64,000 bases of DNA from NCBI RefSeq assembly GCF_008728835.1, contig NZ_CP042582.1, positions 3,499,001 through 3,563,000 of the forward strand, read 5' to 3'. This DNA comes from Hypericibacter adhaerens (GTDB taxonomy: Bacteria; Pseudomonadota; Alphaproteobacteria; Dongiales; Dongiaceae). The notes under the pieces were generated by a model, which searched no databases, had not been told where the DNA came from, and was given only the letters and a program-made list of their open reading frames with translations. This document shows, piece after piece, positions 1 to 64,000 of this stretch. How positions within the stretch are numbered: the stretch's first letter is position 1; the number at the start of each line of letters is the position of its first letter. Made by a program: the position numbers and the translations under genes.

Positions 1-699
1 GACATAAGCGGCCTCGTTCGCCGCCAGATAGACGACGGCGGCAGCGATGTCCTCAGCAGCGCCGAGTCGCCCCATCGGCACGCGCGACAGAAGCTCGGTC
101 TTCTGCTTCTCGTTGAGCGCATCCGTCATGGCGGTGGCGATGAAGCCGGGCGCCACGCAGTTCACGGTGATGTGACGCGACGCGACCTCGGCCGCGAGCG
201 CCTTGGACATGCCGATCATGCCGGCCTTGGAGGCGGCATAGTTCGCCTGGCCCGGATTGCCGGTCACGCCCACGATCGAGGTGATGCCGATGATGCGGCC
301 CCAGCGCCGGCGCATCATGGGCATCAGGAGCGCCCGGCAGAGCCGGAAGGCGGCACCCAGATTGACGTCGAGGACGGCGTTCCAGTCCTCGTCGCGCATC
401 CGCACCGCAAGGCCGTCGCGCGTCAGCCCGGCATTGTTGACCAGGATGTCCACTTGTCCGAGGGCCGCCTCGGCGCTCTTGGCCAGGCTCTCGGCACCAC
501 CCGCCTCGCCGAGATTGGCCGGCAGGACCTTCGCCCGCTCGCCCAGCTCGCCCGCCAGCGCCTCAAGCGCCGCGACCTTCGTGCCGGAAAGCCCCACCTC
601 GGCACCCTGCGCGTGAAGCGCCTTCGCGATGGCACCGCCAATGCCGCCCGAAGCCCCCGTCACCAGGGCCTTCTTGCCCGTCAGATCGAACATGGCCAT
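1..699 (-). CDS. fabG: 3-oxoacyl-[ACP] reductase FabG (3' end beyond window)
   Basis: Short-chain dehydrogenase that reduces 3-oxoacyl-ACP with NADPH in type II fatty acid synthesis (cytosol). Visible marks are the N-terminal TGASGGIGG dinucleotide-binding loop, NNAG, a catalytic-type YAASKAG and the downstream CVAPGFIATAMTD stretch. About 233 codons are present and roughly a dozen C-terminal residues are lost off the left edge. The start ATG at 699 gives MAMFDLTGKK and has GAGG about 5 nt upstream. An ATG at 693 (MFDLTGKK) is the alternative. It follows fabD on the same strand after 63 bp, the usual fab operon order. Confidence 0.95.
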   Translation of the reverse strand, partial: MAMFDLTGKKALVTGASGGIGGAIAKALHAQGAEVGLSGTKVAALEALAGELGERAKVLPANLGEAGGAESLAKSAEAALGQVDILVNNAGLTRDGLAVRMRDEDWNAVLDVNLGAAFRLCRALLMPMMRRRWGRIIGITSIVGVTGNPGQANYAASKAGMIGMSKALAAEVASRHITVNCVAPGFIATAMTDALNEKQKTELLSRVPMGRLGAAEDIAAAVVYLAANEAAYV

Positions 700-762
700 C
701 TCAACCTCGCTTCCTTGAATTGCTCGCTTGTGTTGCCGCTGTCGGGGCGGCGGGGCCGGCGC

Positions 763-1716
763 TCACAGGGTCTTGAGCACGGCTTCGATCTCTTCGGGGG
801 TTCCCGCCGCCTGGCCCTTCAGCTCGCGGTCGATGCGCTTGGTCAGGCCCGTCAGCACCTTGCCGGCGCCGAGCTCGATCAGCTCCTCGACGCCCTGGGC
901 CTTCATCGCCAGGACGCCCTCGCGCCAGCGCACCAGCCCGGTGACCTGCTCCACCAGCAGCCGGCGGATCGTTTCGGGATCGCTGACCGGCTTCGCCGTG
1001 ACATTGGCCACGATCGGCACCACCGGCATCGCGATCGCGGTCCCCGCCAGCGCTTCGCGCATCTCGTCGGCCGCGGGCTGCATCAGGGCGCAATGGAAGG
1101 GGGCGCTCACCGGCAGCATCACGCTGCGCTTGGTGCCGCGCTCGGCGGCGATGGCGACCGCGCGCTCGACCGCGGCCTTGTGCCCGCTCAAGACCACTTG
1201 GCCCGGCGCATTGTCGTTGGCGACGCTCACCACCTCGGACTTGGGACCGGCCTCGCGCGCCGCCGCCGCGATCGCTTCCGCCGCCTCGAGATCGAGGCCC
1301 AGGAGCGCCGCCATGGCGCCCTCGCCCACCGGCACCGCGCGCTGCATGGCGCGTCCGCGCCGCTTCAGAAGCCGCGCCGCATCGGAGAGCGTCAGCGCGC
1401 CCGCCGCCGCCAGGGCCGAATATTCGCCCAGCGAATGGCCCGCGACGCAGGTCGCCTTGTCGGCCAGGGAGAAGCCACCCTCCGAGCTCAGCACCCGCAG
1501 GGCCGCCATGCTGACGGCCATCAGCGCCGGCTGGGCGTTCTCGGTCAGGGTCAGTTCGGCCTCGGGTCCCTCGGCCATGAGCCGGCTCAGCGTCTGGCCC
1601 AGCGCGTCGTCCACCTCCTCGAACACCAGCCGGGCCGCGGGGAAGGCCTCGGCCAGGGCGCGGCCCATGCCGACCGCCTGGGAACCCTGCCCCGGAAACA
1701 CGAAAGCGCGAGCCAT
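763..1716 (-). CDS. fabD: Malonyl-CoA:ACP transacylase FabD
   Basis: Transfers malonyl from CoA to acyl carrier protein for fatty acid chain elongation. The 317-residue length is standard for the family. Visible marks are the N-terminal FPGQGSQ motif, the nucleophile elbow GHSLGEYSAL (Ser95) and the APFHCALM stretch carrying the catalytic histidine. The gene is immediately upstream of fabG on the same strand, so both are probably co-transcribed leftwards. It is divergent from rpsF across 285 bp. Confidence 0.97.
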   Translation of the reverse strand: MARAFVFPGQGSQAVGMGRALAEAFPAARLVFEEVDDALGQTLSRLMAEGPEAELTLTENAQPALMAVSMAALRVLSSEGGFSLADKATCVAGHSLGEYSALAAAGALTLSDAARLLKRRGRAMQRAVPVGEGAMAALLGLDLEAAEAIAAAAREAGPKSEVVSVANDNAPGQVVLSGHKAAVERAVAIAAERGTKRSVMLPVSAPFHCALMQPAADEMREALAGTAIAMPVVPIVANVTAKPVSDPETIRRLLVEQVTGLVRWREGVLAMKAQGVEELIELGAGKVLTGLTKRIDRELKGQAAGTPEEIEAVLKTL

Positions 1717-1836
1717 CTCTATGAAATTCCTGTCTTTTCTGTTCTTGTCCGGAAACGGCGGCCATTGATAGCGGCGCCTCCCCGGCCTGTCCAGTGCCTG
1801 CGGCGATCAGGGCCTGCCCCCGGCCGGCCGAAAAGC

Positions 1837-1864
1837 TTGCGGCGCCAAGGGCAATGTGTATAGT
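1837..1864 (+). promoter_or_regulatory. Sigma70-type promoter of rpsF-rpsR-rplI
   Basis: TTGCGG (1837-1842), a 16-bp spacer and TATAGT (1859-1864) face rpsF. This leaves a 5' leader of about 130 nt. Assigned by consensus match only. Confidence 0.55.
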
Positions 1865-2001
1865 GCGCCGCTCTTCGAAAACTCCTTGCCGGCCAATGAC
1901 CTTGAGGTCGCGTGCCGGCTAGGTCCGGGCGGCTGATGCGAAGGCGATTTCGTCCTTCCCAGCGCCGGGCCATTCAACAGCCATAAGGAGCTGCGAACCG
2001 A

Positions 2002-2565
2002 ATGCCCTACTACGAGACCGTCTTCATCACGCGCCAGGATGCCTCCTCGGCGCAAGTGGAGCAGTTGACCGAAGCCTTCACCGGGATCGTCTCCGCCAAT
2101 GGCGGCTCGGTCACGAAGAAGGAGCAATGGGGACTGCGCAACCTGTCCTTCCGGGTCAAGAAGAACCGCAAGGGCCATTACACCCTGCTCAATATCGACG
2201 CGCCGGCGCCGGCGGTGATCGAGATGGAGCGCAACATGCGCATCAACGAAGATGTGCTGCGCTACCTGACGGTCCGCGTCGAGGCCCTCGAGGAGGGTCC
2301 GTCGGCCATGCTGCAGAACCGCAACCGCGACGGCGACGATCGCGGCGGCCGCGGTGATCGCGGCGGGCGCGGTGGCGACCGCTTCGGCGACCGTCCGCGG
2401 CGCAGCTTCGGGGACCGCGGCGACCGCTTCGGCGGCGAGCGCGGTGACCGTGGCGAGCGCGGCGGCTTCGGCGGCGATCGCGACCGTGGCGAGCGCAGTG
2501 ATCGTGGCGAGCGCAGCGATCGCGAGCCCCGGCACTCGGCCGGCAATGAAGGAGAGCAGGCATGA
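2002..2565 (+). CDS. rpsF: 30S ribosomal protein S6 with long Arg/Gly/Asp-rich tail
   Basis: Small-subunit protein that binds the central domain of 16S rRNA as a partner of S18. Residues 1 to about 100 form the normal S6 fold, beginning [12 protein letters not shown]. From about residue 108 to the end runs a low-complexity tail of repeated [15 protein letters not shown] and SDRGER units, rich in Gly, Arg and Asp. This brings the protein to 187 residues, against about 100 to 135 for S6 in many bacteria. The ATG is preceded by AAGGAG. The stop overlaps rpsR (ATGA), which implies translational coupling. Confidence 0.97.
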
Positions 2566-2822
2566 CCGAAGGCACCCCCACCGTCGTGCGGGCCAGCGGC
2601 CGCCGGCCTTTCTTCCGCCGCCGCAAGACCTGCCCGTTCTCGGGCCAGCACGCGCCCAAGATCGACTACAAGGACGTCCGGCTGCTGCAGCGCTTCCTCT
2701 CGGAGCGCGGCAAGATCGTGCCGAGCCGCATCACCGCCGTGTCCGCGAAGAAGCAGCGCCTCCTGGCCCAGGCCATCAAGCGCGCCCGCTTCCTCGGCCT
2801 CCTGCCCTATGTGCTGAAGTAG
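2562..2822 (+). CDS. rpsR: 30S ribosomal protein S18
   Basis: Small basic ribosomal protein that pairs with S6 on 16S rRNA. The 86 residues contain the family core RRRKTCPF and [12 protein letters not shown], and the C-terminal [12 protein letters not shown]. The start overlaps the rpsF stop by 4 bp. rplI follows after 10 bp, giving the conserved S6-S18-L9 operon. Confidence 0.98.
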
Positions 2823-2832
2823 GAGCCGCGCC

Positions 2833-3447
2833 ATGGAAGTGATCCTGCTCGAACGTATCGAGAAGCTGGGCCAGATCGGCGAGGTCGTGAAGGTCAAGCC
2901 GGGCTACGCCCGCAATTTCCTGCTGCCGCAGAAGAAGGCGCTCCGGGCCACCGAGGCCAACCGCGCCCGCTTCGAACAGCAGCGCCATCAGATCGAGGCC
3001 AACAATCTCAAGCGCCGCCAGGAGGCCGAAAGCGTCTCCGGCAAGGTCGACGGCTTGAACGTGGTGCTGGTGCGCCAAGCCGGCGAGAACGGACAGCTGT
3101 TCGGTTCCGTCAGCCCGCGCGACATCGCCGAGGCGGTCAGCGCCAAGGGCGTCACCATCGACCGCCGCCAGGTGGTGCTGGACAAGCCGATCAAGTCGCT
3201 GGGCCTGTTCCCGGTGCGCGTCGCTCTCCATCCGGAGGTGATCGTGACCGTGACGGCCAACGTGGCGAAGTCGGAGGAAGAGGCCGAGATCCAGCTCAAG
3301 CATGGCGGCTATGTCGGCTCGACCGAAGCCCCGGCCGCGTCGCTCGACGAGCTTCTGGCCGATGCCGAGGCCCAGCTGCCGCCGGAGCTCAAGGAACAGC
3401 ACGACGCCGAGGCCGCCGAAGAAGGGGCCGAGGCCGAGAAGGCCTGA
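2833..3447 (+). CDS. rplI: 50S ribosomal protein L9
   Basis: Large-subunit protein binding 23S rRNA at the base of the L1 stalk. The N-terminal domain begins [16 protein letters not shown] and contains the glycine-rich [17 protein letters not shown] connecting helix and the C-terminal domain follow. After about residue 150 there is an acidic, alanine-rich extension ending EEGAEAEKA, which takes it to 204 residues against about 150 in E. coli. Such tails are frequent in alphaproteobacteria. Last gene of the operon, followed by a hairpin. Confidence 0.98.
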
Positions 3448-3501
3448 GCCGAGTTTCGGCCGGACCGCCCCTCCCGGGCGGGTCGCCACGACGAGACGAA
3501 G

Positions 3502-3538
3502 GACAGCCGCGATCCCCGGACAGGGGGCCGCGGCTGTC
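3502..3538 (+). terminator. Hairpin after rplI, putative terminator
   Basis: GACAGCCGCG (3502-3511) pairs with CGCGGCTGTC (3529-3538), and CCCC/GGGG pairs further inside. The T-tract afterwards is weak (GTTTC), so this is a strong hairpin but only a probable intrinsic terminator. Confidence 0.55.
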
Positions 3539-3744
3539 GCCGTTTCGGGCTCCCGCGATCCCGCATGAGGGGTCTGCAAACGCTGCATTATCCGACGCGC
3601 CGAACGCCGTTCGCCCGCATGGACAAGGCCGGCGGTTGTGACTAACGTTGCCTGACACGCGATCTTCGCTCGCATGAAACATGCGAGCCGGGTGGGGGCC
3701 CGAGCCAGGATCGCGATTCACCTGGGAAGAGGCATGACGGCGCG

Positions 3745-4971
3745 ATGCTGGCCGCGCAAATTCTGAAGCGTATCGTTCGCGAAGGGCAGATCCGCGTCGT
3801 CGACGCGGAGGGCAAGCTGCATGTGATCGGGCCCGGCCCCGGGCCGGCACCGACCATCCGGATTCACGACCGGCGCCTGCAGCGCCAGCTCTTCTTCAAT
3901 CCGAAGCTCCATTTCGGCGAAGCCTACATGGACGGCCGCCTCACCATCGAGGACGGCACGCTCTATGAGGTGCTCGACATCCTGACCCGCAGCATGGCGG
4001 AGCTGGAGAGCCATCCGCTGCAGCGCCTGCAGCAGATCGTCGGCCGCTGGACGCATTTCATCCATACCCACAACCCGGTGGGCCGCGCGCAGCAGAACGT
4101 GGCGCATCACTACGATCTGTCGGACACGCTCTACGACCTGTTCCTGGACAAGGACCGGCAATATAGCTGCGCTTATTTCGCCTCCGACAACGACAGCCTC
4201 GAGATCGCGCAGGCCAACAAGAAGCTGCATCTGGCCTCGAAGCTGCTGCTGCAGCCGGGCCAGCGCGTGCTCGACATCGGCAGCGGCTGGGGCGGATTGG
4301 GTCTCTATCTGGCCAAGCTCGCCCATATCGACGTGACCGGCGTGACCCTCTCGACCGAGCAGCACAAGGTCTCCGAGCAGCGGGCCAAGGATGCCGGCCT
4401 CTCGGACCGGCTGCGCTTCCACCTGCGCGACTATCGCCACCAGGAAGGGCCCTTCGACCGGATCGTCTCGGTCGGCATGTTCGAGCATGTGGGCACCAAG
4501 CACTACCGGGAGTTCTTCCGCAAGGTGAAGGAGCTCCTGACCGAGGACGGCGTCATGCTGCTGCATTCGATCGGCCGCATGGACCCGCCGGGCTCGACCA
4601 ATCCCTGGCTGCGCAAATACATCTTTCCCGGCGGCTACACCCCGGCCCTCTCCGAGGTGCTCCACGCGGTCGAGGATGTCGGGCTCTGGGTCACGGATAT
4701 CGAGATCCTGCGGCTCCACTATGCCAAGACCCTGCGCGAATGGTACCGCCGCTTCCAGGCGAACCGCGACAAGATCCGTGCCCTTTATGACGAGCGCTTC
4801 TGCCGCATGTGGGAGTTCTATCTGGTCGGCTGCGAGATCGCCTTCCGGAACCTGGGACAGATGGTGTTCCAGATGCAGATCGCCCGCCGCCAGGAGGCCG
4901 TGCCGCTGACGCGCGACTACATGATCGACTTCGAGCGCGCGTTCCAGACCCGCTCGAGCGCGGCGGCGTAA
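3745..4971 (+). CDS. cfa: Cyclopropane-fatty-acyl-phospholipid synthase family methyltransferase
   Basis: SAM-dependent enzyme that adds a methylene bridge to unsaturated acyl chains of membrane phospholipids, often in stationary phase or acid stress. In the 408 residues, the N-terminal lipid-binding region is followed by HHYDLSDTLYDLFLD, which is typical of Cfa. The SAM-binding loop VLDIGSGWGG lies at about 175-184, with GVTLSTEQ and SVGMFEHVG downstream. It stands alone between the rplI hairpin and dnaB. Alternative methyltransferases of the same superfamily exist, but the full-length match favours Cfa. Confidence 0.9.
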   Translation: MLAAQILKRIVREGQIRVVDAEGKLHVIGPGPGPAPTIRIHDRRLQRQLFFNPKLHFGEAYMDGRLTIEDGTLYEVLDILTRSMAELESHPLQRLQQIVGRWTHFIHTHNPVGRAQQNVAHHYDLSDTLYDLFLDKDRQYSCAYFASDNDSLEIAQANKKLHLASKLLLQPGQRVLDIGSGWGGLGLYLAKLAHIDVTGVTLSTEQHKVSEQRAKDAGLSDRLRFHLRDYRHQEGPFDRIVSVGMFEHVGTKHYREFFRKVKELLTEDGVMLLHSIGRMDPPGSTNPWLRKYIFPGGYTPALSEVLHAVEDVGLWVTDIEILRLHYAKTLREWYRRFQANRDKIRALYDERFCRMWEFYLVGCEIAFRNLGQMVFQMQIARRQEAVPLTRDYMIDFERAFQTRSSAAA

Positions 4972-5000
4972 AGGCCAGCGAGACGGGACGAGCTGCCAGT

Positions 5001-5023
5001 CCCTCCCCCTCGCGGGGGGAGGG
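5001..5023 (+). terminator. GC-rich hairpin after cfa
   Basis: CCCTCCCCC (5001-5009), a TCGC loop and GGGGGGAGGG (5014-5023) form a strong stem 30 bp after the cfa stop. No T-run follows. It resembles a single arm of the C-rich/G-rich intergenic repeats at 11.2 and 14.6 kb. Confidence 0.4.
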
Positions 5024-5235
5024 GACGAGGGAAACGAGACCGAGTCGCTCCCGCTTCTCGCATCGAGATTGAGCGGGGAACCAAAGAGCGCAGCAAAATC
5101 GGGGGGCTGCGGGGCACTTGCAAAGGCCCCGCCCGGCGGCGCTAAGTTATCCCCACGTTCCTCGTCAATCGCATCGGCGGGATCGGCGTTTGCGCGACCG
5201 CAGCAGCCGGGTGCGTTGATAGTGTCGGCATCGAG

Positions 5236-6774
5236 ATGGTCGAACGCAACTTCAGCAGCAGCAACATCGCATCGTTCCGCGGCGCCGAGCCGGAGCCCGC
5301 GTCGCTGCGCATCCCGCCGCACAATTACGAGGCGGAGCAGGCGCTCCTGGGCGCGGTGCTCGCGAACAATCACGTCTTCGACAAGGTCAACGAGTTCCTC
5401 CTGCCGGAGCATTTCGCCGACGCGCTCCATGGCCGCATCTACGAGGCGATCGGCAAGCTGATCGAGCGCGGCCAGATCGCCAACATCCTGACCCTGAAGA
5501 ACCTCTTCGACCAGGACGCGGCGCTGATCGATGCCGGCGGCGCGCAATACCTGGCGCGCCTCGCCAACTCGGTCGTCACCATCATCAATGCCGAGGATTA
5601 CGGCCGCACCGTCCACGATCTCTATCTGCGCCGGCAGCTGATCGCGCTGGGCGAGGAGGTGGTGAACGAGGCCTTCCGCATCGATCTCGACATGCCGGCC
5701 TCCGACCAGATCGAGCATGCCGAGCAGCAGCTCTACGACCTGGCCGAGACCGGCCAGACCGAGGGCGAGTTCAAGATCTTCAGCGCCTCCCTCAAGGTGG
5801 CGATCGAGGCCGCCGAGGTCGCCTACAAGCGCGACAGCCATATCACCGGCGTCACGACGGGCCTGACCGACCTGGACCGGCGCCTGGGCGGCCTGCATCC
5901 CTCCGACCTCGTCATCCTGGCGGCGCGCCCTTCCATGGGAAAGACGGCGCTCGCGACCAACATCTCCTTCAACGCCGCCCGGTCCTACCGCGAGACCCTG
6001 GATGCGACCGGCAAGCCGGTCGCGGCCGAAGGCGCCAAGGTCGCCTTCTTCTCGCTCGAAATGTCGGCCGAGCAGCTCGCCACCCGCATCCTGGCCGAGC
6101 AGACCGGCGTCTCCTCGGACCGGATCCGGCGCGGCGAGCTCAAGCAGGAGGACTTCCCCACCTTCGTCCAGGTGGCGCGCGAGCTCTCCGAGCTGCCGCT
6201 CTTCATCGACGACACCCCTGCCCTCACCGTCGGCGCGCTGCGCACCCGCGCCCGCCGGCTCAAGCGCCAGCACGGGCTGGGCATGATCGTGGTCGACTAT
6301 CTCCAGCTCATGCGCGCCTCGGCCGGCAGCGCGCCCGAGAACCGCGTCCAGGAGATCTCCGAGATCACCCGCGGCCTCAAGGCCATCGCCAAGGAGCTCA
6401 ACGTGCCGGTGCTGGCGCTCTCCCAGCTCTCGCGCGCGGTCGAGCAGCGCGAGGACAAGCGGCCGCAGCTCTCGGACCTGCGCGAATCGGGCTCGATCGA
6501 GCAGGACGCCGACGTCGTCATGTTCATCTTCCGCGAGCAGTACTATCACGAGCGCGCCGAGCCGCGGCAGCGCGAGGACGAGACCGAGGACAAGTTCCGC
6601 GAGCGCATGGACCGCTGGCAGGAGCGCGGCGAGCGGATCCACAACGTCGCCGAGGTCAATATCGCCAAGCAGCGCCATGGCCCGGTCGGCACGGTCGAGC
6701 TGTTCTTCGACGGCATGCTGACCAAGTTCGGCGACCTGATCCGCGACGATCACGTCCCTGATGCCCACCGCTGA
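5236..6774 (+). CDS. dnaB: Replicative DNA helicase DnaB
   Basis: Hexameric 5'-3' helicase of the replication fork, which interacts with primase. The N-terminal domain contains PPHNYEAEQALLGAVL (about 28-43). The RecA-like C-terminal domain has Walker A ARPSMGKTAL (about 230-239), FFSLEMSAEQL, the Walker B region MIVVDYLQLM, and the motif carrying QLSDLRESGSIEQDAD. At 512 residues it is normal length. The start is ATG 5236. The 3' end overlaps alr by 14 bp, so the genes are probably coupled. Confidence 0.97.
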   Translation: MVERNFSSSNIASFRGAEPEPASLRIPPHNYEAEQALLGAVLANNHVFDKVNEFLLPEHFADALHGRIYEAIGKLIERGQIANILTLKNLFDQDAALIDAGGAQYLARLANSVVTIINAEDYGRTVHDLYLRRQLIALGEEVVNEAFRIDLDMPASDQIEHAEQQLYDLAETGQTEGEFKIFSASLKVAIEAAEVAYKRDSHITGVTTGLTDLDRRLGGLHPSDLVILAARPSMGKTALATNISFNAARSYRETLDATGKPVAAEGAKVAFFSLEMSAEQLATRILAEQTGVSSDRIRRGELKQEDFPTFVQVARELSELPLFIDDTPALTVGALRTRARRLKRQHGLGMIVVDYLQLMRASAGSAPENRVQEISEITRGLKAIAKELNVPVLALSQLSRAVEQREDKRPQLSDLRESGSIEQDADVVMFIFREQYYHERAEPRQREDETEDKFRERMDRWQERGERIHNVAEVNIAKQRHGPVGTVELFFDGMLTKFGDLIRDDHVPDAHR

Positions 6775-7918
6775 GCCGGGCGATCGCCCGTCCGACACCG
6801 CGGCCGCGCGCCTCACCATCGATCTCGCGGCGCTGGCCGGCAATTTCCGCCTGATCGCCGCCCGCGCGGCGCCGGCCGCGGTCGGCGCCGCGGTCAAGGC
6901 CGACGCCTACGGCCTGGGCCTGGCGCCGGTGGCCACCGCCCTCCACAGCGCCGGCGCCAGGACCTTCTTCGTCGCCTGGCTCGAGGAAGGTATCGCGCTC
7001 CGGCGCCTGCTGCCCGATGCCGAGATCCTCTGCCTCAACGGCCTGGCGCCGGGCGCGGCGGAGGCCTACGCGGCCCACCGCCTGACCCCCGTCCTGGGCA
7101 GCCTCGAAGAGATCGCCGAGTGGCGCGCCACCAGCCATGGCGGCCAGGCCCCCGCGGGCCTGCAGATCGACAGCGGCATGGCGCGGCTCGGGCTCTCGGC
7201 CGAGGAGGTCGATCGCCTGGTCGCCTATCGCAAGCCGCTCGAGGGCCTGAGCCTGACGCTGGTGATGAGCCACCTCGCATCGGGCGACGACCCGGCCGAT
7301 CCGATGAACCTGGCGCAGCGGGCGAGCTTCGAGAAGGATCGCGGCCGGCTCGGCCTCGCCCATGTCCGCAGCAGCCTCGCCGCCTCCGGCGGCAGCTTCC
7401 TGGGATCGGACTTCCATCTGGATCTGGTCCGTCCGGGGGCCGCGCTCTACGGCCTGGCGCCGCTCGCAGGCGAGGCGAACCTGATGGCCCAAGTGGTTCG
7501 GCTGCAAGCCAAAATCCTGCAGGTCCGTCGCGTTGACAGGGGTATGACCGTTGGCTACGGTGCGACCCATCGCACGACCCGGCCGTCGCGCTTGGCGACG
7601 ATCTCCGCTGGCTATGCCGACGGATATCCCCGCTCCCTCAGCAACCGCGGCCATGCCTGTCTGGGATCCGTGCGGGTTCCGGTGGTGGGGCGCGTGTCGA
7701 TGGATCTCCTGACGCTCGATGTGACCGACGCGCCCGCCGATCTCGCACGCCGCGGCGCCTGGGTCGATCTCATCGGTCCGCTTCATTCCGTCGATGCGCT
7801 CGCGACCGAGGCCGGGACCATCGGCTACGAGATCTTGACGGCGCTCGGCCGGCGCTATGCCCGCCATTACCTGCCGGTCGACGGAACCCCGGGGAGCCAG
7901 ACGGGAGCGGCGCCGTGA
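6761..7918 (+). CDS. alr: Alanine racemase
   Basis: PLP enzyme that makes D-alanine for peptidoglycan. The PLP lysine lies in AVKADAYGLG (Lys46). The second catalytic residue, a tyrosine, is in VGYGATHRT, followed by ISAGYADGYPR, and the C-terminal barrel contains GRVSMDLLTLDVTD. The 385 residues fit the family. The start overlaps the end of dnaB, and the stop overlaps the GTG of mlaE (GTGA). dnaB-alr pairing is common in proteobacteria. Confidence 0.96.
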   Translation: MPTAEPGDRPSDTAAARLTIDLAALAGNFRLIAARAAPAAVGAAVKADAYGLGLAPVATALHSAGARTFFVAWLEEGIALRRLLPDAEILCLNGLAPGAAEAYAAHRLTPVLGSLEEIAEWRATSHGGQAPAGLQIDSGMARLGLSAEEVDRLVAYRKPLEGLSLTLVMSHLASGDDPADPMNLAQRASFEKDRGRLGLAHVRSSLAASGGSFLGSDFHLDLVRPGAALYGLAPLAGEANLMAQVVRLQAKILQVRRVDRGMTVGYGATHRTTRPSRLATISAGYADGYPRSLSNRGHACLGSVRVPVVGRVSMDLLTLDVTDAPADLARRGAWVDLIGPLHSVDALATEAGTIGYEILTALGRRYARHYLPVDGTPGSQTGAAP

Positions 7919-8697
7919 CCCAGATCAACGTCCTGCAGCCGATCGGCCGCACCTTCCTCAACGCGCTGGCCGGGCTGGGCCGGCTCACGCTGTTCGCCGG
8001 CTCGGGCTTCATCAATATCGTGCGCCCGCCCTATTACCCGCGCCTCGTGCTGAAGCAGATGATCGAGATCGGCTTCTACTCGCTGCCGGTGGTGGGACTG
8101 ACCGCGATCTTCACCGGCATGGTGCTGGCGCTGCAGAGCTTCACCGGCTTCTCGCGCTTCAGCGCGGAATCCGCGATCCCGAACGTCGTGGTGGTCTCGA
8201 TCACCCGCGAGCTGGGGCCGGTGCTGGCGAGCCTCATGGTGGCCGGCCGGATCGGCGCCGCCATGGCGGCCGAGATCGGCACCATGCGCGTCACCGACCA
8301 GATCGACGCGCTCTCGACCCTCTCCACCAACCCGATGCGCTACCTGGTGGCGCCGCGGCTGCTTGCCGGCGTGACCATGGTGCCGCTCCTGGTGCTGGTG
8401 GCCGACATCGTCGGCGTCTTCGGCGGCTACCTGCTCAGCACCTACAAGCTGGGCTTCAACCCTTCGACCTACCTGCACAACACCTTCGATTTCCTCAAGA
8501 CCGACGACGTGGTGTCGGGCCTGGTCAAGGCCGCGGTGTTCGGCTTCATCGTGGCCCTCATGGGCTGTTATCACGGCTTCCATTCCAAGGGCGGCGCACA
8601 GGGCGTGGGCACCGCCACCACCAACGCCGTGGTTTCCGCCTCCATCCTCATCCTCATCTCCGACTACATCGTCACCGAGCTGTTCTTCTCGCGATGA
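7915..8697 (+). CDS. mlaE: MlaE-family lipid ABC transporter permease
   Basis: Inner-membrane permease of the phospholipid transport (Mla-type) system that maintains outer-membrane lipid asymmetry. The 260 residues have about five hydrophobic segments. The family region runs from TRELGPVLASLMVAGRIGAA to EIGTMRVTDQIDAL. The GTG start overlaps the alr stop and the stop overlaps mlaF. No MlaD, MlaC or MlaB gene follows, so the substrate-binding parts must be encoded elsewhere. Confidence 0.93.
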   Translation: MTQINVLQPIGRTFLNALAGLGRLTLFAGSGFINIVRPPYYPRLVLKQMIEIGFYSLPVVGLTAIFTGMVLALQSFTGFSRFSAESAIPNVVVVSITRELGPVLASLMVAGRIGAAMAAEIGTMRVTDQIDALSTLSTNPMRYLVAPRLLAGVTMVPLLVLVADIVGVFGGYLLSTYKLGFNPSTYLHNTFDFLKTDDVVSGLVKAAVFGFIVALMGCYHGFHSKGGAQGVGTATTNAVVSASILILISDYIVTELFFSR

Positions 8698-9488
8698 TCG
8701 CGAACGGCAAAGCCGGCTCTGTTCCCAAGATCGAGATCCGCGGCCTGACCAAGGCCTTCGGGCGCAAGCAGGTGCTGCGCGGCATCGACCTCGATGTGAG
8801 CCCGCGGGAAAGCCTGGTCGTGATCGGCGGCTCGGGCACCGGCAAGTCGGTGCTGATCAAATGCGTGCTGGGGCTGATCGAGCCCGATTCCGGCTCGATC
8901 AAGGTCGATGGCGAGGAGACGGTCGGGCTCCATGGCGAGGAGCGCGAGCGCGTCATGCGCAAGTTCGGCATGCTGTTCCAGGGCGCCGCCCTCTTCGACA
9001 GCCTGCCGGTCTGGGAGAACGTCGCCTTCGGCCTGATGTCGGCCGACGGCGTCGGGCGCCACGAGGCCAAGGAGGCGGCGCTGCGCAACCTGGCGGCGGT
9101 GGGGCTGGGCCCCGAGGTGGGCGAGCTCTACCCGGCCGAGCTCTCGGGCGGCATGCAGAAGCGCGTGGCTCTCGCCCGGGCCATCGCCCGCAAGCCCGAG
9201 ATCATCTTCTTCGACGAGCCCACCACCGGCCTCGACCCGATCATGGCCGACGTGATCAACGACCTGATCATCAAATGCGTCGGCTCGCTGGGCGCCACCG
9301 CCCTGTCGATCACCCACGACATGGCGAGCGTGCGCCGCATCGCGCACCGGGTGGCGATGATCCACGAGGGCCGCATCATCTGGCAGGGCCCGGTCGGCGA
9401 GATCGACAGCACCGGCAACGCCTATGTCGAGCAGTTCATCCACGGCCGCGCCGAAGGCCCGATCAAGATGCCGGTGCGGCCGCTGTAA
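8694..9488 (+). CDS. mlaF: MlaF-type ABC transporter ATP-binding protein
   Basis: ATPase partner of MlaE. In 264 residues it shows Walker A GGSGTGKSVL, a Q-loop at LFQGAALFDSL, the signature LSGGMQKRVALARA, Walker B IIFFDEPTTGLDP and the switch histidine in SITHDM. LFQGAALFDSL together with LSGGM is typical of the Mla/Ttg2A group. ATG 8694 overlaps the mlaE stop (ATGA), so the two are translationally coupled. Confidence 0.94.
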   Translation: MIANGKAGSVPKIEIRGLTKAFGRKQVLRGIDLDVSPRESLVVIGGSGTGKSVLIKCVLGLIEPDSGSIKVDGEETVGLHGEERERVMRKFGMLFQGAALFDSLPVWENVAFGLMSADGVGRHEAKEAALRNLAAVGLGPEVGELYPAELSGGMQKRVALARAIARKPEIIFFDEPTTGLDPIMADVINDLIIKCVGSLGATALSITHDMASVRRIAHRVAMIHEGRIIWQGPVGEIDSTGNAYVEQFIHGRAEGPIKMPVRPL

Positions 9489-9533
9489 AGATTTTCACGC
9501 CTCTGTCTTCCTCTTTGGAGGTCGCGCTCCCAC

Positions 9534-9613
9534 GTCATCCCCGCGAAAGCGGGGATCCATCCTGATCCAAATCACCAGGCTTTGACGTGGATCCCCGCTT
9601 TCGCGGGGATGAC
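9534..9613. repeat. Intergenic palindromic repeat, family A, two arms
   Basis: Two 26-bp arms (9534-9559 and 9588-9613) are perfect inverted copies. Each arm is itself a hairpin, CCCCGC gaaa GCGGGG, and the outer ends are GTCAT and ATGAC. A single-arm relative lies at 29451-29476. Sits between mlaF and radA and may also terminate mlaF. Confidence 0.85.
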
Positions 9614-9673
9614 GACAGGAACGGCGGCTGGCGATGAAGACCGAATGACGACGATGAGAGGAAAGAGGGACTG

Positions 9674-11128
9674 ATGGCCAAGGCCCAGCCCCGTTATGTC
9701 TGCCAGAATTGCGGCGCCACCCAGAGCAAATGGAGCGGGCGCTGCGAGAATTGCGGCGAGTGGAACTCGATCACCGAGGAGGCCCCGCGCGAGGCGGCCC
9801 CCGGCGGGCTCGGCGCCGGCGGCGGGCGCGGCCGCACGGTCCCGTTCGAGCGGCTGGCCGACGAGAGCGTCAAGGAAGCCCCTCGCCATGTCACCGGGAT
9901 CGCCGAGTTCGACCGCGTCACCGGCGGCGGTCTCGTTCCCGCCTCGGCCCTCCTGATCGGCGGCGATCCCGGCATCGGCAAATCGACGCTGTTGCTCCAG
10001 GTCTCGGCCGCCTTGTCCAAAGGCAGGCGCGGCGCCGTCGCCTATATCTCGGGCGAGGAATCGATCGACCAGGTGCGGCTCAGGGCGCGCCGCATGGGAC
10101 TGGCGGAGGCCCAGGTCGATCTCGCCGCCGCCACCTCGGTGCGCGACATCATCGGCTCGCTCGAGACGGGCGAGCCCCTGTCGGCTTCGCCGACAATCGT
10201 CAAGAAAGACGGGCGAAGCCCTTTGGCCGCGGTCATCATCGATTCGATCCAGACCATGTTCGTCGACACGCTGGATTCCGCGCCCGGCACCGTGGCCCAG
10301 GTCCGCTCCAGCGCCGCCGAGCTGATCCGGCTCGCCAAGCGGCGCGGCTTCGCCCTGCTCCTGGTCGGCCATGTCACCAAGGAGGGCATGATCGCCGGCC
10401 CCCGCGTGCTCGAGCATATGGTCGACACCGTGCTCTATTTCGAAGGCGAGCGCGGCCATCACTACCGGATCCTGCGCGCGGTCAAGAACCGCTTCGGTCC
10501 CGCCAACGAGATCGGCGTGTTCGAGATGACCGACCGCGGCCTCTCCGAGGTCGCCAATCCCTCGCGCCTCTTCCTCGCCGAGCGCCACGAGCGGGTAAGC
10601 GGCACCGCGGTCTTCGCCGGGCTCGAAGGCACGCGGCCGCTGCTGGTCGAGATCCAGGCCCTGGTCGGCCCGCCCGGCCCCGCCACCCCGCGCCGCGCCG
10701 CCGTCGGCTGGGATTCGAATCGCCTCGCCATGGTGCTGGCCGTGCTGGAGGCGCGCTGCGGCGTCGCCTTCGCCGGCCGCGACGTCTACCTCAACGTGGC
10801 GGGCGGCCTGAAGATCGCCGAGCCCGCGGCCGACCTCGCCGTGGCGGCGGCCCTGGTCTCGGCGCTGGCCGATGCGGTGGTGCCCGAGGACACGGTGGTG
10901 TTCGGCGAGATCGGCCTCGGCGGCGAGGTGCGCCGCGTCAGCCAGCCGGAGCTGCGCCTGCGCGAGGCGGCCAAGCTCGGATTCGCCAAGGCCCTGCTGC
11001 CGGCCGCGGGCAAGGCGGCCAAGGGCACGCCCAAGGCCACCGGCATCGAACCCCGCGAGATCGCCCATCTCCACGAGCTGGTCGCCATGCTGGCGGCGGA
11101 CGGGCAGAAGCGGAAGAAGGGCTCTTGA
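9674..11128 (+). CDS. radA: DNA repair protein RadA
   Basis: RecA-like ATPase that aids branch migration in recombinational repair. In 484 residues there is an N-terminal C4 zinc finger (Cys10, Cys13, Cys24, Cys27) and Walker A GGDPGIGKST (about 96-105). The RadA-specific KNRFGPANEIGVFEM follows, then a C-terminal Lon-like domain with AGGLKIAEPAADLAVA and GEIGLGGEVR. ATG 9674 is preceded by GAGAGGAAAGAGGGAC. It lies between two palindromic repeats. Confidence 0.97.
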   Translation: MAKAQPRYVCQNCGATQSKWSGRCENCGEWNSITEEAPREAAPGGLGAGGGRGRTVPFERLADESVKEAPRHVTGIAEFDRVTGGGLVPASALLIGGDPGIGKSTLLLQVSAALSKGRRGAVAYISGEESIDQVRLRARRMGLAEAQVDLAAATSVRDIIGSLETGEPLSASPTIVKKDGRSPLAAVIIDSIQTMFVDTLDSAPGTVAQVRSSAAELIRLAKRRGFALLLVGHVTKEGMIAGPRVLEHMVDTVLYFEGERGHHYRILRAVKNRFGPANEIGVFEMTDRGLSEVANPSRLFLAERHERVSGTAVFAGLEGTRPLLVEIQALVGPPGPATPRRAAVGWDSNRLAMVLAVLEARCGVAFAGRDVYLNVAGGLKIAEPAADLAVAAALVSALADAVVPEDTVVFGEIGLGGEVRRVSQPELRLREAAKLGFAKALLPAAGKAAKGTPKATGIEPREIAHLHELVAMLAADGQKRKKGS

Positions 11129-11163
11129 TCCCCGCTGTCGGCTGCATGAGCGAGTATGCGGCC

Positions 11164-11253
11164 CCCCTCCCCCTACCCCCTCCCGCAAGGGGAGGGGGCT
11201 GGAACAACAGGCATCTCGCCCCCTCCCCTTGCGGGAGGGGGTAGGGGGAGGGG
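11164..11253. repeat. Intergenic palindromic repeat, family B
   Basis: A 36-bp C-rich arm (11164-11199) and its perfect inverted copy (11218-11253) are separated by 18 bp. Each arm contains a smaller hairpin around TCCCGCAAGGGGA. The same design recurs at 14544-14634. Confidence 0.85.
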
Positions 11254-11303
11254 TCACAGCGATGATTGTCGATCACCAATGCGCGTCGATCACTTTAATC
11301 CCT

Positions 11304-11316
11304 GACTCGGCGAGTC
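11304..11316. promoter_or_regulatory. Palindromic pair of GANTC sites upstream of cvpA-purF
   Basis: GACTC-GGC-GAGTC forms a perfect 13-bp dyad made of two CcrM-type GANTC sites, 8 bp apart start to start and about 80 bp before cvpA. It could be a methylation-sensitive promoter element or simply an operator. Confidence 0.4.
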
Positions 11317-11391
11317 TGTGTTAGTAGAGCGCCCGAGAGAGACCCGAATGAGGCGGGGGCCGGTGGCGCCCGCGTGACCTCCAGACCGACC

Positions 11392-12123
11392 ATGACCTCA
11401 GCCGATCTCATCATCATCGCGATCCTGGCGCTGTCGGCGCTGCTGGCCTTCATGCGCGGCTTCGTGCGCGAGGTGCTGTCGATCGGCGCCTGGGTGGGCG
11501 CGGCGCTCGCCACGATCTACGGCTTCCCGATCGCCCAGCCCTTCGCCCGCAAATATATCGAGGTCGCCCTCTTCGCCGACATCGCGGCCGGGGTCGCGAT
11601 CTTCGTGGTGGCCCTTATCGTGCTCACGGTCCTGAGCCATGCCCTCTCGCGCAATGTGCGCGACAGCGCGCTGGGCGCCGTGGACCGGTCGCTAGGGCTG
11701 CTGTTCGGGCTGGTCAGGGGTGCGGTTCTGGTATGCCTCGCCTATCTGGTGATGGCCTGGGCCATCCCGCAGGAGGACCGCCCCGTATGGGTCGCCCAGT
11801 CGCGCACCTTGCCCCTCGTGCAGCAGGGCGCCGGCCTGCTCTTGAAGATTCTCCCCGAGTCGGCCCTGAAACAGGGCGAGGATGCGGTGGGCGCCGCCAC
11901 CAGCGGCATCGGCCAGGCGATCGATGCGGGCAAGGCGGTGCAGACCCTCACCCCCTCGCAACCGTCCCAGCCTGCGACAAATGGGGCTTCGGGCGGGAGC
12001 GGCTCCGGGACTGGCAATGGCGGCTCGGCCGCACCAGATTCCGGTGGCGCCAACGGGACTTCCGGCTATAACGATGCCGAACGCAAGGACCTGAACCGGC
12101 TGCTCGAGAACACCCAGCCCTGA
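11392..12123 (+). CDS. cvpA: CvpA family membrane protein
   Basis: Inner-membrane protein of the colicin V production family, whose exact role is unsettled. In 243 residues the N-terminal half has several hydrophobic helices, starting ADLIIIAILALSALLAFMRG, with the family-typical FVREVLSIGAWVGAALA. The C-terminal 70 residues are a Gly/Ser-rich, low-complexity cytosolic or periplasmic tail. It precedes purF by 35 bp, the usual cvpA-purF order. A GTG at 11374 in the same frame is an alternative start with a better Shine-Dalgarno. Confidence 0.88.
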   Translation: MTSADLIIIAILALSALLAFMRGFVREVLSIGAWVGAALATIYGFPIAQPFARKYIEVALFADIAAGVAIFVVALIVLTVLSHALSRNVRDSALGAVDRSLGLLFGLVRGAVLVCLAYLVMAWAIPQEDRPVWVAQSRTLPLVQQGAGLLLKILPESALKQGEDAVGAATSGIGQAIDAGKAVQTLTPSQPSQPATNGASGGSGSGTGNGGSAAPDSGGANGTSGYNDAERKDLNRLLENTQP

Positions 12124-12158
12124 GGGGCTGGCCCGATGGGCCCGAGGGCCGGTCGGGA

Positions 12159-13646
12159 ATGGCCAGCGTCAAGCAAGGACCTCGTGAATTGACCCAGCTC
12201 TCCACCCATCCCTGGGACGACGATCATCTCAAGGAGGAGTGTGGCGTCTTCGGGATCTACGGGATCGACGAGGCGGCCGCGCATACGGTTCTGGGGCTCC
12301 ACGCCCTGCAGCATCGCGGCCAGGAAGCCGCCGGCATCGTCGCCTTCGACGGCCATCGCTTCAACGCGCATCGCGAGCTGGGTCATGTCGCCGACCACTT
12401 CTCCTCCGGCAAGGTGGTCGAGCGCCTCAAAGGCTATGCCTCGATCGGCCATGTCCGGTATTCGACCACCGGCGAGACCATCCTCCGCAATGTGCAGCCG
12501 CTCTTCGCCGACCTCGAGGTCGGCGGTTTTGCTTTGGCGCATAACGGCAACCTCACCAATGCCTATGCGCTGCGCCGCGATCTCGTCCGGCGCGGCTCCC
12601 TCTTCCAGTCCACCACCGACACCGAGGTCATCACCCATCTGATGGCGGCCGCCGGCCGCGGCGACGTGGTGGAGCGGCTGACCGAGGCGCTGCTGCAGAT
12701 CGAGGGCGCCTATTCGCTGGTGGCCCTGGCCGAGGACATGGTGATCGGCGTGCGCGACCCGCTCGGCGTGCGCCCGCTCCTGATGGGCAAGCTCGGCAGC
12801 GCGACCATCCTGGCGTCGGAGACCTGCGCGCTCGACATCATCGGCGCCACCTACGTGCGCGACCTCGATCCCGGCGAGATCGTCGTCATCGACCATAGCG
12901 GCGTCCGGAGCATCAAGCCCTTCCCCAAGCGCCAGCACCGCTTCTGCATCTTCGAATATATCTACTTCGCGCGGCCCGACAGCTCGCTCGAGGGCTACAG
13001 CGTCTACGAGGCGAGGAAGCGCATCGGCGCCGAGCTCGCTCGCGAGAACGGCGTGCCGGCCGACGTGATCGTGCCGGTGCCGGATTCGGGCGTGCCGGCG
13101 GCGCTGGGCTACGCGCAGGAGGCGGGCATCCCCTTCGAGCTCGGCATCATCCGCAACCATTATGTCGGCCGCACCTTCATCGAGCCGACCGACCATATCC
13201 GCCATCTGGGCGTGCGCCTGAAGCACAACGCCAACCGCGCCAAGGTCGACGGCAAGCGCGTGGTGCTGGTCGATGACAGCATCGTGCGCGGCACGACCTC
13301 GAAGAAGATCGTCGAGATGGTGCGCGCGGCCGGTGCCAAGGAGGTGCATATGCGCATCTCGAGCCCGCCCACGACCCATTCCTGCTTCTACGGCATCGAC
13401 ACGCCCGAGCGCAGCAAGCTCCTCGCCGCCCAGCACAACGTGGCCGAGATGGCGAAGATCATCGGCGTCGACAGCCTCGCCTTCATCTCGATCGACGGGC
13501 TCTACCGCGCCATGGGCCAGCCCCGTCGCGATCCCGACAAGCCGCAATATTGCGACGCCTGCTTCACCGGCGAATATCCCACCACCCTCACCGACCAGAC
13601 CGACAACAGCCCGCGCCAGCTCTCGCTCCTGACCGAGAACGCGTGA
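12159..13646 (+). CDS. purF: Amidophosphoribosyltransferase PurF
   Basis: Catalyses the first committed step of purine synthesis, PRPP plus glutamine to phosphoribosylamine. A propeptide of 27 residues precedes the nucleophile Cys28 in [10 protein letters not shown]. The glutamine amidotransferase domain contains HNGNLTNA. The phosphoribosyltransferase PRPP loop is [17 protein letters not shown]. The 495 residues are normal. Probably co-transcribed with cvpA. An SDR gene follows beyond a palindromic repeat. Confidence 0.97.
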
Positions 13647-13660
13647 GGGTTGAGGTCTCC

Positions 13661-13762
13661 TGTCCCCTCCCCCCTTGAGGGGGAGGGTCAGGGAGGGGGC
13701 CGCTCGGTATCGACATCGCGCAGCCCCCTTCCTAACCTTCCCCCGGGACGGGGGAAGGGACA
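13661..13762. repeat. Intergenic palindromic repeat, family C
   Basis: Bounded by TGTCCC (13661) and GGGACA (ending 13762). The left arm holds CCCTCCCCCCTTGAGGGGGAGGG, whose halves pair. The right arm holds CCCCCTTCCTAACC and CTTCCCCCGGGACGGGGGAAG. A close relative is at 21805-21908. Confidence 0.8.
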
Positions 13763-13789
13763 AAAGAAACCAAAGAGTCCCCCGCCCTC

Positions 13790-14521
13790 ATGACCTCCCC
13801 CACCTCCCGCCGTCTCGAAGGCCGCATCGCCGTCATCACCGGCGCCTCGCGCGGCATCGGCGCGGCGACCGCGAAGCGCTTCGCGGCCGAGGGTGCCCAT
13901 CTCGTCCTGGTGGCGCGGACGGTGGGCGGGCTCGAGGAGATCGACGACGAGGTGAAGAAGCTGGGCGGCAGCGCCACGCTCTGCCCCTTCGACCTCACCG
14001 ACTATGCCGCGATCGACCGGCTGGGGGCCGCGATCTTCGAGCGCTGGAAGAAGCTCGACATCCTGGTCGCCAATGCCGGCCTGCTCGGCACGCTGACGCC
14101 GCTGGCCCATATCCGGCCCCAGGAATGGGACCAGGTGCTGGCGGTCAATCTCACCGCGAACTGGCGCCTTATCCGCAGCCTCGATCCGCTGCTGCGCGCC
14201 TCGCCCTCGGGCCGCGCGATCTTCGTGACCTCGGGCGCCGCCCAGGGCATGCGCGCCTATTGGGGCACCTACGCGGTCTCGAAGGCCGCGCTCGAGATGC
14301 TCGCCACCACCTACGCCGCCGAGACGCAAAAGACCAACCTGCGCGTCAACCTGATCGATCCCGGCCGCATCCGCACCGGCATGCGCGCCGCCGCCTATCC
14401 CGGCGAAGACCCCAAGACCCTGCCGCCGCCCGAGCATGTCACCGACCTGATGGTCGAGCTCGCCTCGCCCGACTGCACGAAGCATGGCGAGCGGATCACG
14501 GTGCCGGGGATGGCGAAGTAA
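13790..14521 (+). CDS. SDR family NAD(P)-dependent oxidoreductase
   Basis: A classical short-chain dehydrogenase of 243 residues. It shows the cofactor loop VITGASRGIGAATAKRF (about 15-31), the NAG motif in VANAGLLG, and a catalytic-type serine and YAVSKAA. The best fit is the YciK-like group by overall look, but the substrate is unknown. It follows purF on the same strand with only a palindromic repeat between, an arrangement seen in related genomes. It may be transcribed from purF or from its own promoter. A second family-B repeat follows the stop. Confidence 0.88.
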   Translation: MTSPTSRRLEGRIAVITGASRGIGAATAKRFAAEGAHLVLVARTVGGLEEIDDEVKKLGGSATLCPFDLTDYAAIDRLGAAIFERWKKLDILVANAGLLGTLTPLAHIRPQEWDQVLAVNLTANWRLIRSLDPLLRASPSGRAIFVTSGAAQGMRAYWGTYAVSKAALEMLATTYAAETQKTNLRVNLIDPGRIRTGMRAAAYPGEDPKTLPPPEHVTDLMVELASPDCTKHGERITVPGMAK

Positions 14522-14543
14522 TCGGACGCATCGCGTCTGCCTT

Positions 14544-14634
14544 CCCCTCCCCCTACCCCCTCCCGCAAGGGGAGGTGGCGAGGTGTTTGTTGATCAAGCC
14601 CCCCTCCTCTTGCGGGAGGGGGTAGGGGGAGGGG
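14544..14634. repeat. Intergenic palindromic repeat, family B, second copy
   Basis: The left arm starts CCCCTCCCCCTACCCCCTCC and the right arm is its near-perfect inverse, ending at 14634. It differs from the 11.2-kb copy at a few positions near the centre. It lies between convergent genes and could serve as a bidirectional terminator. Confidence 0.85.
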
Positions 14635-14657
14635 TAATCACTCGCTGTCAGCCGACC

Positions 14658-15032
14658 TCACTCCGGCCCGTGCCCTTCCGACACTTGCCATGGCTCCGCG
14701 GGGCTGTTGCGGTGGGCTTGGAAGCCGACCGGCAGGTCCGTGAGCGACTGGAGCGTCGGGTCGAGCTTGAGCGCCTCTTCCTTGGAGAGGGCGACGGGAC
14801 GGTCGCCGAGGCTGTCGGAGGCGCCGTAGAAGGTCCAGCCATAGGGGAAGGGCTGATGCACGACCCAGAGAATGGGCTCGCGGCCCAGCGCGATGTCGGC
14901 GCTGGTGACCACGGCGGGGGCGAGATCGCTGTCCCAGCGGTCGGATGCGTTCTCCCCGGACATGGTGCAGCCGCCAAGGCCCGACAGCAACGCGAGGCCG
15001 AGCGCCAGCGCGACGAAGCGCGCGGCCCTCAT
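14658..15032 (-). CDS. Small lipoprotein, DUF2185-like
   Basis: A 124-residue protein with an N-terminal hydrophobic stretch and the lipobox LSGLGGC (Cys22), so it is likely membrane-anchored. After a short linker, the C-terminal part with YGWTFYGASDSLGDRPVALS and DPTLQSLTDLPVG resembles DUF2185/Imm33-type domains. That resemblance is from memory and is not proven. The start overlaps the TauD-type dioxygenase stop (ATGA), so the two are coupled. Function unknown. Confidence 0.7.
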   Translation of the reverse strand: MRAARFVALALGLALLSGLGGCTMSGENASDRWDSDLAPAVVTSADIALGREPILWVVHQPFPYGWTFYGASDSLGDRPVALSKEEALKLDPTLQSLTDLPVGFQAHRNSPAEPWQVSEGHGPE

Positions 15033-15928
15033 GCGGCACCCGCGGCGCGTTCGTCCGCCACGCCCATCGGCCGCTCGCCCGCCACCGTGGTGCGGTGCAT
15101 GAGCCGCCGCTGGCCGTCATAGTCGTTGACGGCGTAATGCATCGCGCAGCGATTGTCCCAGATCGCGAGATCGCCGCTGCGCCAGCGCAGGCGGCAGGTG
15201 AATTCCGGCTGGACCGCATGGGCGAAGAGGAACCGCAGGATCGGCCGGCTCTCAGCCTCGGTCATGCCCTCGATCCGCGCGGTGTAGATCGAATTGACGA
15301 AGAGTGCGCGCCGGCCCGTCACCGGATGGACGCGCACGATCGGATGCAGGATCTCGCGGTCAGCCTCGGGCCGGTTGCGCTCGATGCCGATCGAGCGCGA
15401 GACCTTGAGATCGGGCCCGACGCCATTGACGCCGTAAGGCTTGCCGGTATGGATCGCCTTCAAGGGATCGAGCATCCGCTTCATGCCCTCCGAGAGCGCC
15501 TCATAGGCCAGATACATATTGGCGAAGAGCGTGTCCCCGCCATGGCTCGGCACCTCGCGCGCATAGAGGAGCGAGCCCATGGGCGGCTCCTCGAGGAAGC
15601 TGAAATCCGAATGCCAGGCATTGCCGAAGGTGCTGATCTTGGCCTCATCGGCCTCCTTCAGCACGGCGATGATGTCGGAATGCTCCTCCATATGCTTGAT
15701 ATAGGGCGAGCGGCTGGTGGGCCCGAAGCGCTTGGTCAGCGCCACATGCTGCTCGGGCGTCAGCCTCTGGTCGTGGATATGGAGGACCAGATGCTCGAAG
15801 AAGGCGCGGCTGAGCTCGGCGAAGCCGGCTTCGTCGAGGGACGCCAGATCGACGCCGTCGATGTCGGCGCCGAGCGCGCCGGCCATCGGGCGGAGCCGGA
15901 ACTGCCGATAGGGCTGATGTTCTGTCAT
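15029..15928 (-). CDS. TauD/TfdA family Fe(II)/2-oxoglutarate dioxygenase
   Basis: Iron- and 2-oxoglutarate-dependent oxygenase of the taurine/2,4-D dioxygenase family. The facial triad is visible: WHSDFSF supplies His and Asp, and WDNRCAMHYAVNDY supplies the distal His. A 2-oxoglutarate-binding-type Arg follows in GQRRLMHRTTV. The 299 residues fit the family. The substrate cannot be told from sequence. A TATACT box (15936-15941) ends only 7 nt before the ATG, so the transcript may be leaderless. The downstream lipoprotein gene overlaps by 4 bp. Confidence 0.9.
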   Translation of the reverse strand: MTEHQPYRQFRLRPMAGALGADIDGVDLASLDEAGFAELSRAFFEHLVLHIHDQRLTPEQHVALTKRFGPTSRSPYIKHMEEHSDIIAVLKEADEAKISTFGNAWHSDFSFLEEPPMGSLLYAREVPSHGGDTLFANMYLAYEALSEGMKRMLDPLKAIHTGKPYGVNGVGPDLKVSRSIGIERNRPEADREILHPIVRVHPVTGRRALFVNSIYTARIEGMTEAESRPILRFLFAHAVQPEFTCRLRWRSGDLAIWDNRCAMHYAVNDYDGQRRLMHRTTVAGERPMGVADERAAGAA

Positions 15929-15935
15929 GGCCCCG

Positions 15936-15941
15936 AGTATA
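15936..15941 (-). promoter_or_regulatory. Possible -10 box giving a leaderless TauD-type transcript
   Basis: TATACT on the minus strand lies 7 nt before the ATG at 15928, so transcription would begin at or next to the start codon. The -35 match is weak (TTCCTC, 18-bp spacer). Confidence 0.35.
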
Positions 15942-16055
15942 GTCCCGCCGGGAGGAGGCGAGGAAGCGAAGGCCCCTCGCAGCGACGAAGCGACTCACCT
16001 CTTCCGCCCTCGACGCCCTACATTTCCTTCATCTTCCCGGAGGCGTGAGAAAATC

Positions 16056-16379
16056 ATGGCCGCCTATGTGATCTCCGAAATCGAGCCGCAGAACCAAGCG
16101 CTGTTCGACCGTTACCGCGCACTGGCCCCCGCCGCCGTCGCCAAATATCAGGGCCGCTATCTCGTCCGCGGCGGCACGAGCGAGCTGATCGAAGGCGGGC
16201 CGCCCCCGAAGATGCTGGTCGTCATCGAGTTCCCCTCGGTGGCGCTCGCCAAGGCCTGGTTCGATTCCACGGACTATGCCGAGGCCCGCCGCATCGCCAA
16301 GGACGCGCTGCGCCGGCGCCTGATCGTCGTCGAGGGCGTCCCGCCCGGCTATACGGGCTTGCCGGCGGGCCCGACCTAG
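16056..16379 (+). CDS. DUF1330 domain-containing protein
   Basis: A 107-residue protein of the DUF1330 ferredoxin-like (dimeric alpha-beta barrel) family. Visible are MAAYVISEIEPQN at the N-terminus, KYQGRYLVRGG, and the segment ending EFPSVALAKAWFDS. The family fold is known but the biochemical role is not. ATG 16056 has GGAGGCG 9 nt upstream, which decides the start over an in-frame upstream extension. It is divergent from the TauD-type gene. Confidence 0.88.
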   Translation: MAAYVISEIEPQNQALFDRYRALAPAAVAKYQGRYLVRGGTSELIEGGPPPKMLVVIEFPSVALAKAWFDSTDYAEARRIAKDALRRRLIVVEGVPPGYTGLPAGPT

Positions 16380-16420
16380 CGGCACCGGAATGGGGAGGGC
16401 TCGGGACGACCCGATCCGGT

Positions 16421-17062
16421 TCAAGCCGGCACGGACCTCGGGAACCACTGCTCGAGAAGGCCCAGGCAGGTTTTGACGGCCCGTTGCCGGTTCGCGCTCT
16501 TGGGATCCAGCATGAACTGGAGCCAGAGCCCGTCGATCGCCGCCGTAAGCGAGGTTCCCATGACCGCGGCACCCGCCACGGCGATGTCATGCCCCTTGGC
16601 CAGTTCCCGCAGCGTCCGTTCCAGCTCGCGGCTGTAGCGGCGCTCGACCCGCAGCACCAGCGCGCGGTAGCGGTCGCGCAAATTGGCGTCCGACCAGAAG
16701 GCGAACCAGACGGCGAGCTTGCGGTGGGTGAAGATGCGCGGGTCGAAATAGGCCTCGATCATGCTCTTGAGGCGCACGGCCGGCGGCGCGCCCTTCACCT
16801 TGGCCGTGGCCTCGCGCCACACGCCGTCATACTCGGTCGAGATGAAGCGGAAGGTCTCGTCGAAGAGGATGTCCTTCGACTTGAAGTGGAAGTTCATCAG
16901 GCCCACCGAGAGGCGCGCCTCCTTCGCCACGCGGGCGACCGTGGTGCCGGCATAGCCGTGCCTGGCGATGACGGTGATGGTCGCCTCGATCAGCTCGCGC
17001 CGGCGGCGGTCGCGGATGGAGTCGTTGGGGCGGGCGGGCTTGCGGATGGATTTCCTGGGCAC
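16421..17062 (-). CDS. TetR family regulator, BetI-like
   Basis: A DNA-binding repressor of 213 residues. The N-terminal helix-turn-helix covers ELIEATITVIARHGYAG to LSVGLMNFHFKSKDIL, and the C-terminal ligand/dimer domain with AVWFAFWSDANLRDRY is typical of BetI-type members. GTG 17062 (PRKSIRKP) with AGGACGAG upstream is preferred over GTG 17098. It lies downstream of, and on the same strand as, the flavoprotein/GcvT operon. A perfect palindrome at that operon's promoter (21727-21742) is a plausible binding site. Confidence 0.87.
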   Translation of the reverse strand: MPRKSIRKPARPNDSIRDRRRRELIEATITVIARHGYAGTTVARVAKEARLSVGLMNFHFKSKDILFDETFRFISTEYDGVWREATAKVKGAPPAVRLKSMIEAYFDPRIFTHRKLAVWFAFWSDANLRDRYRALVLRVERRYSRELERTLRELAKGHDIAVAGAAVMGTSLTAAIDGLWLQFMLDPKSANRQRAVKTCLGLLEQWFPRSVPA

Positions 17063-17127
17063 GATCTCGTCCTGACTACCCCGAAGAATGCAGGCCACGC
17101 CTCAGGCGGTCCTTTCGTCCCCCTTTT

Positions 17128-17199
17128 CTGTCATCGCCGGGCCTGACCCGGCGATCCAGGGCCGCCCCTGGATGCCCGGATCAAGTCCGGGCATGACAG
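17128..17199. repeat. Intergenic palindromic repeat, family D
   Basis: Outer ends CTGTCAT (17128) and ATGACAG (ending 17199) enclose three hairpins: TCGCCGGG/CCCGGCGA, CCAGGG/CCCTGG and TGCCCGGA/TCCGGGCA. The GTCAT/ATGAC ends are shared with family A. Lies between the GcvT-like and TetR genes. Confidence 0.8.
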
Positions 17200-17259
17200 G
17201 AAGAAAAAGGGAGCGACAGGGAAAGCAAGGAGTCGCGCGCAGCGACCCGCGCCGGCGCC

Positions 17260-18450
17260 TTACCCCATCGCCTTCTTGCGCGGCGGGTCGAAGAACATGC
17301 GGTTCCGCGCCCAGCAGCGCACCATCGAGCGCTCGATCTTCTGTTCCTTGCCGTACCAGATCTCGATCCACATCTCGGTGCCGGGCTTGGCATAAGCCGG
17401 CGGCACCTTGGCGAAGGCGAGGTTCTTCTTCAGGTGCGGCGACCACATGGCCGAGGTGGTGAGGCCGAGCTCCACCTTGCCGGGCTTGTCGGCATAGAGG
17501 AAGGCGCCGGGCGCGGGCTTGCGGCCCTCGATCTCGATCCCGATCAGGATATGGCGCGAGAGCCCCTTCTCCTTCTCGGCCGTGAGCGCGCGCTTGCCGA
17601 CGAAGTAGCCGTCCTTCTTGAGCCCCACGCACCAGCCGATCCCGGCCTCGAAGGGCGAGACCGCGGCGGTCGGGCGGACCGCATGCTTGGCGCCGATATA
17701 ATCGACATCGACCAGGATGAAGCCCGCCTCGATCCGCACCATGTCGAGGGCGAGGCTGCCCATCGGCGCGATCTTGAAGGGATCGCCCTGGCGGAACAGC
17801 GTCTCCCACAGCCAGAGCGCGTCCTGCGGCTTGACCCAGATCTCGTAGCCCAGATCGCCGGTGAATCCGGCCCGGTCGATGCGCAGCCACTTGCCGTCGA
17901 GGCTCGTCTCCATGATGCCGAAATGCGGCAGCGTCTCGATGCCCGCGACGCCGATCGCCTGCAGGATCGCCCGCGAATTGGGCCCCTGGAGCGAGAGCCC
18001 CGCCAGGGTCTCCGACACCTCCTCGATGCGGACATCGAATCCGTAAGAGGCGTCGTCCAGCCAATGGAGCTGATGCAGGGCGGCGTTGAGCAGGAACTCG
18101 TTCTCGCCCAGCCGGAAGATCGTCCCCTCCTCCAGCATCTTGCCGTCATCGTCGCACCAGGCGGTATAGGCGGCGGTCATCGGCTTGATCTTGGCGAGGT
18201 CGCGCGTCACCAGGAAATTGGCGAAATGCGCCGCGTCCTTGCCGGTGATCGAATATTTGATCAGCGGCGAGACGTCATAGACCGAGGCGCCGTGGCGCGT
18301 GGCGAAATATTCCGACTGCTCGCTGTCATAGAAGGCCGGCGAGTAATAGCCCTGCCAGCGGATCCAGCCATTGCCATGCATGAGCGGATCCATCGCCGCA
18401 TGGAACGGCGTCTTCTTCAGGAAGGGCTTGAGATACTGGACGTGGGTCAC
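17260..18450 (-). CDS. GcvT-like aminomethyltransferase family protein
   Basis: A 396-residue member of the glycine-cleavage T / DmdA / sarcosine-dehydrogenase C-domain family, usually folate-binding methyl or methylene transferases. Family features include YDVSPLIKYSITGKDA, the LQGPNSR motif, and the GFTGDLGYEIW segment before the C-terminal barrel. The GTG start (18450) overlaps the stop of the upstream flavoprotein (GTGA). The substrate is unknown. Pairing with two flavoprotein oxidoreductases suggests oxidative removal of a methyl or methylene group and transfer to tetrahydrofolate, by inference. Confidence 0.85.
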   Translation of the reverse strand: MTHVQYLKPFLKKTPFHAAMDPLMHGNGWIRWQGYYSPAFYDSEQSEYFATRHGASVYDVSPLIKYSITGKDAAHFANFLVTRDLAKIKPMTAAYTAWCDDDGKMLEEGTIFRLGENEFLLNAALHQLHWLDDASYGFDVRIEEVSETLAGLSLQGPNSRAILQAIGVAGIETLPHFGIMETSLDGKWLRIDRAGFTGDLGYEIWVKPQDALWLWETLFRQGDPFKIAPMGSLALDMVRIEAGFILVDVDYIGAKHAVRPTAAVSPFEAGIGWCVGLKKDGYFVGKRALTAEKEKGLSRHILIGIEIEGRKPAPGAFLYADKPGKVELGLTTSAMWSPHLKKNLAFAKVPPAYAKPGTEMWIEIWYGKEQKIERSMVRCWARNRMFFDPPRKKAMG

Positions 18451-20048
18451 GCGGCGACCCTCCCGCCTTTGCGCGCCTTCAGATCCTTGAGGATCTCGCG
18501 CGCGGCGTTGGCGCCGGCCGCCCCCGACACATTGCCGCCGGGATGGACGCCGGCGCCGCAGAGCCAGAGGCCCGGCACCGGCATGCGATAGCGCTGGAAG
18601 CTCGCCGCCGGCCGCAGGAAGAAGACCTGGTCGAGCGTCACCTCGCCCTGGTGCCACTGCCCGCCTGACAGGCCGAACTGGGTTTCAAGATCGTGCGGCG
18701 TCAGGGTCTCGGCCGCGCGCACGAGGCCCCGGGTGCCGGGCGCCATCTCCTCGAGGAGGGCCAGGCCGCGCTCGAACACCTGGGCGCGCGCCTGATCGGG
18801 CGGCGTGTTGCGCAGGCGGTAGGGCGCATATTGGAAGAGCATCGAGAGCACATGCTTGCCGGCCGGCGCCAGACCCGGATCGGCCAGCGTCGGGATCACG
18901 ATCTCGAGCGCCGGCTTCTCGGCGACGCGGCCATATTTGGCGTCATCGAAAGCGTGCTCGACATGGTCGATGGAGGGCGCCACCACGACGCGGCCGCCCG
19001 AGGCCTTGAGCGCCTCCGGCAGGCCGTCCATCGCCAGATGGATCTTGGCGACGCAGCCGTTCATCCGCAGGTGCCGGATGCGCTTGGAGAACTCGATATC
19101 CAGATTGCCCGGCGGCACCAGATGGAGCAGCGTGCGCTGCGGGTCGGCTGAGGAAGCGACGATCGGCGCGCGGATCTCCTCGCCCGATTTGAGCACCACG
19201 CCGGTCGCGATCTCCTTCTCGATCAGCAGGTGCTCGACCGGTGCGCCAGTACGCAGCGTGACGCCGGCCACCGTTGCGGCCTTGACCAGCGCCTCGACGA
19301 CCGAACCCATGCCGCCCGCCGGCAGGTAGAAGCCGCCGAGCCCGTTCTTGCCGAAGGAGGACAGGCGATAGAGCAGGTTGAAGACGGTGTTGGGCGAGCG
19401 CGGCCCCAGATAGACGCCGAGCGTGGCCTCGAGCGACAGGAGACCCTTGATCGCGTCGCTCTCGAAGAAGTCGTTGGCGAGATCGGCGACATTGATGGTG
19501 AGGATGCGGCTGAGCTCCAGCATGTCCTTCTTGCCCAGCATCCTGAGCTTGAGCGCGAACATGCCGAGCGCGAGCTTGGTCTGGAAATCGTTCGAGCCCG
19601 GTGCCGGCGACGGCGGCGTCTTCAGCAGGAAATCGCCCAGCGCCGAGGAGAGCCGCACGAGACGCGCCATCACCGGCGCCCAGGCCTCGCCATCGGCGTG
19701 GCTGACCTTGCCAATCGAGGCAGCGGTGGCCGCCACGTCGCCCGAGATGTCGATCCGTCCGCCACCCGGCAGCAGGGCCGTGGTGCCAGCGGCATGCTGC
19801 CGGGGCTTCAGCCCATGACCCTCGAGCCCCAGCTCGCGGATCACGCGCGGATGGAGGGCATGGAGGAGATGCGCCACCGCCGAGGTCTTGAAGCCCGGCG
19901 CGAACTCGCGCGTCACCGCCGCGCCGCCGGGACGCTCGTTGGCCTCGACCACCAGGGTGCGAAGGCCGGCCTTACCGAGATAGGCGGCCGTCACCAGCCC
20001 GTTATGGCCGGCGCCGATCACGATGGCGTCATATTGGTTGGCGCTCAT
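18447..20048 (-). CDS. NAD(P)/FAD-dependent oxidoreductase, phytoene-desaturase/PYROXD2-like (second)
   Basis: A 533-residue flavoprotein. The N-terminal FAD-binding loop is DAIVIGAGHNGLVTAAYLG, with a following ERPGGAA motif. The middle region has FYLPAGGMGSVVEAL, and the C-terminal FAD-contact motif is LCGAGVHPGGNVSGAAG. This layout matches the CrtI/PYROXD2 superfamily rather than classical amine oxidases. It overlaps the upstream paralogue (ATGA) and the downstream GcvT-like gene (GTGA). It shares most motifs with its neighbour, so an old tandem duplication or an obligate heteromer is likely. Not a carotenoid gene on context. Confidence 0.85.
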   Translation of the reverse strand: MSANQYDAIVIGAGHNGLVTAAYLGKAGLRTLVVEANERPGGAAVTREFAPGFKTSAVAHLLHALHPRVIRELGLEGHGLKPRQHAAGTTALLPGGGRIDISGDVAATAASIGKVSHADGEAWAPVMARLVRLSSALGDFLLKTPPSPAPGSNDFQTKLALGMFALKLRMLGKKDMLELSRILTINVADLANDFFESDAIKGLLSLEATLGVYLGPRSPNTVFNLLYRLSSFGKNGLGGFYLPAGGMGSVVEALVKAATVAGVTLRTGAPVEHLLIEKEIATGVVLKSGEEIRAPIVASSADPQRTLLHLVPPGNLDIEFSKRIRHLRMNGCVAKIHLAMDGLPEALKASGGRVVVAPSIDHVEHAFDDAKYGRVAEKPALEIVIPTLADPGLAPAGKHVLSMLFQYAPYRLRNTPPDQARAQVFERGLALLEEMAPGTRGLVRAAETLTPHDLETQFGLSGGQWHQGEVTLDQVFFLRPAASFQRYRMPVPGLWLCGAGVHPGGNVSGAAGANAAREILKDLKARKGGRVAA

Positions 20049-21703
20049 CGGGCGACCCCATGCTTGAAATCCTTGAGCATCTCGCGCGCGGCATTGGCGC
20101 CGGGAGCACCCATGACGCCGCCGCCCGGATGCGTGCCCGAGCCGCACATATAGAATCCGTCGAACGGCCCGCGATACTGGCCGAGCCCCGGGAAGGGCCG
20201 GTTGAACAGCATCTGGTCGAGGGTGAGCTCGCCCTGGAAGATGTTGCCTTCGGTCAGTCCCACCTCGTTCTCGATGTCCCAGGGCGTGCGGGTCTGGCAA
20301 TGCAGCACCAGCTTGCGGAAGCCCGGCGCATTCTCCTCGATGGTGTCGAGCACGTCCTTCTCGAACGCCGCCTTCATCTCGGGCGTCCAAGGGCTCTCGG
20401 CCAGCTTGTAGGGAACGTACTGGACGAAGACCGACATGAAATGCTTGCCGGGCGGAGCCATGGTCGGATCGACCGAGGTCGGGATCACGATGTCGAGGAA
20501 GGGCCGCTTCGACCAGGAACCGTATTTGTAGTCGTCGAAGGCATGCTCGATATAGTCGAAGTCGCCGCCGATATCGACCGTGCCCCAGCCCGCCTCCTGC
20601 GGCAGGCCTGCGAATTTCGGCATGCCGTCGAGCGCGATGTTGAGCTTGCCCGAGGAGCCGCGGATCTTGAAGTTCTTCGCGTAGCGATGGATGTCGGGAT
20701 CGATCGCGTCGAGGTCCGACTTCTCGATCAGCTTCAGATAGGTGCGCTTCGGGTCGAGGTTGGAGACCACCGTCTTGGCATAGATCTCCTCGCCCGACTT
20801 GAGCGCCACGCCGACGCATTTGCCGTTCCTGACGATGAGTTTCGCCACCTCGGCATTGGTGCGGATCTCCACGCCGGCCTCGGTCGCGGCGGACGCGATC
20901 GCCTTGGAGACCGAGCCCATGCCGCCGCGCGCGAAGCCCCAGGCGCCGATCTGTCCGTCGACCTCGCCCATATAATGATGCAGCAGCACATAGGCCGTGC
21001 CCGGCGAATAAGGTCCTAGCGCCGTGCCGATGATCGAGGAGGCGGCCGAGAAGCCCTTCCAGCGCGGATGCTCGAAATACTCGTCGAGGAAATCGCCGAT
21101 CGACATGGTCCAGAAGCGGATGATCTCGTACATCTGCTTCTCGCCCATGCGGCCGAACTCGGCGGCGATCTTGAGCAGCCCGTCGAGATCCTCGCGCTTG
21201 CCCCAGGGATTGATGCGGTTCTGGGCGAAGGGGTTGATCTGGGTCGGATCGGGCGGCGTCACCATCAGCAGCGGCTTGATGAAGCGGCATTGCCGGCTGA
21301 TCTCGGCCGCGTAGTGGTCGTAGGCCTCGGCATCCTTGATCGAATGCCGGCGCAGACTCTCGCGCGTGCGGTCATGGTCGCGATAGGTGACGATGCCCTC
21401 CCCGTTCGGGTTGGGCTGGCCGTTGGTCTCGTACGGGATCACCTCGAGCCCGTGGCGCGGCAGATCGAGGAAGCGGAAGATCTCGGGGCGCAGCAGGCTG
21501 CAGACATAGGAGCAGGTCGAGTAGGTGAAGCCGGGATAGATCTCCTCGGACATCGCCGCCCCGCCGACCTTGTGGTAGCGCTCCAGCACCAGCACCTTGA
21601 GCTTGTTTTTGCCCTCCTTCTCGCCGCCCTTCGCGAGATAGGCGGCACAGGTCAGCCCGTTATGGCCGCCGCCGACCACGATGGCATCGTAGGTGGCTGT
21701 CAT
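20045..21703 (-). CDS. NAD(P)/FAD-dependent oxidoreductase, phytoene-desaturase/PYROXD2-like (first)
   Basis: A 552-residue flavoprotein with N-terminal AIVVGGGHNGLTCAAYLAKG, then KVGGAAMSEEIYPGF. A central segment has GFARGGMGSVSKAI, and the C-terminal FAD motif is MCGSGTHPGGGVMGAPG. It is a paralogue of the gene directly downstream. ATG 21703 is preceded by GGCGGAAG. A TTG at 21742 would place the start inside the operator and is unlikely. First gene of an operon with the second flavoprotein and the GcvT-like gene, behind a perfect palindrome. Confidence 0.86.
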   Translation of the reverse strand: MTATYDAIVVGGGHNGLTCAAYLAKGGEKEGKNKLKVLVLERYHKVGGAAMSEEIYPGFTYSTCSYVCSLLRPEIFRFLDLPRHGLEVIPYETNGQPNPNGEGIVTYRDHDRTRESLRRHSIKDAEAYDHYAAEISRQCRFIKPLLMVTPPDPTQINPFAQNRINPWGKREDLDGLLKIAAEFGRMGEKQMYEIIRFWTMSIGDFLDEYFEHPRWKGFSAASSIIGTALGPYSPGTAYVLLHHYMGEVDGQIGAWGFARGGMGSVSKAIASAATEAGVEIRTNAEVAKLIVRNGKCVGVALKSGEEIYAKTVVSNLDPKRTYLKLIEKSDLDAIDPDIHRYAKNFKIRGSSGKLNIALDGMPKFAGLPQEAGWGTVDIGGDFDYIEHAFDDYKYGSWSKRPFLDIVIPTSVDPTMAPPGKHFMSVFVQYVPYKLAESPWTPEMKAAFEKDVLDTIEENAPGFRKLVLHCQTRTPWDIENEVGLTEGNIFQGELTLDQMLFNRPFPGLGQYRGPFDGFYMCGSGTHPGGGVMGAPGANAAREMLKDFKHGVAR

Positions 21704-21726
21704 CGATCTTCCGCCGTCTTGAAATT

Positions 21727-21742
21727 TTGAATGAGCATTCAA
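21727..21742. promoter_or_regulatory. Perfect 16-bp palindrome, likely TetR-type operator
   Basis: TTGAATG-AG-CATTCAA lies 24 bp before the first flavoprotein gene. The dyad is perfect and AT-rich compared with its surroundings. The TGAATG..CATTCA half-site style is typical of TetR-family operators. The local TetR gene (16421-17062) is the obvious candidate protein. Confidence 0.6.
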
Positions 21743-21804
21743 TAGCGCGGGAAGCGCCGAGGCGTCAAGGCGGGGGATTGGGAATGAGATTCAAGGAACT
21801 ATAT

Positions 21805-21908
21805 TGTCCCCTCCCCCGCATTGCGGGGGAGGGGACGGGAGGGGCTGCGTGCTGTCGGAAGCCGAGCAGCCCCCTTCCTAACCTTCCCCCGTTCCGGGGG
21901 AAGGGACA
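21805..21908. repeat. Intergenic palindromic repeat, family C, second copy
   Basis: TGTCCC (21805) to GGGACA (ending 21908). The left arm pairs CCCTCCCCCGC with GCGGGGGAGGG. The right arm holds CCCCCTTCCTAACC followed by CTTCCCCCGTTCCGGGGGAAG. Same plan as 13661-13762. Confidence 0.8.
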
Positions 21909-21934
21909 GGCTGATTCCTCTTCTTCTCTGCCCT

Positions 21935-22945
21935 TTAAAACCCGAACGCGAGATTGAGCGTCCCCACATGCCGCTCCATGCCGTCGGCAGCGGCGGCGGC
22001 GTTCTCGAAATGGTAGTTCGCCGTCAGGACGAGTCCCCTGATCCGGTCGCCGCCGATGTCCCAATCGGCCTCGAGATCCATCCGGTGCAGCGCATCGTCA
22101 TGCTGTTCGAGCGCGTCCTGGTTCAGCGAGAAACTGGTGCGCTCGTCATAGGCGTAGGAGAGCCCGAGGCGGAGCGTGGAGGTCAGGGCCCAGTGGGTGG
22201 CGATGCGCGGGCCTTGGGAGCGGCTCGAGAACTGCCCGAGCTCGGCATCGTTCTGGGCGAAGCGGTAGCCCAGCTCCATCGTGCAATGCGCCGGCAGATC
22301 GAAGGACAAGGCCGCCTCCGCCGCGGCGCCGTCGGCGCGATGAACGGCGTCGTTCTCCTCGGCCTGGCGCGTCAGGCTGGAGGAGAGCCTGGCGCTCACG
22401 CCCGGGATCAGACGCTGCGAGGCCCAGGCGGTCAGGCCATAGGTCATGCGCTGAAGCTGCGCCTCGGCCGACCCCAGCATGAAGTTCGGCTGCAGCGCCA
22501 GCGTGAGATCGCCCTCGTGATAGGAGAAAGTGGCGCCGCTCCAGGCGCTGCCGGTGCCGATTGTCAGGTCGTCGACGGTGCGCGAGCGGCTGCCGATCGC
22601 CTCGAGCGTCACCGAAAGGTTGGGATCGAGATCGAATCGTTGCCGTCCGGCAAGGCCGACCGTCAACCCGGCCGCGGCCGCCCCGTCGATGGCGGCGAAG
22701 CTGACCGGGATGCTGCCCAGATTCATCGAAGTCGCGCCGTCCTTGGTCGGATCGGCGTCGTCGAGCGTCTCGCGCGCGAAATCGACGAAGAAGCGGACGG
22801 GTCCCGGGGGCGCAGTGGTGGGGGTTTCGGCGTTCGCGGCGGAAATCCCGCAGCCGAGGAGGAGCGATAGTCCGATGAGGGTCGACCTTGCCAGCCTCCG
22901 CCACGAACGGCGTCGTGTCTGCGGAGAGGGCCTGAACTGTCTCAG
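21935..22945 (-). CDS. Putative outer-membrane beta-barrel protein, apparent CTG start
   Basis: Alternating polar/hydrophobic strands through about 300 residues and a final ...NLAFGF ending in Phe point to an outer-membrane barrel. In-frame sequence upstream of the first ATG (22726) encodes a clear export signal: an Arg-rich stretch, then STLIGLSLLLGCGISAANA. This shows that the true start is further upstream. No ATG, GTG or TTG exists in that frame back to the stop at 23021-23023. CTG at 22945 has AGGGGA 6 nt upstream and is the best candidate (336 residues). The alternative is a lost start codon. Confidence 0.65.
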   Translation of the reverse strand: MRQFRPSPQTRRRSWRRLARSTLIGLSLLLGCGISAANAETPTTAPPGPVRFFVDFARETLDDADPTKDGATSMNLGSIPVSFAAIDGAAAAGLTVGLAGRQRFDLDPNLSVTLEAIGSRSRTVDDLTIGTGSAWSGATFSYHEGDLTLALQPNFMLGSAEAQLQRMTYGLTAWASQRLIPGVSARLSSSLTRQAEENDAVHRADGAAAEAALSFDLPAHCTMELGYRFAQNDAELGQFSSRSQGPRIATHWALTSTLRLGLSYAYDERTSFSLNQDALEQHDDALHRMDLEADWDIGGDRIRGLVLTANYHFENAAAAADGMERHVGTLNLAFGF

Positions 22946-23200
22946 CCGCGTTCCCCTATACCGCGGCAGACGATCCGGCCGCGGGCAGGGTAAGGCTGCG
23001 CCGATATGGTTAGCGAGAGGTTAATCGGGGGCGGATGTCACAGATACCGACAATATGAGACGGGTCACCGCTTCTTCCGTTCGCGAGCGGCAAGGCCTTG
23101 ATATCCGGCGATGACACCGCCGCTCTCGATGTTCTGTAAAACGCGGCCATTTATGAATTTTCGGCGGCAGGCTGGACCGGTCGCGACGCCGCCGCGAGCC

Positions 23201-23818
23201 TCACGCCGCACGCGCGGTCCGCAGGAAGAAGAGCTGCACCAGCCGCCCGTCCGCGAGGGAACTGCCGAACCCCTCCCCGGCGCTGTGCCACAGCCACGGG
23301 CGGAACAGCACGAGGCGGTTGAAGCGCATCGGCACCGTCTGCAGCAGATCCCATTTCGTCATGTCGTTCGAGTCCTCGCCGAGGATCCGGTCGAGCGCTT
23401 CGCCCGCCGTTCCACCGCCGCAACGCGCGAGCTCCTCGTCGGTCGTGGGGGCCTTGTCGGTGCCGGTCGGGCGATGGCGGAAGAAGGAGGTCCCGCCCTG
23501 GCATTGCGACGGCTCGTTCAGATAGAGCACGCCCGACCATTCGACGCCCGCATCCACATGGACGCGATAGCGGCCCTGGTCGCCCGGAAGCGTCAGCCGC
23601 AGCGCGCCATGGGCGCGGTCGGTAGCACCGGCCAGGCGCTCGCCGGTGGCCCAGGAGAACATCCGGTCGCTGCCTTCGGCCAGAAGCTTGCTCGTGGAAT
23701 TCCGGCCGGCATAGTTCGCGGGGCCCGTCGGCAGCGGATAGTCGAGCCGCAGCGCCGCCTGCCGCATATCCGCAGGATCGGTATAGACATCGTCCAGGAC
23801 GATGAGCGATTTGCGCAT
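23201..23818 (-). CDS. DUF6445 family protein (2OG-oxygenase-like)
   Basis: A 205-residue protein with an NYAGRNS segment near the N-terminus. The core resembles small Fe(II)/2-oxoglutarate oxygenases: YRVHVDAG (HxD), WSGVLYLN, CQGGTSFF and the late RPWLWHSAGEGFG with the distal His. This combination matches DUF6445 proteins, whose substrates are largely unknown. It stands alone: 255 bp separate it from the outer-membrane gene and no other oxygenase partner is near. Activity is an inference from the motif. Confidence 0.75.
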   Translation of the reverse strand: MRKSLIVLDDVYTDPADMRQAALRLDYPLPTGPANYAGRNSTSKLLAEGSDRMFSWATGERLAGATDRAHGALRLTLPGDQGRYRVHVDAGVEWSGVLYLNEPSQCQGGTSFFRHRPTGTDKAPTTDEELARCGGGTAGEALDRILGEDSNDMTKWDLLQTVPMRFNRLVLFRPWLWHSAGEGFGSSLADGRLVQLFFLRTARAA

Positions 23819-23976
23819 CGAGGAACCTGGTGCAAGGGGCCGTTGGACCGGAGGTTCGAGGATGCCTGTTCTCCCCTGCCCCGAAGCCTAAGGCCGGCCG
23901 CGCCAGGTGGTCAATCGAGGAGACGAAGGGTCATAAGCGGGTAGGAAGAAAGGCCTCGTTCGTCAGGAATCCTGTC

Positions 23977-25419
23977 TCACTCCTCGGCGTAAGGATTCTT
24001 GATCTTGCGCAGCGTGGTGCGGATCGGCACACCGGGAAGGTCGAAGCGCTCGCGCAGGCCGTTGGTGAGGTAGCGCATATAGTCGTCCGGCAGCTTCTCG
24101 GGCCGGTTCATGAAGAAGGCGAAGGTCGGCGGCCGCGTCTTGATCTGGGTCATATAGCGCGGCTTGAGGCGCCGGCCGCCCACGAGCGGGGCCGGATGAC
24201 TGTCCACCATCGCGCGCAGCCAGCGATTGAGCGCGGCCGTCGGCAGGCGCCGGTTCCACTGCTTGTGAAGCGCGAAGGCGGCGTCGATCAGCCGGTCGAG
24301 ATTCTGCCCGGTGAGGCCGGAAACCGGCACCACCGCGATGCCCTTGGCCTGGGTCAGCGATTTCTCGATGCGGTCATGGAGCTTCTTGAGCGCCTTGGGC
24401 TTGTCCTCGATGCGGTCCCATTTGTTGGCCGCGATCAGCAGCGCCCGCCCCTCCTCCAGCACCAGGCTCGCCACGGTCAGGTCCTGCTTCTCGAGCATGA
24501 CCTCCGCGTCGAGCACCAGGATCACCACCTCGGCGAAGCGGATGGTGTTGAGCGTATCGGCGACCGAGAGGCGCTCGACCTTGTCGGTCACCTTGGCCTG
24601 GCGGCGCATGCCGGCCGTGTCCACCAGCCGCACGCGCCGGCCGCGATGCTCCCAGTCGATCGCGATCGAATCCCGCGTGATGCCGGCCTCGGGCCCCACC
24701 AGCAGCCGCTCCTCGCCAATCAGCCGGTTCACCAGCGTCGATTTGCCGACATTGGGCCGCCCCACGATCGCGAGCTGGAGCGGCCGTTCCTCGACCGCCT
24801 TGTCATGGGCCGCCGCCGCGGCCTCGTCGAACGCGTCCGTGTCCTCGAACTCGGGCTCCTCGCCCGGCGCCGCGAACGCCGCCCCGTCGTCGTCCGCTTC
24901 CTCGGGCTCGCCCCGCTTCGCCTTGTCGCCCAGCTTGTCGCGGATCGCATCCAGGAGCAGATCGAGCCCCTGCCCATGTTCGGCCGAGACCGGGATTGGC
25001 TCGCCCAGCCCCAGCCGGTGCGCCTCGCCGAGGCCCGCGAAGGAAGCCTTGGATTCCGACTTGTTGGCGACCAGCACGATCGGGCGATGCTGCTTGCGCA
25101 GCCAGCGCAGGAAATGCTGGTCCATCGAGGTGACGCCTTCGCGCGCATCGATGAGGAAGAGGACGAGATCCGCCTCTTCGACGGCGCGCTCGGTCTGCTC
25201 GCGCATCCGGGCTTCGAGCGTGTCGCCCTTGGCCTCCTCGAATCCCGCCGTGTCGGTGACGCGGAAGCGAAACGGCCCGATCCGCCCCTCGCCGTAGCGC
25301 CGGTCGCGCGTGACGCCGGGCTGATCGTCGACCAGCGCCTGGCGCTTGCCGATCAGGCGGTTGAACAGGGTGGATTTGCCGACATTGGGTCGGCCGACGA
25401 TCGCGAGCGTGAGCCCCAT
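23977..25419 (-). CDS. der: Ribosome biogenesis GTPase Der (EngA)
   Basis: GTPase with two tandem G domains needed for 50S assembly. The first domain has [16 protein letters not shown] near the N-terminus, DTAGFEE and NKSE. The second, after an acidic linker, has [23 protein letters not shown] and NKWD. The C-terminal KH-like domain ends [13 protein letters not shown]. Start MGLTLAIVG (25419) matches the family; ATG 25440 is an in-frame alternative. 67 bp downstream of bamB (46 bp with the earlier ATG), in the conserved yfgM-bamB-der order. Confidence 0.96.
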
Positions 25420-25486
25420 CGTCTCGCCGTCACGGCGCATCGGATCGGCCCTCTCTCGTCACGCGAAGCCGCCCGGGAAAGCCCCC

Positions 25487-26851
25487 TCAGCGCAGCGCGA
25501 CCAGCTCCGCGTTGTCGGTCACCAGCAACAGCGTGTTGTTGACGATGATCGGTGCCAGATGGGAGCGGCCGGGCAGCGTGATCTTGCCCAGGAACTCGCC
25601 GGTATAGGGCGAGATCGAATAGGCCGTACCGTCCGAGCCGGTCACGATCAGCCGGTCGCCGGCCAGCACCGGCCCCGACCAGTAGATCGGATGCCGCTTC
25701 TCCTGCATGTCCTCGAAGGTCGGCAGCGTCTGCACCCAGCGGATGCGGCCCTCGGCGCGGGTCAGGCACAGCAGATCGCCTTCGCGCGTCAGCAGGTAGA
25801 GATAATCGCCGGCCGCCCAGGGGCTCTGGCTGCCGCCGAAATTGTTGGTCCAGAGCCGGCGCCCGTTGGCGAGGTCGATCGCCGCCGTGACGCCGCTGTG
25901 GCTGACCGCCACCACCAGGTCGCGATCGATGATGGGGCGGCCACGGATGTCGGCCAGCTGCGACAGCGATTCCGAGCGCTGGCCGCCGGCGAGGCTCTCG
26001 GTCCAGAGCACGCGCCCGGTCTCGGCGCGGATGGCCAGCACCTCGCCCGTGCTGAAGGGCACGATCACGTTGGGGCCGGCGACGGCGGGGGCGGCACCGC
26101 CGAGCAGGGCCGCGGCCGGCGGCACGCCGACATGGCTCCACAGCCGGCGGCCGTCATCGGCCGCGAGCGCGATCAGCTGATTGTCCACCGTGACGACGAA
26201 GACGCGCCCGTCGCTGTAGGTCGGCGGCGCGCGCAAGGGGGCGCGCAGATCGACGTCCCAGGCGACCTGGCCGTTGCTGGCGTCGACCGCATAGACATGC
26301 TCGTAGCCGGTGGTGACGTAGAGCCGCGTCCCGTCGCTGGTGAGCCCGCCGCCGAAGAGACCGTCATCCTCGTCCTCGGGCGTGAGATCGGTACGCCAGA
26401 CCTGGCCGCCATTGGCGAGGTCGAAGGCGGCGACCGTGGCGCCGGCATCCATGGTGAAGACGCGGCCGCCGAACGAGATGGGTTCGGCCAGGATGGCGCG
26501 ATCGTCGTCCGCCGACTGGCCGATCTTCGCGGTCCAGGCCGTCTTGATGTTGTCGCTCAGCGCCAGGTGATACATGGCGTGGGTCGAATAGCCGCCCGGC
26601 TGCGGCCAGTCCGGATTGGTCTCGGGCTTGGGCAGGACGACCTGCTTCTCGGCGAGCGAGGGATCGATCACCAGCGCGCTCGACAGCTTCAGGACCGAGA
26701 TGCGCTGTCCCGGCAGCGGCGGCTTTTCGGGGTCGCCGAAGAAGTAGTCGCAGCCCGAGAGCAGCGTCAGCACCGCAACGAGCGCGAAAGCGAGGCTTGC
26801 CGCGCGGGCTGCCCGCGGCGGGAACCGGAAATCCGCAGTGATTGCCATCAT
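25487..26851 (-). CDS. bamB: Outer-membrane assembly lipoprotein BamB-like (PQQ-type beta-propeller)
   Basis: A 454-residue lipoprotein. A hydrophobic leader ends in the lipobox LLSGC, followed by repeated beta-propeller blades with VWRTDL, LWSHVG, VLWTES and LWTNNF type motifs. BamB is an accessory part of the BAM complex that inserts outer-membrane proteins. The gene order with a YfgM-like gene upstream and der downstream supports the call over a generic PQQ-repeat dehydrogenase. No catalytic residues are expected. Confidence 0.92.
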   Translation of the reverse strand: MMAITADFRFPPRAARAASLAFALVAVLTLLSGCDYFFGDPEKPPLPGQRISVLKLSSALVIDPSLAEKQVVLPKPETNPDWPQPGGYSTHAMYHLALSDNIKTAWTAKIGQSADDDRAILAEPISFGGRVFTMDAGATVAAFDLANGGQVWRTDLTPEDEDDGLFGGGLTSDGTRLYVTTGYEHVYAVDASNGQVAWDVDLRAPLRAPPTYSDGRVFVVTVDNQLIALAADDGRRLWSHVGVPPAAALLGGAAPAVAGPNVIVPFSTGEVLAIRAETGRVLWTESLAGGQRSESLSQLADIRGRPIIDRDLVVAVSHSGVTAAIDLANGRRLWTNNFGGSQSPWAAGDYLYLLTREGDLLCLTRAEGRIRWVQTLPTFEDMQEKRHPIYWSGPVLAGDRLIVTGSDGTAYSISPYTGEFLGKITLPGRSHLAPIIVNNTLLLVTDNAELVALR

Positions 26852-26857
26852 GTGGGA

Positions 26858-27505
26858 TCAGCCCTTGAGGGCGGCGGCCATTTCGGCGGCCCGCGCGCGA
26901 AGACTGGAGGGCGCCGCCTGATCGTCGGCGAGCTGAGTGAAGAGGTCGGTGGCGCGCTTCTGGTCGCCGCTCTTGAGCGCGAGGATCGCGGTCAGCTCGG
27001 TCGCGGTGAAGCGCCAGGGACTCTCGGGCGCCATCAGCGGCGCCAACGAATCGGTCAGAGCCGCGGGATCGCCGCTGTCGACCAGGCGCATCACCTTCAG
27101 CAGCTTGGCCAGGTCGCGCAACGCCGGCGGCGCGGCGCTGTCGGAAGCGAGCGTGTCATAGATCTTGGCGGCGCCGTCGAGATCGCCGGCCTTGGCCTTG
27201 ACCGCCGCCTGCTCGAGCCGCGCCAGCGCGCCATAGCCGCCGCCGGCATCGGCGATGTTGGCGAGCGCCGCATCCGCCTTGGCGAGATCGCCCGTGCTCG
27301 GATCGGTCTCGGCGATCGCCGCGCCATACTGCTCGGCCAGCGTCGACTGGCGGTGCTGCTGGTAGCGGTGCCAGGCGACCGAGCCGGCGGTGCCGAGGAC
27401 GATCAGCACGGCGACGGCAATCACCGCCCGGCCATAACGCTGCCAGAGCTGCTCGAGCCGCTCGCGTCGAAGGTCCTCTTCGACTTCCTTGAAGATATCC
27501 GCCAC
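26858..27505 (-). CDS. YfgM-like tetratricopeptide membrane protein
   Basis: A 215-residue protein with a cytosolic start MADIFKEVEEDLRRERLEQLW and one transmembrane segment (about 27-45, AVIAVAVLIVLGTAGSVAW). A periplasmic helical repeat domain follows. YfgM is described as an ancillary component of the Sec translocon and periplasmic chaperone network. Only 6 bp separate it from bamB, and a promoter with 17-bp spacing lies about 145 nt upstream. Confidence 0.88.
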   Translation of the reverse strand: MADIFKEVEEDLRRERLEQLWQRYGRAVIAVAVLIVLGTAGSVAWHRYQQHRQSTLAEQYGAAIAETDPSTGDLAKADAALANIADAGGGYGALARLEQAAVKAKAGDLDGAAKIYDTLASDSAAPPALRDLAKLLKVMRLVDSGDPAALTDSLAPLMAPESPWRFTATELTAILALKSGDQKRATDLFTQLADDQAAPSSLRARAAEMAAALKG

Positions 27506-27829
27506 GCCCTTGCCTCCCGGCCCCCGCGCCGTTGCCGTTTCTGGAAATCCCCGGATTGGGCCCGAAGGACCGGCGGTGCCGTATCCGCACCGCCCTCGCG
27601 ATCATCAAAGCCCCGCGCCCCCGCCTCGGGCCGGGGCCAAGCCGGGCGTAACATAACCTTGTGTGTTCACCTTGGCAAACCCCGGAATTTCAATAGCTTC
27701 CGCGACATCATGCCCGGCAGCACGGCGGGTCGCGGCACCGCCGCTAACCCGATCTTCACCAGCTTTGGCGAGGATAGGGCCTGGGCACCCAGGAGAGGTG
27801 GCCCCGGCTTGAACCGCCAGGACGGCCTT
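27506..27829. other. Intergenic region between yfgM-like operon and lipoprotein gene
   Basis: 324 bp without a gene. It holds a perfect 8-bp hairpin, GGCGGTGC (27572-27579) with GCACCGCC (27587-27594), and the minus-strand promoter at 27650-27678. No small reading frame with a good ribosome site was seen. Confidence 0.6.
27650..27678 (-). promoter_or_regulatory. Sigma70-type promoter of yfgM-bamB-der
   Basis: On the minus strand TTGCCA (27678-27673), a 17-bp spacer and TATGTT (27655-27650). The leader of about 140 nt would include the 27572-27594 hairpin. Confidence 0.5.
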
Positions 27830-28162
27830 ATGCTCAAGACCATCGTGCTCTACCTGATCCTCGGCGCGTCGCTGGCCCTGCAGGGCTGCGCGGGAGTCGC
27901 GGTCGCGGGCGTCACGGCCGGCACCATCGCGGTCGACCAGAAGCTGCCGCCCGACTATATCGCGGGCTGGATCATGGATCAGGACTGCTCCTCCTTCAAA
28001 TTGGAGAGCACCGGGAAATATTGCCGGACGCCCGAGGAGATCGCGGACGAGGAAGCCGCGGCCCATCCGCCGGCGCCGGTTTATTACTGCTACAAGACGC
28101 TAGGCGTGGTCGATTGCACCGCCAAGCCGATGGCCGGCGAAGAAGCGCGGCTGATGCAGTAG
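27830..28162 (+). CDS. Small hypothetical lipoprotein
   Basis: A 110-residue protein. An N-terminal hydrophobic segment ends in the lipobox ALQGC, followed by a Gly/Ala stretch and a short mature domain with four further cysteines (DQDCSS, KYCRT, YYCYKT, VDCTAK), perhaps two disulfides in the periplasm. ATG 27830 has AGGACGG upstream. A much longer open frame exists upstream but is antisense to der and bamB and is not used. No family recognised. Confidence 0.7.
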   Translation: MLKTIVLYLILGASLALQGCAGVAVAGVTAGTIAVDQKLPPDYIAGWIMDQDCSSFKLESTGKYCRTPEEIADEEAAAHPPAPVYYCYKTLGVVDCTAKPMAGEEARLMQ

Positions 28163-28333
28163 CGCCTTGATCGGCAGCGCTTCCGAGCGCCGCCCCTCCC
28201 TCCGATTTTGATGACAATGGCGAGACGGTCGGGACTGGACCGGCTGCGGGTTTTGGCCGACACTGTCGGCACCCGATCGAATCCGGGAGCCGGTGCCGAC
28301 CTTGCAAAGCGGGAGCCATTTGTCAGTCGTCGC

Positions 28334-28681
28334 ATGTCGAGCCTGATCCGTCTTGCCGAGTATCGGCGCCAGCATCGCGTCGTGTTTTTCAGCCGACGCG
28401 AATTGAACCAGCTTCTCTCCCTCTACAGCCGGCGCGTGATGCGGGGCGAATGGCGCGACTATGCGATCGACCATCGCCCCGGCATGGCGATGTTCTCGGT
28501 GTTCCGCTCGAGCCGGGAGCGCCCGCTCTTCAGCATCGCCAAGCGCGTCAGCCTGACGGGCCCGGCCAGCGAGCGGGAAGCGGAGTTCCTGCTGCTCAAT
28601 GGCCGCCACCGCCTGGGCCGGGCCAGCCTGCTCGAGGACATCATCGAGCAGCTGGAGTCGGGCCTGCGCGTGGTCGGCTGA
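28334..28681 (+). CDS. DUF2794 domain-containing protein
   Basis: A 115-residue protein matching the alphaproteobacterial DUF2794 family: VVFFSRRELNQLLSLYSRRV, GEWRDYAIDHRPGMAMFSVF and RPLFSIAKR are diagnostic. The biochemical function is unknown. Start MSSLIRLAEY (28334) fits the family; an in-frame ATG at 28208 adds 42 unlike residues. It lies on the same strand before gcrA, with a hairpin and a GANTC-rich region between. Confidence 0.85.
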   Translation: MSSLIRLAEYRRQHRVVFFSRRELNQLLSLYSRRVMRGEWRDYAIDHRPGMAMFSVFRSSRERPLFSIAKRVSLTGPASEREAEFLLLNGRHRLGRASLLEDIIEQLESGLRVVG

Positions 28682-28790
28682 TTCCGGACCCCCTACCCTT
28701 CGCGGTCAGGCGCGGGATGGAGACTCGGGGCGCGCCGCGCCGCCCGAGTCGCGCCCTCTTTAAATTTGAAAAGCCCGATCAATATATTAG

Positions 28791-28815
28791 GCACGAGCCC
28801 GAGGGTTGGTCGTGC
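28791..28815 (+). terminator. Hairpin between DUF2794 and gcrA
   Basis: GCACGA (28791-28796) pairs with TCGTGC (28810-28815), extendable by a G-T and an A-T pair, followed by TTATC. Weak T-run; tentative. Confidence 0.3.
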
Positions 28816-28828
28816 TTATCCCCAGTTT

Positions 28829-28849
28829 GATTCGCGGAGTCGCCGAATC
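28829..28849. promoter_or_regulatory. Triple GANTC array upstream of gcrA
   Basis: GATTC (28829), GAGTC (28837) and GAATC (28845) lie at an exact 8-bp period about 95 bp before gcrA. Three further sites lie upstream at 28680, 28722 and 28746. GANTC is the CcrM methylation site, and GcrA activates promoters carrying methylated GANTC. Confidence 0.6.
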
Positions 28850-28940
28850 GATCTTGCAATACCCGATATGGTGGGATGAAACTCGATAACCACAATATCT
28901 CGGGTTCTACCCCATATTTGGGACAAGATCGGAGGCCACC

Positions 28941-29399
28941 ATGGAGTGGACGGAGGAACGGATTGAAGCGCTGCGGTCGCTCTGGATGCAGGGCCTGACC
29001 GCGAGCCAGATCGCCGAGCGGCTCGGTGGTGTCAGCCGCAACGCCGTGATCGGCAAGGCCCATCGTCTCGGCCTGTCGGCCCGCCCCTCGCCCATCAAGC
29101 GCGAGCCCGGCGCCAAGCCGGTACCGATCCCGCGCCCGGCCCGCGTGGCCCCGCCCCAGCATCATCATGCGGAGCCCGCGCCGATGCCGGCGGCACCGCC
29201 GCCCCCGCAGCAGCAGCCGATCAGCGCGAAAGCGCCGGGAGCGGCACCGGCCGGCGGCAGCAAGGGCTGCATGTGGCCGATCGGCGACCCGAAGCAGGCG
29301 GGCTTCCATTTCTGCGGCGCGCCCTCGGAACCGGGCCGCCCCTACTGCACCCAGCATTGCGCCGCTGCCTACCACAAGCGCCAGGTCGACGCGGCGTAA
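28941..29399 (+). CDS. gcrA: GcrA family cell cycle regulator
   Basis: Alphaproteobacterial sigma70 cofactor that controls cell-cycle genes through CcrM-methylated promoters. The N-terminal helix-turn-helix MEWTEERIEALRSLW with SQIAERLGGVSRNAVIGKAHR is diagnostic. A Pro/Ala-rich linker (about 55-105) follows. The C-terminal sigma-interacting domain has GCMWPIGDPK, FHFCGAP and PYCTQHC. The 152 residues are slightly short of Caulobacter GcrA. ATG 28941 has GGAGG upstream. The upstream GANTC array suggests autoregulation. Confidence 0.95.
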   Translation: MEWTEERIEALRSLWMQGLTASQIAERLGGVSRNAVIGKAHRLGLSARPSPIKREPGAKPVPIPRPARVAPPQHHHAEPAPMPAAPPPPQQQPISAKAPGAAPAGGSKGCMWPIGDPKQAGFHFCGAPSEPGRPYCTQHCAAAYHKRQVDAA

Positions 29400-29413
29400 G
29401 GATTGTGCTCCTG

Positions 29414-29442
29414 CCCTCCCCTGCAAGGCGGGGGAGGGTTTT
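29414..29442 (+). terminator. Intrinsic terminator after gcrA
   Basis: CCCTCCCC (29414-29421) pairs with GGGGAGGG (29431-29438) and is followed by TTTTC. It is 15 bp after the gcrA stop. The stem resembles one arm of the family B/C repeats. Confidence 0.65.
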
Positions 29443-29450
29443 CTCTTGCT

Positions 29451-29476
29451 GTCATCCCCGCTTTCGCGGGTATGAC
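29451..29476. repeat. Intergenic palindromic repeat, family A, single arm
   Basis: GTCATCCCCGC, TTT, CGCGGGTATGAC: one arm of the element at 9534-9613, with one base change on the right side. Directly follows the gcrA terminator. Confidence 0.7.
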
Positions 29477-29515
29477 GAAGAGGCGCGGACGTAAGGCCGC
29501 GACCTTTGCATTCCC

Positions 29516-30634
29516 CTACTTCACCGCCCCCGGATCCGCCGAGGGGAGCTTCGCGCCCGTGTCGGTGAGGACGCGCAGCGCGTCGCGCGGGAGGTGGGCC
29601 TGGACGGAATCGCCCGGGTTGAAGGGGATCTCCTCGCCGCCGTTCTGCATCAGCACCTGGATCACGTTGCCGGTGGCGAGCTTGACGATGAGCTGCACCG
29701 CGTTGCCGAGATAGACCGAGCGCTCGACCTGGCCCGGCACGCGGTTCTCGCCCGAGACGTTCGTCTTCTCGAGCTTCACGCGTTCCGGCCGGATCGTGAT
29801 CTTGGTCTGGCCCGAGACCGAGGTATCCCCGCGGGCGCAGCAGAGATCGAAGCTGCCGGCTCTGACCTGGCAGTGGCCCTGCGCGTCGAGCCCTCGCGCC
29901 TGCGCATCCATGAGGTTGGAGACGCCGAGGAAGTCAGCCACGAACACGGTCGCCGGCTCCTCATAGACCTGCCTGGGTGGCGCCACCTGCTCGACGCGGC
30001 CGTTGGACATGACCGCGATCCGGTCGCTCATGGTGAGCGCCTCCTCCTGGTCATGCGTCACATAGATGAAGGTGATGCCCACCTGCTGCTGCAGCGCCTT
30101 GAGCTCGATCTGGAGCTGCTTGCGGAGCTTGGCATCCAAGGCACCCAGCGGCTCGTCCAGCAGCAGCACGGCCGGCTTCAGCACGAGCGCGCGGGCCAGC
30201 GCCACGCGCTGCTGCTGGCCGCCCGACATCTGCGCCGGCCGGCGTCTTTCGAACTTCGTGAGCTGCACCAGGTCGAGCGCCTCGCGCACCCGCCGCGTGA
30301 CCTCGCCGCGCTCCACCCGCTGGCGCCTGAGGCCGAAGGCGACGTTGTCGAACACGTTGAGATGGGGAAAGAGCGCGTAGTTCTGGAACACGGTGTTGAC
30401 ATGACGGCGGTGGGGCGGCGTCTGCGTCATATCCTCGCCGTCGAGAACGATCTGGCCCTCGGTCGGCTGCTCGAAGCCGGCGATCATGCGCAGGGTCGTC
30501 GTCTTGCCGCAGCCCGACGGCCCCAGCATCGAGAAGAACTCGCCCGCCGGCATGTGGAGGTTGATGCCATCCACCGCGATGAACGCGCCGAACCGCTTGA
30601 TCAGTTGGACCAGTTGTACTTCGCCGCCGGCCAC
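29516..30634 (-). CDS. Spermidine/putrescine-type ABC transporter ATP-binding protein
   Basis: PotA-like ATPase of 372 residues. Visible are Walker A GPSGCGKTTTLR, Q-loop FQNYALFPHL, signature MSGGQQQRVALARA, Walker B LLLDEPLGALD and the switch region YVTHDQEEAL, then a C-terminal TOBE-type domain after about 240. GTG 30634 with GGAGCG upstream is the likely start. It is the last gene of a four-gene importer operon. PotA-like ATPases also serve putrescine and iron systems, so the substrate rests on the binding protein. Confidence 0.9.
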   Translation of the reverse strand: MAGGEVQLVQLIKRFGAFIAVDGINLHMPAGEFFSMLGPSGCGKTTTLRMIAGFEQPTEGQIVLDGEDMTQTPPHRRHVNTVFQNYALFPHLNVFDNVAFGLRRQRVERGEVTRRVREALDLVQLTKFERRRPAQMSGGQQQRVALARALVLKPAVLLLDEPLGALDAKLRKQLQIELKALQQQVGITFIYVTHDQEEALTMSDRIAVMSNGRVEQVAPPRQVYEEPATVFVADFLGVSNLMDAQARGLDAQGHCQVRAGSFDLCCARGDTSVSGQTKITIRPERVKLEKTNVSGENRVPGQVERSVYLGNAVQLIVKLATGNVIQVLMQNGGEEIPFNPGDSVQAHLPRDALRVLTDTGAKLPSADPGAVK

Positions 30635-30696
30635 GCCCCGCGCTCCTGTCCTTTGGATTTCAGATCGAGAAAGGGTTTCCCGCCGCCCGGCCCGTC

Positions 30697-31647
30697 TTAC
30701 ACATCGAAGGCGCCCATCTGGCTCACCATGCCACGCCCGGCCTCGCCGCCCTTGGGCCGTTCGCCCCGGGTCATGAAGCGGAAGACCAGGTAGGAGATGC
30801 CGACCGCCGCCAGGGTGAAATAGACCATGATCGAGGCGAGCGCGTTGATCGACGGCAGGGGAGCCGCGCGCGTCGCGCTGTAGATCCGGATCGGGATGGT
30901 GTCGCAGTCGGCGCCGCAGGAGAGCCACTGGCTGATGACGAAATCGTCGATCGAGATCGCGAACACGATCATCAGGCTCGAGAAGACCGCCGGCATCAGG
31001 AGCGGCAGCAGCACGAGGCGCAAGGTCTCCCAGGGCGTGGCGCCGAGGTCGGCCGCGGCCTCCTCGTACTGGCGCCCGATCGAGAACAGGCGCCCGCGCA
31101 CGATCACCACGACATAGGAGAGCGAGAAGGTCACATGGCCCAGCATCTGGGCGGTGGTGCTGGGCTCGATGAAGGTGAAGACGTTGAGGAAGGCCAGCGA
31201 CAGCGACACGCCCATCACGATCTCGGGCGTCACCAACGGGAACAGCATGAGGAAATTGGAGGCGCTGGCCGCCCGCCCGCGCCAGCGCGCCAGCCCGATC
31301 GCCAGCATCACGCCGAGCGGCGTGGCGATCAGCATGTCGAGGCCCGCGAGCTTCAGGCTCTGGATCAGCGCATGCTGCAGCGCCGGATCGTGCCAGACCG
31401 AGTTGACCGGGTCCTCCCAGTACCAGCGCGCGCCGCCCCAGCCCTGCCAGGCCGTCAACGAGCGACCGTCATTGAAGGAGAACTGGATCGCGATCACGAC
31501 GGGTGCGAGCGAGGAGATGACATAGACCCAGGTGATCAGAACCAGGAAGCGCGGCCGGCCCCAGGGGTTCGCGATCCAGTCGCGCAGGCGCCGGCCGAAG
31601 CCGCGGGACGGCACGCGGACAGGGCGTGCGATGACCGCCTCACTCAT
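30697..31647 (-). CDS. ABC transporter permease, PotC-like
   Basis: A 316-residue inner-membrane permease with about six transmembrane segments. The cytosolic EAA loop is EEAAADLGATPWETLRLVLLP, which contacts the ATPase. A family-typical FAISIDDFVIS follows. The start overlaps the preceding permease by 8 bp and 62 bp separate it from the ATPase gene. A cysteine pair (SCGADCD) in the periplasmic loop after that segment is unusual for PotC. Confidence 0.9.
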   Translation of the reverse strand: MSEAVIARPVRVPSRGFGRRLRDWIANPWGRPRFLVLITWVYVISSLAPVVIAIQFSFNDGRSLTAWQGWGGARWYWEDPVNSVWHDPALQHALIQSLKLAGLDMLIATPLGVMLAIGLARWRGRAASASNFLMLFPLVTPEIVMGVSLSLAFLNVFTFIEPSTTAQMLGHVTFSLSYVVVIVRGRLFSIGRQYEEAAADLGATPWETLRLVLLPLLMPAVFSSLMIVFAISIDDFVISQWLSCGADCDTIPIRIYSATRAAPLPSINALASIMVYFTLAAVGISYLVFRFMTRGERPKGGEAGRGMVSQMGAFDV

Positions 31648-32551
31648 CGCGCACCTCGCGCGTCGAGCGGGCGACCGAATACATGTAGTAGGTCATCAGC
31701 ACCGCCAGGAAGAGCGACAGGACCAGCGTCAGCGAGGCGCCGATCTGCGGCTGCGGCCCGCCATGGAAGAAGAGATCGATCTGGTTGCCGAGCATGCTCG
31801 TGGTCGGGGACCCGGAGATGATGTTGGGCGTGTAATAGTCGCCGAACATCGGCAGCGCGATGATGACGCTCGCCCCCAGCACGCCGGTCATCGAGAGCGG
31901 CAAAGTGACATGGAGGAAGGCCCGGGCCGGGCTTGCCCCCAGATCGCGCGCGGCCTCGAGCAGGCTCTTGTCGATGCGATCCAGCGCGGCCAGCAGCGGC
32001 AGGATCAGGTAGGGAATATAGCCATAGACCAGGGCCAGCACGACCGAGACCGGGTTGCCGTTCAGCCAGTCGGGCGGATCGGGCAGGATGTGCGACCAGG
32101 CGAGGAAGTCGTTCACATAGCCCGAGGGCGCGAAGAGATTGACCCAGGCCAGCATGCGCATCAGGTAGCTGACCCAGAAGGGCAGCACGAGGAGCGCCAG
32201 GAGGATCGATTTGGTCCGCCGGGCATGGCGCGAGATGTAGTAGGCGACCGGATATCCGACCAGCAGGCAGAGGGCGAGCGCCACGGCGACATAGAGCGTG
32301 GTCCGCCAGAACACCGCCCAATAGTCGCCGCCCGGCAGGAATCCCGACAAGGTCTGGATCACGGCCTCCGCGCTCCAGTCGAGCGGGTTCCAGGCCGGCA
32401 CCGGGATCAGGAAGATGGGGTCGACGCCGCCGAAGGCGACGCCGATCACCGCATAGAACGGCACGAGGAAGAGCAGGATCAGCCAGACGACACCCGGCAA
32501 CGCGAAGGCCTGCCAGAGCCATCGCGGATAGATCCCGGACTTCTCGCTCAT
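31640..32551 (-). CDS. ABC transporter permease, PotB-like
   Basis: A 303-residue permease with six hydrophobic segments. The EAA loop is EAARDLGASPARAFLHVTLP, and PMFGDYYTPNIISG after it is typical of the PotB/PotH group. It lies 9 bp after the binding-protein gene and overlaps the PotC-like gene by 8 bp, so the operon is translationally tight. Confidence 0.9.
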   Translation of the reverse strand: MSEKSGIYPRWLWQAFALPGVVWLILLFLVPFYAVIGVAFGGVDPIFLIPVPAWNPLDWSAEAVIQTLSGFLPGGDYWAVFWRTTLYVAVALALCLLVGYPVAYYISRHARRTKSILLALLVLPFWVSYLMRMLAWVNLFAPSGYVNDFLAWSHILPDPPDWLNGNPVSVVLALVYGYIPYLILPLLAALDRIDKSLLEAARDLGASPARAFLHVTLPLSMTGVLGASVIIALPMFGDYYTPNIISGSPTTSMLGNQIDLFFHGGPQPQIGASLTLVLSLFLAVLMTYYMYSVARSTREVRDE

Positions 32552-32560
32552 CGCCGGGTC

Positions 32561-33844
32561 TTACGCGCCCGAGACGAACTTGGCATAGGCGCTCTGCCAG
32601 AGCGCCTGGCCCTTGGGCGTCAGCGTCATCTCCTGGAGCGCGCCAGGCCCGAAATCGTCCGGCCCCATCACCGCGGTCTTGAGGTTTTCCGGAATGCGGC
32701 CCTCCGCCACCAGCTTCTCCGGCGTGATCGAGACCATCGGCGGCTGATAGCCGTTGAAGTTGAGGAAATTGTCGGTCGCGACCGTGTTGTCGATGATGTA
32801 GTCGAGCCAGAGATGCGCCAGGACCGGCTTCTTGGTCGAGGCCGAGATCGCCCAGCAATCGTTCTGGATCGGACCCTTGCCCCTGGCCGGCGCCCAGTAG
32901 CTCAGCACCGACGGGTCCGTGCCTTCCGGCAGGTAGGAGAAGACGCCGCCCAGAAGGTCGCCCGACCAGCAATGATGCAGCCAGCTCGTGCCCTCCGGCA
33001 GGGTCTGATACTCGGTGATGTTGACCTTCGGATTGCAGATCGGGATCAGCGCCTTCAGATCGTCCAGCGCCTTGTTGATGGCGGCCGGGTCCTCGGTGTT
33101 GATGTCGTAGAACTCGCGGTAGAGCATGGCCATCACCAGCGCCTCGCGCGAATCGTCGAGCACGCCGACATAGCCCTTGTAGGCTTGCGAGTTCCAGAAG
33201 ATCGACCAGGGGTTGGCAAGGCCGGCGATGTCTTCCTTGACCTTGTCGTTGCGCCAGCCGATGCCCGTCGTATAGACGGTGTAGGGCACGGTGTAGCGCG
33301 ATTCCTGGTCGTAGAAGGGACTGTGCAGCGACGGCCAGACGTTCTTCTTCAGGTTCGGCACATAGTCGGGATTGACCGGCTTGATCAGCTTGCCGGCGAC
33401 GGCCTGCGCGAGGCGGTCGGGCGTGATGTTCGTGACGTCGGCGCGCACGGCCTTGGTGGCGAGGCGCGTGATGCACTGATCCATGCTGTCGAAGGTCGTG
33501 ATCTGGATCTTGACCTTGTGCTGCTTGCCGAACTCCTCGACCAGCGCCTTGTCGATGTAGTCCGAATAGTTGAAGACGGTGAAGGTGCCGTCGGTCTCGG
33601 GCTCGAGCCCGCTCTTGATCGGGTCCTCCCAGAGCGGCAGCGTCACCGGCTTGTCGGGCCTCGCCAGCGGAATGCCGCCGGGACCCATCGGCGCGTCGTC
33701 GGCCGCGGCGAGACGCGACAGGGCCGGCGCCATCGCCGTCCCTATGCCCAAGGCCGCCAGAGCCCTGAACGCCTGCCTTCGGGACATCCGCCCCGTGCCC
33801 AGGGCCTCGAGAATCGCGCTCACGCCAGCGTCATGATCCGGCAT
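32561..33844 (-). CDS. Extracellular substrate-binding protein, polyamine type (PotD/F-like)
   Basis: A 427-residue periplasmic binding protein. An N-terminal SRRQAFRALAALGIGTAMAPAL segment looks like a twin-arginine or Sec signal peptide. The mature part has FNYSDYIDKALVEEFGKQ, SMDQCITRLATK and YTVPYTVYTTGIGW, which match spermidine/putrescine-type proteins. First gene of the importer operon. The ligand is not certain; opine-like and other cationic ligands use the same family. Confidence 0.88.
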   Translation of the reverse strand: MPDHDAGVSAILEALGTGRMSRRQAFRALAALGIGTAMAPALSRLAAADDAPMGPGGIPLARPDKPVTLPLWEDPIKSGLEPETDGTFTVFNYSDYIDKALVEEFGKQHKVKIQITTFDSMDQCITRLATKAVRADVTNITPDRLAQAVAGKLIKPVNPDYVPNLKKNVWPSLHSPFYDQESRYTVPYTVYTTGIGWRNDKVKEDIAGLANPWSIFWNSQAYKGYVGVLDDSREALVMAMLYREFYDINTEDPAAINKALDDLKALIPICNPKVNITEYQTLPEGTSWLHHCWSGDLLGGVFSYLPEGTDPSVLSYWAPARGKGPIQNDCWAISASTKKPVLAHLWLDYIIDNTVATDNFLNFNGYQPPMVSITPEKLVAEGRIPENLKTAVMGPDDFGPGALQEMTLTPKGQALWQSAYAKFVSGA

Positions 33845-34175
33845 CGCCGTCGCCTTTCCGGTGGGTTGAGATCCAGTGGGTTCGAATCAGATGGATCGGA
33901 ACAAGGATTTTCCTCTCGGCCGTCGGCTGACGGCAAAGCGGCCCGCTATCGATGTGGGTAGAAGGGGGGACGCCGAGAGCAGGAATGAGAGCCTGCTTGC
34001 GTGTCGATTGCGCAGGTTTGGCCGCCACTGCTCTCACGAGAGAAATTCGAACGCTACATAGGAAATTCTATCGCCGGCAGGTTAACTCCAACATTAACTG
34101 TTATTAATGTCAACTGGCGTGCTCGCATCGACGCCACTGCGAGAGCCATGGAGCGGCGAAGAGAACCGGGCAGCG
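33845..34175. other. Intergenic region upstream of the polyamine-type importer
   Basis: 331 bp without a gene, AT-richer than its surroundings near 34040-34120. It holds GATCCA (33870-33875) facing TGGATC (33892-33897), 26 to 53 bp before the binding-protein ATG, and the inverted repeat at 34091-34110. A TTGACA on the minus strand (34113-34108) has no good -10 partner. No RNA gene recognised. Confidence 0.5.
34091..34110. promoter_or_regulatory. AT-rich inverted repeat, possible operator
   Basis: ACATTAA, a 6-bp spacer (CTGTTA) and TTAATGT form a perfect dyad in an AT-rich patch, about 250 bp upstream of the importer operon and 66 bp after the PAS gene. The bound protein is unknown. Confidence 0.4.
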
Positions 34176-34667
34176 CTAGAAATCGGAGTCCGATCGCAAA
34201 GGACGGCCCGACGCGCGCAGATCCTCGATCACGATGCAGTGCGTGATGGTCCGGCCGTCGTCCGACAGCGGCAGCAGCGCCCATTCGTAGAGGCGCGGGC
34301 GACCGTCGATCCAGAGAATATCGTCCACGCCGAAGATCGGCTCGCGCCGCCGCAGCATGGCGTCGTACTGGGTCAGGAACTCTGCGACCGTCTCCTGATT
34401 CCAGCCGAGCTCATGCAGCCATTTCCAGGTGAAGTCGCCGCCCCGCAACCGCACGATCTCGGTCCCGACCAGGCGATAGCGGATACGCAGCGGCTCGCGA
34501 TGGATCTCGGCGATCGTCATGAAAGGCAGGCAGGAGACGATCGCCGAGGGGTCGATATCGCCCTTCGACGGAAACTCCCGGCCCCGACGCAAGGCGTCCC
34601 AATGGGCAAAGAGACGGTCGATATCGATCGACTGCAGCTGATCGCGCTCGAGGAACTGATACATCAC
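34176..34667 (-). CDS. PAS domain-containing protein (PAS_5 type)
   Basis: A 163-residue single-domain protein. LFAHWDALRRGREFPSKGDI, followed by RLVGTEIVRLRGGDFTWKWL and the late WALLPLSDDG, fits the PAS_5 family that is abundant in Rhodospirillales-like bacteria. No output domain is attached, so it may sense a ligand and act through a partner. It is monocistronic on the minus strand between nitroreductase and the importer's upstream region. Confidence 0.8.
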   Translation of the reverse strand: MMYQFLERDQLQSIDIDRLFAHWDALRRGREFPSKGDIDPSAIVSCLPFMTIAEIHREPLRIRYRLVGTEIVRLRGGDFTWKWLHELGWNQETVAEFLTQYDAMLRRREPIFGVDDILWIDGRPRLYEWALLPLSDDGRTITHCIVIEDLRASGRPLRSDSDF

Positions 34668-34850
34668 GCACTTCCAACGCCGGACAAGTCACCGATTCGA
34701 CGCCCGGGCATCTTAAGGGCGCGTTACAGAACCGTCATCGACGGCGCTTTTCCGGGGTCGGTTTCATCTTTTGGTAGTTATGCCATCCCCGATGGTAGGC
34801 AAGTTCTTCCCCCTTCGCTCCTTTCCCGAGGGCCCGGCGGCGCAGCCTCT

Positions 34851-35411
34851 TCAGCCGACCCAGCGGATCGTCGGCTCGCGGCGCGGGACGGGCGCCGGCG
34901 CGGTCCTGGGATGGCCCAGGATGAGAGGGGCCACCGGAACCCAGGCCGAGGGAAGGCCGAGCAGGGCCTTGCCCTGGGCCGTGTTGAGGAACGCCTGCGC
35001 GAAACCGATCCAGCAGGAGCCGAGCCCGGCGGCATGGGCCGCCAGCATCAGGTTCTCGGCGGCCAAGGCGCAATCCTCGACGATGAAGGGACCCGCAGCC
35101 GCGGCCGAAATCAGAATCAGGACGGGCGCATGATGGAACATGTGAAAGTCCGGCGCGCCGAGCAGCGACCGGGCATGGTCGGAGGGCCCTCCGACCGGCA
35201 GGATCGCGAGCATGTGGGCCGTGGCCTCGCGCGAAATCCGGTCGAGCAAGGCCCGATCGCGCAGGATCGTGAAGGTCCAGGGCTGCTCGTTGAAGGCGCT
35301 GGGCGCCTGCTGGGCGGCCGCCACCAGATGCCGGATGACCGGCTCGTCGACGGCTTGCGATGTGTATTCCCGGACCGCGCGGCGGCCGGCGATCGCCTGA
35401 TCGAGATTCAT
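34851..35411 (-). CDS. Nitroreductase family protein
   Basis: A 186-residue FMN-dependent oxidoreductase. RRAVREYTSQAV near the N-terminus binds FMN phosphate in this family. APSAFNEQPWTF follows, and the middle has EDCALAAENLMLAAHAAGLGSCWIG, split here by family-typical residues. ATG 35411 (MNLDQAIAGRR) is chosen because the upstream in-frame extension is unlike the family. Substrate not predictable. Confidence 0.88.
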   Translation of the reverse strand: MNLDQAIAGRRAVREYTSQAVDEPVIRHLVAAAQQAPSAFNEQPWTFTILRDRALLDRISREATAHMLAILPVGGPSDHARSLLGAPDFHMFHHAPVLILISAAAAGPFIVEDCALAAENLMLAAHAAGLGSCWIGFAQAFLNTAQGKALLGLPSAWVPVAPLILGHPRTAPAPVPRREPTIRWVG

Positions 35412-35586
35412 GGCGCTGCTCCTGTTACGAAACCATGTCCTGCCGGCCGTGTGACTAGCATGCCGGTGCGTCGCGCCCATTGACGCGGATCAAATCGGGC
35501 CCGGGCCTGCCGCGCTAGGTTGCCGCCCTCCTGACGGCGCCCCTTTGGGCGGCGCTTCTTCTCAATCCGGGCATCGGAGGCGGGAC

Positions 35587-36459
35587 ATGCAGTTGCGGGA
35601 CAAGGTTGCCATCGTCACCGGGGCGGGCACGGGCATTGGCGAGGCGATCGCGCAGAAATTCGCGCGCGAGGGCGCGGCGCTCGTTCTCGCGGGCTTGCCC
35701 GGCGATCCCGTCGCCGACGTGGCAGAAGCCGTCGTCGCCGGCGGCGGCGGGGCCATGCCCTATCTCGGCGATCTGGCCGAAGAGCAGCAGGCGCAGGCTT
35801 GCGTCGATCTCGCCATCGATCAATTCGGGAAGCTGGATCTGCTGGTGAGCAATGCCGGCATCTTCATCGCCAATGCCGAGACCGATCTCTATCGCATCGA
35901 GGATTTCGACCGCACCCTGAGAAACAACATCCGCACGGCCTTCCTCATGACCAAATTCGCCCTGCCGCATCTGCGCGCGAGCCGGGGCAACATCATCTAT
36001 ACCGGCTCCGAGGCCGGCTTCAACGGCTCGCCCGGATTCACGCCCTATGGCGGCAGCAAGGGTTTCCTCCACGCCTTCGCCAAGGGAGTCGCCCTCGAGC
36101 AGGCGCCGCACGGCGTGCGTGCGAACTGCGTCTGCCCCGGCCCCGTGGACACCGCCTGGACGCGGGGTCCCGACAGCCCGATCCCCATGGCGGCACAGGC
36201 GACGATCGGCAACATGGTCCCGCTCGGGCGCCGCGCCACGCCGGAGGAGATCGCCAACATCTTCGCGTTCCTCGCTTCCGACGAGGCGAGCTATGTGACG
36301 GGCGCGCTATGGCTCGTCGATGGCGGCGTCACGCCGGCCAAGAGCGATATCGGAACGCAGATGCCGGCGGCACTGCGCCAGCCGCCCAAGGGCGTGCTGG
36401 CACTGCGGCACTCCCATGACGGGCTGCGCGGAAAGGAAGTGTATCGCGCCCCGCGGTGA
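35587..36459 (+). CDS. SDR family oxidoreductase
   Basis: A 290-residue short-chain dehydrogenase. The cofactor loop is VTGAGTGIGEAIAQKF, then SNAGIF, the catalytic-type YGGSKGF and CPGPVDTAW. Conserved SDR C-terminal YVTGALWLVDGG is followed by a 45-residue extension ending GKEVYRAPR, longer than usual. ATG 35587 has GGAGGCGGG upstream. It stands alone; the substrate is unknown. Confidence 0.88.
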   Translation: MQLRDKVAIVTGAGTGIGEAIAQKFAREGAALVLAGLPGDPVADVAEAVVAGGGGAMPYLGDLAEEQQAQACVDLAIDQFGKLDLLVSNAGIFIANAETDLYRIEDFDRTLRNNIRTAFLMTKFALPHLRASRGNIIYTGSEAGFNGSPGFTPYGGSKGFLHAFAKGVALEQAPHGVRANCVCPGPVDTAWTRGPDSPIPMAAQATIGNMVPLGRRATPEEIANIFAFLASDEASYVTGALWLVDGGVTPAKSDIGTQMPAALRQPPKGVLALRHSHDGLRGKEVYRAPR

Positions 36460-36485
36460 CGACCGCACGGGGGGCGTCGATCGTT

Positions 36486-36854
36486 TCAATCCCGCAGGCC
36501 GAAGGCCTTCGCATAGAGCTCGGGCTTGAAGCCCACCAGCAGCGTACCGCTGACATCGAGCACGGGCCGCTTGATCATCGAAGGCTGCGCCAGCATCAGC
36601 GCGACCGCTTTCCGCTCGTTGAGACCTTCCTTGTCCTTGTCGGGCAGCGCCCGGAAGGTTGTCCCGGCGCGGTTGAGCAGCGGCTCCCAGCCGAGCTCGC
36701 GCGCCCATCCCTCGAGCCGGCCGCGGTCGATGCCCGCGGCCTTATAGTCGTGGAACTCGTAGGCGACGTCGTGCCCCTCGAGCCAGGCCCGCGCCTTCTT
36801 CATCGTGTCGCAGTTCTTGATGCCGTAGATGGTCACGCTCTTGGCTTTGGCCAT
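36486..36854 (-). CDS. ArsC/Spx-family reductase-like protein (YffB type)
   Basis: A 122-residue thioredoxin-fold protein. The N-terminal IYGIKNCDTMKKARAWL carries the single active-site cysteine, and the late MIKRPVLD is the conserved cis-Pro region. It lacks the full arsenate-reductase residue set by eye and matches YffB-type members, whose physiological substrate is uncertain. It is convergent with the SDR gene across 26 bp. Confidence 0.85.
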   Translation of the reverse strand: MAKAKSVTIYGIKNCDTMKKARAWLEGHDVAYEFHDYKAAGIDRGRLEGWARELGWEPLLNRAGTTFRALPDKDKEGLNERKAVALMLAQPSMIKRPVLDVSGTLLVGFKPELYAKAFGLRD

Positions 36855-37086
36855 GAAGGCTCCGTTCCGCCGAGTGCCTCGTTTCCTCCATCTCCCTTAT
36901 CGCCTTCCCCGTCAAAGGAAAAGCGAAGAAAGCCGAATCTCCGGCGAGGCATCACAGAGTCTGAAAACTCAGGTATTGTCCCAAGGGATTCCATCAGGGC
37001 TGGGGAACGGCGCTCGACCAGCTCGTCGCGGATGCGAAAACGATGACGTGAGCGGGCCGCTCCCCCCTGCCGAAGGTGTCCGAATC

Positions 37087-37761
37087 ATGACGTTGACGCT
37101 TCACTTCCATCCGCTCTCGTCCTATTGCCACAAGGTGCTGATCGCACTTTACGAGAACGGTACGCCGTTCGAGCCGCAGCTCCTCAATCTGGGCGACCCC
37201 GCCGAGCGGCAGCGCTATCGCGAGCTCTGGCCCATCGGGAAGATGCCGATCCTGCGCGACACAGCCCGCGACCGGATCCTGCCCGAGAGCAGCATCATCA
37301 TCGAATATCTCGATCGGCATTATCCCGGCATCCGGCCGCTCATTCCCGCGGAGGCGGAGCCGGCCCTCGAGGCGCGTCTCTGGGATCGCCTGTTCGATCT
37401 CTACGTCATGACGCCGATGCAGCAAATCGTCGGGGACCGGATCCGTCCGGCCGGCAGCCAGGATCCGCACGGCGTGGCCGCGGCCGAGGCTTTGCTGCGA
37501 ACCAGCTACGGCGTGATCGAGCAGAGCATGGCCGACCGGGCCTGGGCTGCCGGTAGCGAGTTCAGCGTCGCCGATTGCGCGGCGGCGCCGTCGCTGTTCT
37601 TCGCCGAGACGCTGGTCCCCTTTTCGGGAACCCACCGGACTCTGACAGCCTATTTCGAGCGGTTGACGAGCCGGGCTTCCGTGCAGCGGGTGCTGGAAGA
37701 GGCCAAGCCGTTCCTGCATTACTATCCGTTCCAGGACCGCATCGCCGCCCGCTTCCGGTAG
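37087..37761 (+). CDS. Glutathione S-transferase family protein
   Basis: A 224-residue GST. The thioredoxin-like N domain contains SSYCHKVLIALYENG, with the cis-Pro in GKMPILRD and the glutathione-contact region LPESSIIIEYL. The helical C domain has SVADCAAAPSLFFAE. ATG 37087 is chosen at MTLTLHFHPLS. The 232 bp upstream contain three GANTC sites (36935, 36957, 36987). It is convergent with the next GST gene. Confidence 0.88.
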   Translation: MTLTLHFHPLSSYCHKVLIALYENGTPFEPQLLNLGDPAERQRYRELWPIGKMPILRDTARDRILPESSIIIEYLDRHYPGIRPLIPAEAEPALEARLWDRLFDLYVMTPMQQIVGDRIRPAGSQDPHGVAAAEALLRTSYGVIEQSMADRAWAAGSEFSVADCAAAPSLFFAETLVPFSGTHRTLTAYFERLTSRASVQRVLEEAKPFLHYYPFQDRIAARFR

Positions 37762-37801
37762 GGCCGCAATATGATCGCGAAGGCAGGGCGACATTTGCCC
37801 A

Positions 37802-38506
37802 CTAGCCGCGCCTGGGAATCTCCAGCCCGCGCTTGACGGCCGGCCGCGCCAGGCCGCGCTCCAGCCAGGCCGGCACGCGCGTCAGCTTGTCGAACTCGAC
37901 CAGATCGCGCGCGCCATAGAAGCCGATCAGGTTGCGCACCCAGCCGAGCATCGAGATGTCGGCGATGGTGTATTCCTCGCCCATGATCCATTGCCGGCCC
38001 TGAAGCCGGGTTTCCATCACGCCCAGCAGGCGCTTGGCTTCGTCGCGATAGCGTTCGAGCGGCCGCTTGTCCTCGATCTCCCGGCCGGCGAATTTGTAGA
38101 AATAGCCGACCTGCCCGAACATCGGCCCGATAAAGGCCATCTGGAAGAACACCCATTGGATGGTCTCGTAGCGCAGCGCCGCGTCCTTCGGCAGCAGCTG
38201 GCCGGTCTTCTCGCCGAGATAGAGCAGGATGGCGCCCGATTCAAAGAGGCCGAGCGGTTTTCCGCCCGGCCCGTTCGGGTCGATGATGGCCGGGATCTTG
38301 CCGTTCGGGTTGAGCGACAGGAACTCGGGCGTCCAGGATTCATTCTTGCCGATGTCGATCAGATGCGGCTCGTAGGGCAAGCCGATCTCCTCGAGCGCGA
38401 TCGAGACCTTGACGCCGTTGGGGGTCGGCAGGGAGTAGAGCTGCAGCCGCTCGGGATGCCGGGCCGGCCAGCGTTTCGTGATGGGAAAGCCGGAGAGATC
38501 TGACAT
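37802..38506 (-). CDS. Glutathione S-transferase family protein, YfcG/YghU-like
   Basis: A 234-residue GST with LYSLPTPNGVKVSIALEEIG at the N-terminus, NPNGKIPAIIDP with the cis-Pro, and the substrate loop FESGAILLYLGEKTG. The N-P-N-G-K-I-P series and the long C-terminal helix bundle fit the disulfide-bond reductase group YfcG/YghU. It is monocistronic, with a probable own promoter. Confidence 0.88.
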   Translation of the reverse strand: MSDLSGFPITKRWPARHPERLQLYSLPTPNGVKVSIALEEIGLPYEPHLIDIGKNESWTPEFLSLNPNGKIPAIIDPNGPGGKPLGLFESGAILLYLGEKTGQLLPKDAALRYETIQWVFFQMAFIGPMFGQVGYFYKFAGREIEDKRPLERYRDEAKRLLGVMETRLQGRQWIMGEEYTIADISMLGWVRNLIGFYGARDLVEFDKLTRVPAWLERGLARPAVKRGLEIPRRG

Positions 38507-38558
38507 GCAAAACCTCGAGGCAGGATGATGTGGCGGTCAATCGACGAAAGCGGGCGCC

Positions 38559-40331
38559 CTACCGCCAGAGCCGCCCTTCCGACCGGCCGTGCGTAAGATA
38601 GTGGAAGTACGGATCGACCTCCGCGTCGAAGAGGCCCGGATTGTTCAGCACATATAATACCGGATCGAAATCCGGCGGCAGCAGGTTGGAATTCCTCGAC
38701 GGCGAGGCTGCGATCGTGGCGCGGATTCGCTCGAACCGGCTCTTGTACGGCTCGATCCCCTTCTCGACCTTCTCCTGCAGGGGAGAGGCGACGAAGAGAT
38801 CGATCGGCGTCGCAAGCGGATCATCCATTCTCACGAGCTGCAGCCGTTGGATCGGCACGCCCCGCCTCAACGCGTAGTTCTCCCGCGCAAGCCGCTCCGG
38901 CACATACTCGTTGGGGCGGAGCGAAATCTCGAGCCAGTCCGAGAACAGCATGCGCTTCGTGACGGGAAAGACATAGGTGGAAACCTCCGGTGTCCGCCGG
39001 AAGTCGATCGAGCCCACCAGATGCCCGTTGGCGAGAACGGCGATATCGGGAGCGGGGCTGCTTCCCCGGTAAACGGAGAAGGACAGCGCAATACGATAAT
39101 CGGTCCGCCGGAGCACCGGCACGATCAGCCGCGCATCCGCGCGATCCGACCAGATGCAGGTCGGTTCCGGCTCCGGCCAGCCCCAACCGACGCCGCCGAT
39201 CTCGTCGACCACCTCGCAGCGCCTGAGATCGTAGAGGGCCTTCGGTACTCCCTGCGGCCGCAGGGGCATCGTGAACGGGCCGACGGCGCGCAGCAGCAGC
39301 ATCTCGAGCGGCCGCGGCCGGCCGACCGCCTCCCACGCCCGGTAGAGGCGCGGAAATTTCAGCAGTTTCCGTTCCATGCGGCTTGGCGGCACCCGGGAGG
39401 CGCGGCGATCGCGAATCCGCTGCAGGAAGCCCGGCCGCGCCGGCCCTCTTCGCGGAGGCGACGCGGCGGCAGAGCCGGCGGCACCCTCATCCAGCGCCTG
39501 CGCGCGAGCCACGCCGGATTCGATCAGAAGGGACCGCAGGCGCCGGAATTCGGGCACGAGCCCCGCATCGGCGATCGCGCGCGCCAGCCGTTCCATGTCG
39601 CAATCGCCGAGCAGCAGGACCGCGTCGAGAATGGTCTGCATCGCATCCGCTCTCGTCCCCTGCCGGAAGCCGTGATCGAGCGCATAGATCAGCGCGATCT
39701 CCGGACTCGGCACAAGGATCTTGCAGCCTTGCACCTCGAAGGTCCGGGCTTCGGCCCAGAGTGCCTGCTCGAGCCTGCGTTGGCCGGCATCGTCCGCGAT
39801 GCGCCAATGAAGATCGAGCTCGGCGGGACCGCGTGTCAGCCCCCAGCTCGCCCGCTTGCACGCGATGCGATGGACCAGGGAATCCCAGGTCATGCCGCGG
39901 CCGGGCGCCCAGCCGTCGGCCCGAAGGCGCCGGCATATGGCCTCGAGATCCTGGAATCGGACATGGATGTCGAAATCGCCCATGCCGCGCCGCGACCAGG
40001 CGCCGTATCTCGCACAGATGGCAAGGCCCTTGATCGCGATCACCGGAAACGAGGCGGCCAGGGTCTCGATATAGGGCAGCAGCTCGCGCGCCAGGATCAT
40101 GTTCTGCGTGAACGTCGCTCGCGCCTTGCCCCGAAACTTGGTCGGAATCTCGATCGGCGGCGTGATCGCGCTGAGCCGCGCGAAGATGGCGGGAACCAGC
40201 CGGGTTTCCGCATAGGGAGCCTGCTCGAGCGAGGTCTGGGCCTGCCAGGTTCGGCAGCTCGCAACCGCAACCGACGGATCGTCGTGCAGTGCCGCCCTGA
40301 GCAGCAGCAGCTCGCGTTCCGTCGCCTGCAT
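38559..40331 (-). CDS. NTP_transf_5-type nucleotidyltransferase with C-terminal extension
   Basis: A 590-residue protein. The N-terminal half has VIAIKGLAICARYGAWSRRG then MGDFDIHV, the KG...R..GD.D pattern of uncharacterised nucleotidyltransferase-fold proteins (PF14907-like). A helical middle follows. The C-terminal region from about 380 is beta-rich. The last 40 residues, with FDPVLYVLNNPGLF and PYFHYLTHGRSEGR, resemble tail repeats found on glycosyltransferases. Last gene of the five-gene operon, abutting GT2 without a gap. In related clusters such a protein accompanies HprK-related and PqqD-like genes. Substrate unknown. Confidence 0.75.
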   Translation of the reverse strand: MQATERELLLLRAALHDDPSVAVASCRTWQAQTSLEQAPYAETRLVPAIFARLSAITPPIEIPTKFRGKARATFTQNMILARELLPYIETLAASFPVIAIKGLAICARYGAWSRRGMGDFDIHVRFQDLEAICRRLRADGWAPGRGMTWDSLVHRIACKRASWGLTRGPAELDLHWRIADDAGQRRLEQALWAEARTFEVQGCKILVPSPEIALIYALDHGFRQGTRADAMQTILDAVLLLGDCDMERLARAIADAGLVPEFRRLRSLLIESGVARAQALDEGAAGSAAASPPRRGPARPGFLQRIRDRRASRVPPSRMERKLLKFPRLYRAWEAVGRPRPLEMLLLRAVGPFTMPLRPQGVPKALYDLRRCEVVDEIGGVGWGWPEPEPTCIWSDRADARLIVPVLRRTDYRIALSFSVYRGSSPAPDIAVLANGHLVGSIDFRRTPEVSTYVFPVTKRMLFSDWLEISLRPNEYVPERLARENYALRRGVPIQRLQLVRMDDPLATPIDLFVASPLQEKVEKGIEPYKSRFERIRATIAASPSRNSNLLPPDFDPVLYVLNNPGLFDAEVDPYFHYLTHGRSEGRLWR

Positions 40332-40991
40332 TCAGCTCTTTCTCGTCCGGTTGTGATGATCCCGGATCACCCGAAGCATGTCGGTCCGCGCGGTTCCCCG
40401 GTCGCGCACCCCCATATTCTCGCCATGAATCCGGCGCCAGAGCACGATCCTGTCGAGGAATCGCGACTGCATGCCGCCGGCCTCCGCCCGGCTGATCCAA
40501 TCGACATTGGCGGCATGAGCGAGATCGGTGCGAAAGGGCCCGACCCGCTCGAACAGGTCGCGCCGGGCCAGCATGGCGGTGATGAGGCGGGACGGGATCG
40601 GCGGCGCGATCGGCCTCAACGCCGAATCGGTATTGACCACCCGACCGAACACCGCCTCCAGCGATGGCGTTGCCTGCAGGGCATCGAACATCGCGCCGAG
40701 CCTGCCCTCGGGCCAGACATCGTCATGATCGAGAAAGCAGAGCAGCGTTCCACGGGCGCGCTCCATCGCCCTGTTCAAGGCCGCAGCGAGCCCAGCCGGC
40801 TCCTGGTGGATGAGGATCGGCGCCATCGGATGGCCGCCGGCGATCGCCGCCGTGCGATCGGTCGATCCGTCATCCACGATCAGCAGCTCGACCTGTGCCG
40901 CCCGCTGAACCGCGACGCTGTCGAGCGCCTCGGCGATATATTGCTCGCCGTTGCGCACGGCCATGATGATGCTGATCGCCGCGCTAGGCAT
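40332..40991 (-). CDS. Glycosyltransferase family 2
   Basis: A 219-residue GT-A enzyme that uses a nucleotide sugar. It shows SIIMAVRNGEQYIAEALDSV at the N-terminus, LIVDDGSTDRTA, and the metal-binding DxD-type CFLDHDDVW. It is short, and ends after RIHGENMGVRD with no membrane segment, so it is probably cytosolic. It overlaps the HprK-related gene by 8 bp and abuts the nucleotidyltransferase gene. Probable role is sugar transfer within the operon's pathway. Confidence 0.88.
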   Translation of the reverse strand: MPSAAISIIMAVRNGEQYIAEALDSVAVQRAAQVELLIVDDGSTDRTAAIAGGHPMAPILIHQEPAGLAAALNRAMERARGTLLCFLDHDDVWPEGRLGAMFDALQATPSLEAVFGRVVNTDSALRPIAPPIPSRLITAMLARRDLFERVGPFRTDLAHAANVDWISRAEAGGMQSRFLDRIVLWRRIHGENMGVRDRGTARTDMLRVIRDHHNRTRKS

Positions 40992-42018
40992 GGATGCGCT
41001 CCAGCACCGATGCCACGGTGTCGGGCACCGAAGCGATCTCGCTGCCGAGATCGATATGGTAGACGGGCGCCGACGCGGCCAGCGCCATCAGGAGGCGCGG
41101 CGTCGCCGCGGTTCCACCCATCAGACCGCCGATCGTGCTCGGCAGGATCGCATGGAGCGCGTCGCGGCTCGATCCCTTCCGGAGCGTGGTCCGCGCGGCG
41201 CCCGTGACCCTTGGCAGCAGGATCGCCGCGACCTCGGCGGAGGGCGTCAAAGGCAGCCGCGACGGATCGAGGAACATGACGCCCTTTTCCTGCTCGACGC
41301 GATCCGCATTCGCCAGCCAGGGGCGGACCGCCGGCAGCATATCGAGCGACGACCGCAGCAGCTTCGCGCTTTGATAGAGCATATGGACTTTTCGGGCGGC
41401 AGGTTCGATGACGCAGTAATCGTCGCCGAGATAGCTCATGCCCGACAGCGCGCAGGCCAGAGCCGTGGTCGACTTGCCGGCACCGCCGCCGCCCGCGATG
41501 AGCGCGGCCCGCCCATCGACCGCCACGGCGGCGGCATGGACGATCTGCTGCCCATGCCGGTTGGCGAACCAGGAGAGCGGGATGCGGAAAGGCGAGGCTT
41601 GTGCCCAGGCGGGCAGCGCCGCCAGTTCCGGATACCAAAGATAGCCTGCGTTGTTCGCCGCGTGATGAACGGTCAGGGAACTGGTATGGATGTCGAACGC
41701 ACAGCGCACCGCCTCGTCGCAAAAGCCCTCGATCAGCCCCAGGGGCTCATGTGCCATCGGCCCCCAGGGCCTTGCCGGCGGCGCCGTCTCCGCCGCGATG
41801 CCGTCCCAGACTTGAAGCCTGTAGCCAGATGCCGCGATCGAATCCGTCTCGGCGGGAAGGAAGGCGCTGCCGATCCAGCGACCGCCGGCATCGGCCGGCG
41901 CGGTCAGGCGGAATGTCAGGCTGCCGATGCGATAGCTGTCCGACCGGATTTTCCGCTGCCCCAGCGCCGCCTCGCACCGAACGGCAACCGCCTCGGCGAA
42001 GGCGAGCGAGGCATTCAT
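40984..42018 (-). CDS. HprK-related kinase (HPr-rel-A type)
   Basis: A 344-residue protein whose C-terminal half carries an HPr kinase-like P-loop, IAGGGGAGKSTTALACALSG (about 158-178), followed by YLGDDYCVIE, the D-D pair of HprK. No PTS HPr gene or HprK N-terminal domain is present. The N-terminal half is unlike HprK. The start MNASLAF (42018) overlaps the PqqD-like stop (ATGA). The pairing with a PqqD-like gene and a nucleotidyltransferase matches the arrangement called HPr-rel-A. The phosphorylation target is unknown. Confidence 0.78.
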   Translation of the reverse strand: MNASLAFAEAVAVRCEAALGQRKIRSDSYRIGSLTFRLTAPADAGGRWIGSAFLPAETDSIAASGYRLQVWDGIAAETAPPARPWGPMAHEPLGLIEGFCDEAVRCAFDIHTSSLTVHHAANNAGYLWYPELAALPAWAQASPFRIPLSWFANRHGQQIVHAAAVAVDGRAALIAGGGGAGKSTTALACALSGMSYLGDDYCVIEPAARKVHMLYQSAKLLRSSLDMLPAVRPWLANADRVEQEKGVMFLDPSRLPLTPSAEVAAILLPRVTGAARTTLRKGSSRDALHAILPSTIGGLMGGTAATPRLLMALAASAPVYHIDLGSEIASVPDTVASVLERIHA

Positions 42019-42446
42019 AGCTTGGCGGTGGGAGCCGCGTGCGGCCAGCCGGTCTCGTCGACATCGTGAATGGGATCCAGCTTGATGAGATCCCACATGT
42101 CCGTGTACTCGTCGAAGCCGGGTGCCTGCCAGCGCCGCTCCTCCGCCTCGGGCAGCACCAGGATGGCGGACGAAAGCCCATCGCCGGCCGGCTGGATGAT
42201 GTCGGCAGCGATCAGCGACTGGATGCAGCGCTCGACATCGCCTCTGATCTCGGGGGCCGAGAGCCCGTATTGGCGCGACAGCAGATCGATCAGTTGATCG
42301 AGAGAAGCACCGGCGGCCAGCAGCGTCCACAGGTCGGCGGCGCTGCCCGATCCGGAATAGTAGGCGCCCTTCTCGAGATTGATGATGATGACCTCGTCCC
42401 CCAGCCGCTCATGCGAAACACGGTTGGGAGGGATTCGATAGAACAT
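42015..42446 (-). CDS. PqqD family protein
   Basis: A 143-residue protein. Residues about 1-85 match PqqD-like RiPP-recognition folds: VSHERLGDEVIIINLEKGAYY and SGSAADLW, then the helical LDQLIDLLSRQYG. A C-terminal extension with an acidic DEYTDMWDLIKLDPIHD follows. PqqD proteins usually present a peptide to a modifying enzyme. No radical SAM enzyme or obvious precursor peptide lies nearby. ATG 42446 lies within the end of the GT4 gene (38-bp overlap). Confidence 0.8.
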   Translation of the reverse strand: MFYRIPPNRVSHERLGDEVIIINLEKGAYYSGSGSAADLWTLLAAGASLDQLIDLLSRQYGLSAPEIRGDVERCIQSLIAADIIQPAGDGLSSAILVLPEAEERRWQAPGFDEYTDMWDLIKLDPIHDVDETGWPHAAPTAKL

Positions 42447-43569
42447 GGTTGCTGGGTTCCTGATCGATGGATGAACGCGACTGTGACCGATAGAACGCGA
42501 GGTACCGCGCGGCGCAGGGAGCGACACCATATTCCTTCATCGCCCGGAGTCTCGCGCAATGTCCCAGCCGCGATCGGCTTCCCTCATCTTCGAGCATTCT
42601 GCTGATGGCCGCGCCGAGCTCGATCGGGTCGTCCGGTGAAACGACAATTCCCGTTTCGCCATCCAGGACCGTTTCCGGGAGCCCGCCGACACGCGCCACG
42701 ATCGCCGTGACGCCCGCCATCGCCGCCTCCGCGGCGACCAGGCTGAATCCTTCCCGGGTCCGAGAGGGAACAAGCACGAGATGAGCCTGGCCAACCAGGC
42801 GCCGCGTCGCGCGATTGTCGAGCCTGCCGAGAAAATGGACAAAATTTAACAATCCAAGCTCGCCGCTCAGCCGCGCGAACGCCTGGCGCTCTTCGCCTTC
42901 GCCGACGATCGTCAGCACCGCGTCGATGCCGCGGGCGCGCACCTCCGCCAAGGCCCGGATGGCCAGATCGAAACCCTTTTCCCGCTGCAGCCGGCCGACG
43001 CAGAGGAGCCTGAAGGGCGCGCCGTCGATGCGCTCGGCCGGCACCTCTTCGATCCCGTTCGGGATGACGCCCCAGTTCTTTTCCGATGCCGAGAACTCGA
43101 CGGCGGAACGCAGCGCCGCTTCCGAGACCGCCGAGATCGCGTCGGCCCGCTGCAGGAGACCCCGGATGACGGGCATCCGGTCAGTCGGCTCCAGCACGCC
43201 ATGCTGGGTCACCAGGAACCGCCCCCTGAAACGCGACGATTTCAGCAACCGGTCCACGTACCAGGCGCTGGGCCCGGTGACGCAGTGCATGTGCAGGATG
43301 TCGGGCGACTCTTCGTCCAGAAGCTGCTGCAATTGCCCGAGGATCTTGAGCGGCTCGCCGGGGCGGCCGGACCGGATCGCGTTGGTGAAGCCCAGCCGGT
43401 GGACCGGGGTCCCTTCGATGACTTCCCGCGGCGGCAGGCGCCCCATGTCATCGGTCACCACCGAGATGTCGATACCCTGCTCCCGCAATGGCTTTGCCAG
43501 CGAGTTGATCAGGATCTCGATGCCGCCCAGAACCGGGAGAAACCAAGGCGTGAACGCGAATACCTTCAT
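42409..43569 (-). CDS. Glycosyltransferase family 4
   Basis: A 386-residue GT-B enzyme. It has FTPWFLPVLGGIEILINSLA at the N-terminus, GVIPNGIEE, LLCVGRLQREKGFDLAIRAL and the donor-site E-x7-E region SRTREGFSLVAAEA. ATG 43569 (MKVFAFTPWF) is the family-like start. First gene of the five-gene operon, with a good promoter about 60 bp upstream. The 38-bp overlap with the PqqD-like gene indicates coupling. The sugar and acceptor are unknown. Confidence 0.9.
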   Translation of the reverse strand: MKVFAFTPWFLPVLGGIEILINSLAKPLREQGIDISVVTDDMGRLPPREVIEGTPVHRLGFTNAIRSGRPGEPLKILGQLQQLLDEESPDILHMHCVTGPSAWYVDRLLKSSRFRGRFLVTQHGVLEPTDRMPVIRGLLQRADAISAVSEAALRSAVEFSASEKNWGVIPNGIEEVPAERIDGAPFRLLCVGRLQREKGFDLAIRALAEVRARGIDAVLTIVGEGEERQAFARLSGELGLLNFVHFLGRLDNRATRRLVGQAHLVLVPSRTREGFSLVAAEAAMAGVTAIVARVGGLPETVLDGETGIVVSPDDPIELGAAISRMLEDEGSRSRLGHCARLRAMKEYGVAPCAARYLAFYRSQSRSSIDQEPSNHVLSNPSQPCFA

Positions 43570-43627
43570 CGGCCGGGATTTGCTGATTGGCGGCCTCTGG
43601 AGCCCCATTTTCGGATTCGAACATCCT

Positions 43628-43656
43628 CGATAACCGCAACGGGCGCGCGCTGTCAA
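43628..43656 (-). promoter_or_regulatory. Promoter of the GT4-PqqD-HprK-GT2-nucleotidyltransferase operon
   Basis: On the minus strand TTGACA (43656-43651), 17-bp spacer, TTATCG (43633-43628); the -35 is perfect and the -10 weak. The leader to ATG 43569 would be about 50 nt. Confidence 0.45.
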
Positions 43657-43801
43657 CGCAAGGATACTTTCGCGAATCAGAAAAAGCCTCTCGCCTCCGG
43701 CACAGGATCGTCATCCGCCGGCCCGAGGACGATGTATGGTTTTTTGTGCTACCGGGCGGCCTCTCTGCATCCGGCAAGCTCGGTTCTCCGGAGTGCGAGC
43801 C

Positions 43802-44428
43802 ATGATCCTCATCGGCCAATACGACTCTCCCTTCGTCCGGCGCGTCGGGATCGCGCTGACGCTCTATGAGCTGCCTTTCCTGCACCGGCCCTGGTCGGTC
43901 TTCGGCGATGCCGAGAAGATCCGTCCCTATAACCCGCTGGTCCGCGTGCCGACGCTGGTGCTCGATGACGGCGACGTGCTGATCGAGAGCCACAGCATCC
44001 TCGATTATCTCGACAGCCTCGTACCGCCGGAACGCGCGATGTTCCCGGCCCGGGAGCCGGCGCGCCATGGCGCCCTGAAGGTCGCGGCGCTGGCGACCGG
44101 CCTGGCTGACAAGGCCGTCAGCCTCTTCTATGAGAAGCGGCTGCATGAGGCGACGTCGGAAGTCTGGGCCAGCCGCTGCCGCTCGCAGATGCGGGCGGCG
44201 CTGGTGGCGCTCGAGGCGGACCGCGCCGAGAGGGACGGCGATTATTGGTTCGGCCCCCGCATCGGTCATGCCGATATCGCCGTGGCGGTGGCCCTGCGCT
44301 TCGTCGCCGAAGCGCATCCCGGCCTGATCCCGATGGCGGATTTCCCGGCGCTCCGGGCCCATGCCGCGCGGCTCGAGGCGCTGCCGGCGTTTCAGGCGAT
44401 CTCCCAACCTTTCATCGCGCCGGCGTGA
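43802..44428 (+). CDS. Glutathione S-transferase family protein
   Basis: A 208-residue GST. QYDSPFVRRVGIALTLYELP at the N-terminus has Ser in the active-site position. VRVPTLVLDDGDVLIESHSILDYL is split by the cis-Pro and the glutathione loop, and the C domain has IGHADIAVAVALRFV. It is divergent from the glycosyltransferase operon and convergent with the UdgX gene. The substrate is unknown. Confidence 0.88.
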   Translation: MILIGQYDSPFVRRVGIALTLYELPFLHRPWSVFGDAEKIRPYNPLVRVPTLVLDDGDVLIESHSILDYLDSLVPPERAMFPAREPARHGALKVAALATGLADKAVSLFYEKRLHEATSEVWASRCRSQMRAALVALEADRAERDGDYWFGPRIGHADIAVAVALRFVAEAHPGLIPMADFPALRAHAARLEALPAFQAISQPFIAPA

Positions 44429-44440
44429 GAGCCGGCCCGC

Positions 44441-45058
44441 TCAGGCCGCATCCGCCCCGAGAGCGCGTTTGCTGGCCTTGAGGTCCGCGACGAGCTGACG
44501 GAACTGGGCGCGCTTGTCGGCCTCGTCCTCGATGCGAAGGACGTAGGAGGGATGGATGGTCGCGACCATCCGTCCGCCATCCGCAAGCCGCATCACCTGG
44601 CCGCGAATCTTGCCGATGGCGAGCGTGCGGCCGGAAACGCTGCGGACGGCCGTGGCCCCCAGGGCCACGATGAGGGCCGGGCGGACGAGCTTGCGTTCCA
44701 GATCGAGCCACCAGCGGCAGCGCTCGATCTCATGGACGTCCGGTCGCTTGTGCAGCCGCCGCTTGCCGCGCGGCTCGAACTTGAAATGCTTGACCGCGTT
44801 GGTGACGAAGACCTCGTCGCGCGCGATGCCGGCCTCTTCCAGCGCCTGGGCCAGGATGCGCCCCGCCGGGCCGACGAAAGGCTTGCCCTGGCGGTCCTCC
44901 TGATCGCCGGGCTGCTCTCCCACCATCATGATCTGCGCCGGTGCTGGTCCCTCGCCCGGCACCACCTGCGTCGCGTTCTTGTAGAGCGGGCAGCGCCGGC
45001 AACCGGCCTCCGCCTCGCCGAGCGCCTTCAAGGATGTGATGGCGGATTTTGCGGCCAT
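44441..45058 (-). CDS. UdgX-type uracil-DNA glycosylase
   Basis: A 205-residue iron-sulfur UDG-superfamily protein. GEQPGDQEDRQGKPFVGPAG is the active-site region. Cys20 and Cys23 (CRRC) and Cys114 are likely cluster ligands. In VKHFKF a His (about 91) stands where family 4 enzymes have a Cys. The loop KRRLHKRP (about 99-106) matches the UdgX hallmark KRRIH, whose His becomes covalently linked to DNA after uracil removal. HPSYVLR is the late motif. Stand-alone gene; family name UdgX rather than family 4/5 rests on that loop. Confidence 0.88.
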   Translation of the reverse strand: MAAKSAITSLKALGEAEAGCRRCPLYKNATQVVPGEGPAPAQIMMVGEQPGDQEDRQGKPFVGPAGRILAQALEEAGIARDEVFVTNAVKHFKFEPRGKRRLHKRPDVHEIERCRWWLDLERKLVRPALIVALGATAVRSVSGRTLAIGKIRGQVMRLADGGRMVATIHPSYVLRIEDEADKRAQFRQLVADLKASKRALGADAA

Positions 45059-45120
45059 GCCCGCACCTCCATTGCCAAGGAGAACGGTGACGCGGCGAGA
45101 ACGGTGACGCGCCGGCCGCT

Positions 45121-45588
45121 TCAGGCGCCGGTACCGTCCAGCAATTCCGCCTGGTCCGCAAGCTGCCGGGCGAGGCCTGCCGAAAGATGCCGGGCGAGCC
45201 GGGCCTGCGCCCGGCGCCAGACCGGGATCGCCCCCTCCAGTCGCCTCGCGCCCGTCTCGGTAAGCCAGACCGCCCGGCGCCGCAGATCGCTCTCGACCGT
45301 CGCGATCTCGACCAGCCCTTCGCCCTCCAGCGTCCGCAGCGTCCGGGACAGGGTCGATTGATCGAGACCGACGCGTTGCGCCAGCGCCCCCAGCCGGTCG
45401 TCATCGGCCGCGGCGATCTGCGCCATAAGCCCGAGCTGAGCCGCGGTCAGGCCCGAATCCGCCAGCTCGCGATCGAGGAACTGGGTGATCCGCCGCGCGG
45501 CCAGCCGGCTGTTCCAGCCGGCGCAGGCCTCGACCAGCTTCCGGGCCTCGGTCCGCAGGGTCTTCCGGGGTTGCTTCGGGGAGATCAT
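45121..45588 (-). CDS. MarR family transcriptional regulator
   Basis: A 155-residue winged-helix regulator: LTAAQLGLMAQIAAADDDRL, LAQRVGLDQSTLSRTLRTLE and GLVEIATVESDLRRRAVWLT are the HTH and wing. ATG 45588 (MISPKQPRK) is preferred; upstream in-frame ATGs to 45609 fall inside the operator-like ATGCAT elements. It is divergent from the DUF488 gene 47 bp away, so the MarR protein probably controls both. Confidence 0.85.
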   Translation of the reverse strand: MISPKQPRKTLRTEARKLVEACAGWNSRLAARRITQFLDRELADSGLTAAQLGLMAQIAAADDDRLGALAQRVGLDQSTLSRTLRTLEGEGLVEIATVESDLRRRAVWLTETGARRLEGAIPVWRRAQARLARHLSAGLARQLADQAELLDGTGA

Positions 45589-45591
45589 AGT

Positions 45592-45621
45592 TATATGCAT
45601 ATACATCATTTATAGATGCAT
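45592..45621. promoter_or_regulatory. Twin ATGCAT operator between marR and DUF488 genes
   Basis: TATATGCATATA (45592-45603) is a perfect 12-bp palindrome. A second ATGCAT lies at 45616-45621, 21 bp from the first, so both face the same side of the helix. The patch is strongly AT-rich within GC-rich DNA. Confidence 0.55.
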
Positions 45622-45635
45622 AGAAAGGCCCTGCC

Positions 45636-46022
45636 ATGGCAACCCGCAAAACGGCCTCTCTCAAGGTCAAACGCGTCTATGACGCCCCGGCGGCCGGCGA
45701 CGGCACGCGCATCCTGGTCGACCGGCTGTGGCCGCGTGGTCTCGCCAAGGACGAGGCGAAGATCGATCTCTGGCTCAAGGCGATCGCGCCCAGCGACGCG
45801 CTGCGCAAGCGCTTCCATGGTCATCCCGAAAACTGGGACCGGTTCTGCGCGGCCTACGAGAAGGAGCTCGCAGGCCCGGAGGCCCAGGCGGCCGCACAGG
45901 AATTGCACGAGCGCCTGCGCCAGGGACCGGTCACCCTCCTCTATGCCTCGCGCGACGAACACCACAACAATGCCGTCGCCCTGAAGGCATGGCTGGCCGG
46001 CAAGGGAAAACGGGCCTCATGA
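45636..46022 (+). CDS. DUF488 family protein
   Basis: A 128-residue protein of the DUF488 (YeaO-like) family: RILVDRLWPRGLAKDEAKID, WLKAIAPSDALRKRF and VTLLYASRDEHHNNA are diagnostic. Function is unknown, although it is often linked to stress or metal genes. ATG 45636 lies just after the ATGCAT elements. The stop overlaps the next gene (ATGA), indicating an operon with the cysteine-synthase-like gene. Confidence 0.88.
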   Translation: MATRKTASLKVKRVYDAPAAGDGTRILVDRLWPRGLAKDEAKIDLWLKAIAPSDALRKRFHGHPENWDRFCAAYEKELAGPEAQAAAQELHERLRQGPVTLLYASRDEHHNNAVALKAWLAGKGKRAS

Positions 46023-46942
46023 GCGAGCAGCCCCGGCAGATTCTCGACTGCATCGGCAACACGCGGCTGCTGCCGCTGCGCCGCCTGCCCTCTCCGGCCG
46101 GTGCGCGCATCTTCCTCAAGCTCGAGAGCGAGAACCCCACCGGCAGCATGAAGGACCGCATGGCGCTGGCCATGGTCGAAGCGGCGGAGAAGGACGGGCG
46201 CCTTCCGCCCGGCGGCTGGGTCATCGAATATACCGGCGGCAGCACCGGCGTCTCGCTGGCGCTGGTCTGCGCGGTGAAGGGCCATCCTCTGCATATCGTC
46301 ACCTCCGACGCCTTCGCCCGCGAGAAGATCGACCATGTGCGGATCCTGGGGGCCCGGCTCCGGATCATCGCGAGCGACGACGGCCGCATGACGGAGAAGC
46401 TGACGCGCGACATGATCGCGGCGGCCGCGAGCGTGATGGAGGAGACCGGCGGCTTCTGGACCGACCAGCTCAACAACACGGACCAGCTCGCGGCCTATCA
46501 CCGGATGGCGGAGGAGATCTGGCATCAGACCGCAGGGCGGATCGACGGCTTCGTCCAGAGCGTGGGCACCGCCGCCTCGTTGCGCGGAATCGCCGAGACG
46601 CTGCGCCGCCACAATCCCCGCATCCGCATCGCCGCCGTCGAGCCCACCGAATCCCCCGTGCTCTCGGGCGGTCCGGCTGGCGCCCACAAGATCGACGGCA
46701 TCGGAGCCGGCTTCGTCGTGCCGCTCTGGCAGAACGGCATCGCCGACCGGATCGAGCGCGTCTCCACCGCGGAGGCCAAGGACATGGCCCTCAGGCTCGC
46801 CCGCGAGGAAGGCCTCTTCGCCGGCACCTCGACGGGCGCCAATCTCGTGGCCGCCCTCCGCCTGGCCCGGGAGCTCGGCCCCGACGCCACGCTTGTCACC
46901 GTCATGTGCGATACGGGGATGAAATATCTGAGCAAAAGCTAG
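46019..46942 (+). CDS. PLP-dependent cysteine synthase family protein
   Basis: A 307-residue fold-type II PLP enzyme. ENPTGSMKDRMA holds the Schiff-base lysine. EYTGGSTGVSLAL is the substrate loop and SVGTAASLRG is the phosphate-binding loop. The late GIGAGFVVP and GTSTGANL fit the CysK/CBS group. The usual S-x-K-D-R is present but the substrate loop reads TGGSTG rather than TSGNTG, as in several non-CysK members. Translationally coupled to DUF488 and probably under MarR control. Confidence 0.85.
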   Translation: MSEQPRQILDCIGNTRLLPLRRLPSPAGARIFLKLESENPTGSMKDRMALAMVEAAEKDGRLPPGGWVIEYTGGSTGVSLALVCAVKGHPLHIVTSDAFAREKIDHVRILGARLRIIASDDGRMTEKLTRDMIAAAASVMEETGGFWTDQLNNTDQLAAYHRMAEEIWHQTAGRIDGFVQSVGTAASLRGIAETLRRHNPRIRIAAVEPTESPVLSGGPAGAHKIDGIGAGFVVPLWQNGIADRIERVSTAEAKDMALRLAREEGLFAGTSTGANLVAALRLARELGPDATLVTVMCDTGMKYLSKS

Positions 46943-47225
46943 CGGCGCCTCTCCGCCTCGCGAAACAGCAAGGGGCCTCGCCATGAAGATCACGCAGCAT
47001 CCGTGGTTCGCGAAGGACAGGGAGGCCACGGTAGGGATTTGGTGCCCTGACCCGGGGCGGGACTTTCCCTTCGGGAAAGCTTTGGGTGAGATCGGACAAA
47101 ACGGGGAGAGATCGTCAAAGACGCCGCCACAGGCGAGCCGGCAGAAAGCGGCAGACACTGTACTCATCGTGATCAGCGACAAGGGGGCGGCCTTGATCAA
47201 AGTCACGCGCGACCATGCGGGTGCA

Positions 47226-48212
47226 ATGCGCAGCGCCAGCGGCTGGGGTATCGCTCTCGCCTTGATGGCGATTCTTGCCGGACCGGCGCGGGCCGACGGC
47301 ACCATCCCACCCAACCAGTCGCCCCACGATCTCGTGAACGCGCTGCACGCGGCCTTCGGTCTGCATCATGCGCGGGCGGTACACAGCAAAGGCGTCATGC
47401 TGGAGGGCAGCTTCACGCCCGAGCCCGCGGCCCAGACCCTGACCAAGGCGCCCATCTTCGCCGGCGGCAGCCTGCCGGTCGTGGCGCGCTTCTCGCTCTT
47501 CGCCGGCATCCCCGACCTGCCGGACACCAACGGCGCCGCCCCGCCCTGCGGTCTCGCGATCAAGATCAAGGCCGCGGACGGGCTCGATTACGACCTGGCG
47601 AGCGACCAGCATAACGGCTTCATCGTCGCGACCAGCGACGAGTTCGCGGCCTTCCTGCGCGATGTCGCGGCCAGCGGCCCGGACGCCGCCCATCCGACCG
47701 CGGTCGAGCAGTTCCTCGCCTCGCACCCGATCGCCAAGGTCTTCATTGCCAGCCTGACGACGCCCGCCTCCTATGCCGAGGCGACCTATTTCGGCATCAA
47801 TTCCTTCAAATGGACCAATGCCAAGGGCCAGTCGGTCTATGTCCGTTACCGCTATGTGCCGCGCGCCGGCGAGCATTACCTGACGCCCGACGAGCTCAAG
47901 GCCCAAGGCCCGAACTATCTGCAGGAGGAGATCCTGGCGCGCATCGCCAAGGGACCCGTCACCTTCGACTGGTATGCCCAGATCGCCGAACCGGGCGACA
48001 AGATCGAGGATCCGTCGATCGTCTGGCCGGAGAGCCGCAAGCTGGTCAAGCTCGGCAGCTTCACCTTCGCCAAGCGGCCCGACGACCCGGTGATGGCGGA
48101 CAAGGGCTTCCTGGTCCTGCCGGGCGAGTTCCACCCCGGCATCGAGCCGGCCGATCCCATGCTTCTCCTGCGCAGCCAGGCCTATCCGATCTCCTTCGGC
48201 GAGCGGCAATAG
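47226..48212 (+). CDS. Secreted catalase-related haem protein (SrpA-like)
   Basis: A 328-residue protein with a signal peptide (MRSASGWGIALALMAILAGP, cleavage after ARA). The mature domain matches small catalase-like proteins: VHSKGVMLEGSFTP carries the distal His, followed by VVARFSLFAGIPDLPDTNG, YFGINSFKWTNAKG and the C-terminal DPSIVWPE. It is shorter than true catalases, so periplasmic peroxidase or haem-binding activity is more likely. ATG 47226 is chosen for the signal peptide; TTG 47193 with AGGGGG upstream is a real alternative. Confidence 0.82.
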   Translation: MRSASGWGIALALMAILAGPARADGTIPPNQSPHDLVNALHAAFGLHHARAVHSKGVMLEGSFTPEPAAQTLTKAPIFAGGSLPVVARFSLFAGIPDLPDTNGAAPPCGLAIKIKAADGLDYDLASDQHNGFIVATSDEFAAFLRDVAASGPDAAHPTAVEQFLASHPIAKVFIASLTTPASYAEATYFGINSFKWTNAKGQSVYVRYRYVPRAGEHYLTPDELKAQGPNYLQEEILARIAKGPVTFDWYAQIAEPGDKIEDPSIVWPESRKLVKLGSFTFAKRPDDPVMADKGFLVLPGEFHPGIEPADPMLLLRSQAYPISFGERQ

Positions 48213-48321
48213 GCGGGCGCACCGAACCGTCTCCGCCGGCGGTCGGGCGGAGCGCGCCCTTCTCCGTCTGCACCGATGCTGCTAGGCTCCGCTCCCGACA
48301 TTTTCCGCTTCGGGGGCGGAC

Positions 48322-49263
48322 ATGGATCGGGATCCAGGCCCTGCCGAGATTGACGGCCCGCGGCGGGCCTATGGCGACCATCTGGCGGATCGTTTCTGGC
48401 TCGAAAAGCCGAAATCGCATATCGCGCGCTCCTTCAAGCGCGGCCCGCTGGCCGTCACGCAGATCAAATCCGATTTCCCGACGCCGCAGCCCAGCCAGTC
48501 GATCGGCTATGACGAGGCCTGGCTGGTCGGGCTGATGGTGGGCGACGTGCCGGACCACGATCTCTGGCAGGACGGGCGCGCCGCGCGGACGCCGCCGTTC
48601 CGGGCGGGTGTCACGGCACTCTACGACCTGCGCCGCGATCCGATCAGCTTCACCCGCACCGGCCATCATTCGTTGCACTTCTATTTGCCCCGCTCCGTGC
48701 TGAGCGAGGTCGCCGACCGGAACGGACTGCGGTTCGCGGGCGAGCTGCGCTACCGCTTCGCCACCGGCTATGACGATCCCATCATCCGCCATCTGGGCTT
48801 GGCGCTGCTGCCGGCACTCGAGGCCGGCGGTCCGTTGAGCGGGCTGTTCCTCGACCATATCCTCCATGCCGTGGCGACGCATGTGCTGGGGCGCTACGGC
48901 GCCGACGGCACGGCGGCGAAGCACCCGGCACGCGGCGGCCTCACGCCGCTGCAGCTGCGCAAGGCCCAGGAACTGATGCAGGCGCATATCGGCTCGGATG
49001 TCTCGCTGACCCGGCTGGCGCAGGAATGCGGCCTCTCCGTCACCCATTTCGCCCGCGCCTTCCGCCAGTCCACCGGCACCACGCCCCATCGCTGGCTTCA
49101 GGACCACCGCATCGAGAAAGCCATGATGTTGCTGCGCCTCGGCGAGCGCGCGCTGTCCGACATCGCGATCGATTGCGGCTTCGCCGATCAGAGTCACTTC
49201 ACGAAGGTGTTCAGCCGCCATGTCGGGACCAGCCCTGGCCGCTGGCGCCGGTCGCGGGATTGA
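48322..49263 (+). CDS. AraC family transcriptional regulator
   Basis: A 313-residue regulator. The N-terminal about 200 residues form the ligand domain. The C-terminal double HTH includes LTRLAQECGLSVTHFARAF and the second helix pair IAIDCGFADQSHFTKVFSRH, which is the AraC signature region. It follows the catalase-like gene on the same strand by 109 bp and may control it. The ligand is unknown. It is convergent with the peptide-type importer. Confidence 0.9.
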   Translation: MDRDPGPAEIDGPRRAYGDHLADRFWLEKPKSHIARSFKRGPLAVTQIKSDFPTPQPSQSIGYDEAWLVGLMVGDVPDHDLWQDGRAARTPPFRAGVTALYDLRRDPISFTRTGHHSLHFYLPRSVLSEVADRNGLRFAGELRYRFATGYDDPIIRHLGLALLPALEAGGPLSGLFLDHILHAVATHVLGRYGADGTAAKHPARGGLTPLQLRKAQELMQAHIGSDVSLTRLAQECGLSVTHFARAFRQSTGTTPHRWLQDHRIEKAMMLLRLGERALSDIAIDCGFADQSHFTKVFSRHVGTSPGRWRRSRD

Positions 49264-49293
49264 AGCCGGCGCCGCCAGAAGCCGCGCGCCACG

Positions 49294-50166
49294 CTATTTG
49301 AGCGTGGGATCGAGCACGTCGCGAATCCAGTCGCCGAGCAGGCTGATCGCCAGCGTGCCGATGAAGATGGTGAAGGCCGGAAAGGCCGCGATCCACCAGG
49401 CGGTCAGGAGATAGTCGCGGCCGAACCCGACCATGTTGCCGAGGCTCGTCATCGGCGGCTGGATGCCGACGCCGAGGAAGCTGAGCGAGGTTTCCAGCAG
49501 CACGATCTGCGGAAAGTTCAGCGTCATGGTCACGATCAGCGTGTTGGCGATGTTGGGCAGGATGTGGCGGGCATAGATGCGCACCGGCCTGGCGCCCAGG
49601 GCGCGGACCGCCACGGCATAGCCGTTCGAGAGCGCCGACAGCGTCATGGCGCGCGTCAGCCGCGCATAGCGTTCCCAGCCATAGATGCCCATCAAGCCGA
49701 TGAAGAGCAGGATGTTGCTGCCGAAGAACGCCACCACGGCGAGCGCCAGGATCATGAAGGGCAAGGCGGCCTGGATGTCCACCGCCGCCATCACCGCCTC
49801 GTCGAGCCAGCCGCGGAAATGCGCGGAGAGGAATCCGAGGAACGTCCCCAGCGCCGCACTCATGACACTGCCCAGGAGGGCGATCGTCAGGCTGGTGCGG
49901 ACCGACTGGATCAGCCGGCTCAGCAGGTCCCGCCCGAGCTCGTCGGTTCCCAGGAGATGCGCCCAGCTTCCCTTGGGATGCCAGGCGGGCGGCGCCAGGC
50001 GCGCCCGGAGGTCGATGCTGGCATAGTCGTAGGGCGCCAGCCACTGAGCGAGGCATGCCACCGCCGCCAACAGCGCGACGACGGCCATGCAGAACAGGAT
50101 GAGCAGCGGAATCCGGCGCCGGGCGGGCGATGTCGGGATCGGACGGGATGTCGCCTCGACCGCCAT
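49294..50166 (-). CDS. ABC transporter permease, DppC-like
   Basis: A 290-residue permease. An N-terminal membrane segment (LLILFCMAVVALLAAVACLA), a periplasmic loop with HLLGTDELGRDLLSRLIQS, then five segments and the EAA-type loop VRALGARPVRIYARHILPN. This is the Dpp/Opp C-type layout. It is the last gene of the importer operon, 3 bp after the DppB-like gene. Confidence 0.92.
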   Translation of the reverse strand: MAVEATSRPIPTSPARRRIPLLILFCMAVVALLAAVACLAQWLAPYDYASIDLRARLAPPAWHPKGSWAHLLGTDELGRDLLSRLIQSVRTSLTIALLGSVMSAALGTFLGFLSAHFRGWLDEAVMAAVDIQAALPFMILALAVVAFFGSNILLFIGLMGIYGWERYARLTRAMTLSALSNGYAVAVRALGARPVRIYARHILPNIANTLIVTMTLNFPQIVLLETSLSFLGVGIQPPMTSLGNMVGFGRDYLLTAWWIAAFPAFTIFIGTLAISLLGDWIRDVLDPTLK

Positions 50167-50169
50167 GCG

Positions 50170-51102
50170 TCACGCCTCCGCCTTGAGCTGGCGGATCCGG
50201 GGATCCAGCCAGCCATAGGCCACATCCACGAGCAGGTTCGCCGTCACCATCGAGAAGGCGATCATCAGCACGATCACCTGCACGACCGAGCTGTCCCGGT
50301 TCTGGACCGAGGAGACCAGCAGGCGGCCGATCCCGGGCCAGGCGAAGACGTTCTCGGTCACGACGGCACCGGCGATCAGCGTGCCGAGGAAGAGGCCGAT
50401 GATGGTGGCGAGCGGAATGGCCGCGTTGGGCAGCGCGTGGCGCCGGACGGCGACATGCCAGGGCAGCCCCTTGGCCAGCGCGGTACGCATATAGGGCCGC
50501 GACAGCACCTCCAGCATCGCGGACCGTGTCAGCCGCGCGAACACGGCGGCATCGATGGTCGACATGGTGACGACCGGCAGGATGAAATGCCTCCAGCTGT
50601 CGCTGCCGGCGGTCGGCAGGAGCCGAAGCATGACCGACATGAGCAGGATCAGCAGGATGCCGATGACGAAGCTCGGCGTGCTGAAGGCGGCGACCCCGAT
50701 CGCCATGATCAGCCGATCGCGCAGGCCGCCGCGGTGGAGCGCGGCGTAGATCCCGATCGGGATCCCGGTGGCGAGCGTGACGAAGGCCGAGACGCCCATG
50801 AGCTGCAGCGTCTTGGGCAGGCGGTCGAGCACCACCGCCAGGGCGTCCTTCCCCTCGACCAGCGAGATTCCGAACTCGCCGCGCAGGAGGCCGGCGACAT
50901 AGCGCAGGAACTGCTCCCAGATCGGGTCGTTGAGGCCCCATCTCTCGCGGAACGCCTCCAGTGCCTCCTGGGTCGCGTCCGCGCCCAGGATCTGGACGGC
51001 GGGATCGCCGGTCACCCGCAGGATCACGAACACGAAGCTCACGATCGCGGTCAGGGTGAAAAGGGCGCGGGCGAGCTTCCGCAGGATGAAGGTCCAAGGC
51101 AT
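50170..51102 (-). CDS. ABC transporter permease, DppB-like
   Basis: A 310-residue permease. The N-terminal FILRKLARALFTLTAIVSFV segment, the DPAVQILG loop and RWGLNDPIWEQFLRY are typical of DppB/OppB. An EAA-type loop LAKGLPWHVAVRRHALPNA is present. The start overlaps the ATPase stop by 1 bp (TGATG). Confidence 0.92.
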   Translation of the reverse strand: MPWTFILRKLARALFTLTAIVSFVFVILRVTGDPAVQILGADATQEALEAFRERWGLNDPIWEQFLRYVAGLLRGEFGISLVEGKDALAVVLDRLPKTLQLMGVSAFVTLATGIPIGIYAALHRGGLRDRLIMAIGVAAFSTPSFVIGILLILLMSVMLRLLPTAGSDSWRHFILPVVTMSTIDAAVFARLTRSAMLEVLSRPYMRTALAKGLPWHVAVRRHALPNAAIPLATIIGLFLGTLIAGAVVTENVFAWPGIGRLLVSSVQNRDSSVVQVIVLMIAFSMVTANLLVDVAYGWLDPRIRQLKAEA

Positions 51103-52124
51103 CAGCCCGTCCCCTCATGCGCGAGATGGCAGGCCGTGAAATGCGCGTCGGCGGCGTCGAGCAGCGCCGGCTCGGTTTGCCGGCAGAGCGCGATCGCACG
51201 GCGGCAGCGCGGATTGAAGCGGCAGCCGGTCGGCAGATGGATCGGGCTGGGCGGCTCGCCTTCCAGGAGGGTGCGATCCGTCCGCGCGCCGGGGACCGGG
51301 ATCGGGATCGCCGCGATCAGCGCCTCGGTATAGGGATGGCGTGGCCGGTCGAACAGCTCGCCGGTCGCCGCGAACTCGACGATCCGGCCCAGATACATGA
51401 CCGCCACGCGATCGCAGAGGAAGCGCACGATGCTCAGATCGTGGCTGATGAAAAGGATGGTCAACCCCAGCTCCGCGCGCAGCTTCTGGAGAAGCTGCAC
51501 CACCTGCGCCTGGATCGAGACGTCGAGCGCCGAGATCGGCTCGTCGCAGATGACGATCTCGGGCTCCAGCACCAGGGCGCGCGCGAGCACGACACGCTGC
51601 TGCTGGCCGCCGCTCAGCTCATGCGGGAACTTCCGGTGATGCGCCGGGCCGAGCCCGACCGCCGCCAGCATGCCGCTCGCCTTCTCCGCCCGTGCCCGAC
51701 GGTCGCCGATGCGGTGGATGGTCAGCGGCTCGATCACCTGCTCCAGGATGCGGATTCGCGGGTCGAGCGAGTTCAGCGGGTCCTGGAACACATACTGGAT
51801 CTTCCGGCGCATCTCCCGCCACGCCGCCGCCGAAAGCGTGGTCAGGTCGGTGCCGCGGAGCCTGACGCGGCCGGCCGACGGCGAATGAATGTTGAGGATG
51901 GCCTTGGCCACCGAGGATTTGCCGCAGCCGCTCTCGCCGACGATCCCCAGCACCTCGCCCTTGCGGATCGAGAACGACACATCGTCGACCGCCTTCACGG
52001 TCAGCCGGGGCCCGAGCAGGCCGGCGCGGCCGACCGCGAAATGCCGGACCAGATTCTCGACCACCAGCAGCGCGTCGCCCGGCGCCGTGGCCGCTTCGGA
52101 AAGGGCGGGCGGCGGGGCGGTCAT
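51102..52124 (-). CDS. Oligopeptide-type ABC transporter ATP-binding protein, DppF-like
   Basis: A 340-residue ATPase. GIVGESGCGKSSVAKAIL is Walker A, YVFQDPLNSLDPR is the Q-loop, LSGGQQQRVVLARAL is the signature, VICDEPISALDVS is Walker B. The C-terminal extension GCRFNPRCRRAIALC carries the cysteines that bind an iron-sulfur cluster in DppD/F proteins. ATG 52124 overlaps the DppD-like stop by 4 bp. Confidence 0.93.
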   Translation of the reverse strand: MTAPPPALSEAATAPGDALLVVENLVRHFAVGRAGLLGPRLTVKAVDDVSFSIRKGEVLGIVGESGCGKSSVAKAILNIHSPSAGRVRLRGTDLTTLSAAAWREMRRKIQYVFQDPLNSLDPRIRILEQVIEPLTIHRIGDRRARAEKASGMLAAVGLGPAHHRKFPHELSGGQQQRVVLARALVLEPEIVICDEPISALDVSIQAQVVQLLQKLRAELGLTILFISHDLSIVRFLCDRVAVMYLGRIVEFAATGELFDRPRHPYTEALIAAIPIPVPGARTDRTLLEGEPPSPIHLPTGCRFNPRCRRAIALCRQTEPALLDAADAHFTACHLAHEGTG

Positions 52125-53095
52125 GCGGCGGCACCGGCAGGATGGAAACAGGCGACCCGGTGCCCGTCGCGGCGCTCTTCGAGCGGCGGCGCGACCTGAT
52201 CGCAGGCATCGCCCGCGCGCGAGCAGCGCGGCGAGAAGGCGCAACCCGGCGGCAAGGCATGAGGCGGCGGCACGACCCCTTCGATCGGCCGCAGCGCGGC
52301 GGTCTGCCCGTCGACACGCGGCCGGGAGTTCAGCAACCCGATCGTGTAGGGATGCTGCGGCCGCAGGAACAGGTCGCGCGCATCGCCCATCTCCACGATC
52401 CGCCCGCAATACATCACGGCCACCTGGTCGCAGGTTTCCGCGATCACGCCAAGATCGTGGCTGACGAGAATGATCGTCATGCCGAGGCGGTCGCGCAGAT
52501 CGAGAAGAAGACGGAGGATCTGCGCCTGGATCGTGACATCGAGCGCCGTGGTCGGCTCGTCCGCGATCAGGAGCTTGGGTGAGCGGGCCAGCATCATGGC
52601 GATCAGCGCGCGCTGGTTCATGCCGCCCGAGAGCTGATGCGGATATTCCCCCAGGCGGCGCGCCGGATCGGGCATGCCGACATCGCGCAGGAGCTGCAGG
52701 GCCCTGGCCCGCACCGCCGCGCGCGAGGGTACGGCTGCGCCCAGATTGATCGCCTCGGCAAGCTGCCAGCCGATGCTGCGCACGGGATTGAGCGAGGCGG
52801 CGGGGTCCTGGAAGATCATGGCGATCTGGCCGCCGCGCGCCGCCACCATCCGGGATTCGTCCAGCGCCAGCAGGTCCTCGCCGTCGAGCTCCGCCCGGCC
52901 GCCGACGGCCGCCGACCGCGCCAGGAGCCGCATCAGGGCGAGGCAGGTCACGCTCTTGCCGCTGCCGCTCTCCCCGACGATGCCGAGGATACGGCCGCGC
53001 TCGAGCTGGAAATCGACCCCCTGGACGATCGGGATCCGATGCCCAGGGGGTCCGAAGGAAACCGTCAAGTTCGAGACTCGAAGCACCACACCCAT
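52121..53095 (-). CDS. Oligopeptide-type ABC transporter ATP-binding protein, DppD-like
   Basis: A 324-residue ATPase: GIVGESGSGKSVTCLALM (Walker A), MIFQDPAASLNPVR (Q-loop), LSGGMNQRALIAMML (signature), LLIADEPTTALDVT (Walker B). The C-terminal GCAFSPRCSRAGDAC carries the extension cysteines. It starts 67 bp after the binding-protein gene and overlaps the DppF-like gene, so all five importer genes are one transcription unit. Confidence 0.93.
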   Translation of the reverse strand: MGVVLRVSNLTVSFGPPGHRIPIVQGVDFQLERGRILGIVGESGSGKSVTCLALMRLLARSAAVGGRAELDGEDLLALDESRMVAARGGQIAMIFQDPAASLNPVRSIGWQLAEAINLGAAVPSRAAVRARALQLLRDVGMPDPARRLGEYPHQLSGGMNQRALIAMMLARSPKLLIADEPTTALDVTIQAQILRLLLDLRDRLGMTIILVSHDLGVIAETCDQVAVMYCGRIVEMGDARDLFLRPQHPYTIGLLNSRPRVDGQTAALRPIEGVVPPPHALPPGCAFSPRCSRAGDACDQVAPPLEERRDGHRVACFHPAGAAA

Positions 53096-53162
53096 CCGGC
53101 AGAAGCTGCAGGCAGACCCGCCCGCCCGCGAGAGAGCCGGCGCGGCCCCCGAACCCTCCCGC

Positions 53163-54707
53163 CTAGAAGGCGAGCGCGCCCGCCCGGAAGTCCATGAACG
53201 CGCGATAGGTCGGCGCCCATTTGAGATCCTTCCTCTTGCCGTAGAACATCGTCAACTGATGCAGATAGGTGCCGGGCGGGTCCTGCTCGAAGATATCCAG
53301 CATCTTGGCGAAGGCCGCCCGGCGCGCGGCCTGATCCGTGGTCATGAGGATCTCGCCCATCTTGTTGAACTCGTCGTTCTTCCACCAGCCCGGAGGCTGG
53401 ACATCGCCGTTGGGGCCGAACAGGCGATAGACCTGGCCGATCGGATCGGGAAAATAGGCGCCGTTGGAGGAGTTGATGATGCCGCGGCCCGCATCCGATT
53501 CCTTGTCCTCGATCTGGCCCCAGTTCTCCTTGAGCTCGAGCTTGATGTTGAAGCCGACCTCCTTCCACATCGAGGCCAGGACCTGCGCCGTGGATACCTC
53601 GGCGGTGTAGTAGTCCTGCAGGTAGCGGTAGGAGATCTCCTCGCCCTTGTAGCCCGCCTCCTTGAGCAGCGCCCTGGCCTTGTCGGGATCGTACGGCAGG
53701 GCCTTGTGCTCGGGGATGAACATGTCGCCGAACACGTCCATCTGCATGCCCTGGGGAACCTTGGTCCGGCCGCCATAGAGCGAATCGACGATCAGCTGCC
53801 GGTCGATGGCGTAGGCCAGCGCCTGCCGGACGCGCGGGTCCTTGAGCACGGGGTTGCGGGTATCGAACAGCAGGACGCGGATATTGAGGATGGCGCCGCC
53901 GACGACCTCCGTACCCTTGTTGGCGTTGACGGCTTCGATCTGGTCCGGCGTGACCTCTGTGATGATGTCGTACTCGCCGGTGAAGAGCCCGGCGACGCGC
54001 GCCGCCAGTTCCGGCACCACCTTGAAGGTCAGCGTATCGGCGGGCGCCTTGTCGCCCCAATAGCCGTCGAAGCGCTTGTATTTCTGCATCTCGCCCGGCT
54101 TGAACTCGACCAGCTGATAAGGGCCGGTGCCGATCACATGGTGGCTCCACTCCTCCCAGCTCTTCGCCGCCTTGAAGGCGTCGGCGCAGGGCACCTGGCT
54201 CATCCAGCTCGCCAGCCGGATCGCCAGCAGCGGGTCGGGCTGCGAGGTCTCGACCCGCACAGTGTAGCTGTCGAGCGCCTTCACCGCGGAGATCGGGCCC
54301 AGGAACTGCTTGGCCAGCGCGTTGCCCGGGGCGTCCTTGCCCATATAGCGCGCGGGCCCGAACATGTATTCGACATCCTCGGCGTTGAAATCCTCGCCGT
54401 TGTGGCACTTGATCCCTTTGCGGAGATGGAGGACCAGCGCGCTGTCGCCGTCCTTCTCCCAGCTTTCCGCCAGGCCCGGCTTGATCTCGCTGGTCTTGGG
54501 ATCTATCCGCAGCAGCGTCTCGATCAGGTTGTTCGAGATCCGCTCGTTGACGTTGGAGTTCGTGCTCATCGGATCGAGCCCGACCGAGACGGTCGTCACC
54601 CCGATCACCAGATCCTTGCCGGCCGCCATGGCGCCGGATCCCATGCCGATTGTTGCAAGCCCCGCGGCTGCGATCAGCAGCCAGCGGCGACAGATCTTCG
54701 AAGCCAT
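53163..54707 (-). CDS. ABC transporter substrate-binding protein, family 5 (cluster C)
   Basis: A 514-residue periplasmic binding protein with an N-terminal signal (LLIAAAGLATIGMGSGAMAA). Cluster-C hallmarks follow: LVIGVTTVSVGLDPMSTNSN, LAESWEKDGDSALVLHLRKG and IKCHNGEDFNAEDVEYMF. Members bind peptides, opines, nickel or sugar phosphodiesters. The neighbouring sugar-type enzymes point away from simple dipeptides. First gene of the importer operon, divergent from the DeoR regulator. Confidence 0.9.
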   Translation of the reverse strand: MASKICRRWLLIAAAGLATIGMGSGAMAAGKDLVIGVTTVSVGLDPMSTNSNVNERISNNLIETLLRIDPKTSEIKPGLAESWEKDGDSALVLHLRKGIKCHNGEDFNAEDVEYMFGPARYMGKDAPGNALAKQFLGPISAVKALDSYTVRVETSQPDPLLAIRLASWMSQVPCADAFKAAKSWEEWSHHVIGTGPYQLVEFKPGEMQKYKRFDGYWGDKAPADTLTFKVVPELAARVAGLFTGEYDIITEVTPDQIEAVNANKGTEVVGGAILNIRVLLFDTRNPVLKDPRVRQALAYAIDRQLIVDSLYGGRTKVPQGMQMDVFGDMFIPEHKALPYDPDKARALLKEAGYKGEEISYRYLQDYYTAEVSTAQVLASMWKEVGFNIKLELKENWGQIEDKESDAGRGIINSSNGAYFPDPIGQVYRLFGPNGDVQPPGWWKNDEFNKMGEILMTTDQAARRAAFAKMLDIFEQDPPGTYLHQLTMFYGKRKDLKWAPTYRAFMDFRAGALAF

Positions 54708-54774
54708 CGCGCGCCCCCGTTGGTTTTAGGAATGCCCACCCATCGCGATCTAATCAAACACGCGATCATAACGC

Positions 54775-54789
54775 AATCATTTAGTGATT
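54775..54789. promoter_or_regulatory. Inverted repeat AATCA-N5-TGATT, operator candidate 1
   Basis: AATCA (54775-54779) and TGATT (54785-54789) lie 68 bp upstream of the binding-protein ATG in a strongly AT-rich divergent region, with a further AATGATC nearby. Likely DeoR-type regulation of the importer. Confidence 0.45.
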
Positions 54790-54823
54790 ATTAATGATCT
54801 ATGACAGCGATTTTTAACCCATA

Positions 54824-54841
54824 GACAATCATTAAATTGTC
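54824..54841. promoter_or_regulatory. Inverted repeat GACAAT-N6-ATTGTC, operator candidate 2
   Basis: A perfect 6-6-6 dyad, 34 bp before the DeoR ATG. AATCATTA inside the spacer repeats sequence found at site 1. Probably contacted by the adjacent DeoR-family protein. Confidence 0.5.
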
Positions 54842-54874
54842 ATATAGTGATTTTAGAAGTTGGGGACACCGACC

Positions 54875-55660
54875 ATGGCCCGCCAGAAAAGACAGCCGAT
54901 TTCCAGACGCAATGCCCTCCGCCGCGTGCTGACCCTGCGCGGCACGGCGACCGTCGAGGAGCTCTGCGCCGAGCTCGGCGCCTCGCCGGCGACGATCCGG
55001 CGCGACCTGCAGGCGCTTGAGGAGGAAGGCGCCATCGAGCGCGGCTATGGCGGCGCCACCATCAGCGTGCTGCACCCCGCCGAGGAGGATCTCGCGATCC
55101 GCGAGCAGCAGGATGTGGAGGCGAAACGCGCGCTCGCCAGCACGGCGCTCCAATTCGTCAAGCCGCGTTGCACCCTGTTCCTCAATGACGGCTCGACCGT
55201 CAAGATGCTGGCGCAGCAGATCGCCGCCTCCGATCTCGAGCTCTTCATCGTGACGCCCGCGGTCAACGTCGCCCATATCCTCGCCGTCAACCCCAAGATC
55301 ACGGTCTGCCTGCTGGGCGGTTATGTCAGGCGCACCTCGCTCGCGACCGGCGGCCCCTTCACGGAATCCATGCTGGACATGATCAGCGCCGATCTGGCGA
55401 TCCTCTCCTGCGACGGCTTCTCGGCGCGCGACGGCATGTGCTTCTTCCATGCGGAGGATGCGGCGATCGCCCGGAAAATGACCGAACGGGCGAGCGAGAC
55501 GATCGCGATCGTCACCGCCAGCAAGTTCGAGCGCCGGGCCCGGATCGCCGGCGTGCCGGCGCCGCGGCTTTCGGCCCTCGTCACCGACAATCCGCGTCAC
55601 CCGACCGCGGTGAGGCTGGCCCAGTCGAAGATCCGGGTCGTCGAGGCAAAGGCGGCGTGA
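54875..55660 (+). CDS. DeoR/GlpR family transcriptional regulator
   Basis: A 261-residue repressor-type protein. The N-terminal HTH has TVEELCAELGASPATIRRDL, then LEEEGAIERGYGGATI, the DeoR signature. The C-terminal sugar-phosphate sensor domain has LFLNDGSTVKMLAQQ, LLGGYVRRTSLATGG and a late TASKFERRA. DeoR-family ligands are usually phosphorylated sugars. ATG 54875 is family-like. It overlaps the next gene by 1 bp and is divergent from the importer. Confidence 0.93.
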   Translation: MARQKRQPISRRNALRRVLTLRGTATVEELCAELGASPATIRRDLQALEEEGAIERGYGGATISVLHPAEEDLAIREQQDVEAKRALASTALQFVKPRCTLFLNDGSTVKMLAQQIAASDLELFIVTPAVNVAHILAVNPKITVCLLGGYVRRTSLATGGPFTESMLDMISADLAILSCDGFSARDGMCFFHAEDAAIARKMTERASETIAIVTASKFERRARIAGVPAPRLSALVTDNPRHPTAVRLAQSKIRVVEAKAA

Positions 55661-56841
55661 TGCGCGGAACGGCTGCACCGGCGGCGCCATCGGGCCTGGG
55701 AGATGTCATGGATCTCGATGCCGAAGCAGGGCTCAAGACCATGCTGTCGCACAATGTCGCGCCGGGCGTGAGCCCGCCTCGGATCACCGCCGCGGCGGCG
55801 GAACGGCTGCTGGAGCGGACCGCGAACCCGCCCTTCTTCGCCCACAGCTACTCCTTCTATCACAACATGATGCACGGCTTCTCGCCGCAGGACCTCGCGC
55901 GCTTCGCCTACGAGCATGATCTGCAGGGGGTCTGCCTCCATATCAGCGACGGCGAGGCCTCGAGCGTCCGTCGGATGACGCCGGTCCAGCGCGCCGGGTT
56001 TCGCGCGCTGCTGGAAGAGCTCGGCCTGCGGCTCCATCTCGAGATCAGCTCGACCGATCGCAAGGAAATCGACACGGTCGTGGAGTGCGCGAGGAGCCTC
56101 GGAGCGAAGAATCTCCGCCTCTATGCCCGGCACGAGGGGCCGCTCAGCGCCGTGATCGAGAAGGTCTATCGCGACCTCGCCTATGCGTGTGAATGCGCCA
56201 ACAGATACGACCTTCAGTTCGACTACGAGCAGCATGAGGATCTGCGCGCCGGCGAGATCGCCGCGATCCTGGCGCGGCTCGGCGACCCCCGGATGAAGGC
56301 GCTCTTCGACTATTCCAACTCGTTGAACGCCTATGAGGAGCCGCTGGAAGCCCTGCATATCCTCGCGCCCCATATCCGCCAGGCCCATGTGAAGGGCGCC
56401 CGCAAGATCGTCGAAGGCGACGGCTGGGGGCAACTGGGCGTCCCCCAGGGCTCGGCGGATGACGAGCTGCCCGGCGCGCGGATGCTCTACGACCTGCTGA
56501 TGCTGGGCGAACGCGAGCCCCAGGTGATCTGCTTCGCCCTGGAACAGGAGGTCGATTATTACGCGCCGGCCTTCCGCAAGGCCGGCGGGCCGGCCGATCC
56601 GGTGATCCAGTATCGCGAGCCGAGCGAGACGCCGGTCGACCGGAACAAGTCGCGCGACAGGCTGCTCAGCGACGAGCGCCGCTGGGCGGTGCAGCAGATC
56701 GCCTGGAACCGGAGCCTGGTCGCGAGCTTCCGCGCGCTCGCGCGCCGGATGGCGCCCGAACGATCGGAGACCGAACGATCGGAAACCGATTGGCCGCGCG
56801 TCGCGAGCCTGCCGCAGGCCGCCTATGGCCGCGTGGTCTAG
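55660..56841 (+). CDS. Sugar phosphate isomerase/epimerase-like TIM-barrel protein
   Basis: A 393-residue protein resembling xylose-isomerase-like TIM barrels. Candidate metal ligands are the Glu in RLHLEISSTD, the Glu/His in FDYEQHED, the Asp in ALFDYSNSLN and the His in IRQAHVKGARK. It carries about 100 extra C-terminal residues ending in an Arg-rich repeat (ERSETERSETDW). The ATG overlaps the DeoR stop (TGATG). The IMPase-like gene follows by 6 bp. The reaction is not predictable beyond sugar isomerisation, epimerisation or hydrolysis. Confidence 0.78.
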   Translation: MRGTAAPAAPSGLGDVMDLDAEAGLKTMLSHNVAPGVSPPRITAAAAERLLERTANPPFFAHSYSFYHNMMHGFSPQDLARFAYEHDLQGVCLHISDGEASSVRRMTPVQRAGFRALLEELGLRLHLEISSTDRKEIDTVVECARSLGAKNLRLYARHEGPLSAVIEKVYRDLAYACECANRYDLQFDYEQHEDLRAGEIAAILARLGDPRMKALFDYSNSLNAYEEPLEALHILAPHIRQAHVKGARKIVEGDGWGQLGVPQGSADDELPGARMLYDLLMLGEREPQVICFALEQEVDYYAPAFRKAGGPADPVIQYREPSETPVDRNKSRDRLLSDERRWAVQQIAWNRSLVASFRALARRMAPERSETERSETDWPRVASLPQAAYGRVV

Positions 56842-56847
56842 CCCGCC

Positions 56848-57651
56848 ATGACCCTGAACCGCGACGTCATCGAGTTCGCGAACCGCCTGGCCGATGCCAG
56901 CGGCGCGGTCCTGCGACGGCGGTTCCGCCAGCCCTTCCCGATCTCGATCAAGCCCGACCAGAGTCCCGTCACGGCCATCGATCAGGAGGTCGAAACCCGG
57001 CTGCGCGGCATGATCGCGGCGGCATATCCCGATCACGGGATCATCGGCGAGGAGTACGGAGCCGACCGTCCCGAGGCGGAGCATGTCTGGGTGCTGGACC
57101 CGATCGACGGGACCAAGTCCTTCATCGCCGGCAGGCCCACCTTCGGCACCCTGATCGCTCTGTGCCGCCAAGGGCGCCCCGTCCTCGGCATCATCGATCA
57201 TCCGGTCCTGGGCACGGGCGAACGCTGGGTCGGCGCCACGGGGCACCCCACCCTGCATGACGGCGCGATCGTACATGTCCGGTCCTGCCCGAGGATCGCG
57301 GCCGCCTCGATGTTCGGCTCCTCGCCGCATTCCTCCCGGCCGGAGAATGAAAGGGCCTTCGACCGGGTGCGCCGCGCCGCCGGCCAGGTCCTCTACAGCG
57401 CGGATTGCTACGCCTACGGGCTGATCGCCAGCGGCCATGCCGATCTCTGCATCGAGTTCGGCCTGGGAATCTACGATTTCCTCGCCGCCGTGCCGGTGCT
57501 CGAAGGCGCCGGCGGGATCATCACCGACTGGAGCGGCGCTCCCTTGACGATCGGCTCGGGCGAGAACGTGGTCGCCGCGGGCGACCGGACGCTTCATCGC
57601 GCGGCCCTGGCGATGCTGGCCCAGCCCGAGACGGCGCCCGCGACGCCTTGA
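56848..57651 (+). CDS. Inositol monophosphatase family protein
   Basis: A 267-residue Mg-dependent sugar phosphatase: GIIGEEYG (Glu ligand), WVLDPIDGTKSFIAG (metal-binding DPIDGT) and IYDFLAAVPVLEGAGG (late Asp). These are all family hallmarks. It resembles histidinol-phosphatase/IMPase (HisN-like) members. Position in an operon with DeoR, TIM-barrel and importer suggests it dephosphorylates a sugar phosphate released from the imported compound. Confidence 0.9.
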   Translation: MTLNRDVIEFANRLADASGAVLRRRFRQPFPISIKPDQSPVTAIDQEVETRLRGMIAAAYPDHGIIGEEYGADRPEAEHVWVLDPIDGTKSFIAGRPTFGTLIALCRQGRPVLGIIDHPVLGTGERWVGATGHPTLHDGAIVHVRSCPRIAAASMFGSSPHSSRPENERAFDRVRRAAGQVLYSADCYAYGLIASGHADLCIEFGLGIYDFLAAVPVLEGAGGIITDWSGAPLTIGSGENVVAAGDRTLHRAALAMLAQPETAPATP

Positions 57652-57773
57652 ACGGCACGAATCGCTCCCTATCGGGGGCGACGAGCCGGCGATTTCCGCT
57701 GTAAGGAAAACGGACTAGAATCCGCCCGATCCGAACGCTCGACCCTCCCCCATTTCTGGAAGGACCGATTCTT

Positions 57774-57977
57774 GTGGACGACGCTTCGCGCAAGAGGGCC
57801 GTCAGGACCGCGCTGATCAGCGGCGCGGTCAGTGCCTGGCTGATCTACGACATCGCCACGGCAAGCGAGGCGCCCGGCACGGCACTTCTCTGGCTGCAAT
57901 ATGGCCTGCTGGCGCTGGCGCTGATCGGGCTGGTCGGTTCCGTGGTGATGCTGGCGCGCGGTGGCGCCGGAGGCTGA
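57774..57977 (+). CDS. Small hypothetical membrane protein
   Basis: A 67-residue reading frame with a GTG start (57774) preceded by GGAAGGA. Two hydrophobic segments (about 12-28 and 39-61, ending VGSVVMLARGG) imply a hairpin membrane protein. No family recognised. It lies alone between the phosphatase gene and the RibD-like gene. Confidence 0.5.
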   Translation: MDDASRKRAVRTALISGAVSAWLIYDIATASEAPGTALLWLQYGLLALALIGLVGSVVMLARGGAGG

Positions 57978-57991
57978 GCCCGCCGCTCCCT

Positions 57992-58714
57992 TCAGGCCGG
58001 CGCGGGCGCCGGCTCCACCCGGTAGCGCAGCCAGACCATGCCGCCCTCCAGGGTTTCGGTCGCGACATGGCGCAGCGACCGGCCGGCGGCGGGTTGCTCC
58101 TCCGCGCCGCCGACATATTCGAAAATGCTGGGAATGCCGGCGAGCCCGTCGATGGCGGGAGCGACGAGCAGGCTGACCTCGTCGATGAGGCCCGCCTTGA
58201 GGAAGGCACCATTGATCCGGCCGCCGCCCTCCAGGAGAATCCTGCGGATGCCGAAGCTGTCGCCGAGCGCATCCACCGCCCGGTGCAGATCCTGGCCGTC
58301 CGGGCCGGCGAAGAGGTAGGACACGCCGTCCTCGCGCAATTCGGCGAGATAGGCGTCGGGAACCCGCTCGCCGAGAACGGCGATGACATGGTCGCCGCCC
58401 GCATTGTCCTTGCCGTAATGGATCCGGCCCTGCGGATCGATGGCGACGGCGACATTGCGTCCGCTGCGGCTGGCGATATGGGTTTCGCGCAGATTACCAG
58501 CGGGGACGCGCACCGCCCGCGGCGAGCCGTCGGCGAACTCCTCCATGGTCTTGCGACCGACGATCCAGCCCTCGGCATCGAGCCGGGCCGCCACCCTGTC
58601 ATAATGACCGTGCAGCAGATCCGCATCGATGCCGGCGGCGGGCGGCGTCCAGCGATCGGTGAGCAGACGCCCATCGATCGAACTCACCATGTGGCAGATG
58701 ATCTTCGGGCGCAT
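57992..58714 (-). CDS. RibD-C-like dihydrofolate-reductase-fold protein
   Basis: A 240-residue protein of the RibD C-terminal/DHFR-like reductase family. It has ICHMVSSIDGRLLTDRW at the N-terminus, WIVGRKTMEEFADG and the NADPH-loop region RILLEGGGRINGAFLKAGL. There is no deaminase domain, so it is not complete RibD; related stand-alone proteins reduce pyrimidine or folate-like substrates. ATG 58714 has GGAGG upstream. The MFS gene lies 23 bp upstream, so they are probably co-transcribed. Confidence 0.85.
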   Translation of the reverse strand: MRPKIICHMVSSIDGRLLTDRWTPPAAGIDADLLHGHYDRVAARLDAEGWIVGRKTMEEFADGSPRAVRVPAGNLRETHIASRSGRNVAVAIDPQGRIHYGKDNAGGDHVIAVLGERVPDAYLAELREDGVSYLFAGPDGQDLHRAVDALGDSFGIRRILLEGGGRINGAFLKAGLIDEVSLLVAPAIDGLAGIPSIFEYVGGAEEQPAAGRSLRHVATETLEGGMVWLRYRVEPAPAPA

Positions 58715-58737
58715 GTCAAACCTCCGAAGGCAGGAAA

Positions 58738-60057
58738 CTACCGGATCGGGGCCAGCAGCCGGGTGCAGAGCAGGCTGCCGAGCCCGGCAAGCGCGATCAC
58801 CAGACCCATCGGCCAGGGCGTTCCGTCGGCGAAGGCCCCGACCAGCGCGGAGCCGACAATGCCGCTGCCATAGTGGATCGCGCCGATGAGGGCCGAGACC
58901 GCGCCGGCGCGCCCCGGAAAATCGGTCAAGGCGCCGGCGATGGAATTGGCGATGATGAAACCCGTCGCCGAGCAGAAGACGAGCATCGGCAAGACCAGCC
59001 CCCAGAGGCCGCCGAAATCCGTCCAGGCCGCCGCCGCCAGCGCCAGCCCCGCGAGCGCGCCCACGGCCGCGCCGCCGACCAGCAGCCGGTCGCAGCCATG
59101 GCGGACGACCAGCCGCGAATTCACGATGTTCGCCGCCATGATGCCGAGAATGATGATGGCGAAGAGCAGCCCGTAAAGCTGCGCCGGCACGTGATAATAG
59201 GTGATGTAGGCGAAAGGGCTGCCGGCGACATAGGCGAACATGCCCGCATAGAAGAAGCCGCCCGCGCCCGCATAGCCGATCAGGCGGCGATGGCCGATGA
59301 GCTCGGCATAGCGGGCGAGCGTCCGGCCCAGCGCCTCCTTGTTGCGCTGCCCGGCCGGCAGCGTCTCGGGCAGCGTGAAGAGGGCCGCCAGCGTCAGCAG
59401 GCCGATCGAGACCAGCACCCAGAAGATGGCCCGCCACCCCGCGAGCGCCTGCACCTGCCCGCCCAGGATCGGCCCGACCAGCGGGGCGATCGCCATCACC
59501 GTGATCAGCGTCGAGAGCATCTGCGCGGCGCGGTTCCCCTCATAGAGGTCGCGCACGATGGCGCGCGCGAGCACCACGCTGGCCGCGGCGCCGGCCGCCT
59601 GGACGAGGCGCCAGCCGATCATGATCTCGACATTGCCCGCGAGCGCGCAGCCGGCCGAGCCGATGACGAACAGCACCAGCCCGATCGCGATCGGCAGGCG
59701 GCGGCCGTAGCGATCGGAGATCGGCCCCCAGAAGAGCTGGCCCAGGCTGAAGCCGATGAGATAGCCGGAAACGGTCAGCTCGACCAGGCCGGTATCCGCA
59801 CCGAGGGCCTGCCCCATCGCGGGCATCGCCGGCAGATAGAAGTCGGTGGAGATCGAGGCGAAGCCCATCAGGGCGCTCAGGATGGCCAGCACGCGCCAGC
59901 CATGGCGCGCCGCCTCGGTGCGCGCCGGAGCGCTGACGCCAGCGATGGGAGCAGCTTCGACCGGTTCACCGTGGGAGTCGGCAGCAATCGGCACGGTGGC
60001 GGTCGCGGCGGCTTGGCCGCCCTCCCCCTCCGGCGGGCTATCAAGCATTGATGTCAC
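58738..60057 (-). CDS. Bcr/CflA-type multidrug efflux MFS transporter
   Basis: A 439-residue, about 12-segment transporter. After a 50-residue cytosolic N-terminus comes FASISTDFYLPAMPAMGQ, the Bcr/CflA mark. GPISDRYGRRLPIAIG is the MFS loop 2-3 motif and FFYAGMFAYVAGSPF lies in the second half. GTG 60057 or ATG 60048 may start it. Downstream is the RibD-like gene. The exported drug is unknown. Confidence 0.9.
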   Translation of the reverse strand: MTSMLDSPPEGEGGQAAATATVPIAADSHGEPVEAAPIAGVSAPARTEAARHGWRVLAILSALMGFASISTDFYLPAMPAMGQALGADTGLVELTVSGYLIGFSLGQLFWGPISDRYGRRLPIAIGLVLFVIGSAGCALAGNVEIMIGWRLVQAAGAAASVVLARAIVRDLYEGNRAAQMLSTLITVMAIAPLVGPILGGQVQALAGWRAIFWVLVSIGLLTLAALFTLPETLPAGQRNKEALGRTLARYAELIGHRRLIGYAGAGGFFYAGMFAYVAGSPFAYITYYHVPAQLYGLLFAIIILGIMAANIVNSRLVVRHGCDRLLVGGAAVGALAGLALAAAAWTDFGGLWGLVLPMLVFCSATGFIIANSIAGALTDFPGRAGAVSALIGAIHYGSGIVGSALVGAFADGTPWPMGLVIALAGLGSLLCTRLLAPIR

Positions 60058-60268
60058 AGTTCCTGCGCAATCGGGCGGGACGGAATCCCGTCACGCTCGG
60101 CGTCGTCGGCGGGTGGATGACAAAGATGGCAATATTCTAGCGCATTCGCCGGCTGGCGATGAGAGGCCAAATTCGCATGAACTTATATCTGAAAGCGATA
60201 AATGCGCGCCGGCGAGCCGGCACCGGTGCACGAGGAATCGCTGCGACATGGCTCAAGATCGCGGAGCC

Positions 60269-61498
60269 TTAGAGAGAAGCCAGCACGGCCCCACCGGCGG
60301 CGCCCAGCAGGACCACCAGCCAAGGCGGCGTCTTCCACAGGAAGAGCAGGAGGAAGGCCGCGGCACCGAGCGCGAAATCGCTCGCCTTCGTGATGCCGGA
60401 GGTCCAGACCGGCGTGTAGAGGGCGGCCAGCAGCAGCCCCACCACCGCGGCATTGACGCCGCGCAGCGCCGCTTGAATGGCAGCGCGCCGGCGCAAGCCC
60501 TCCCAGAACGGCAGCGCACCGACGACCAGCAGGAAAGACGGGAGGAAGATCGCGACCAGGCAGATGATCGCGCCGAGCCAGCCATGGGGTGCGGGGCCCA
60601 TCGACGCACCCAGATAGGCCGAGAAGGTGAAGAGCGGCCCCGGCACGGCCTGGGCGGCGCCATAGCCGGCGAGGAACGCGTCGTTCGTCACCCAGCCCGG
60701 CGGCACGACGGACGCCTGCAGCAGCGGCAGGACGACATGGCCGCCGCCGAACACGAGCGAGCCCGCCCGGTAGAACGCATCGATCAGGCGGAGGCTCTGC
60801 GAGTCCGTCGCCGCGGCAAGCAGCGGAAGGCCGAGCAGCAGGAGAAGGAAGATCGCGAGCATGGCGACGCCGGTCGCACGGCTGACCGTGAGCGGCAGCG
60901 AGGCATGATCGGTCGCGGGGGCGGTGCGAAGCAGAAGCACCCCGGCGACCCCGCCGAGCAGGATGGCGCCGATCTGCCCCCAGGCGCCGGGGATCGCCAG
61001 CACGATCGCCGCCGCGATCACGGCCATGGTGGCACGCGGGCGATCGGGCGTCAGCGAGCGCATCATGCCGAGCACCGCCTGGGCGACCACGGCGACGGCG
61101 ACCACCTTCAGGCCATGCAGCCAGCCGGCACCGCCCGGATCGCCGATCGCCGCGACGCCATAGGCGAAGATCGCCAGCGCGATCGCGGAGGGCAGCGTGA
61201 AGCCGGTCCAGGCGGCGAGCGCCCCGGCATAGCCCGCGCGCGAAAGCCCGATGGCGATGCCGACCTGGCTCGAAGCCGGACCGGGCAGGAGCTGGCAGAG
61301 CGCGACCAGGTCGGCATAGGCCCGGTCGTCGATCCAGCGCCGGCGCACCACGAACTCCTCGCGGAAATAGCCCAGATGCGCGATGGGCCCGCCGAAGGAG
61401 GTCAGGCCGAGGCGCAGGAAAACAGCCAGGACCTCGGGCCATCCTCCGGGCCGGGCGGCGGCGCTCGATCCTGGCGGGGCGGCCTCCTCGCCGCTCAT
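60269..61498 (-). CDS. chrA: Chromate efflux transporter ChrA
   Basis: A 409-residue long-chain ChrA with two homologous halves. The first has SFGGPIAHLGYFREEFV and QLLPGPASSQ. The second has FGGGHVVLPLLQ and AVPGPLFTFSAYLG. These are the CHR motifs of a proton-coupled chromate exporter. It overlaps the PadR gene by 4 bp, so the regulator and pump are coupled. Confidence 0.94.
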   Translation of the reverse strand: MSGEEAAPPGSSAAARPGGWPEVLAVFLRLGLTSFGGPIAHLGYFREEFVVRRRWIDDRAYADLVALCQLLPGPASSQVGIAIGLSRAGYAGALAAWTGFTLPSAIALAIFAYGVAAIGDPGGAGWLHGLKVVAVAVVAQAVLGMMRSLTPDRPRATMAVIAAAIVLAIPGAWGQIGAILLGGVAGVLLLRTAPATDHASLPLTVSRATGVAMLAIFLLLLLGLPLLAAATDSQSLRLIDAFYRAGSLVFGGGHVVLPLLQASVVPPGWVTNDAFLAGYGAAQAVPGPLFTFSAYLGASMGPAPHGWLGAIICLVAIFLPSFLLVVGALPFWEGLRRRAAIQAALRGVNAAVVGLLLAALYTPVWTSGITKASDFALGAAAFLLLFLWKTPPWLVVLLGAAGGAVLASL

Positions 61499-61824
61499 CG
61501 CGACCTCTTCCTTTCGATCAGCTCGCCGAACAGCTCCCGCACCCGCTCCTTCGCCACATCGAGCGCCTGGCGGCCCTTCCGGGTCGCCCGATAGAGCCGG
61601 CGCGCATGCGGGCCGGCGCCCTGGACCCGGGACTTGAGATAACCCTTGCGCTCGAGCGCATGCAGCATCGGATAGAGCGTGCCCGGGCTGATCCGATAGC
61701 CGTGCCGGCGCAGCTCCTCGATCATCCAGTGGCCGTAGAGCGCGCCCTCCACGGCATGATGCAGGATATGCAGCCGGACCAGGCCGCCCAGCAGCTCCTG
61801 AGGCTCGGTCGGCGCCCGCGGCAA
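61495..61824 (-). CDS. PadR family transcriptional regulator
   Basis: A 109-residue winged-helix regulator. It shows LHILHHAVEGALYGHWMIEE, YRISPGTLYPMLHALERKG and RLYRATRKGRQAL, all PadR hallmarks. The start is TTG 61824 with AGGGGA upstream. A direct repeat (61838-61861) lies at its promoter, so autoregulation and control of chrA are likely. The inducer is probably chromate, by context only. Confidence 0.88.
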   Translation of the reverse strand: MPRAPTEPQELLGGLVRLHILHHAVEGALYGHWMIEELRRHGYRISPGTLYPMLHALERKGYLKSRVQGAGPHARRLYRATRKGRQALDVAKERVRELFGELIERKRSR

Positions 61825-61837
61825 GATTTCCCCTTAT

Positions 61838-61861
61838 ATCGGATTTCGTAATCGGATTTCG
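61838..61861. promoter_or_regulatory. 11-bp direct repeat at the padR-chrA promoter
   Basis: ATCGGATTTCG occurs at 61838-61848 and 61851-61861, 13 bp apart. On the minus strand it overlaps a TATAAG -10-like box (61838-61833). A likely PadR binding site. Confidence 0.55.
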
Positions 61862-61961
61862 ATATTATGACCCGGCCGCCGAAACCGCAAGCCAGGGGCT
61901 CGACGCCGGCGGACCGGCAGAAAAGGAATCCGCGCCGCAAACGGGGCGGCTCAGCCCCGGA

Positions 61962-63194
61962 TCAGTCGGCGACCACGGCGACCGGCACGGCTTGCGCTTT
62001 CGGGAAGGGCTTGAAGGTCATGGCGACCAGGAAGGCGCCGATGCCGAGGGCCCAGGCGCCGACATAGAGCCAGCCATAGCTCGCGAACATGTCGTAGATG
62101 AGCCCGCCCGCCAGCGGACCCGTGGCCATGCCGAGGCTGTTCGCCATCATGATGCCGCCGGTCACGGTGCCCAGCATGCGCAAGGGGAAGTTCTCGCGGA
62201 TCAGCACGGCATAGAGCGGCATGATCCCGGCATAGATGAAGCCGAACACCACCGCCACCGCATAGAAGCCGGTGAGCTGGTGCACGAAGAAGTAGCCGAG
62301 CGCCCCGAAGGCCTGCGCCAGCAGGCCCACCACCAGCACGCGCTTCGCCCCGAACCGGTCGCCCATGAGGCCGAAGGCGATGCGCCCGCCCATGCCGGCC
62401 AGCCCCTCGACGCTATAGATCGAGACGGCGGCAATGAGCGGGATCCCGCAGGTCACGGCATAGCTCACCGTGTGGAAGATCGGGCCCGAATGGGTGGCGC
62501 AGCAGAAGAAGCCCGTCAGCATCAGGACGATGAATTGCGGCGAGCGCAGGGCCCGGCTCATCGTCATGTCGGAAGGCTCGCTCGCCACGGGACCGGAGGC
62601 CGACGCCGCGGCAGGGCCGCCCGCGAGCGCCGGTGGACGGCGCACCAGGAGCGAGACCGGGATCATCACGACGGCGGCCAGGCCCGCGATGATCAGCAGC
62701 GAGCTCCGCCAGTCATGGCCCTCGATCAGCCAGGCCGCGAAGGGCGACATCGTCATGGGCGCCATGCCCATCCCGGCCGAGACGAGCGAGACGGCGAGGC
62801 TCCGGTGGGTGTCGAACCAGCCCACCACGCAGGCCATCATCGGCGCGAAGATGGCGGCGGTGCCCAGACCCACGAAAAGCCCGAAGACGAGCTGGAACTC
62901 GATGAGCGCGCTCGCGCGGCTGGCGAGCGCGAGGCTCGCGGCCAGGATGACGGAACCGGCGGTCACGACGAAACGCGGGCCCAGCCGGTCCGCCAGGTTG
63001 CCCCAGACCATGCTGCCGAAGGCCATGGCGAGGAAGCCGATGGTCATGGCGCTCGAGATCCCCGCTACCGACCATCCCGTCGCCTCCGAGATCGGCCGCA
63101 GGAAAACCGGCAGCGAGAACATCGCGCCCATCGCCACGCACCCGAGCAGCCCGCCCGCCGCCACGATCACCCAGCGGTAATGCGCATTGATCAC
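61962..63194 (-). CDS. MFS transporter, monocarboxylate/oxalate-formate type
   Basis: A 410-residue, 12-segment MFS protein. FSLPVFLRPISEATGW, then MVWGNLADRLGPRFVV (loop 2-3), GLGTAAIFAPMMACVVGWF and the second-half GRIAFGLMGDRFGAKR. This resembles the OFA/monocarboxylate group rather than drug pumps. The substrate is unknown. 74 bp separate it from the SRPBCC gene upstream. Confidence 0.85.
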   Translation of the reverse strand: MINAHYRWVIVAAGGLLGCVAMGAMFSLPVFLRPISEATGWSVAGISSAMTIGFLAMAFGSMVWGNLADRLGPRFVVTAGSVILAASLALASRASALIEFQLVFGLFVGLGTAAIFAPMMACVVGWFDTHRSLAVSLVSAGMGMAPMTMSPFAAWLIEGHDWRSSLLIIAGLAAVVMIPVSLLVRRPPALAGGPAAASASGPVASEPSDMTMSRALRSPQFIVLMLTGFFCCATHSGPIFHTVSYAVTCGIPLIAAVSIYSVEGLAGMGGRIAFGLMGDRFGAKRVLVVGLLAQAFGALGYFFVHQLTGFYAVAVVFGFIYAGIMPLYAVLIRENFPLRMLGTVTGGIMMANSLGMATGPLAGGLIYDMFASYGWLYVGAWALGIGAFLVAMTFKPFPKAQAVPVAVVAD

Positions 63195-63268
63195 TCACTG
63201 TCTCCGTTTGACGTATTCACTCGCTCGCCGAGGGCGGCGGCGAAGAAAGAAGAAAGCGATCGCATCGT

Positions 63269-63709
63269 TCATGCCCCCGCTCGGCCGCCCTCGAAATGCC
63301 GCACGAGCTTGTCGAGCGCGCCGCTCCAGCCCTGCTCGTGGCTGCGGCGGGTGTCCTCGTCATGCAGGCGCGAATGGGTCAGGGTGAGCTCGGTGCCCCC
63401 GGCGATGGGGCGGAGCCTGAACTCGAGATGCGATTCGCCGGGATCCTCGTTGCCCGCCCAGCGCCAGCTCATGGCCAGAAGCTCGGGCCTGACGATCTCG
63501 AGATACTCGCCGCTGCTCTCATGCTCGCTGCCGTCGAGCATGCGGAACCGGACCCGGAAGCGGCCGCCGACGCGCAGATCGATTTCGGCCAGCAGCACCG
63601 GCCCGGCGTCGGGGCCCCACCAGGCGGCGACGCCCGCCGGCGTGGTGAGCGCGTCGAACACGATCGAGGGCCGCGCCTTGAGCCGGCGCGTGAGGGTGAG
63701 GCTGGTCAT
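63269..63709 (-). CDS. SRPBCC (AHSA1-like) domain protein
   Basis: A 146-residue START/Bet v1-fold protein. RRLKARPSIVFDALTTP, AAWWGPDAGPV and GGRFRVRFR are the AHSA1 pattern, and the C-terminal HEQGWSGALDKLVRHF is typical. It binds a hydrophobic ligand or acts as an AHA1-like factor; the specific role is unknown. It overlaps the upstream ArsR-type gene by 4 bp, a very common regulator-SRPBCC pair. Confidence 0.88.
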   Translation of the reverse strand: MTSLTLTRRLKARPSIVFDALTTPAGVAAWWGPDAGPVLLAEIDLRVGGRFRVRFRMLDGSEHESSGEYLEIVRPELLAMSWRWAGNEDPGESHLEFRLRPIAGGTELTLTHSRLHDEDTRRSHEQGWSGALDKLVRHFEGGRAGA

Positions 63710-64000
63710 CGCGGCTTCTCCTTCTTCCTCGCTTTCCTCTCCTCGCGTTCCACGAAGGCCGCGAGCCGATCCAGCCGCTCGGTCCAGAAGCGCTCATAGC
63801 GGTGGAGCCAGTCCATCGCTTCCTTCATGGGCCGGGGCGAGAGCCGCACTGTCACCACCCGTCCCTGTTTCGAGCGCGTGATCAGCCCCGCCTCGTCGAG
63901 CACGTCGAGATGCTTCATCACCGCCGGCAGCTTGATCGCGAACGGTTCCGCCAGCTCGCTGACCGAGGCCTCGTCCTCGCGCTCGAGCCGCGCCAGGATC
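63706..64000 (-). CDS. ArsR-type HTH regulator (5' end beyond window)
   Basis: The C-terminal 97 residues of a winged-helix regulator; the N-terminus is cut by the right edge. ASVSELAEPFAIKLPAVMKH is the HTH, then LDEAGLITRSKQGRVVTVRL is the wing. The tail is rich in Arg and Lys (ERKARKKEKPR). Coupled to the SRPBCC gene by a 4-bp overlap and probably controlling it. Confidence 0.85.
   Translation of the reverse strand, partial: ILARLEREDEASVSELAEPFAIKLPAVMKHLDVLDEAGLITRSKQGRVVTVRLSPRPMKEAMDWLHRYERFWTERLDRLAAFVEREERKARKKEKPR

Follow-up and report, generated by a model that had tools for sequence, protein, structure and literature searches.

A widespread and apparently undescribed operon type with a tailed PqqD-like protein, an HprK-like kinase and glycosyltransferases, found in Hypericibacter adhaerens

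Five contiguous genes and their products

The window analysed here is a stretch of 64,000 nucleotides of H. adhaerens contig NZ_CP042582.1. An operon of five genes was identified on its minus strand, coding in this order for a GT4-family glycosyltransferase, a PqqD-like RRE protein, an HprK-like kinase, a short GT2-family glycosyltransferase and an NTP_transf_5 nucleotidyltransferase (Table 1). The GT4 and PqqD genes overlap by 38 bases, the PqqD and kinase genes by 4 and the kinase and GT2 genes by 8, and the NTP_transf_5 gene abuts that of the GT2. The original prediction of five overlapping or abutting minus-strand genes was thus confirmed, with the GT4, PqqD, GT2 and NTP_transf_5 proteins passing their cut-offs in a Pfam search of the operon; its description of a trio fused to two glycosyltransferases was wrong for this locus, as the genes are adjacent and none is fused. 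The arrangement appears to be more than chance, because a same-family genome (G012, on the same contig as locus L045) keeps the identical five-gene order, with the GT4 likewise first, at a kinase identity of 49%. None of the five operon proteins matched a PADLOC model at E<=0.001, and an anti-phage defence system was rejected on this basis.

Table 1. Features of the operon, with positions counted along the window.
Feature	Position	Strand	Support
GT4-family glycosyltransferase, 386 aa, first gene	42409..43569	-	PF00534 4e-36, PF13579 6e-21
PqqD-like RRE protein with conserved C-terminal tail, 143 aa	42015..42446	-	PF05402 4e-12
Tail of PqqD protein, residues 106-135, WQAPGFDEYTDMWDLIKLDPIHDVDETGWP	42042..42131	-	column conservation
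HprK-like kinase, 344 aa	40984..42018	-	family profile to HprK 1jb1, 4e-7
Short GT2-family glycosyltransferase, 219 aa	40332..40991	-	PF00535 1e-25
NTP_transf_5 nucleotidyltransferase, 590 aa	38559..40331	-	PF14907 1e-28; catalytic residues

The PqqD-like protein is the only PqqD-domain match of the genome at E<=0.01. Its RRE/PqqD fold is indicated by PF05402 and by Foldseek matches of the AlphaFold2 model (mean pLDDT 88) to the lasso RREs 5v1v, 5v1u and 6jx3, with an E of 8e-6 and a TMt of 0.91 for 5v1v, TbiB1 with its leader. The nucleotidyltransferase retains the K-G / D.D / D-H residues of NTP_transf_5 intact, which bears out the KG...GD.D pattern noted previously. Its AlphaFold2 model comprises a nucleotidyltransferase domain (residues ~1-280), a weakly modelled beta-sandwich (~400-500), perhaps malectin- or CBM-like, and a helical C-terminus; Foldseek matched it to MenT/ANT/LnuA-type nucleotidyltransferases (1e-4 and weaker) and to malectin (9e-3).

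The kinase scores below the Pfam cut-off for Hpr_kinase_C (18.2 bits, cut-off 33.3). A 57-row profile of its family matched HprK structures, and both the P-loop and the D-D pair were aligned to them, in agreement with the earlier reading of these motifs. The operon kinase shares this core with the HPr kinase/phosphorylase of the PTS but stands in another context, and it is unlikely to act as one, since a separate, ordinary HprK/HPr/PtsI locus is present elsewhere in the genome.

A conserved tail on the PqqD-like protein

The most informative feature of the locus, overlooked by the original prediction, is the conserved C-terminal tail of the PqqD-like protein. In the window it consists of a leader-like WxxPxF part followed by a DPIHDVDETGWP part; the consensus is a leader-like [FYW]xxPxL..[YF].DM and then, in most, DP[IV]H[DE]VDExGWP. 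In the AlphaFold2 model residues 101-120 are ordered (pLDDT 91 and 81), with a strand predicted at 112-114 and a helix at 117-121, and residues 121-140 are of low confidence (pLDDT 58 and 60). Tailed relatives were examined in 80 loci, the best 80 of 203 confirmed (hereafter the best 80), with genes called by a codon-usage script; many lie on MAG contigs, and they bear many phylum names, as labelled in the sequence records.

The scan for these relatives demanded nine tail columns, so the invariance of those nine in the 81-row alignment, including D124, P125, H127, V129 and E131 (81/81), is no evidence of conservation. Among the columns free of this selection, W134 is found in 81/81 rows, G133 and P135 in 80, P109 in 79, D116 in 77 and M117 in 76. 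Mean conservation is 3.27 bits per column in the tail, whereas the RRE averages 2.10 and the linker 0.83, and the tail still reaches 2.93 when the nine selected columns are left out. In 22 further tails, obtained by the kinase and profile searches and matching neither scan pattern, the H was present in 18, the V in 16, the E in 11 and GW in 18. A minor tail type ending in DPP... (L036, L151, L152 and L153) has no His or Trp at the corresponding places and retains the leader-like part and DP, not the remainder; in picocyanobacterial tails xxP is absent and DA replaces DM. The residue preceding D-M is T or S in 64 of the best 80, acidic in 10 and another in 6; 17 of the 80 tails have no S/T after DP, and no Ser, Thr or Tyr of the tail is invariant.

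When 932 small ORFs (18-110 aa) in the gaps near the best 80 loci were compared all against all, no widely shared family emerged. The best families joined only three close Oscillatoria loci, and no short conserved ORF of the kind that the original prediction had proposed to seek near the PqqD-like gene was found beyond these relatives. With no separate precursor found near these loci, the fused W/F/YxxP tail is the candidate precursor. Nor was a stand-alone tail peptide found in 50 genomes carrying the tailed system, in which the 62 tail matches lie in frames of at least 144 aa, apart from one truncated at the edge of a contig. Tail-positive genomes numbered 6 of 398 in Pseudomonadota, 16 of 244 in Cyanobacteria and 7 of 301 in Chloroflexota, and all tail frames in these samples are of at least 146 aa bar one doubtful match, a cyanobacterial 27-aa frame with a stop (G758). 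The PqqD protein itself was read in the 80 loci, in the six Pseudomonadota matches and in other fetched stretches.

Kinases and glycosyltransferases of the tailed loci

In a tree of 65 kinases (those of the window, of chosen loci, of 30 random and four picocyanobacterial loci, 14 outside rows and L108_3891), the kinases adjoining tailed PqqDs make up a single group with a support of 97/96. The window kinase falls inside this group, a GT2 gene is nearby and the window PqqD has the tail, placing the operon in the tailed system. The picocyanobacterial kinases (L175, L176, L178 and L179), which match the PqqD model and were labelled 'other' automatically, were counted as tailed because a tailed PqqD adjoins each. 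Kinases outside the group pair with tail-less PqqDs of 84-103 aa (one of 141 aa), and in several of these cases the neighbours include a peptidase (Transglut_core3) or a small separate protein with a signal-like start; tail and separate precursor therefore look mutually exclusive.

A GT2 lies within eight genes of 94/94 tailed-PqqD kinases versus 2/17 others, three duplicate records having been dropped and the second system of L108 separated. The two exceptions are that L108 kinase, which adjoins a tailed system, and the kinase of L181, near a tail match missed by the gene caller. A trio occurring mostly without glycosyltransferases had been named as the result that would speak against the original prediction; the opposite was seen.

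HMMs of the five families, started from the window proteins and extended iteratively over the same 80 loci, placed GT2 near 74 of the best 80, in 1-6 copies, and GT4 near 31; an ABC exporter-like protein (any ABC protein >450 aa matching a four-seed model) was found near 21, and sulfotransferase, GT-D and ABC genes also occur around tailed loci. In 57 of these 80, the gene immediately after PqqD is HprK. No separately called kinase is near in 11, in eight of whose genomes a strong kinase match was present (that of L073 within the locus, fused to a GT2) and in three absent. Outside the window, six ORFs are HprK-GT2 fusions, one (L104) joins three PqqD units to an HprK, and in four an HprK is joined to a second PqqD domain that matches weakly. 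Among the 398 Pseudomonadota, strong kinase matches and tail matches fell in the same six genomes.

Possible function and relation to known systems

We regard the operon as a member of a widespread sugar- and phosphate-adding system that is apparently undescribed; a search of the open-licence literature in PubMed Central, which gives a weak kind of absence, returned no description of a tailed PqqD-kinase-glycosyltransferase system or of the tail motif. The explanation we prefer, with a probability of roughly 0.4, is a self-contained RiPP-like phosphoglycosylation system whose substrate is a leader-and-core peptide built into the RRE protein. The original prediction of a peptide-linked phosphorylation and glycosylation module, distinct from an HPr kinase, gains support as an interpretation, while its assignment to HPr-rel-A does not hold, as set out below.

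In such a system the PqqD-like RRE would carry its own precursor in the form of the tail, the putative acceptor. The leader-like stretch would fold back onto the RRE, and the second stretch would stay exposed and be offered to the enzymes. The presented protein would then be phosphorylated by the HprK-like kinase, the NTP_transf_5 enzyme would add the first sugar (or a sugar phosphate or nucleotide) to the phosphate in the manner of PsmN on pseudomycoidin, and the glycan would be extended by one to six short GT2 enzymes, or in the window by one GT2 and the GT4. Since the system has no B2-type peptidase of its own, the product may escape cleavage and remain on the RRE protein, which would serve as a glycan carrier. 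A bolder version, which we consider rather doubtful, is that the protein would be the first RRE to contain its own substrate, its tail being docked, phosphorylated, grown into a phosphodiester-linked glycan and never cleaved, to yield a protein-anchored glycan carrier or an exported glycoprotein in many phyla, small-genome cyanobacteria included. Counting against a built-in substrate are the lack of an invariant Ser, Thr or Tyr in the tail, the divergent tail types, the 11 loci with no separately called kinase nearby, a conservation stricter than is usual for the core of a natural product, and the possibility that the kinase has a different substrate.

An alternative scenario is that the tail is never modified and is a short linear motif, folded on the RRE, that recruits or activates the kinase, the nucleotidyltransferase or the GT2s, the substrate being an unlinked peptide, lipid or glycan. 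It is quite possible, and a serious rival because the tail has no invariant Ser or Thr to act as phospho-acceptor. Conservation across phyla is in keeping with an interface between proteins, only the leader-like part and DP are kept in the minor tail type, and the second PqqD-like domain on picocyanobacterial kinases suggests that the contact between RRE and kinase may matter in itself. Against it, the surroundings of the best 80 loci yielded no candidate gene for an acceptor, and the tail starts with a W/F/YxxP motif, which characterises substrates in RRE systems; YxxP is described as the recognition motif of lasso RREs (PMC12710340).

Among the closest known systems are the lasso peptides that undergo phosphoglycosylation (pseudomycoidin, PsmK/PsmN; paeninodin, PadeK), with which the tailed system shares a lasso-type RRE fold, an HprK-family kinase and a nucleotidyltransferase. 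In pseudomycoidin, PsmK phosphorylates and PsmN, a nucleotidyltransferase that acts as a sugar transferase, adds hexoses (PMC8498205, PMC9266682). It is nonetheless improbable that the operon is a variant of these peptides or of HPr-rel-A, with precursor, peptidase and cyclase elsewhere in the genome. The RRE fold is nearest to lasso RREs, the kinase and nucleotidyltransferase pair resembles that described for pseudomycoidin, and the Bacillus lasso PqqD model finds 77 of the best 80 PqqDs (E 3e-19 at best; window PqqD 29.1 bits, cut-off 80). The tailed system differs in its GT2 arrays and conserved RRE tail, and no lasso cyclase, B2 peptidase or separate precursor of its own was found. Neither an asparagine synthetase-like lasso cyclase nor a B2 leader peptidase (Transglut_core3) is among the operon genes, and with models of four seeds each they were detected in one of the best 80 loci apiece, L066 and L108, the latter adjoining the second, short-PqqD system there; membership of a lasso cluster was therefore rejected. 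The L043 seed matches the lasso cyclase model under its cut-off, and the peptidase search covered B2 and C39 types. The kinase group also stands apart from lasso-like and HPr-rel-A kinases, and searches with the tails gave no Pfam family and, at E<=1, no PDB chain; against NCBIfam, a single tail of 44 weakly matched a lasso model (E 0.13).

HPr-rel-A (NCBIfam TIGR04352/TIGR04353) has the same trio of PqqD, HprK-related kinase and NTP_transf_5, but TIGR04352, with its cut-off of 200 bits, gives the window kinase 43.9, and four control HPr-rel-A kinases (L037, L040, L221 and L222) score 229-291. The window PqqD has no match to TIGR04353 (PqqD_rel_X) at E<=0.01; nine of the best 80 PqqDs match it (best E 8e-6), and controls L037 and L040 pass its cut-off of 35 bits with 57 and 58, L222 falling narrowly under with 33.5. 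All four controls lack a GT2 within eight genes and branch apart from the tailed-PqqD kinases in the tree, and three of their loci have PqqDs of 90-103 aa together with a separate small protein. HPr-rel-A identity was rejected, as kinase and PqqD both fail models that the controls mostly pass.

SynChlorMet is a radical-SAM cassette with an HprK-related ScmC and a PqqD-related ScmD. ScmD was matched by 45 of the best 80 PqqDs (best E 8e-9), and the window kinase reaches 18.6 bits with ScmC (cut-off 125); the tailed loci differ in that a single sub-cut-off radical-SAM match (L058) was seen among 10 of their neighbour proteins.

An ordinary surface-polysaccharide cluster, with PqqD and HprK as incidental neighbours, would account for the GT4, GT2, sulfotransferase, GT-D and ABC genes and for the modelled beta-sandwich, but is very improbable given that the PqqD-HprK-GT2 core recurs under many phylum names, that HprK so often directly follows PqqD or is fused to GT2, and that it is already contradicted by the co-occurrence of tail and strong kinase in the same six genomes.

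RREs fused to PF00535 glycosyltransferases were noted with RRE-Finder as possible new RiPP contexts; the passages concerned deal with such fusions, whereas the operon has a discrete RRE that bears a tail and is accompanied by a kinase and NTP_transf_5 (PMC7470986, PMC12710340). In borosins, one of the proteins of the pathway likewise bears the core peptide at its C-terminus (PMC7878506). There it is fused to a methyltransferase, whereas in the tailed system the peptide is on the RRE, with kinase and glycosyltransferase partners.

RRE-dependent pathways are commonly sought through a separate precursor peptide near the RRE, and the tailed system would escape such searches because the only candidate peptide found is the tail on the RRE itself. 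Protein-linked phosphoglycans would become accessible by a testable route that needs few genes, and some of the HprK-like, NTP_transf_5 and over-long PqqD proteins that lack a characterised function would gain one. According to a 2025 survey, 21% of PF05402 proteins exceed the size of a discrete RRE and have no other Pfam domain (PMC12710340).

A conserved tail on the operon's PqqD protein

The gene order and positions of the original prediction proved exact, with GT4, PqqD-like, HprK-like, GT2 and NTP_transf_5 genes following one another on the minus strand; at the first three junctions the genes overlap by 38, 4 and 8 bases, and the last two genes abut. It overlooked a conserved C-terminal stretch of the PqqD-like RRE protein, hereafter the tail. 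The window protein is 143 aa long; PqqD proteins without the tail measured 84-99 aa in the called set, with one of 141 aa, and 90-103 aa in three loci of HPr-rel-A, the NCBIfam-named system to which the operon had been likened.

Features with coordinates
Feature	Coordinates	Description
Window PqqD	RRE ~1-85 (residues)	RRE, then variable linker, then tail WQAPGFDEYTDMWDLIKLDPIHDVDETGWP
Window NTase extension	38559-39134	low-confidence beta-sandwich, possibly malectin/CBM-like, and C-terminal FDPVLYVLNNPG...HYLTHGRSEGR
L104	7980-10382	three PqqD units fused to HprK-like kinase; first tail full, later tails degenerate
L214	6196-7864	set with tail-less PqqD
L037 (HPr-rel-A)	8537-11358	small protein, short PqqD, kinase, NTP_transf_5
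L040 (HPr-rel-A)	8367-10903	small protein, short PqqD, kinase, NTP_transf_5
L222 (HPr-rel-A)	5571-8455	small protein, short PqqD, kinase, NTP_transf_5

A pattern scan of genome contigs yielded 203 confirmed relatives, of which the best 80 were kept; according to their sequence records, these best 80 come from Alphaproteobacteria, Deltaproteobacteria, Chloroflexi, Cyanobacteria, Nitrospirae, Bacteroidetes, Ignavibacteria, Acidobacteria, Actinobacteria, Planctomycetes, Chlamydiae, Bacillota and others. The scan pattern [LA]DP[VI]H[DE]V[DES]E is matched by 81/81 aligned sequences, 77 of which match that one alone of two patterns, and the invariance of D124, P125, H127, V129 and E131 in this alignment is no evidence of conservation, because the pattern forced it. 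Among unselected tail columns, W134 was found in 81/81 sequences, G133 and P135 in 80, P109 in 79, D116 in 77 and M117 in 76. Mean information in the 81-row alignment was 3.27 bits per column for the tail (2.93 with the nine scan-selected columns removed), 2.10 for the RRE and 0.83 for the linker. Twenty-seven tails came not from the scan but from the kinase search or the tail profile, and 22 of them match neither pattern; of these 22, H and GW are each retained in 18, V in 16 and E in 11. A minor type (L036, L151, L152, L153) comprises the four lacking H; it keeps the leader-like first half and DP and then carries DPP... in place of DP[IV]H[DE]V. In picocyanobacterial tails DA replaces DM and xxP is absent; the small-genome cyanobacterial loci L175, L176, L178 and L179 hold a tailed PqqD of the variant DAQELLLADPIHE[VI]KEETGW. 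The tail matched no Pfam family or PDB chain, and neither the window PqqD nor the window kinase reached the cut-off of any NCBIfam model. Among 62 tail matches in 50 genomes none was free-standing, apart from a single fragment truncated where its contig stops.

The AlphaFold2 model of the window PqqD (80 sequences) had a mean pLDDT of 88. Confidence was high over residues 101-120 (pLDDT 91, 81) and low over 121-140 (58, 60); the model places a strand at 112-114 and a helix at 117-121. The best Foldseek matches were lasso RREs solved with leader peptides (5v1v, E 8e-6, TMt 0.91; 5v1u; 6jx3, E 9e-3). In most of the 81 sequences the tail opens with [FYW]xxP, and the recognition motif of lasso-type RREs is listed as YxxP (PMC12710340). 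An arrangement in which a leader-like portion sits on the RRE and the remainder stays free is what would be expected of a built-in precursor.

Association with the kinase and GT2 genes

An HprK-like gene lies within eight genes in 69/80 tailed loci, directly downstream of PqqD in 57. GT2 genes are present in 74/80 (one to six copies) and absent from six, NTP_transf_5 was found in 57/80 and GT4 in 31/80, seven of the 80 loci having less than 4 kb downstream. Where no kinase was called separately (eleven loci), the genome held a strong match (E<=5e-91) in 8/11 cases and none in 3/11; in L073 the matching kinase lies within the locus, fused to GT2, and other matches lie elsewhere in the genome. 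ABC proteins of more than 450 aa occur in 21/80 loci; of three examined, those of L049 and L061 combine ABC_membrane with ABC_tran, that of L048 has ABC_tran alone, and none of the three carries a C39 peptidase. In the Chloroflexi-type loci L048, L092, L099 and L109 the tailed PqqD has ABC genes as neighbors, and the kinase lies elsewhere in the genome; in L048, L092 and L109 genes that look acyl-ligase-like by sequence are also next to the PqqD gene.

Once three duplicate records were removed, 94 distinct kinases were assigned to a tailed PqqD (89 as nearest, one fused, four picocyanobacterial beside one). All 94 had at least one GT2 gene within eight genes, compared to 2/17 other kinases; of these two, L108 adjoins a tailed system and L181 lies near a tail match missed by the gene caller. 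In a maximum-likelihood tree of 65 of these kinases, a single branch (97/96) set apart 49 rows with tailed PqqD; one further row so labeled, L108_3891, is part of a second, short-PqqD system in L108. The controls L037, L040, L221 and L222, HPr-rel-A kinases by the NCBIfam cut-off (229-291 bits vs 200), fell outside this group. The kinases of L175, L176, L178 and L179 are ~500 aa long and end in a second, weakly matching PqqD-like domain (18-29 bits). Six ORFs are HprK-GT2 fusions; RRE-glycosyltransferase fusions are already listed in PMC7470986 and PMC12710340.

The kinase and tail models were also run separately over 398 Pseudomonadota genomes (genome handles coincide, and the set is taken as one draw). 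The kinase model matched 130/398 at E<=1e-8, with strong, near full-length matches in six (E<=3.6e-45; next 2.2e-25), and the tail was found in 6/398, the identical six, which are not independent since three belong to one genus. A first, kinase-led search matched 29/96 genomes; in five of 11 stretches inspected, from 11 different other genomes, the kinase lies beside GT2 genes (G002, G004, G008, G010, G012), and all five carry a tail, four of the main type and one of the minor. The RRE, kinase and NTase modules are already known; their combined architecture is widely spread and apparently undescribed, no account of a tailed PqqD-kinase-GT system having been found in open-access papers.

The tail as possible substrate or docking element

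In pseudomycoidin, PsmK is reported to phosphorylate the C-terminal Ser and PsmN to put one or two hexoses on the phosphate (PMC8498205, PMC9266682); PMC9266682 also leaves possible nucleotidylation followed by a host glycosyltransferase. By analogy, the kinase would act first, on the RRE-borne tail, the NTase second, and GT2/GT4 would then extend the product, the tail perhaps staying uncleaved. Nearly as likely, the tail serves for docking and another molecule is the substrate: the lack of an invariant Ser or Thr in the tail is what speaks most strongly against its accepting the phosphate. The residue before D-M is T or S in 64/80 tails and acidic in 10/80, and 17/80 have no S/T after DP.

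For the tail as built-in substrate, the proteins that accompany other kinases are also relevant. A lasso B2-like peptidase and an asparagine synthetase-like protein were each found in only 1/80 tailed loci (L108 and L066, respectively), and no small ORF in the gaps near the 80 loci was common beyond three close loci. Outside the group, kinases of L041-L043 accompany a tail-less PqqD and an asparagine synthetase-like protein, that of L043 scoring 149 bits with the NCBIfam lasso cyclase model (cut-off 525). The alphaproteobacterial L214-L217 and L219 combine a tail-less PqqD, a Transglut_core3-like protein (checked by Pfam in L214), an HprK-like kinase and NTP_transf_5; no GT2 or asparagine synthetase-like gene was noticed beside this set, possibly a peptide system of its own. 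In the three tabulated HPr-rel-A loci the small protein has a signal-like N-terminus, and that of L222 had no Pfam match. Because outside-group kinases pair with tail-less PqqD and such proteins, a system seems to have either the tail or a separate precursor or peptidase, not both.

The K-G/D.D/D-H residues of the NTase are intact in the window, and several loci hold a second, degenerate copy. Copies without these residues occur in L067, L075, L077, L095, L105, L180 and others, often next to an intact one. The NTase was modeled as a MenT/ANT/LnuA-type domain with a lower-confidence beta-sandwich, to which the malectin and CBM35 entries among the weaker Foldseek matches probably belong. The C-terminal stretch of its extension is of a type known from polysaccharide glycosyltransferases.

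The operon in its genome

Four of the five operon families passed the Pfam cut-off; the kinase was under that for Hpr_kinase_C, and a profile of 57 kinase relatives matched HprK structures (E 4e-7) with P-loop and D-D aligned. The genome has one PqqD-domain match and one NTP_transf_5 match. Since an ordinary HprK/HPr/PtsI locus is present elsewhere in it, the operon kinase is not required for HPr. The operon is accessory: G001, the sole other genome of the genus searched, lacks it; in the interval bounded by the same pair of glutathione S-transferase genes, that genome has two different genes (~2.2 kb), one resembling an aldo-keto reductase by sequence and the other a short-chain dehydrogenase. 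Third-position GC is 0.80-0.82 in all five operon genes, including the two lowest values among genes called in the window, which suits a block gained horizontally.
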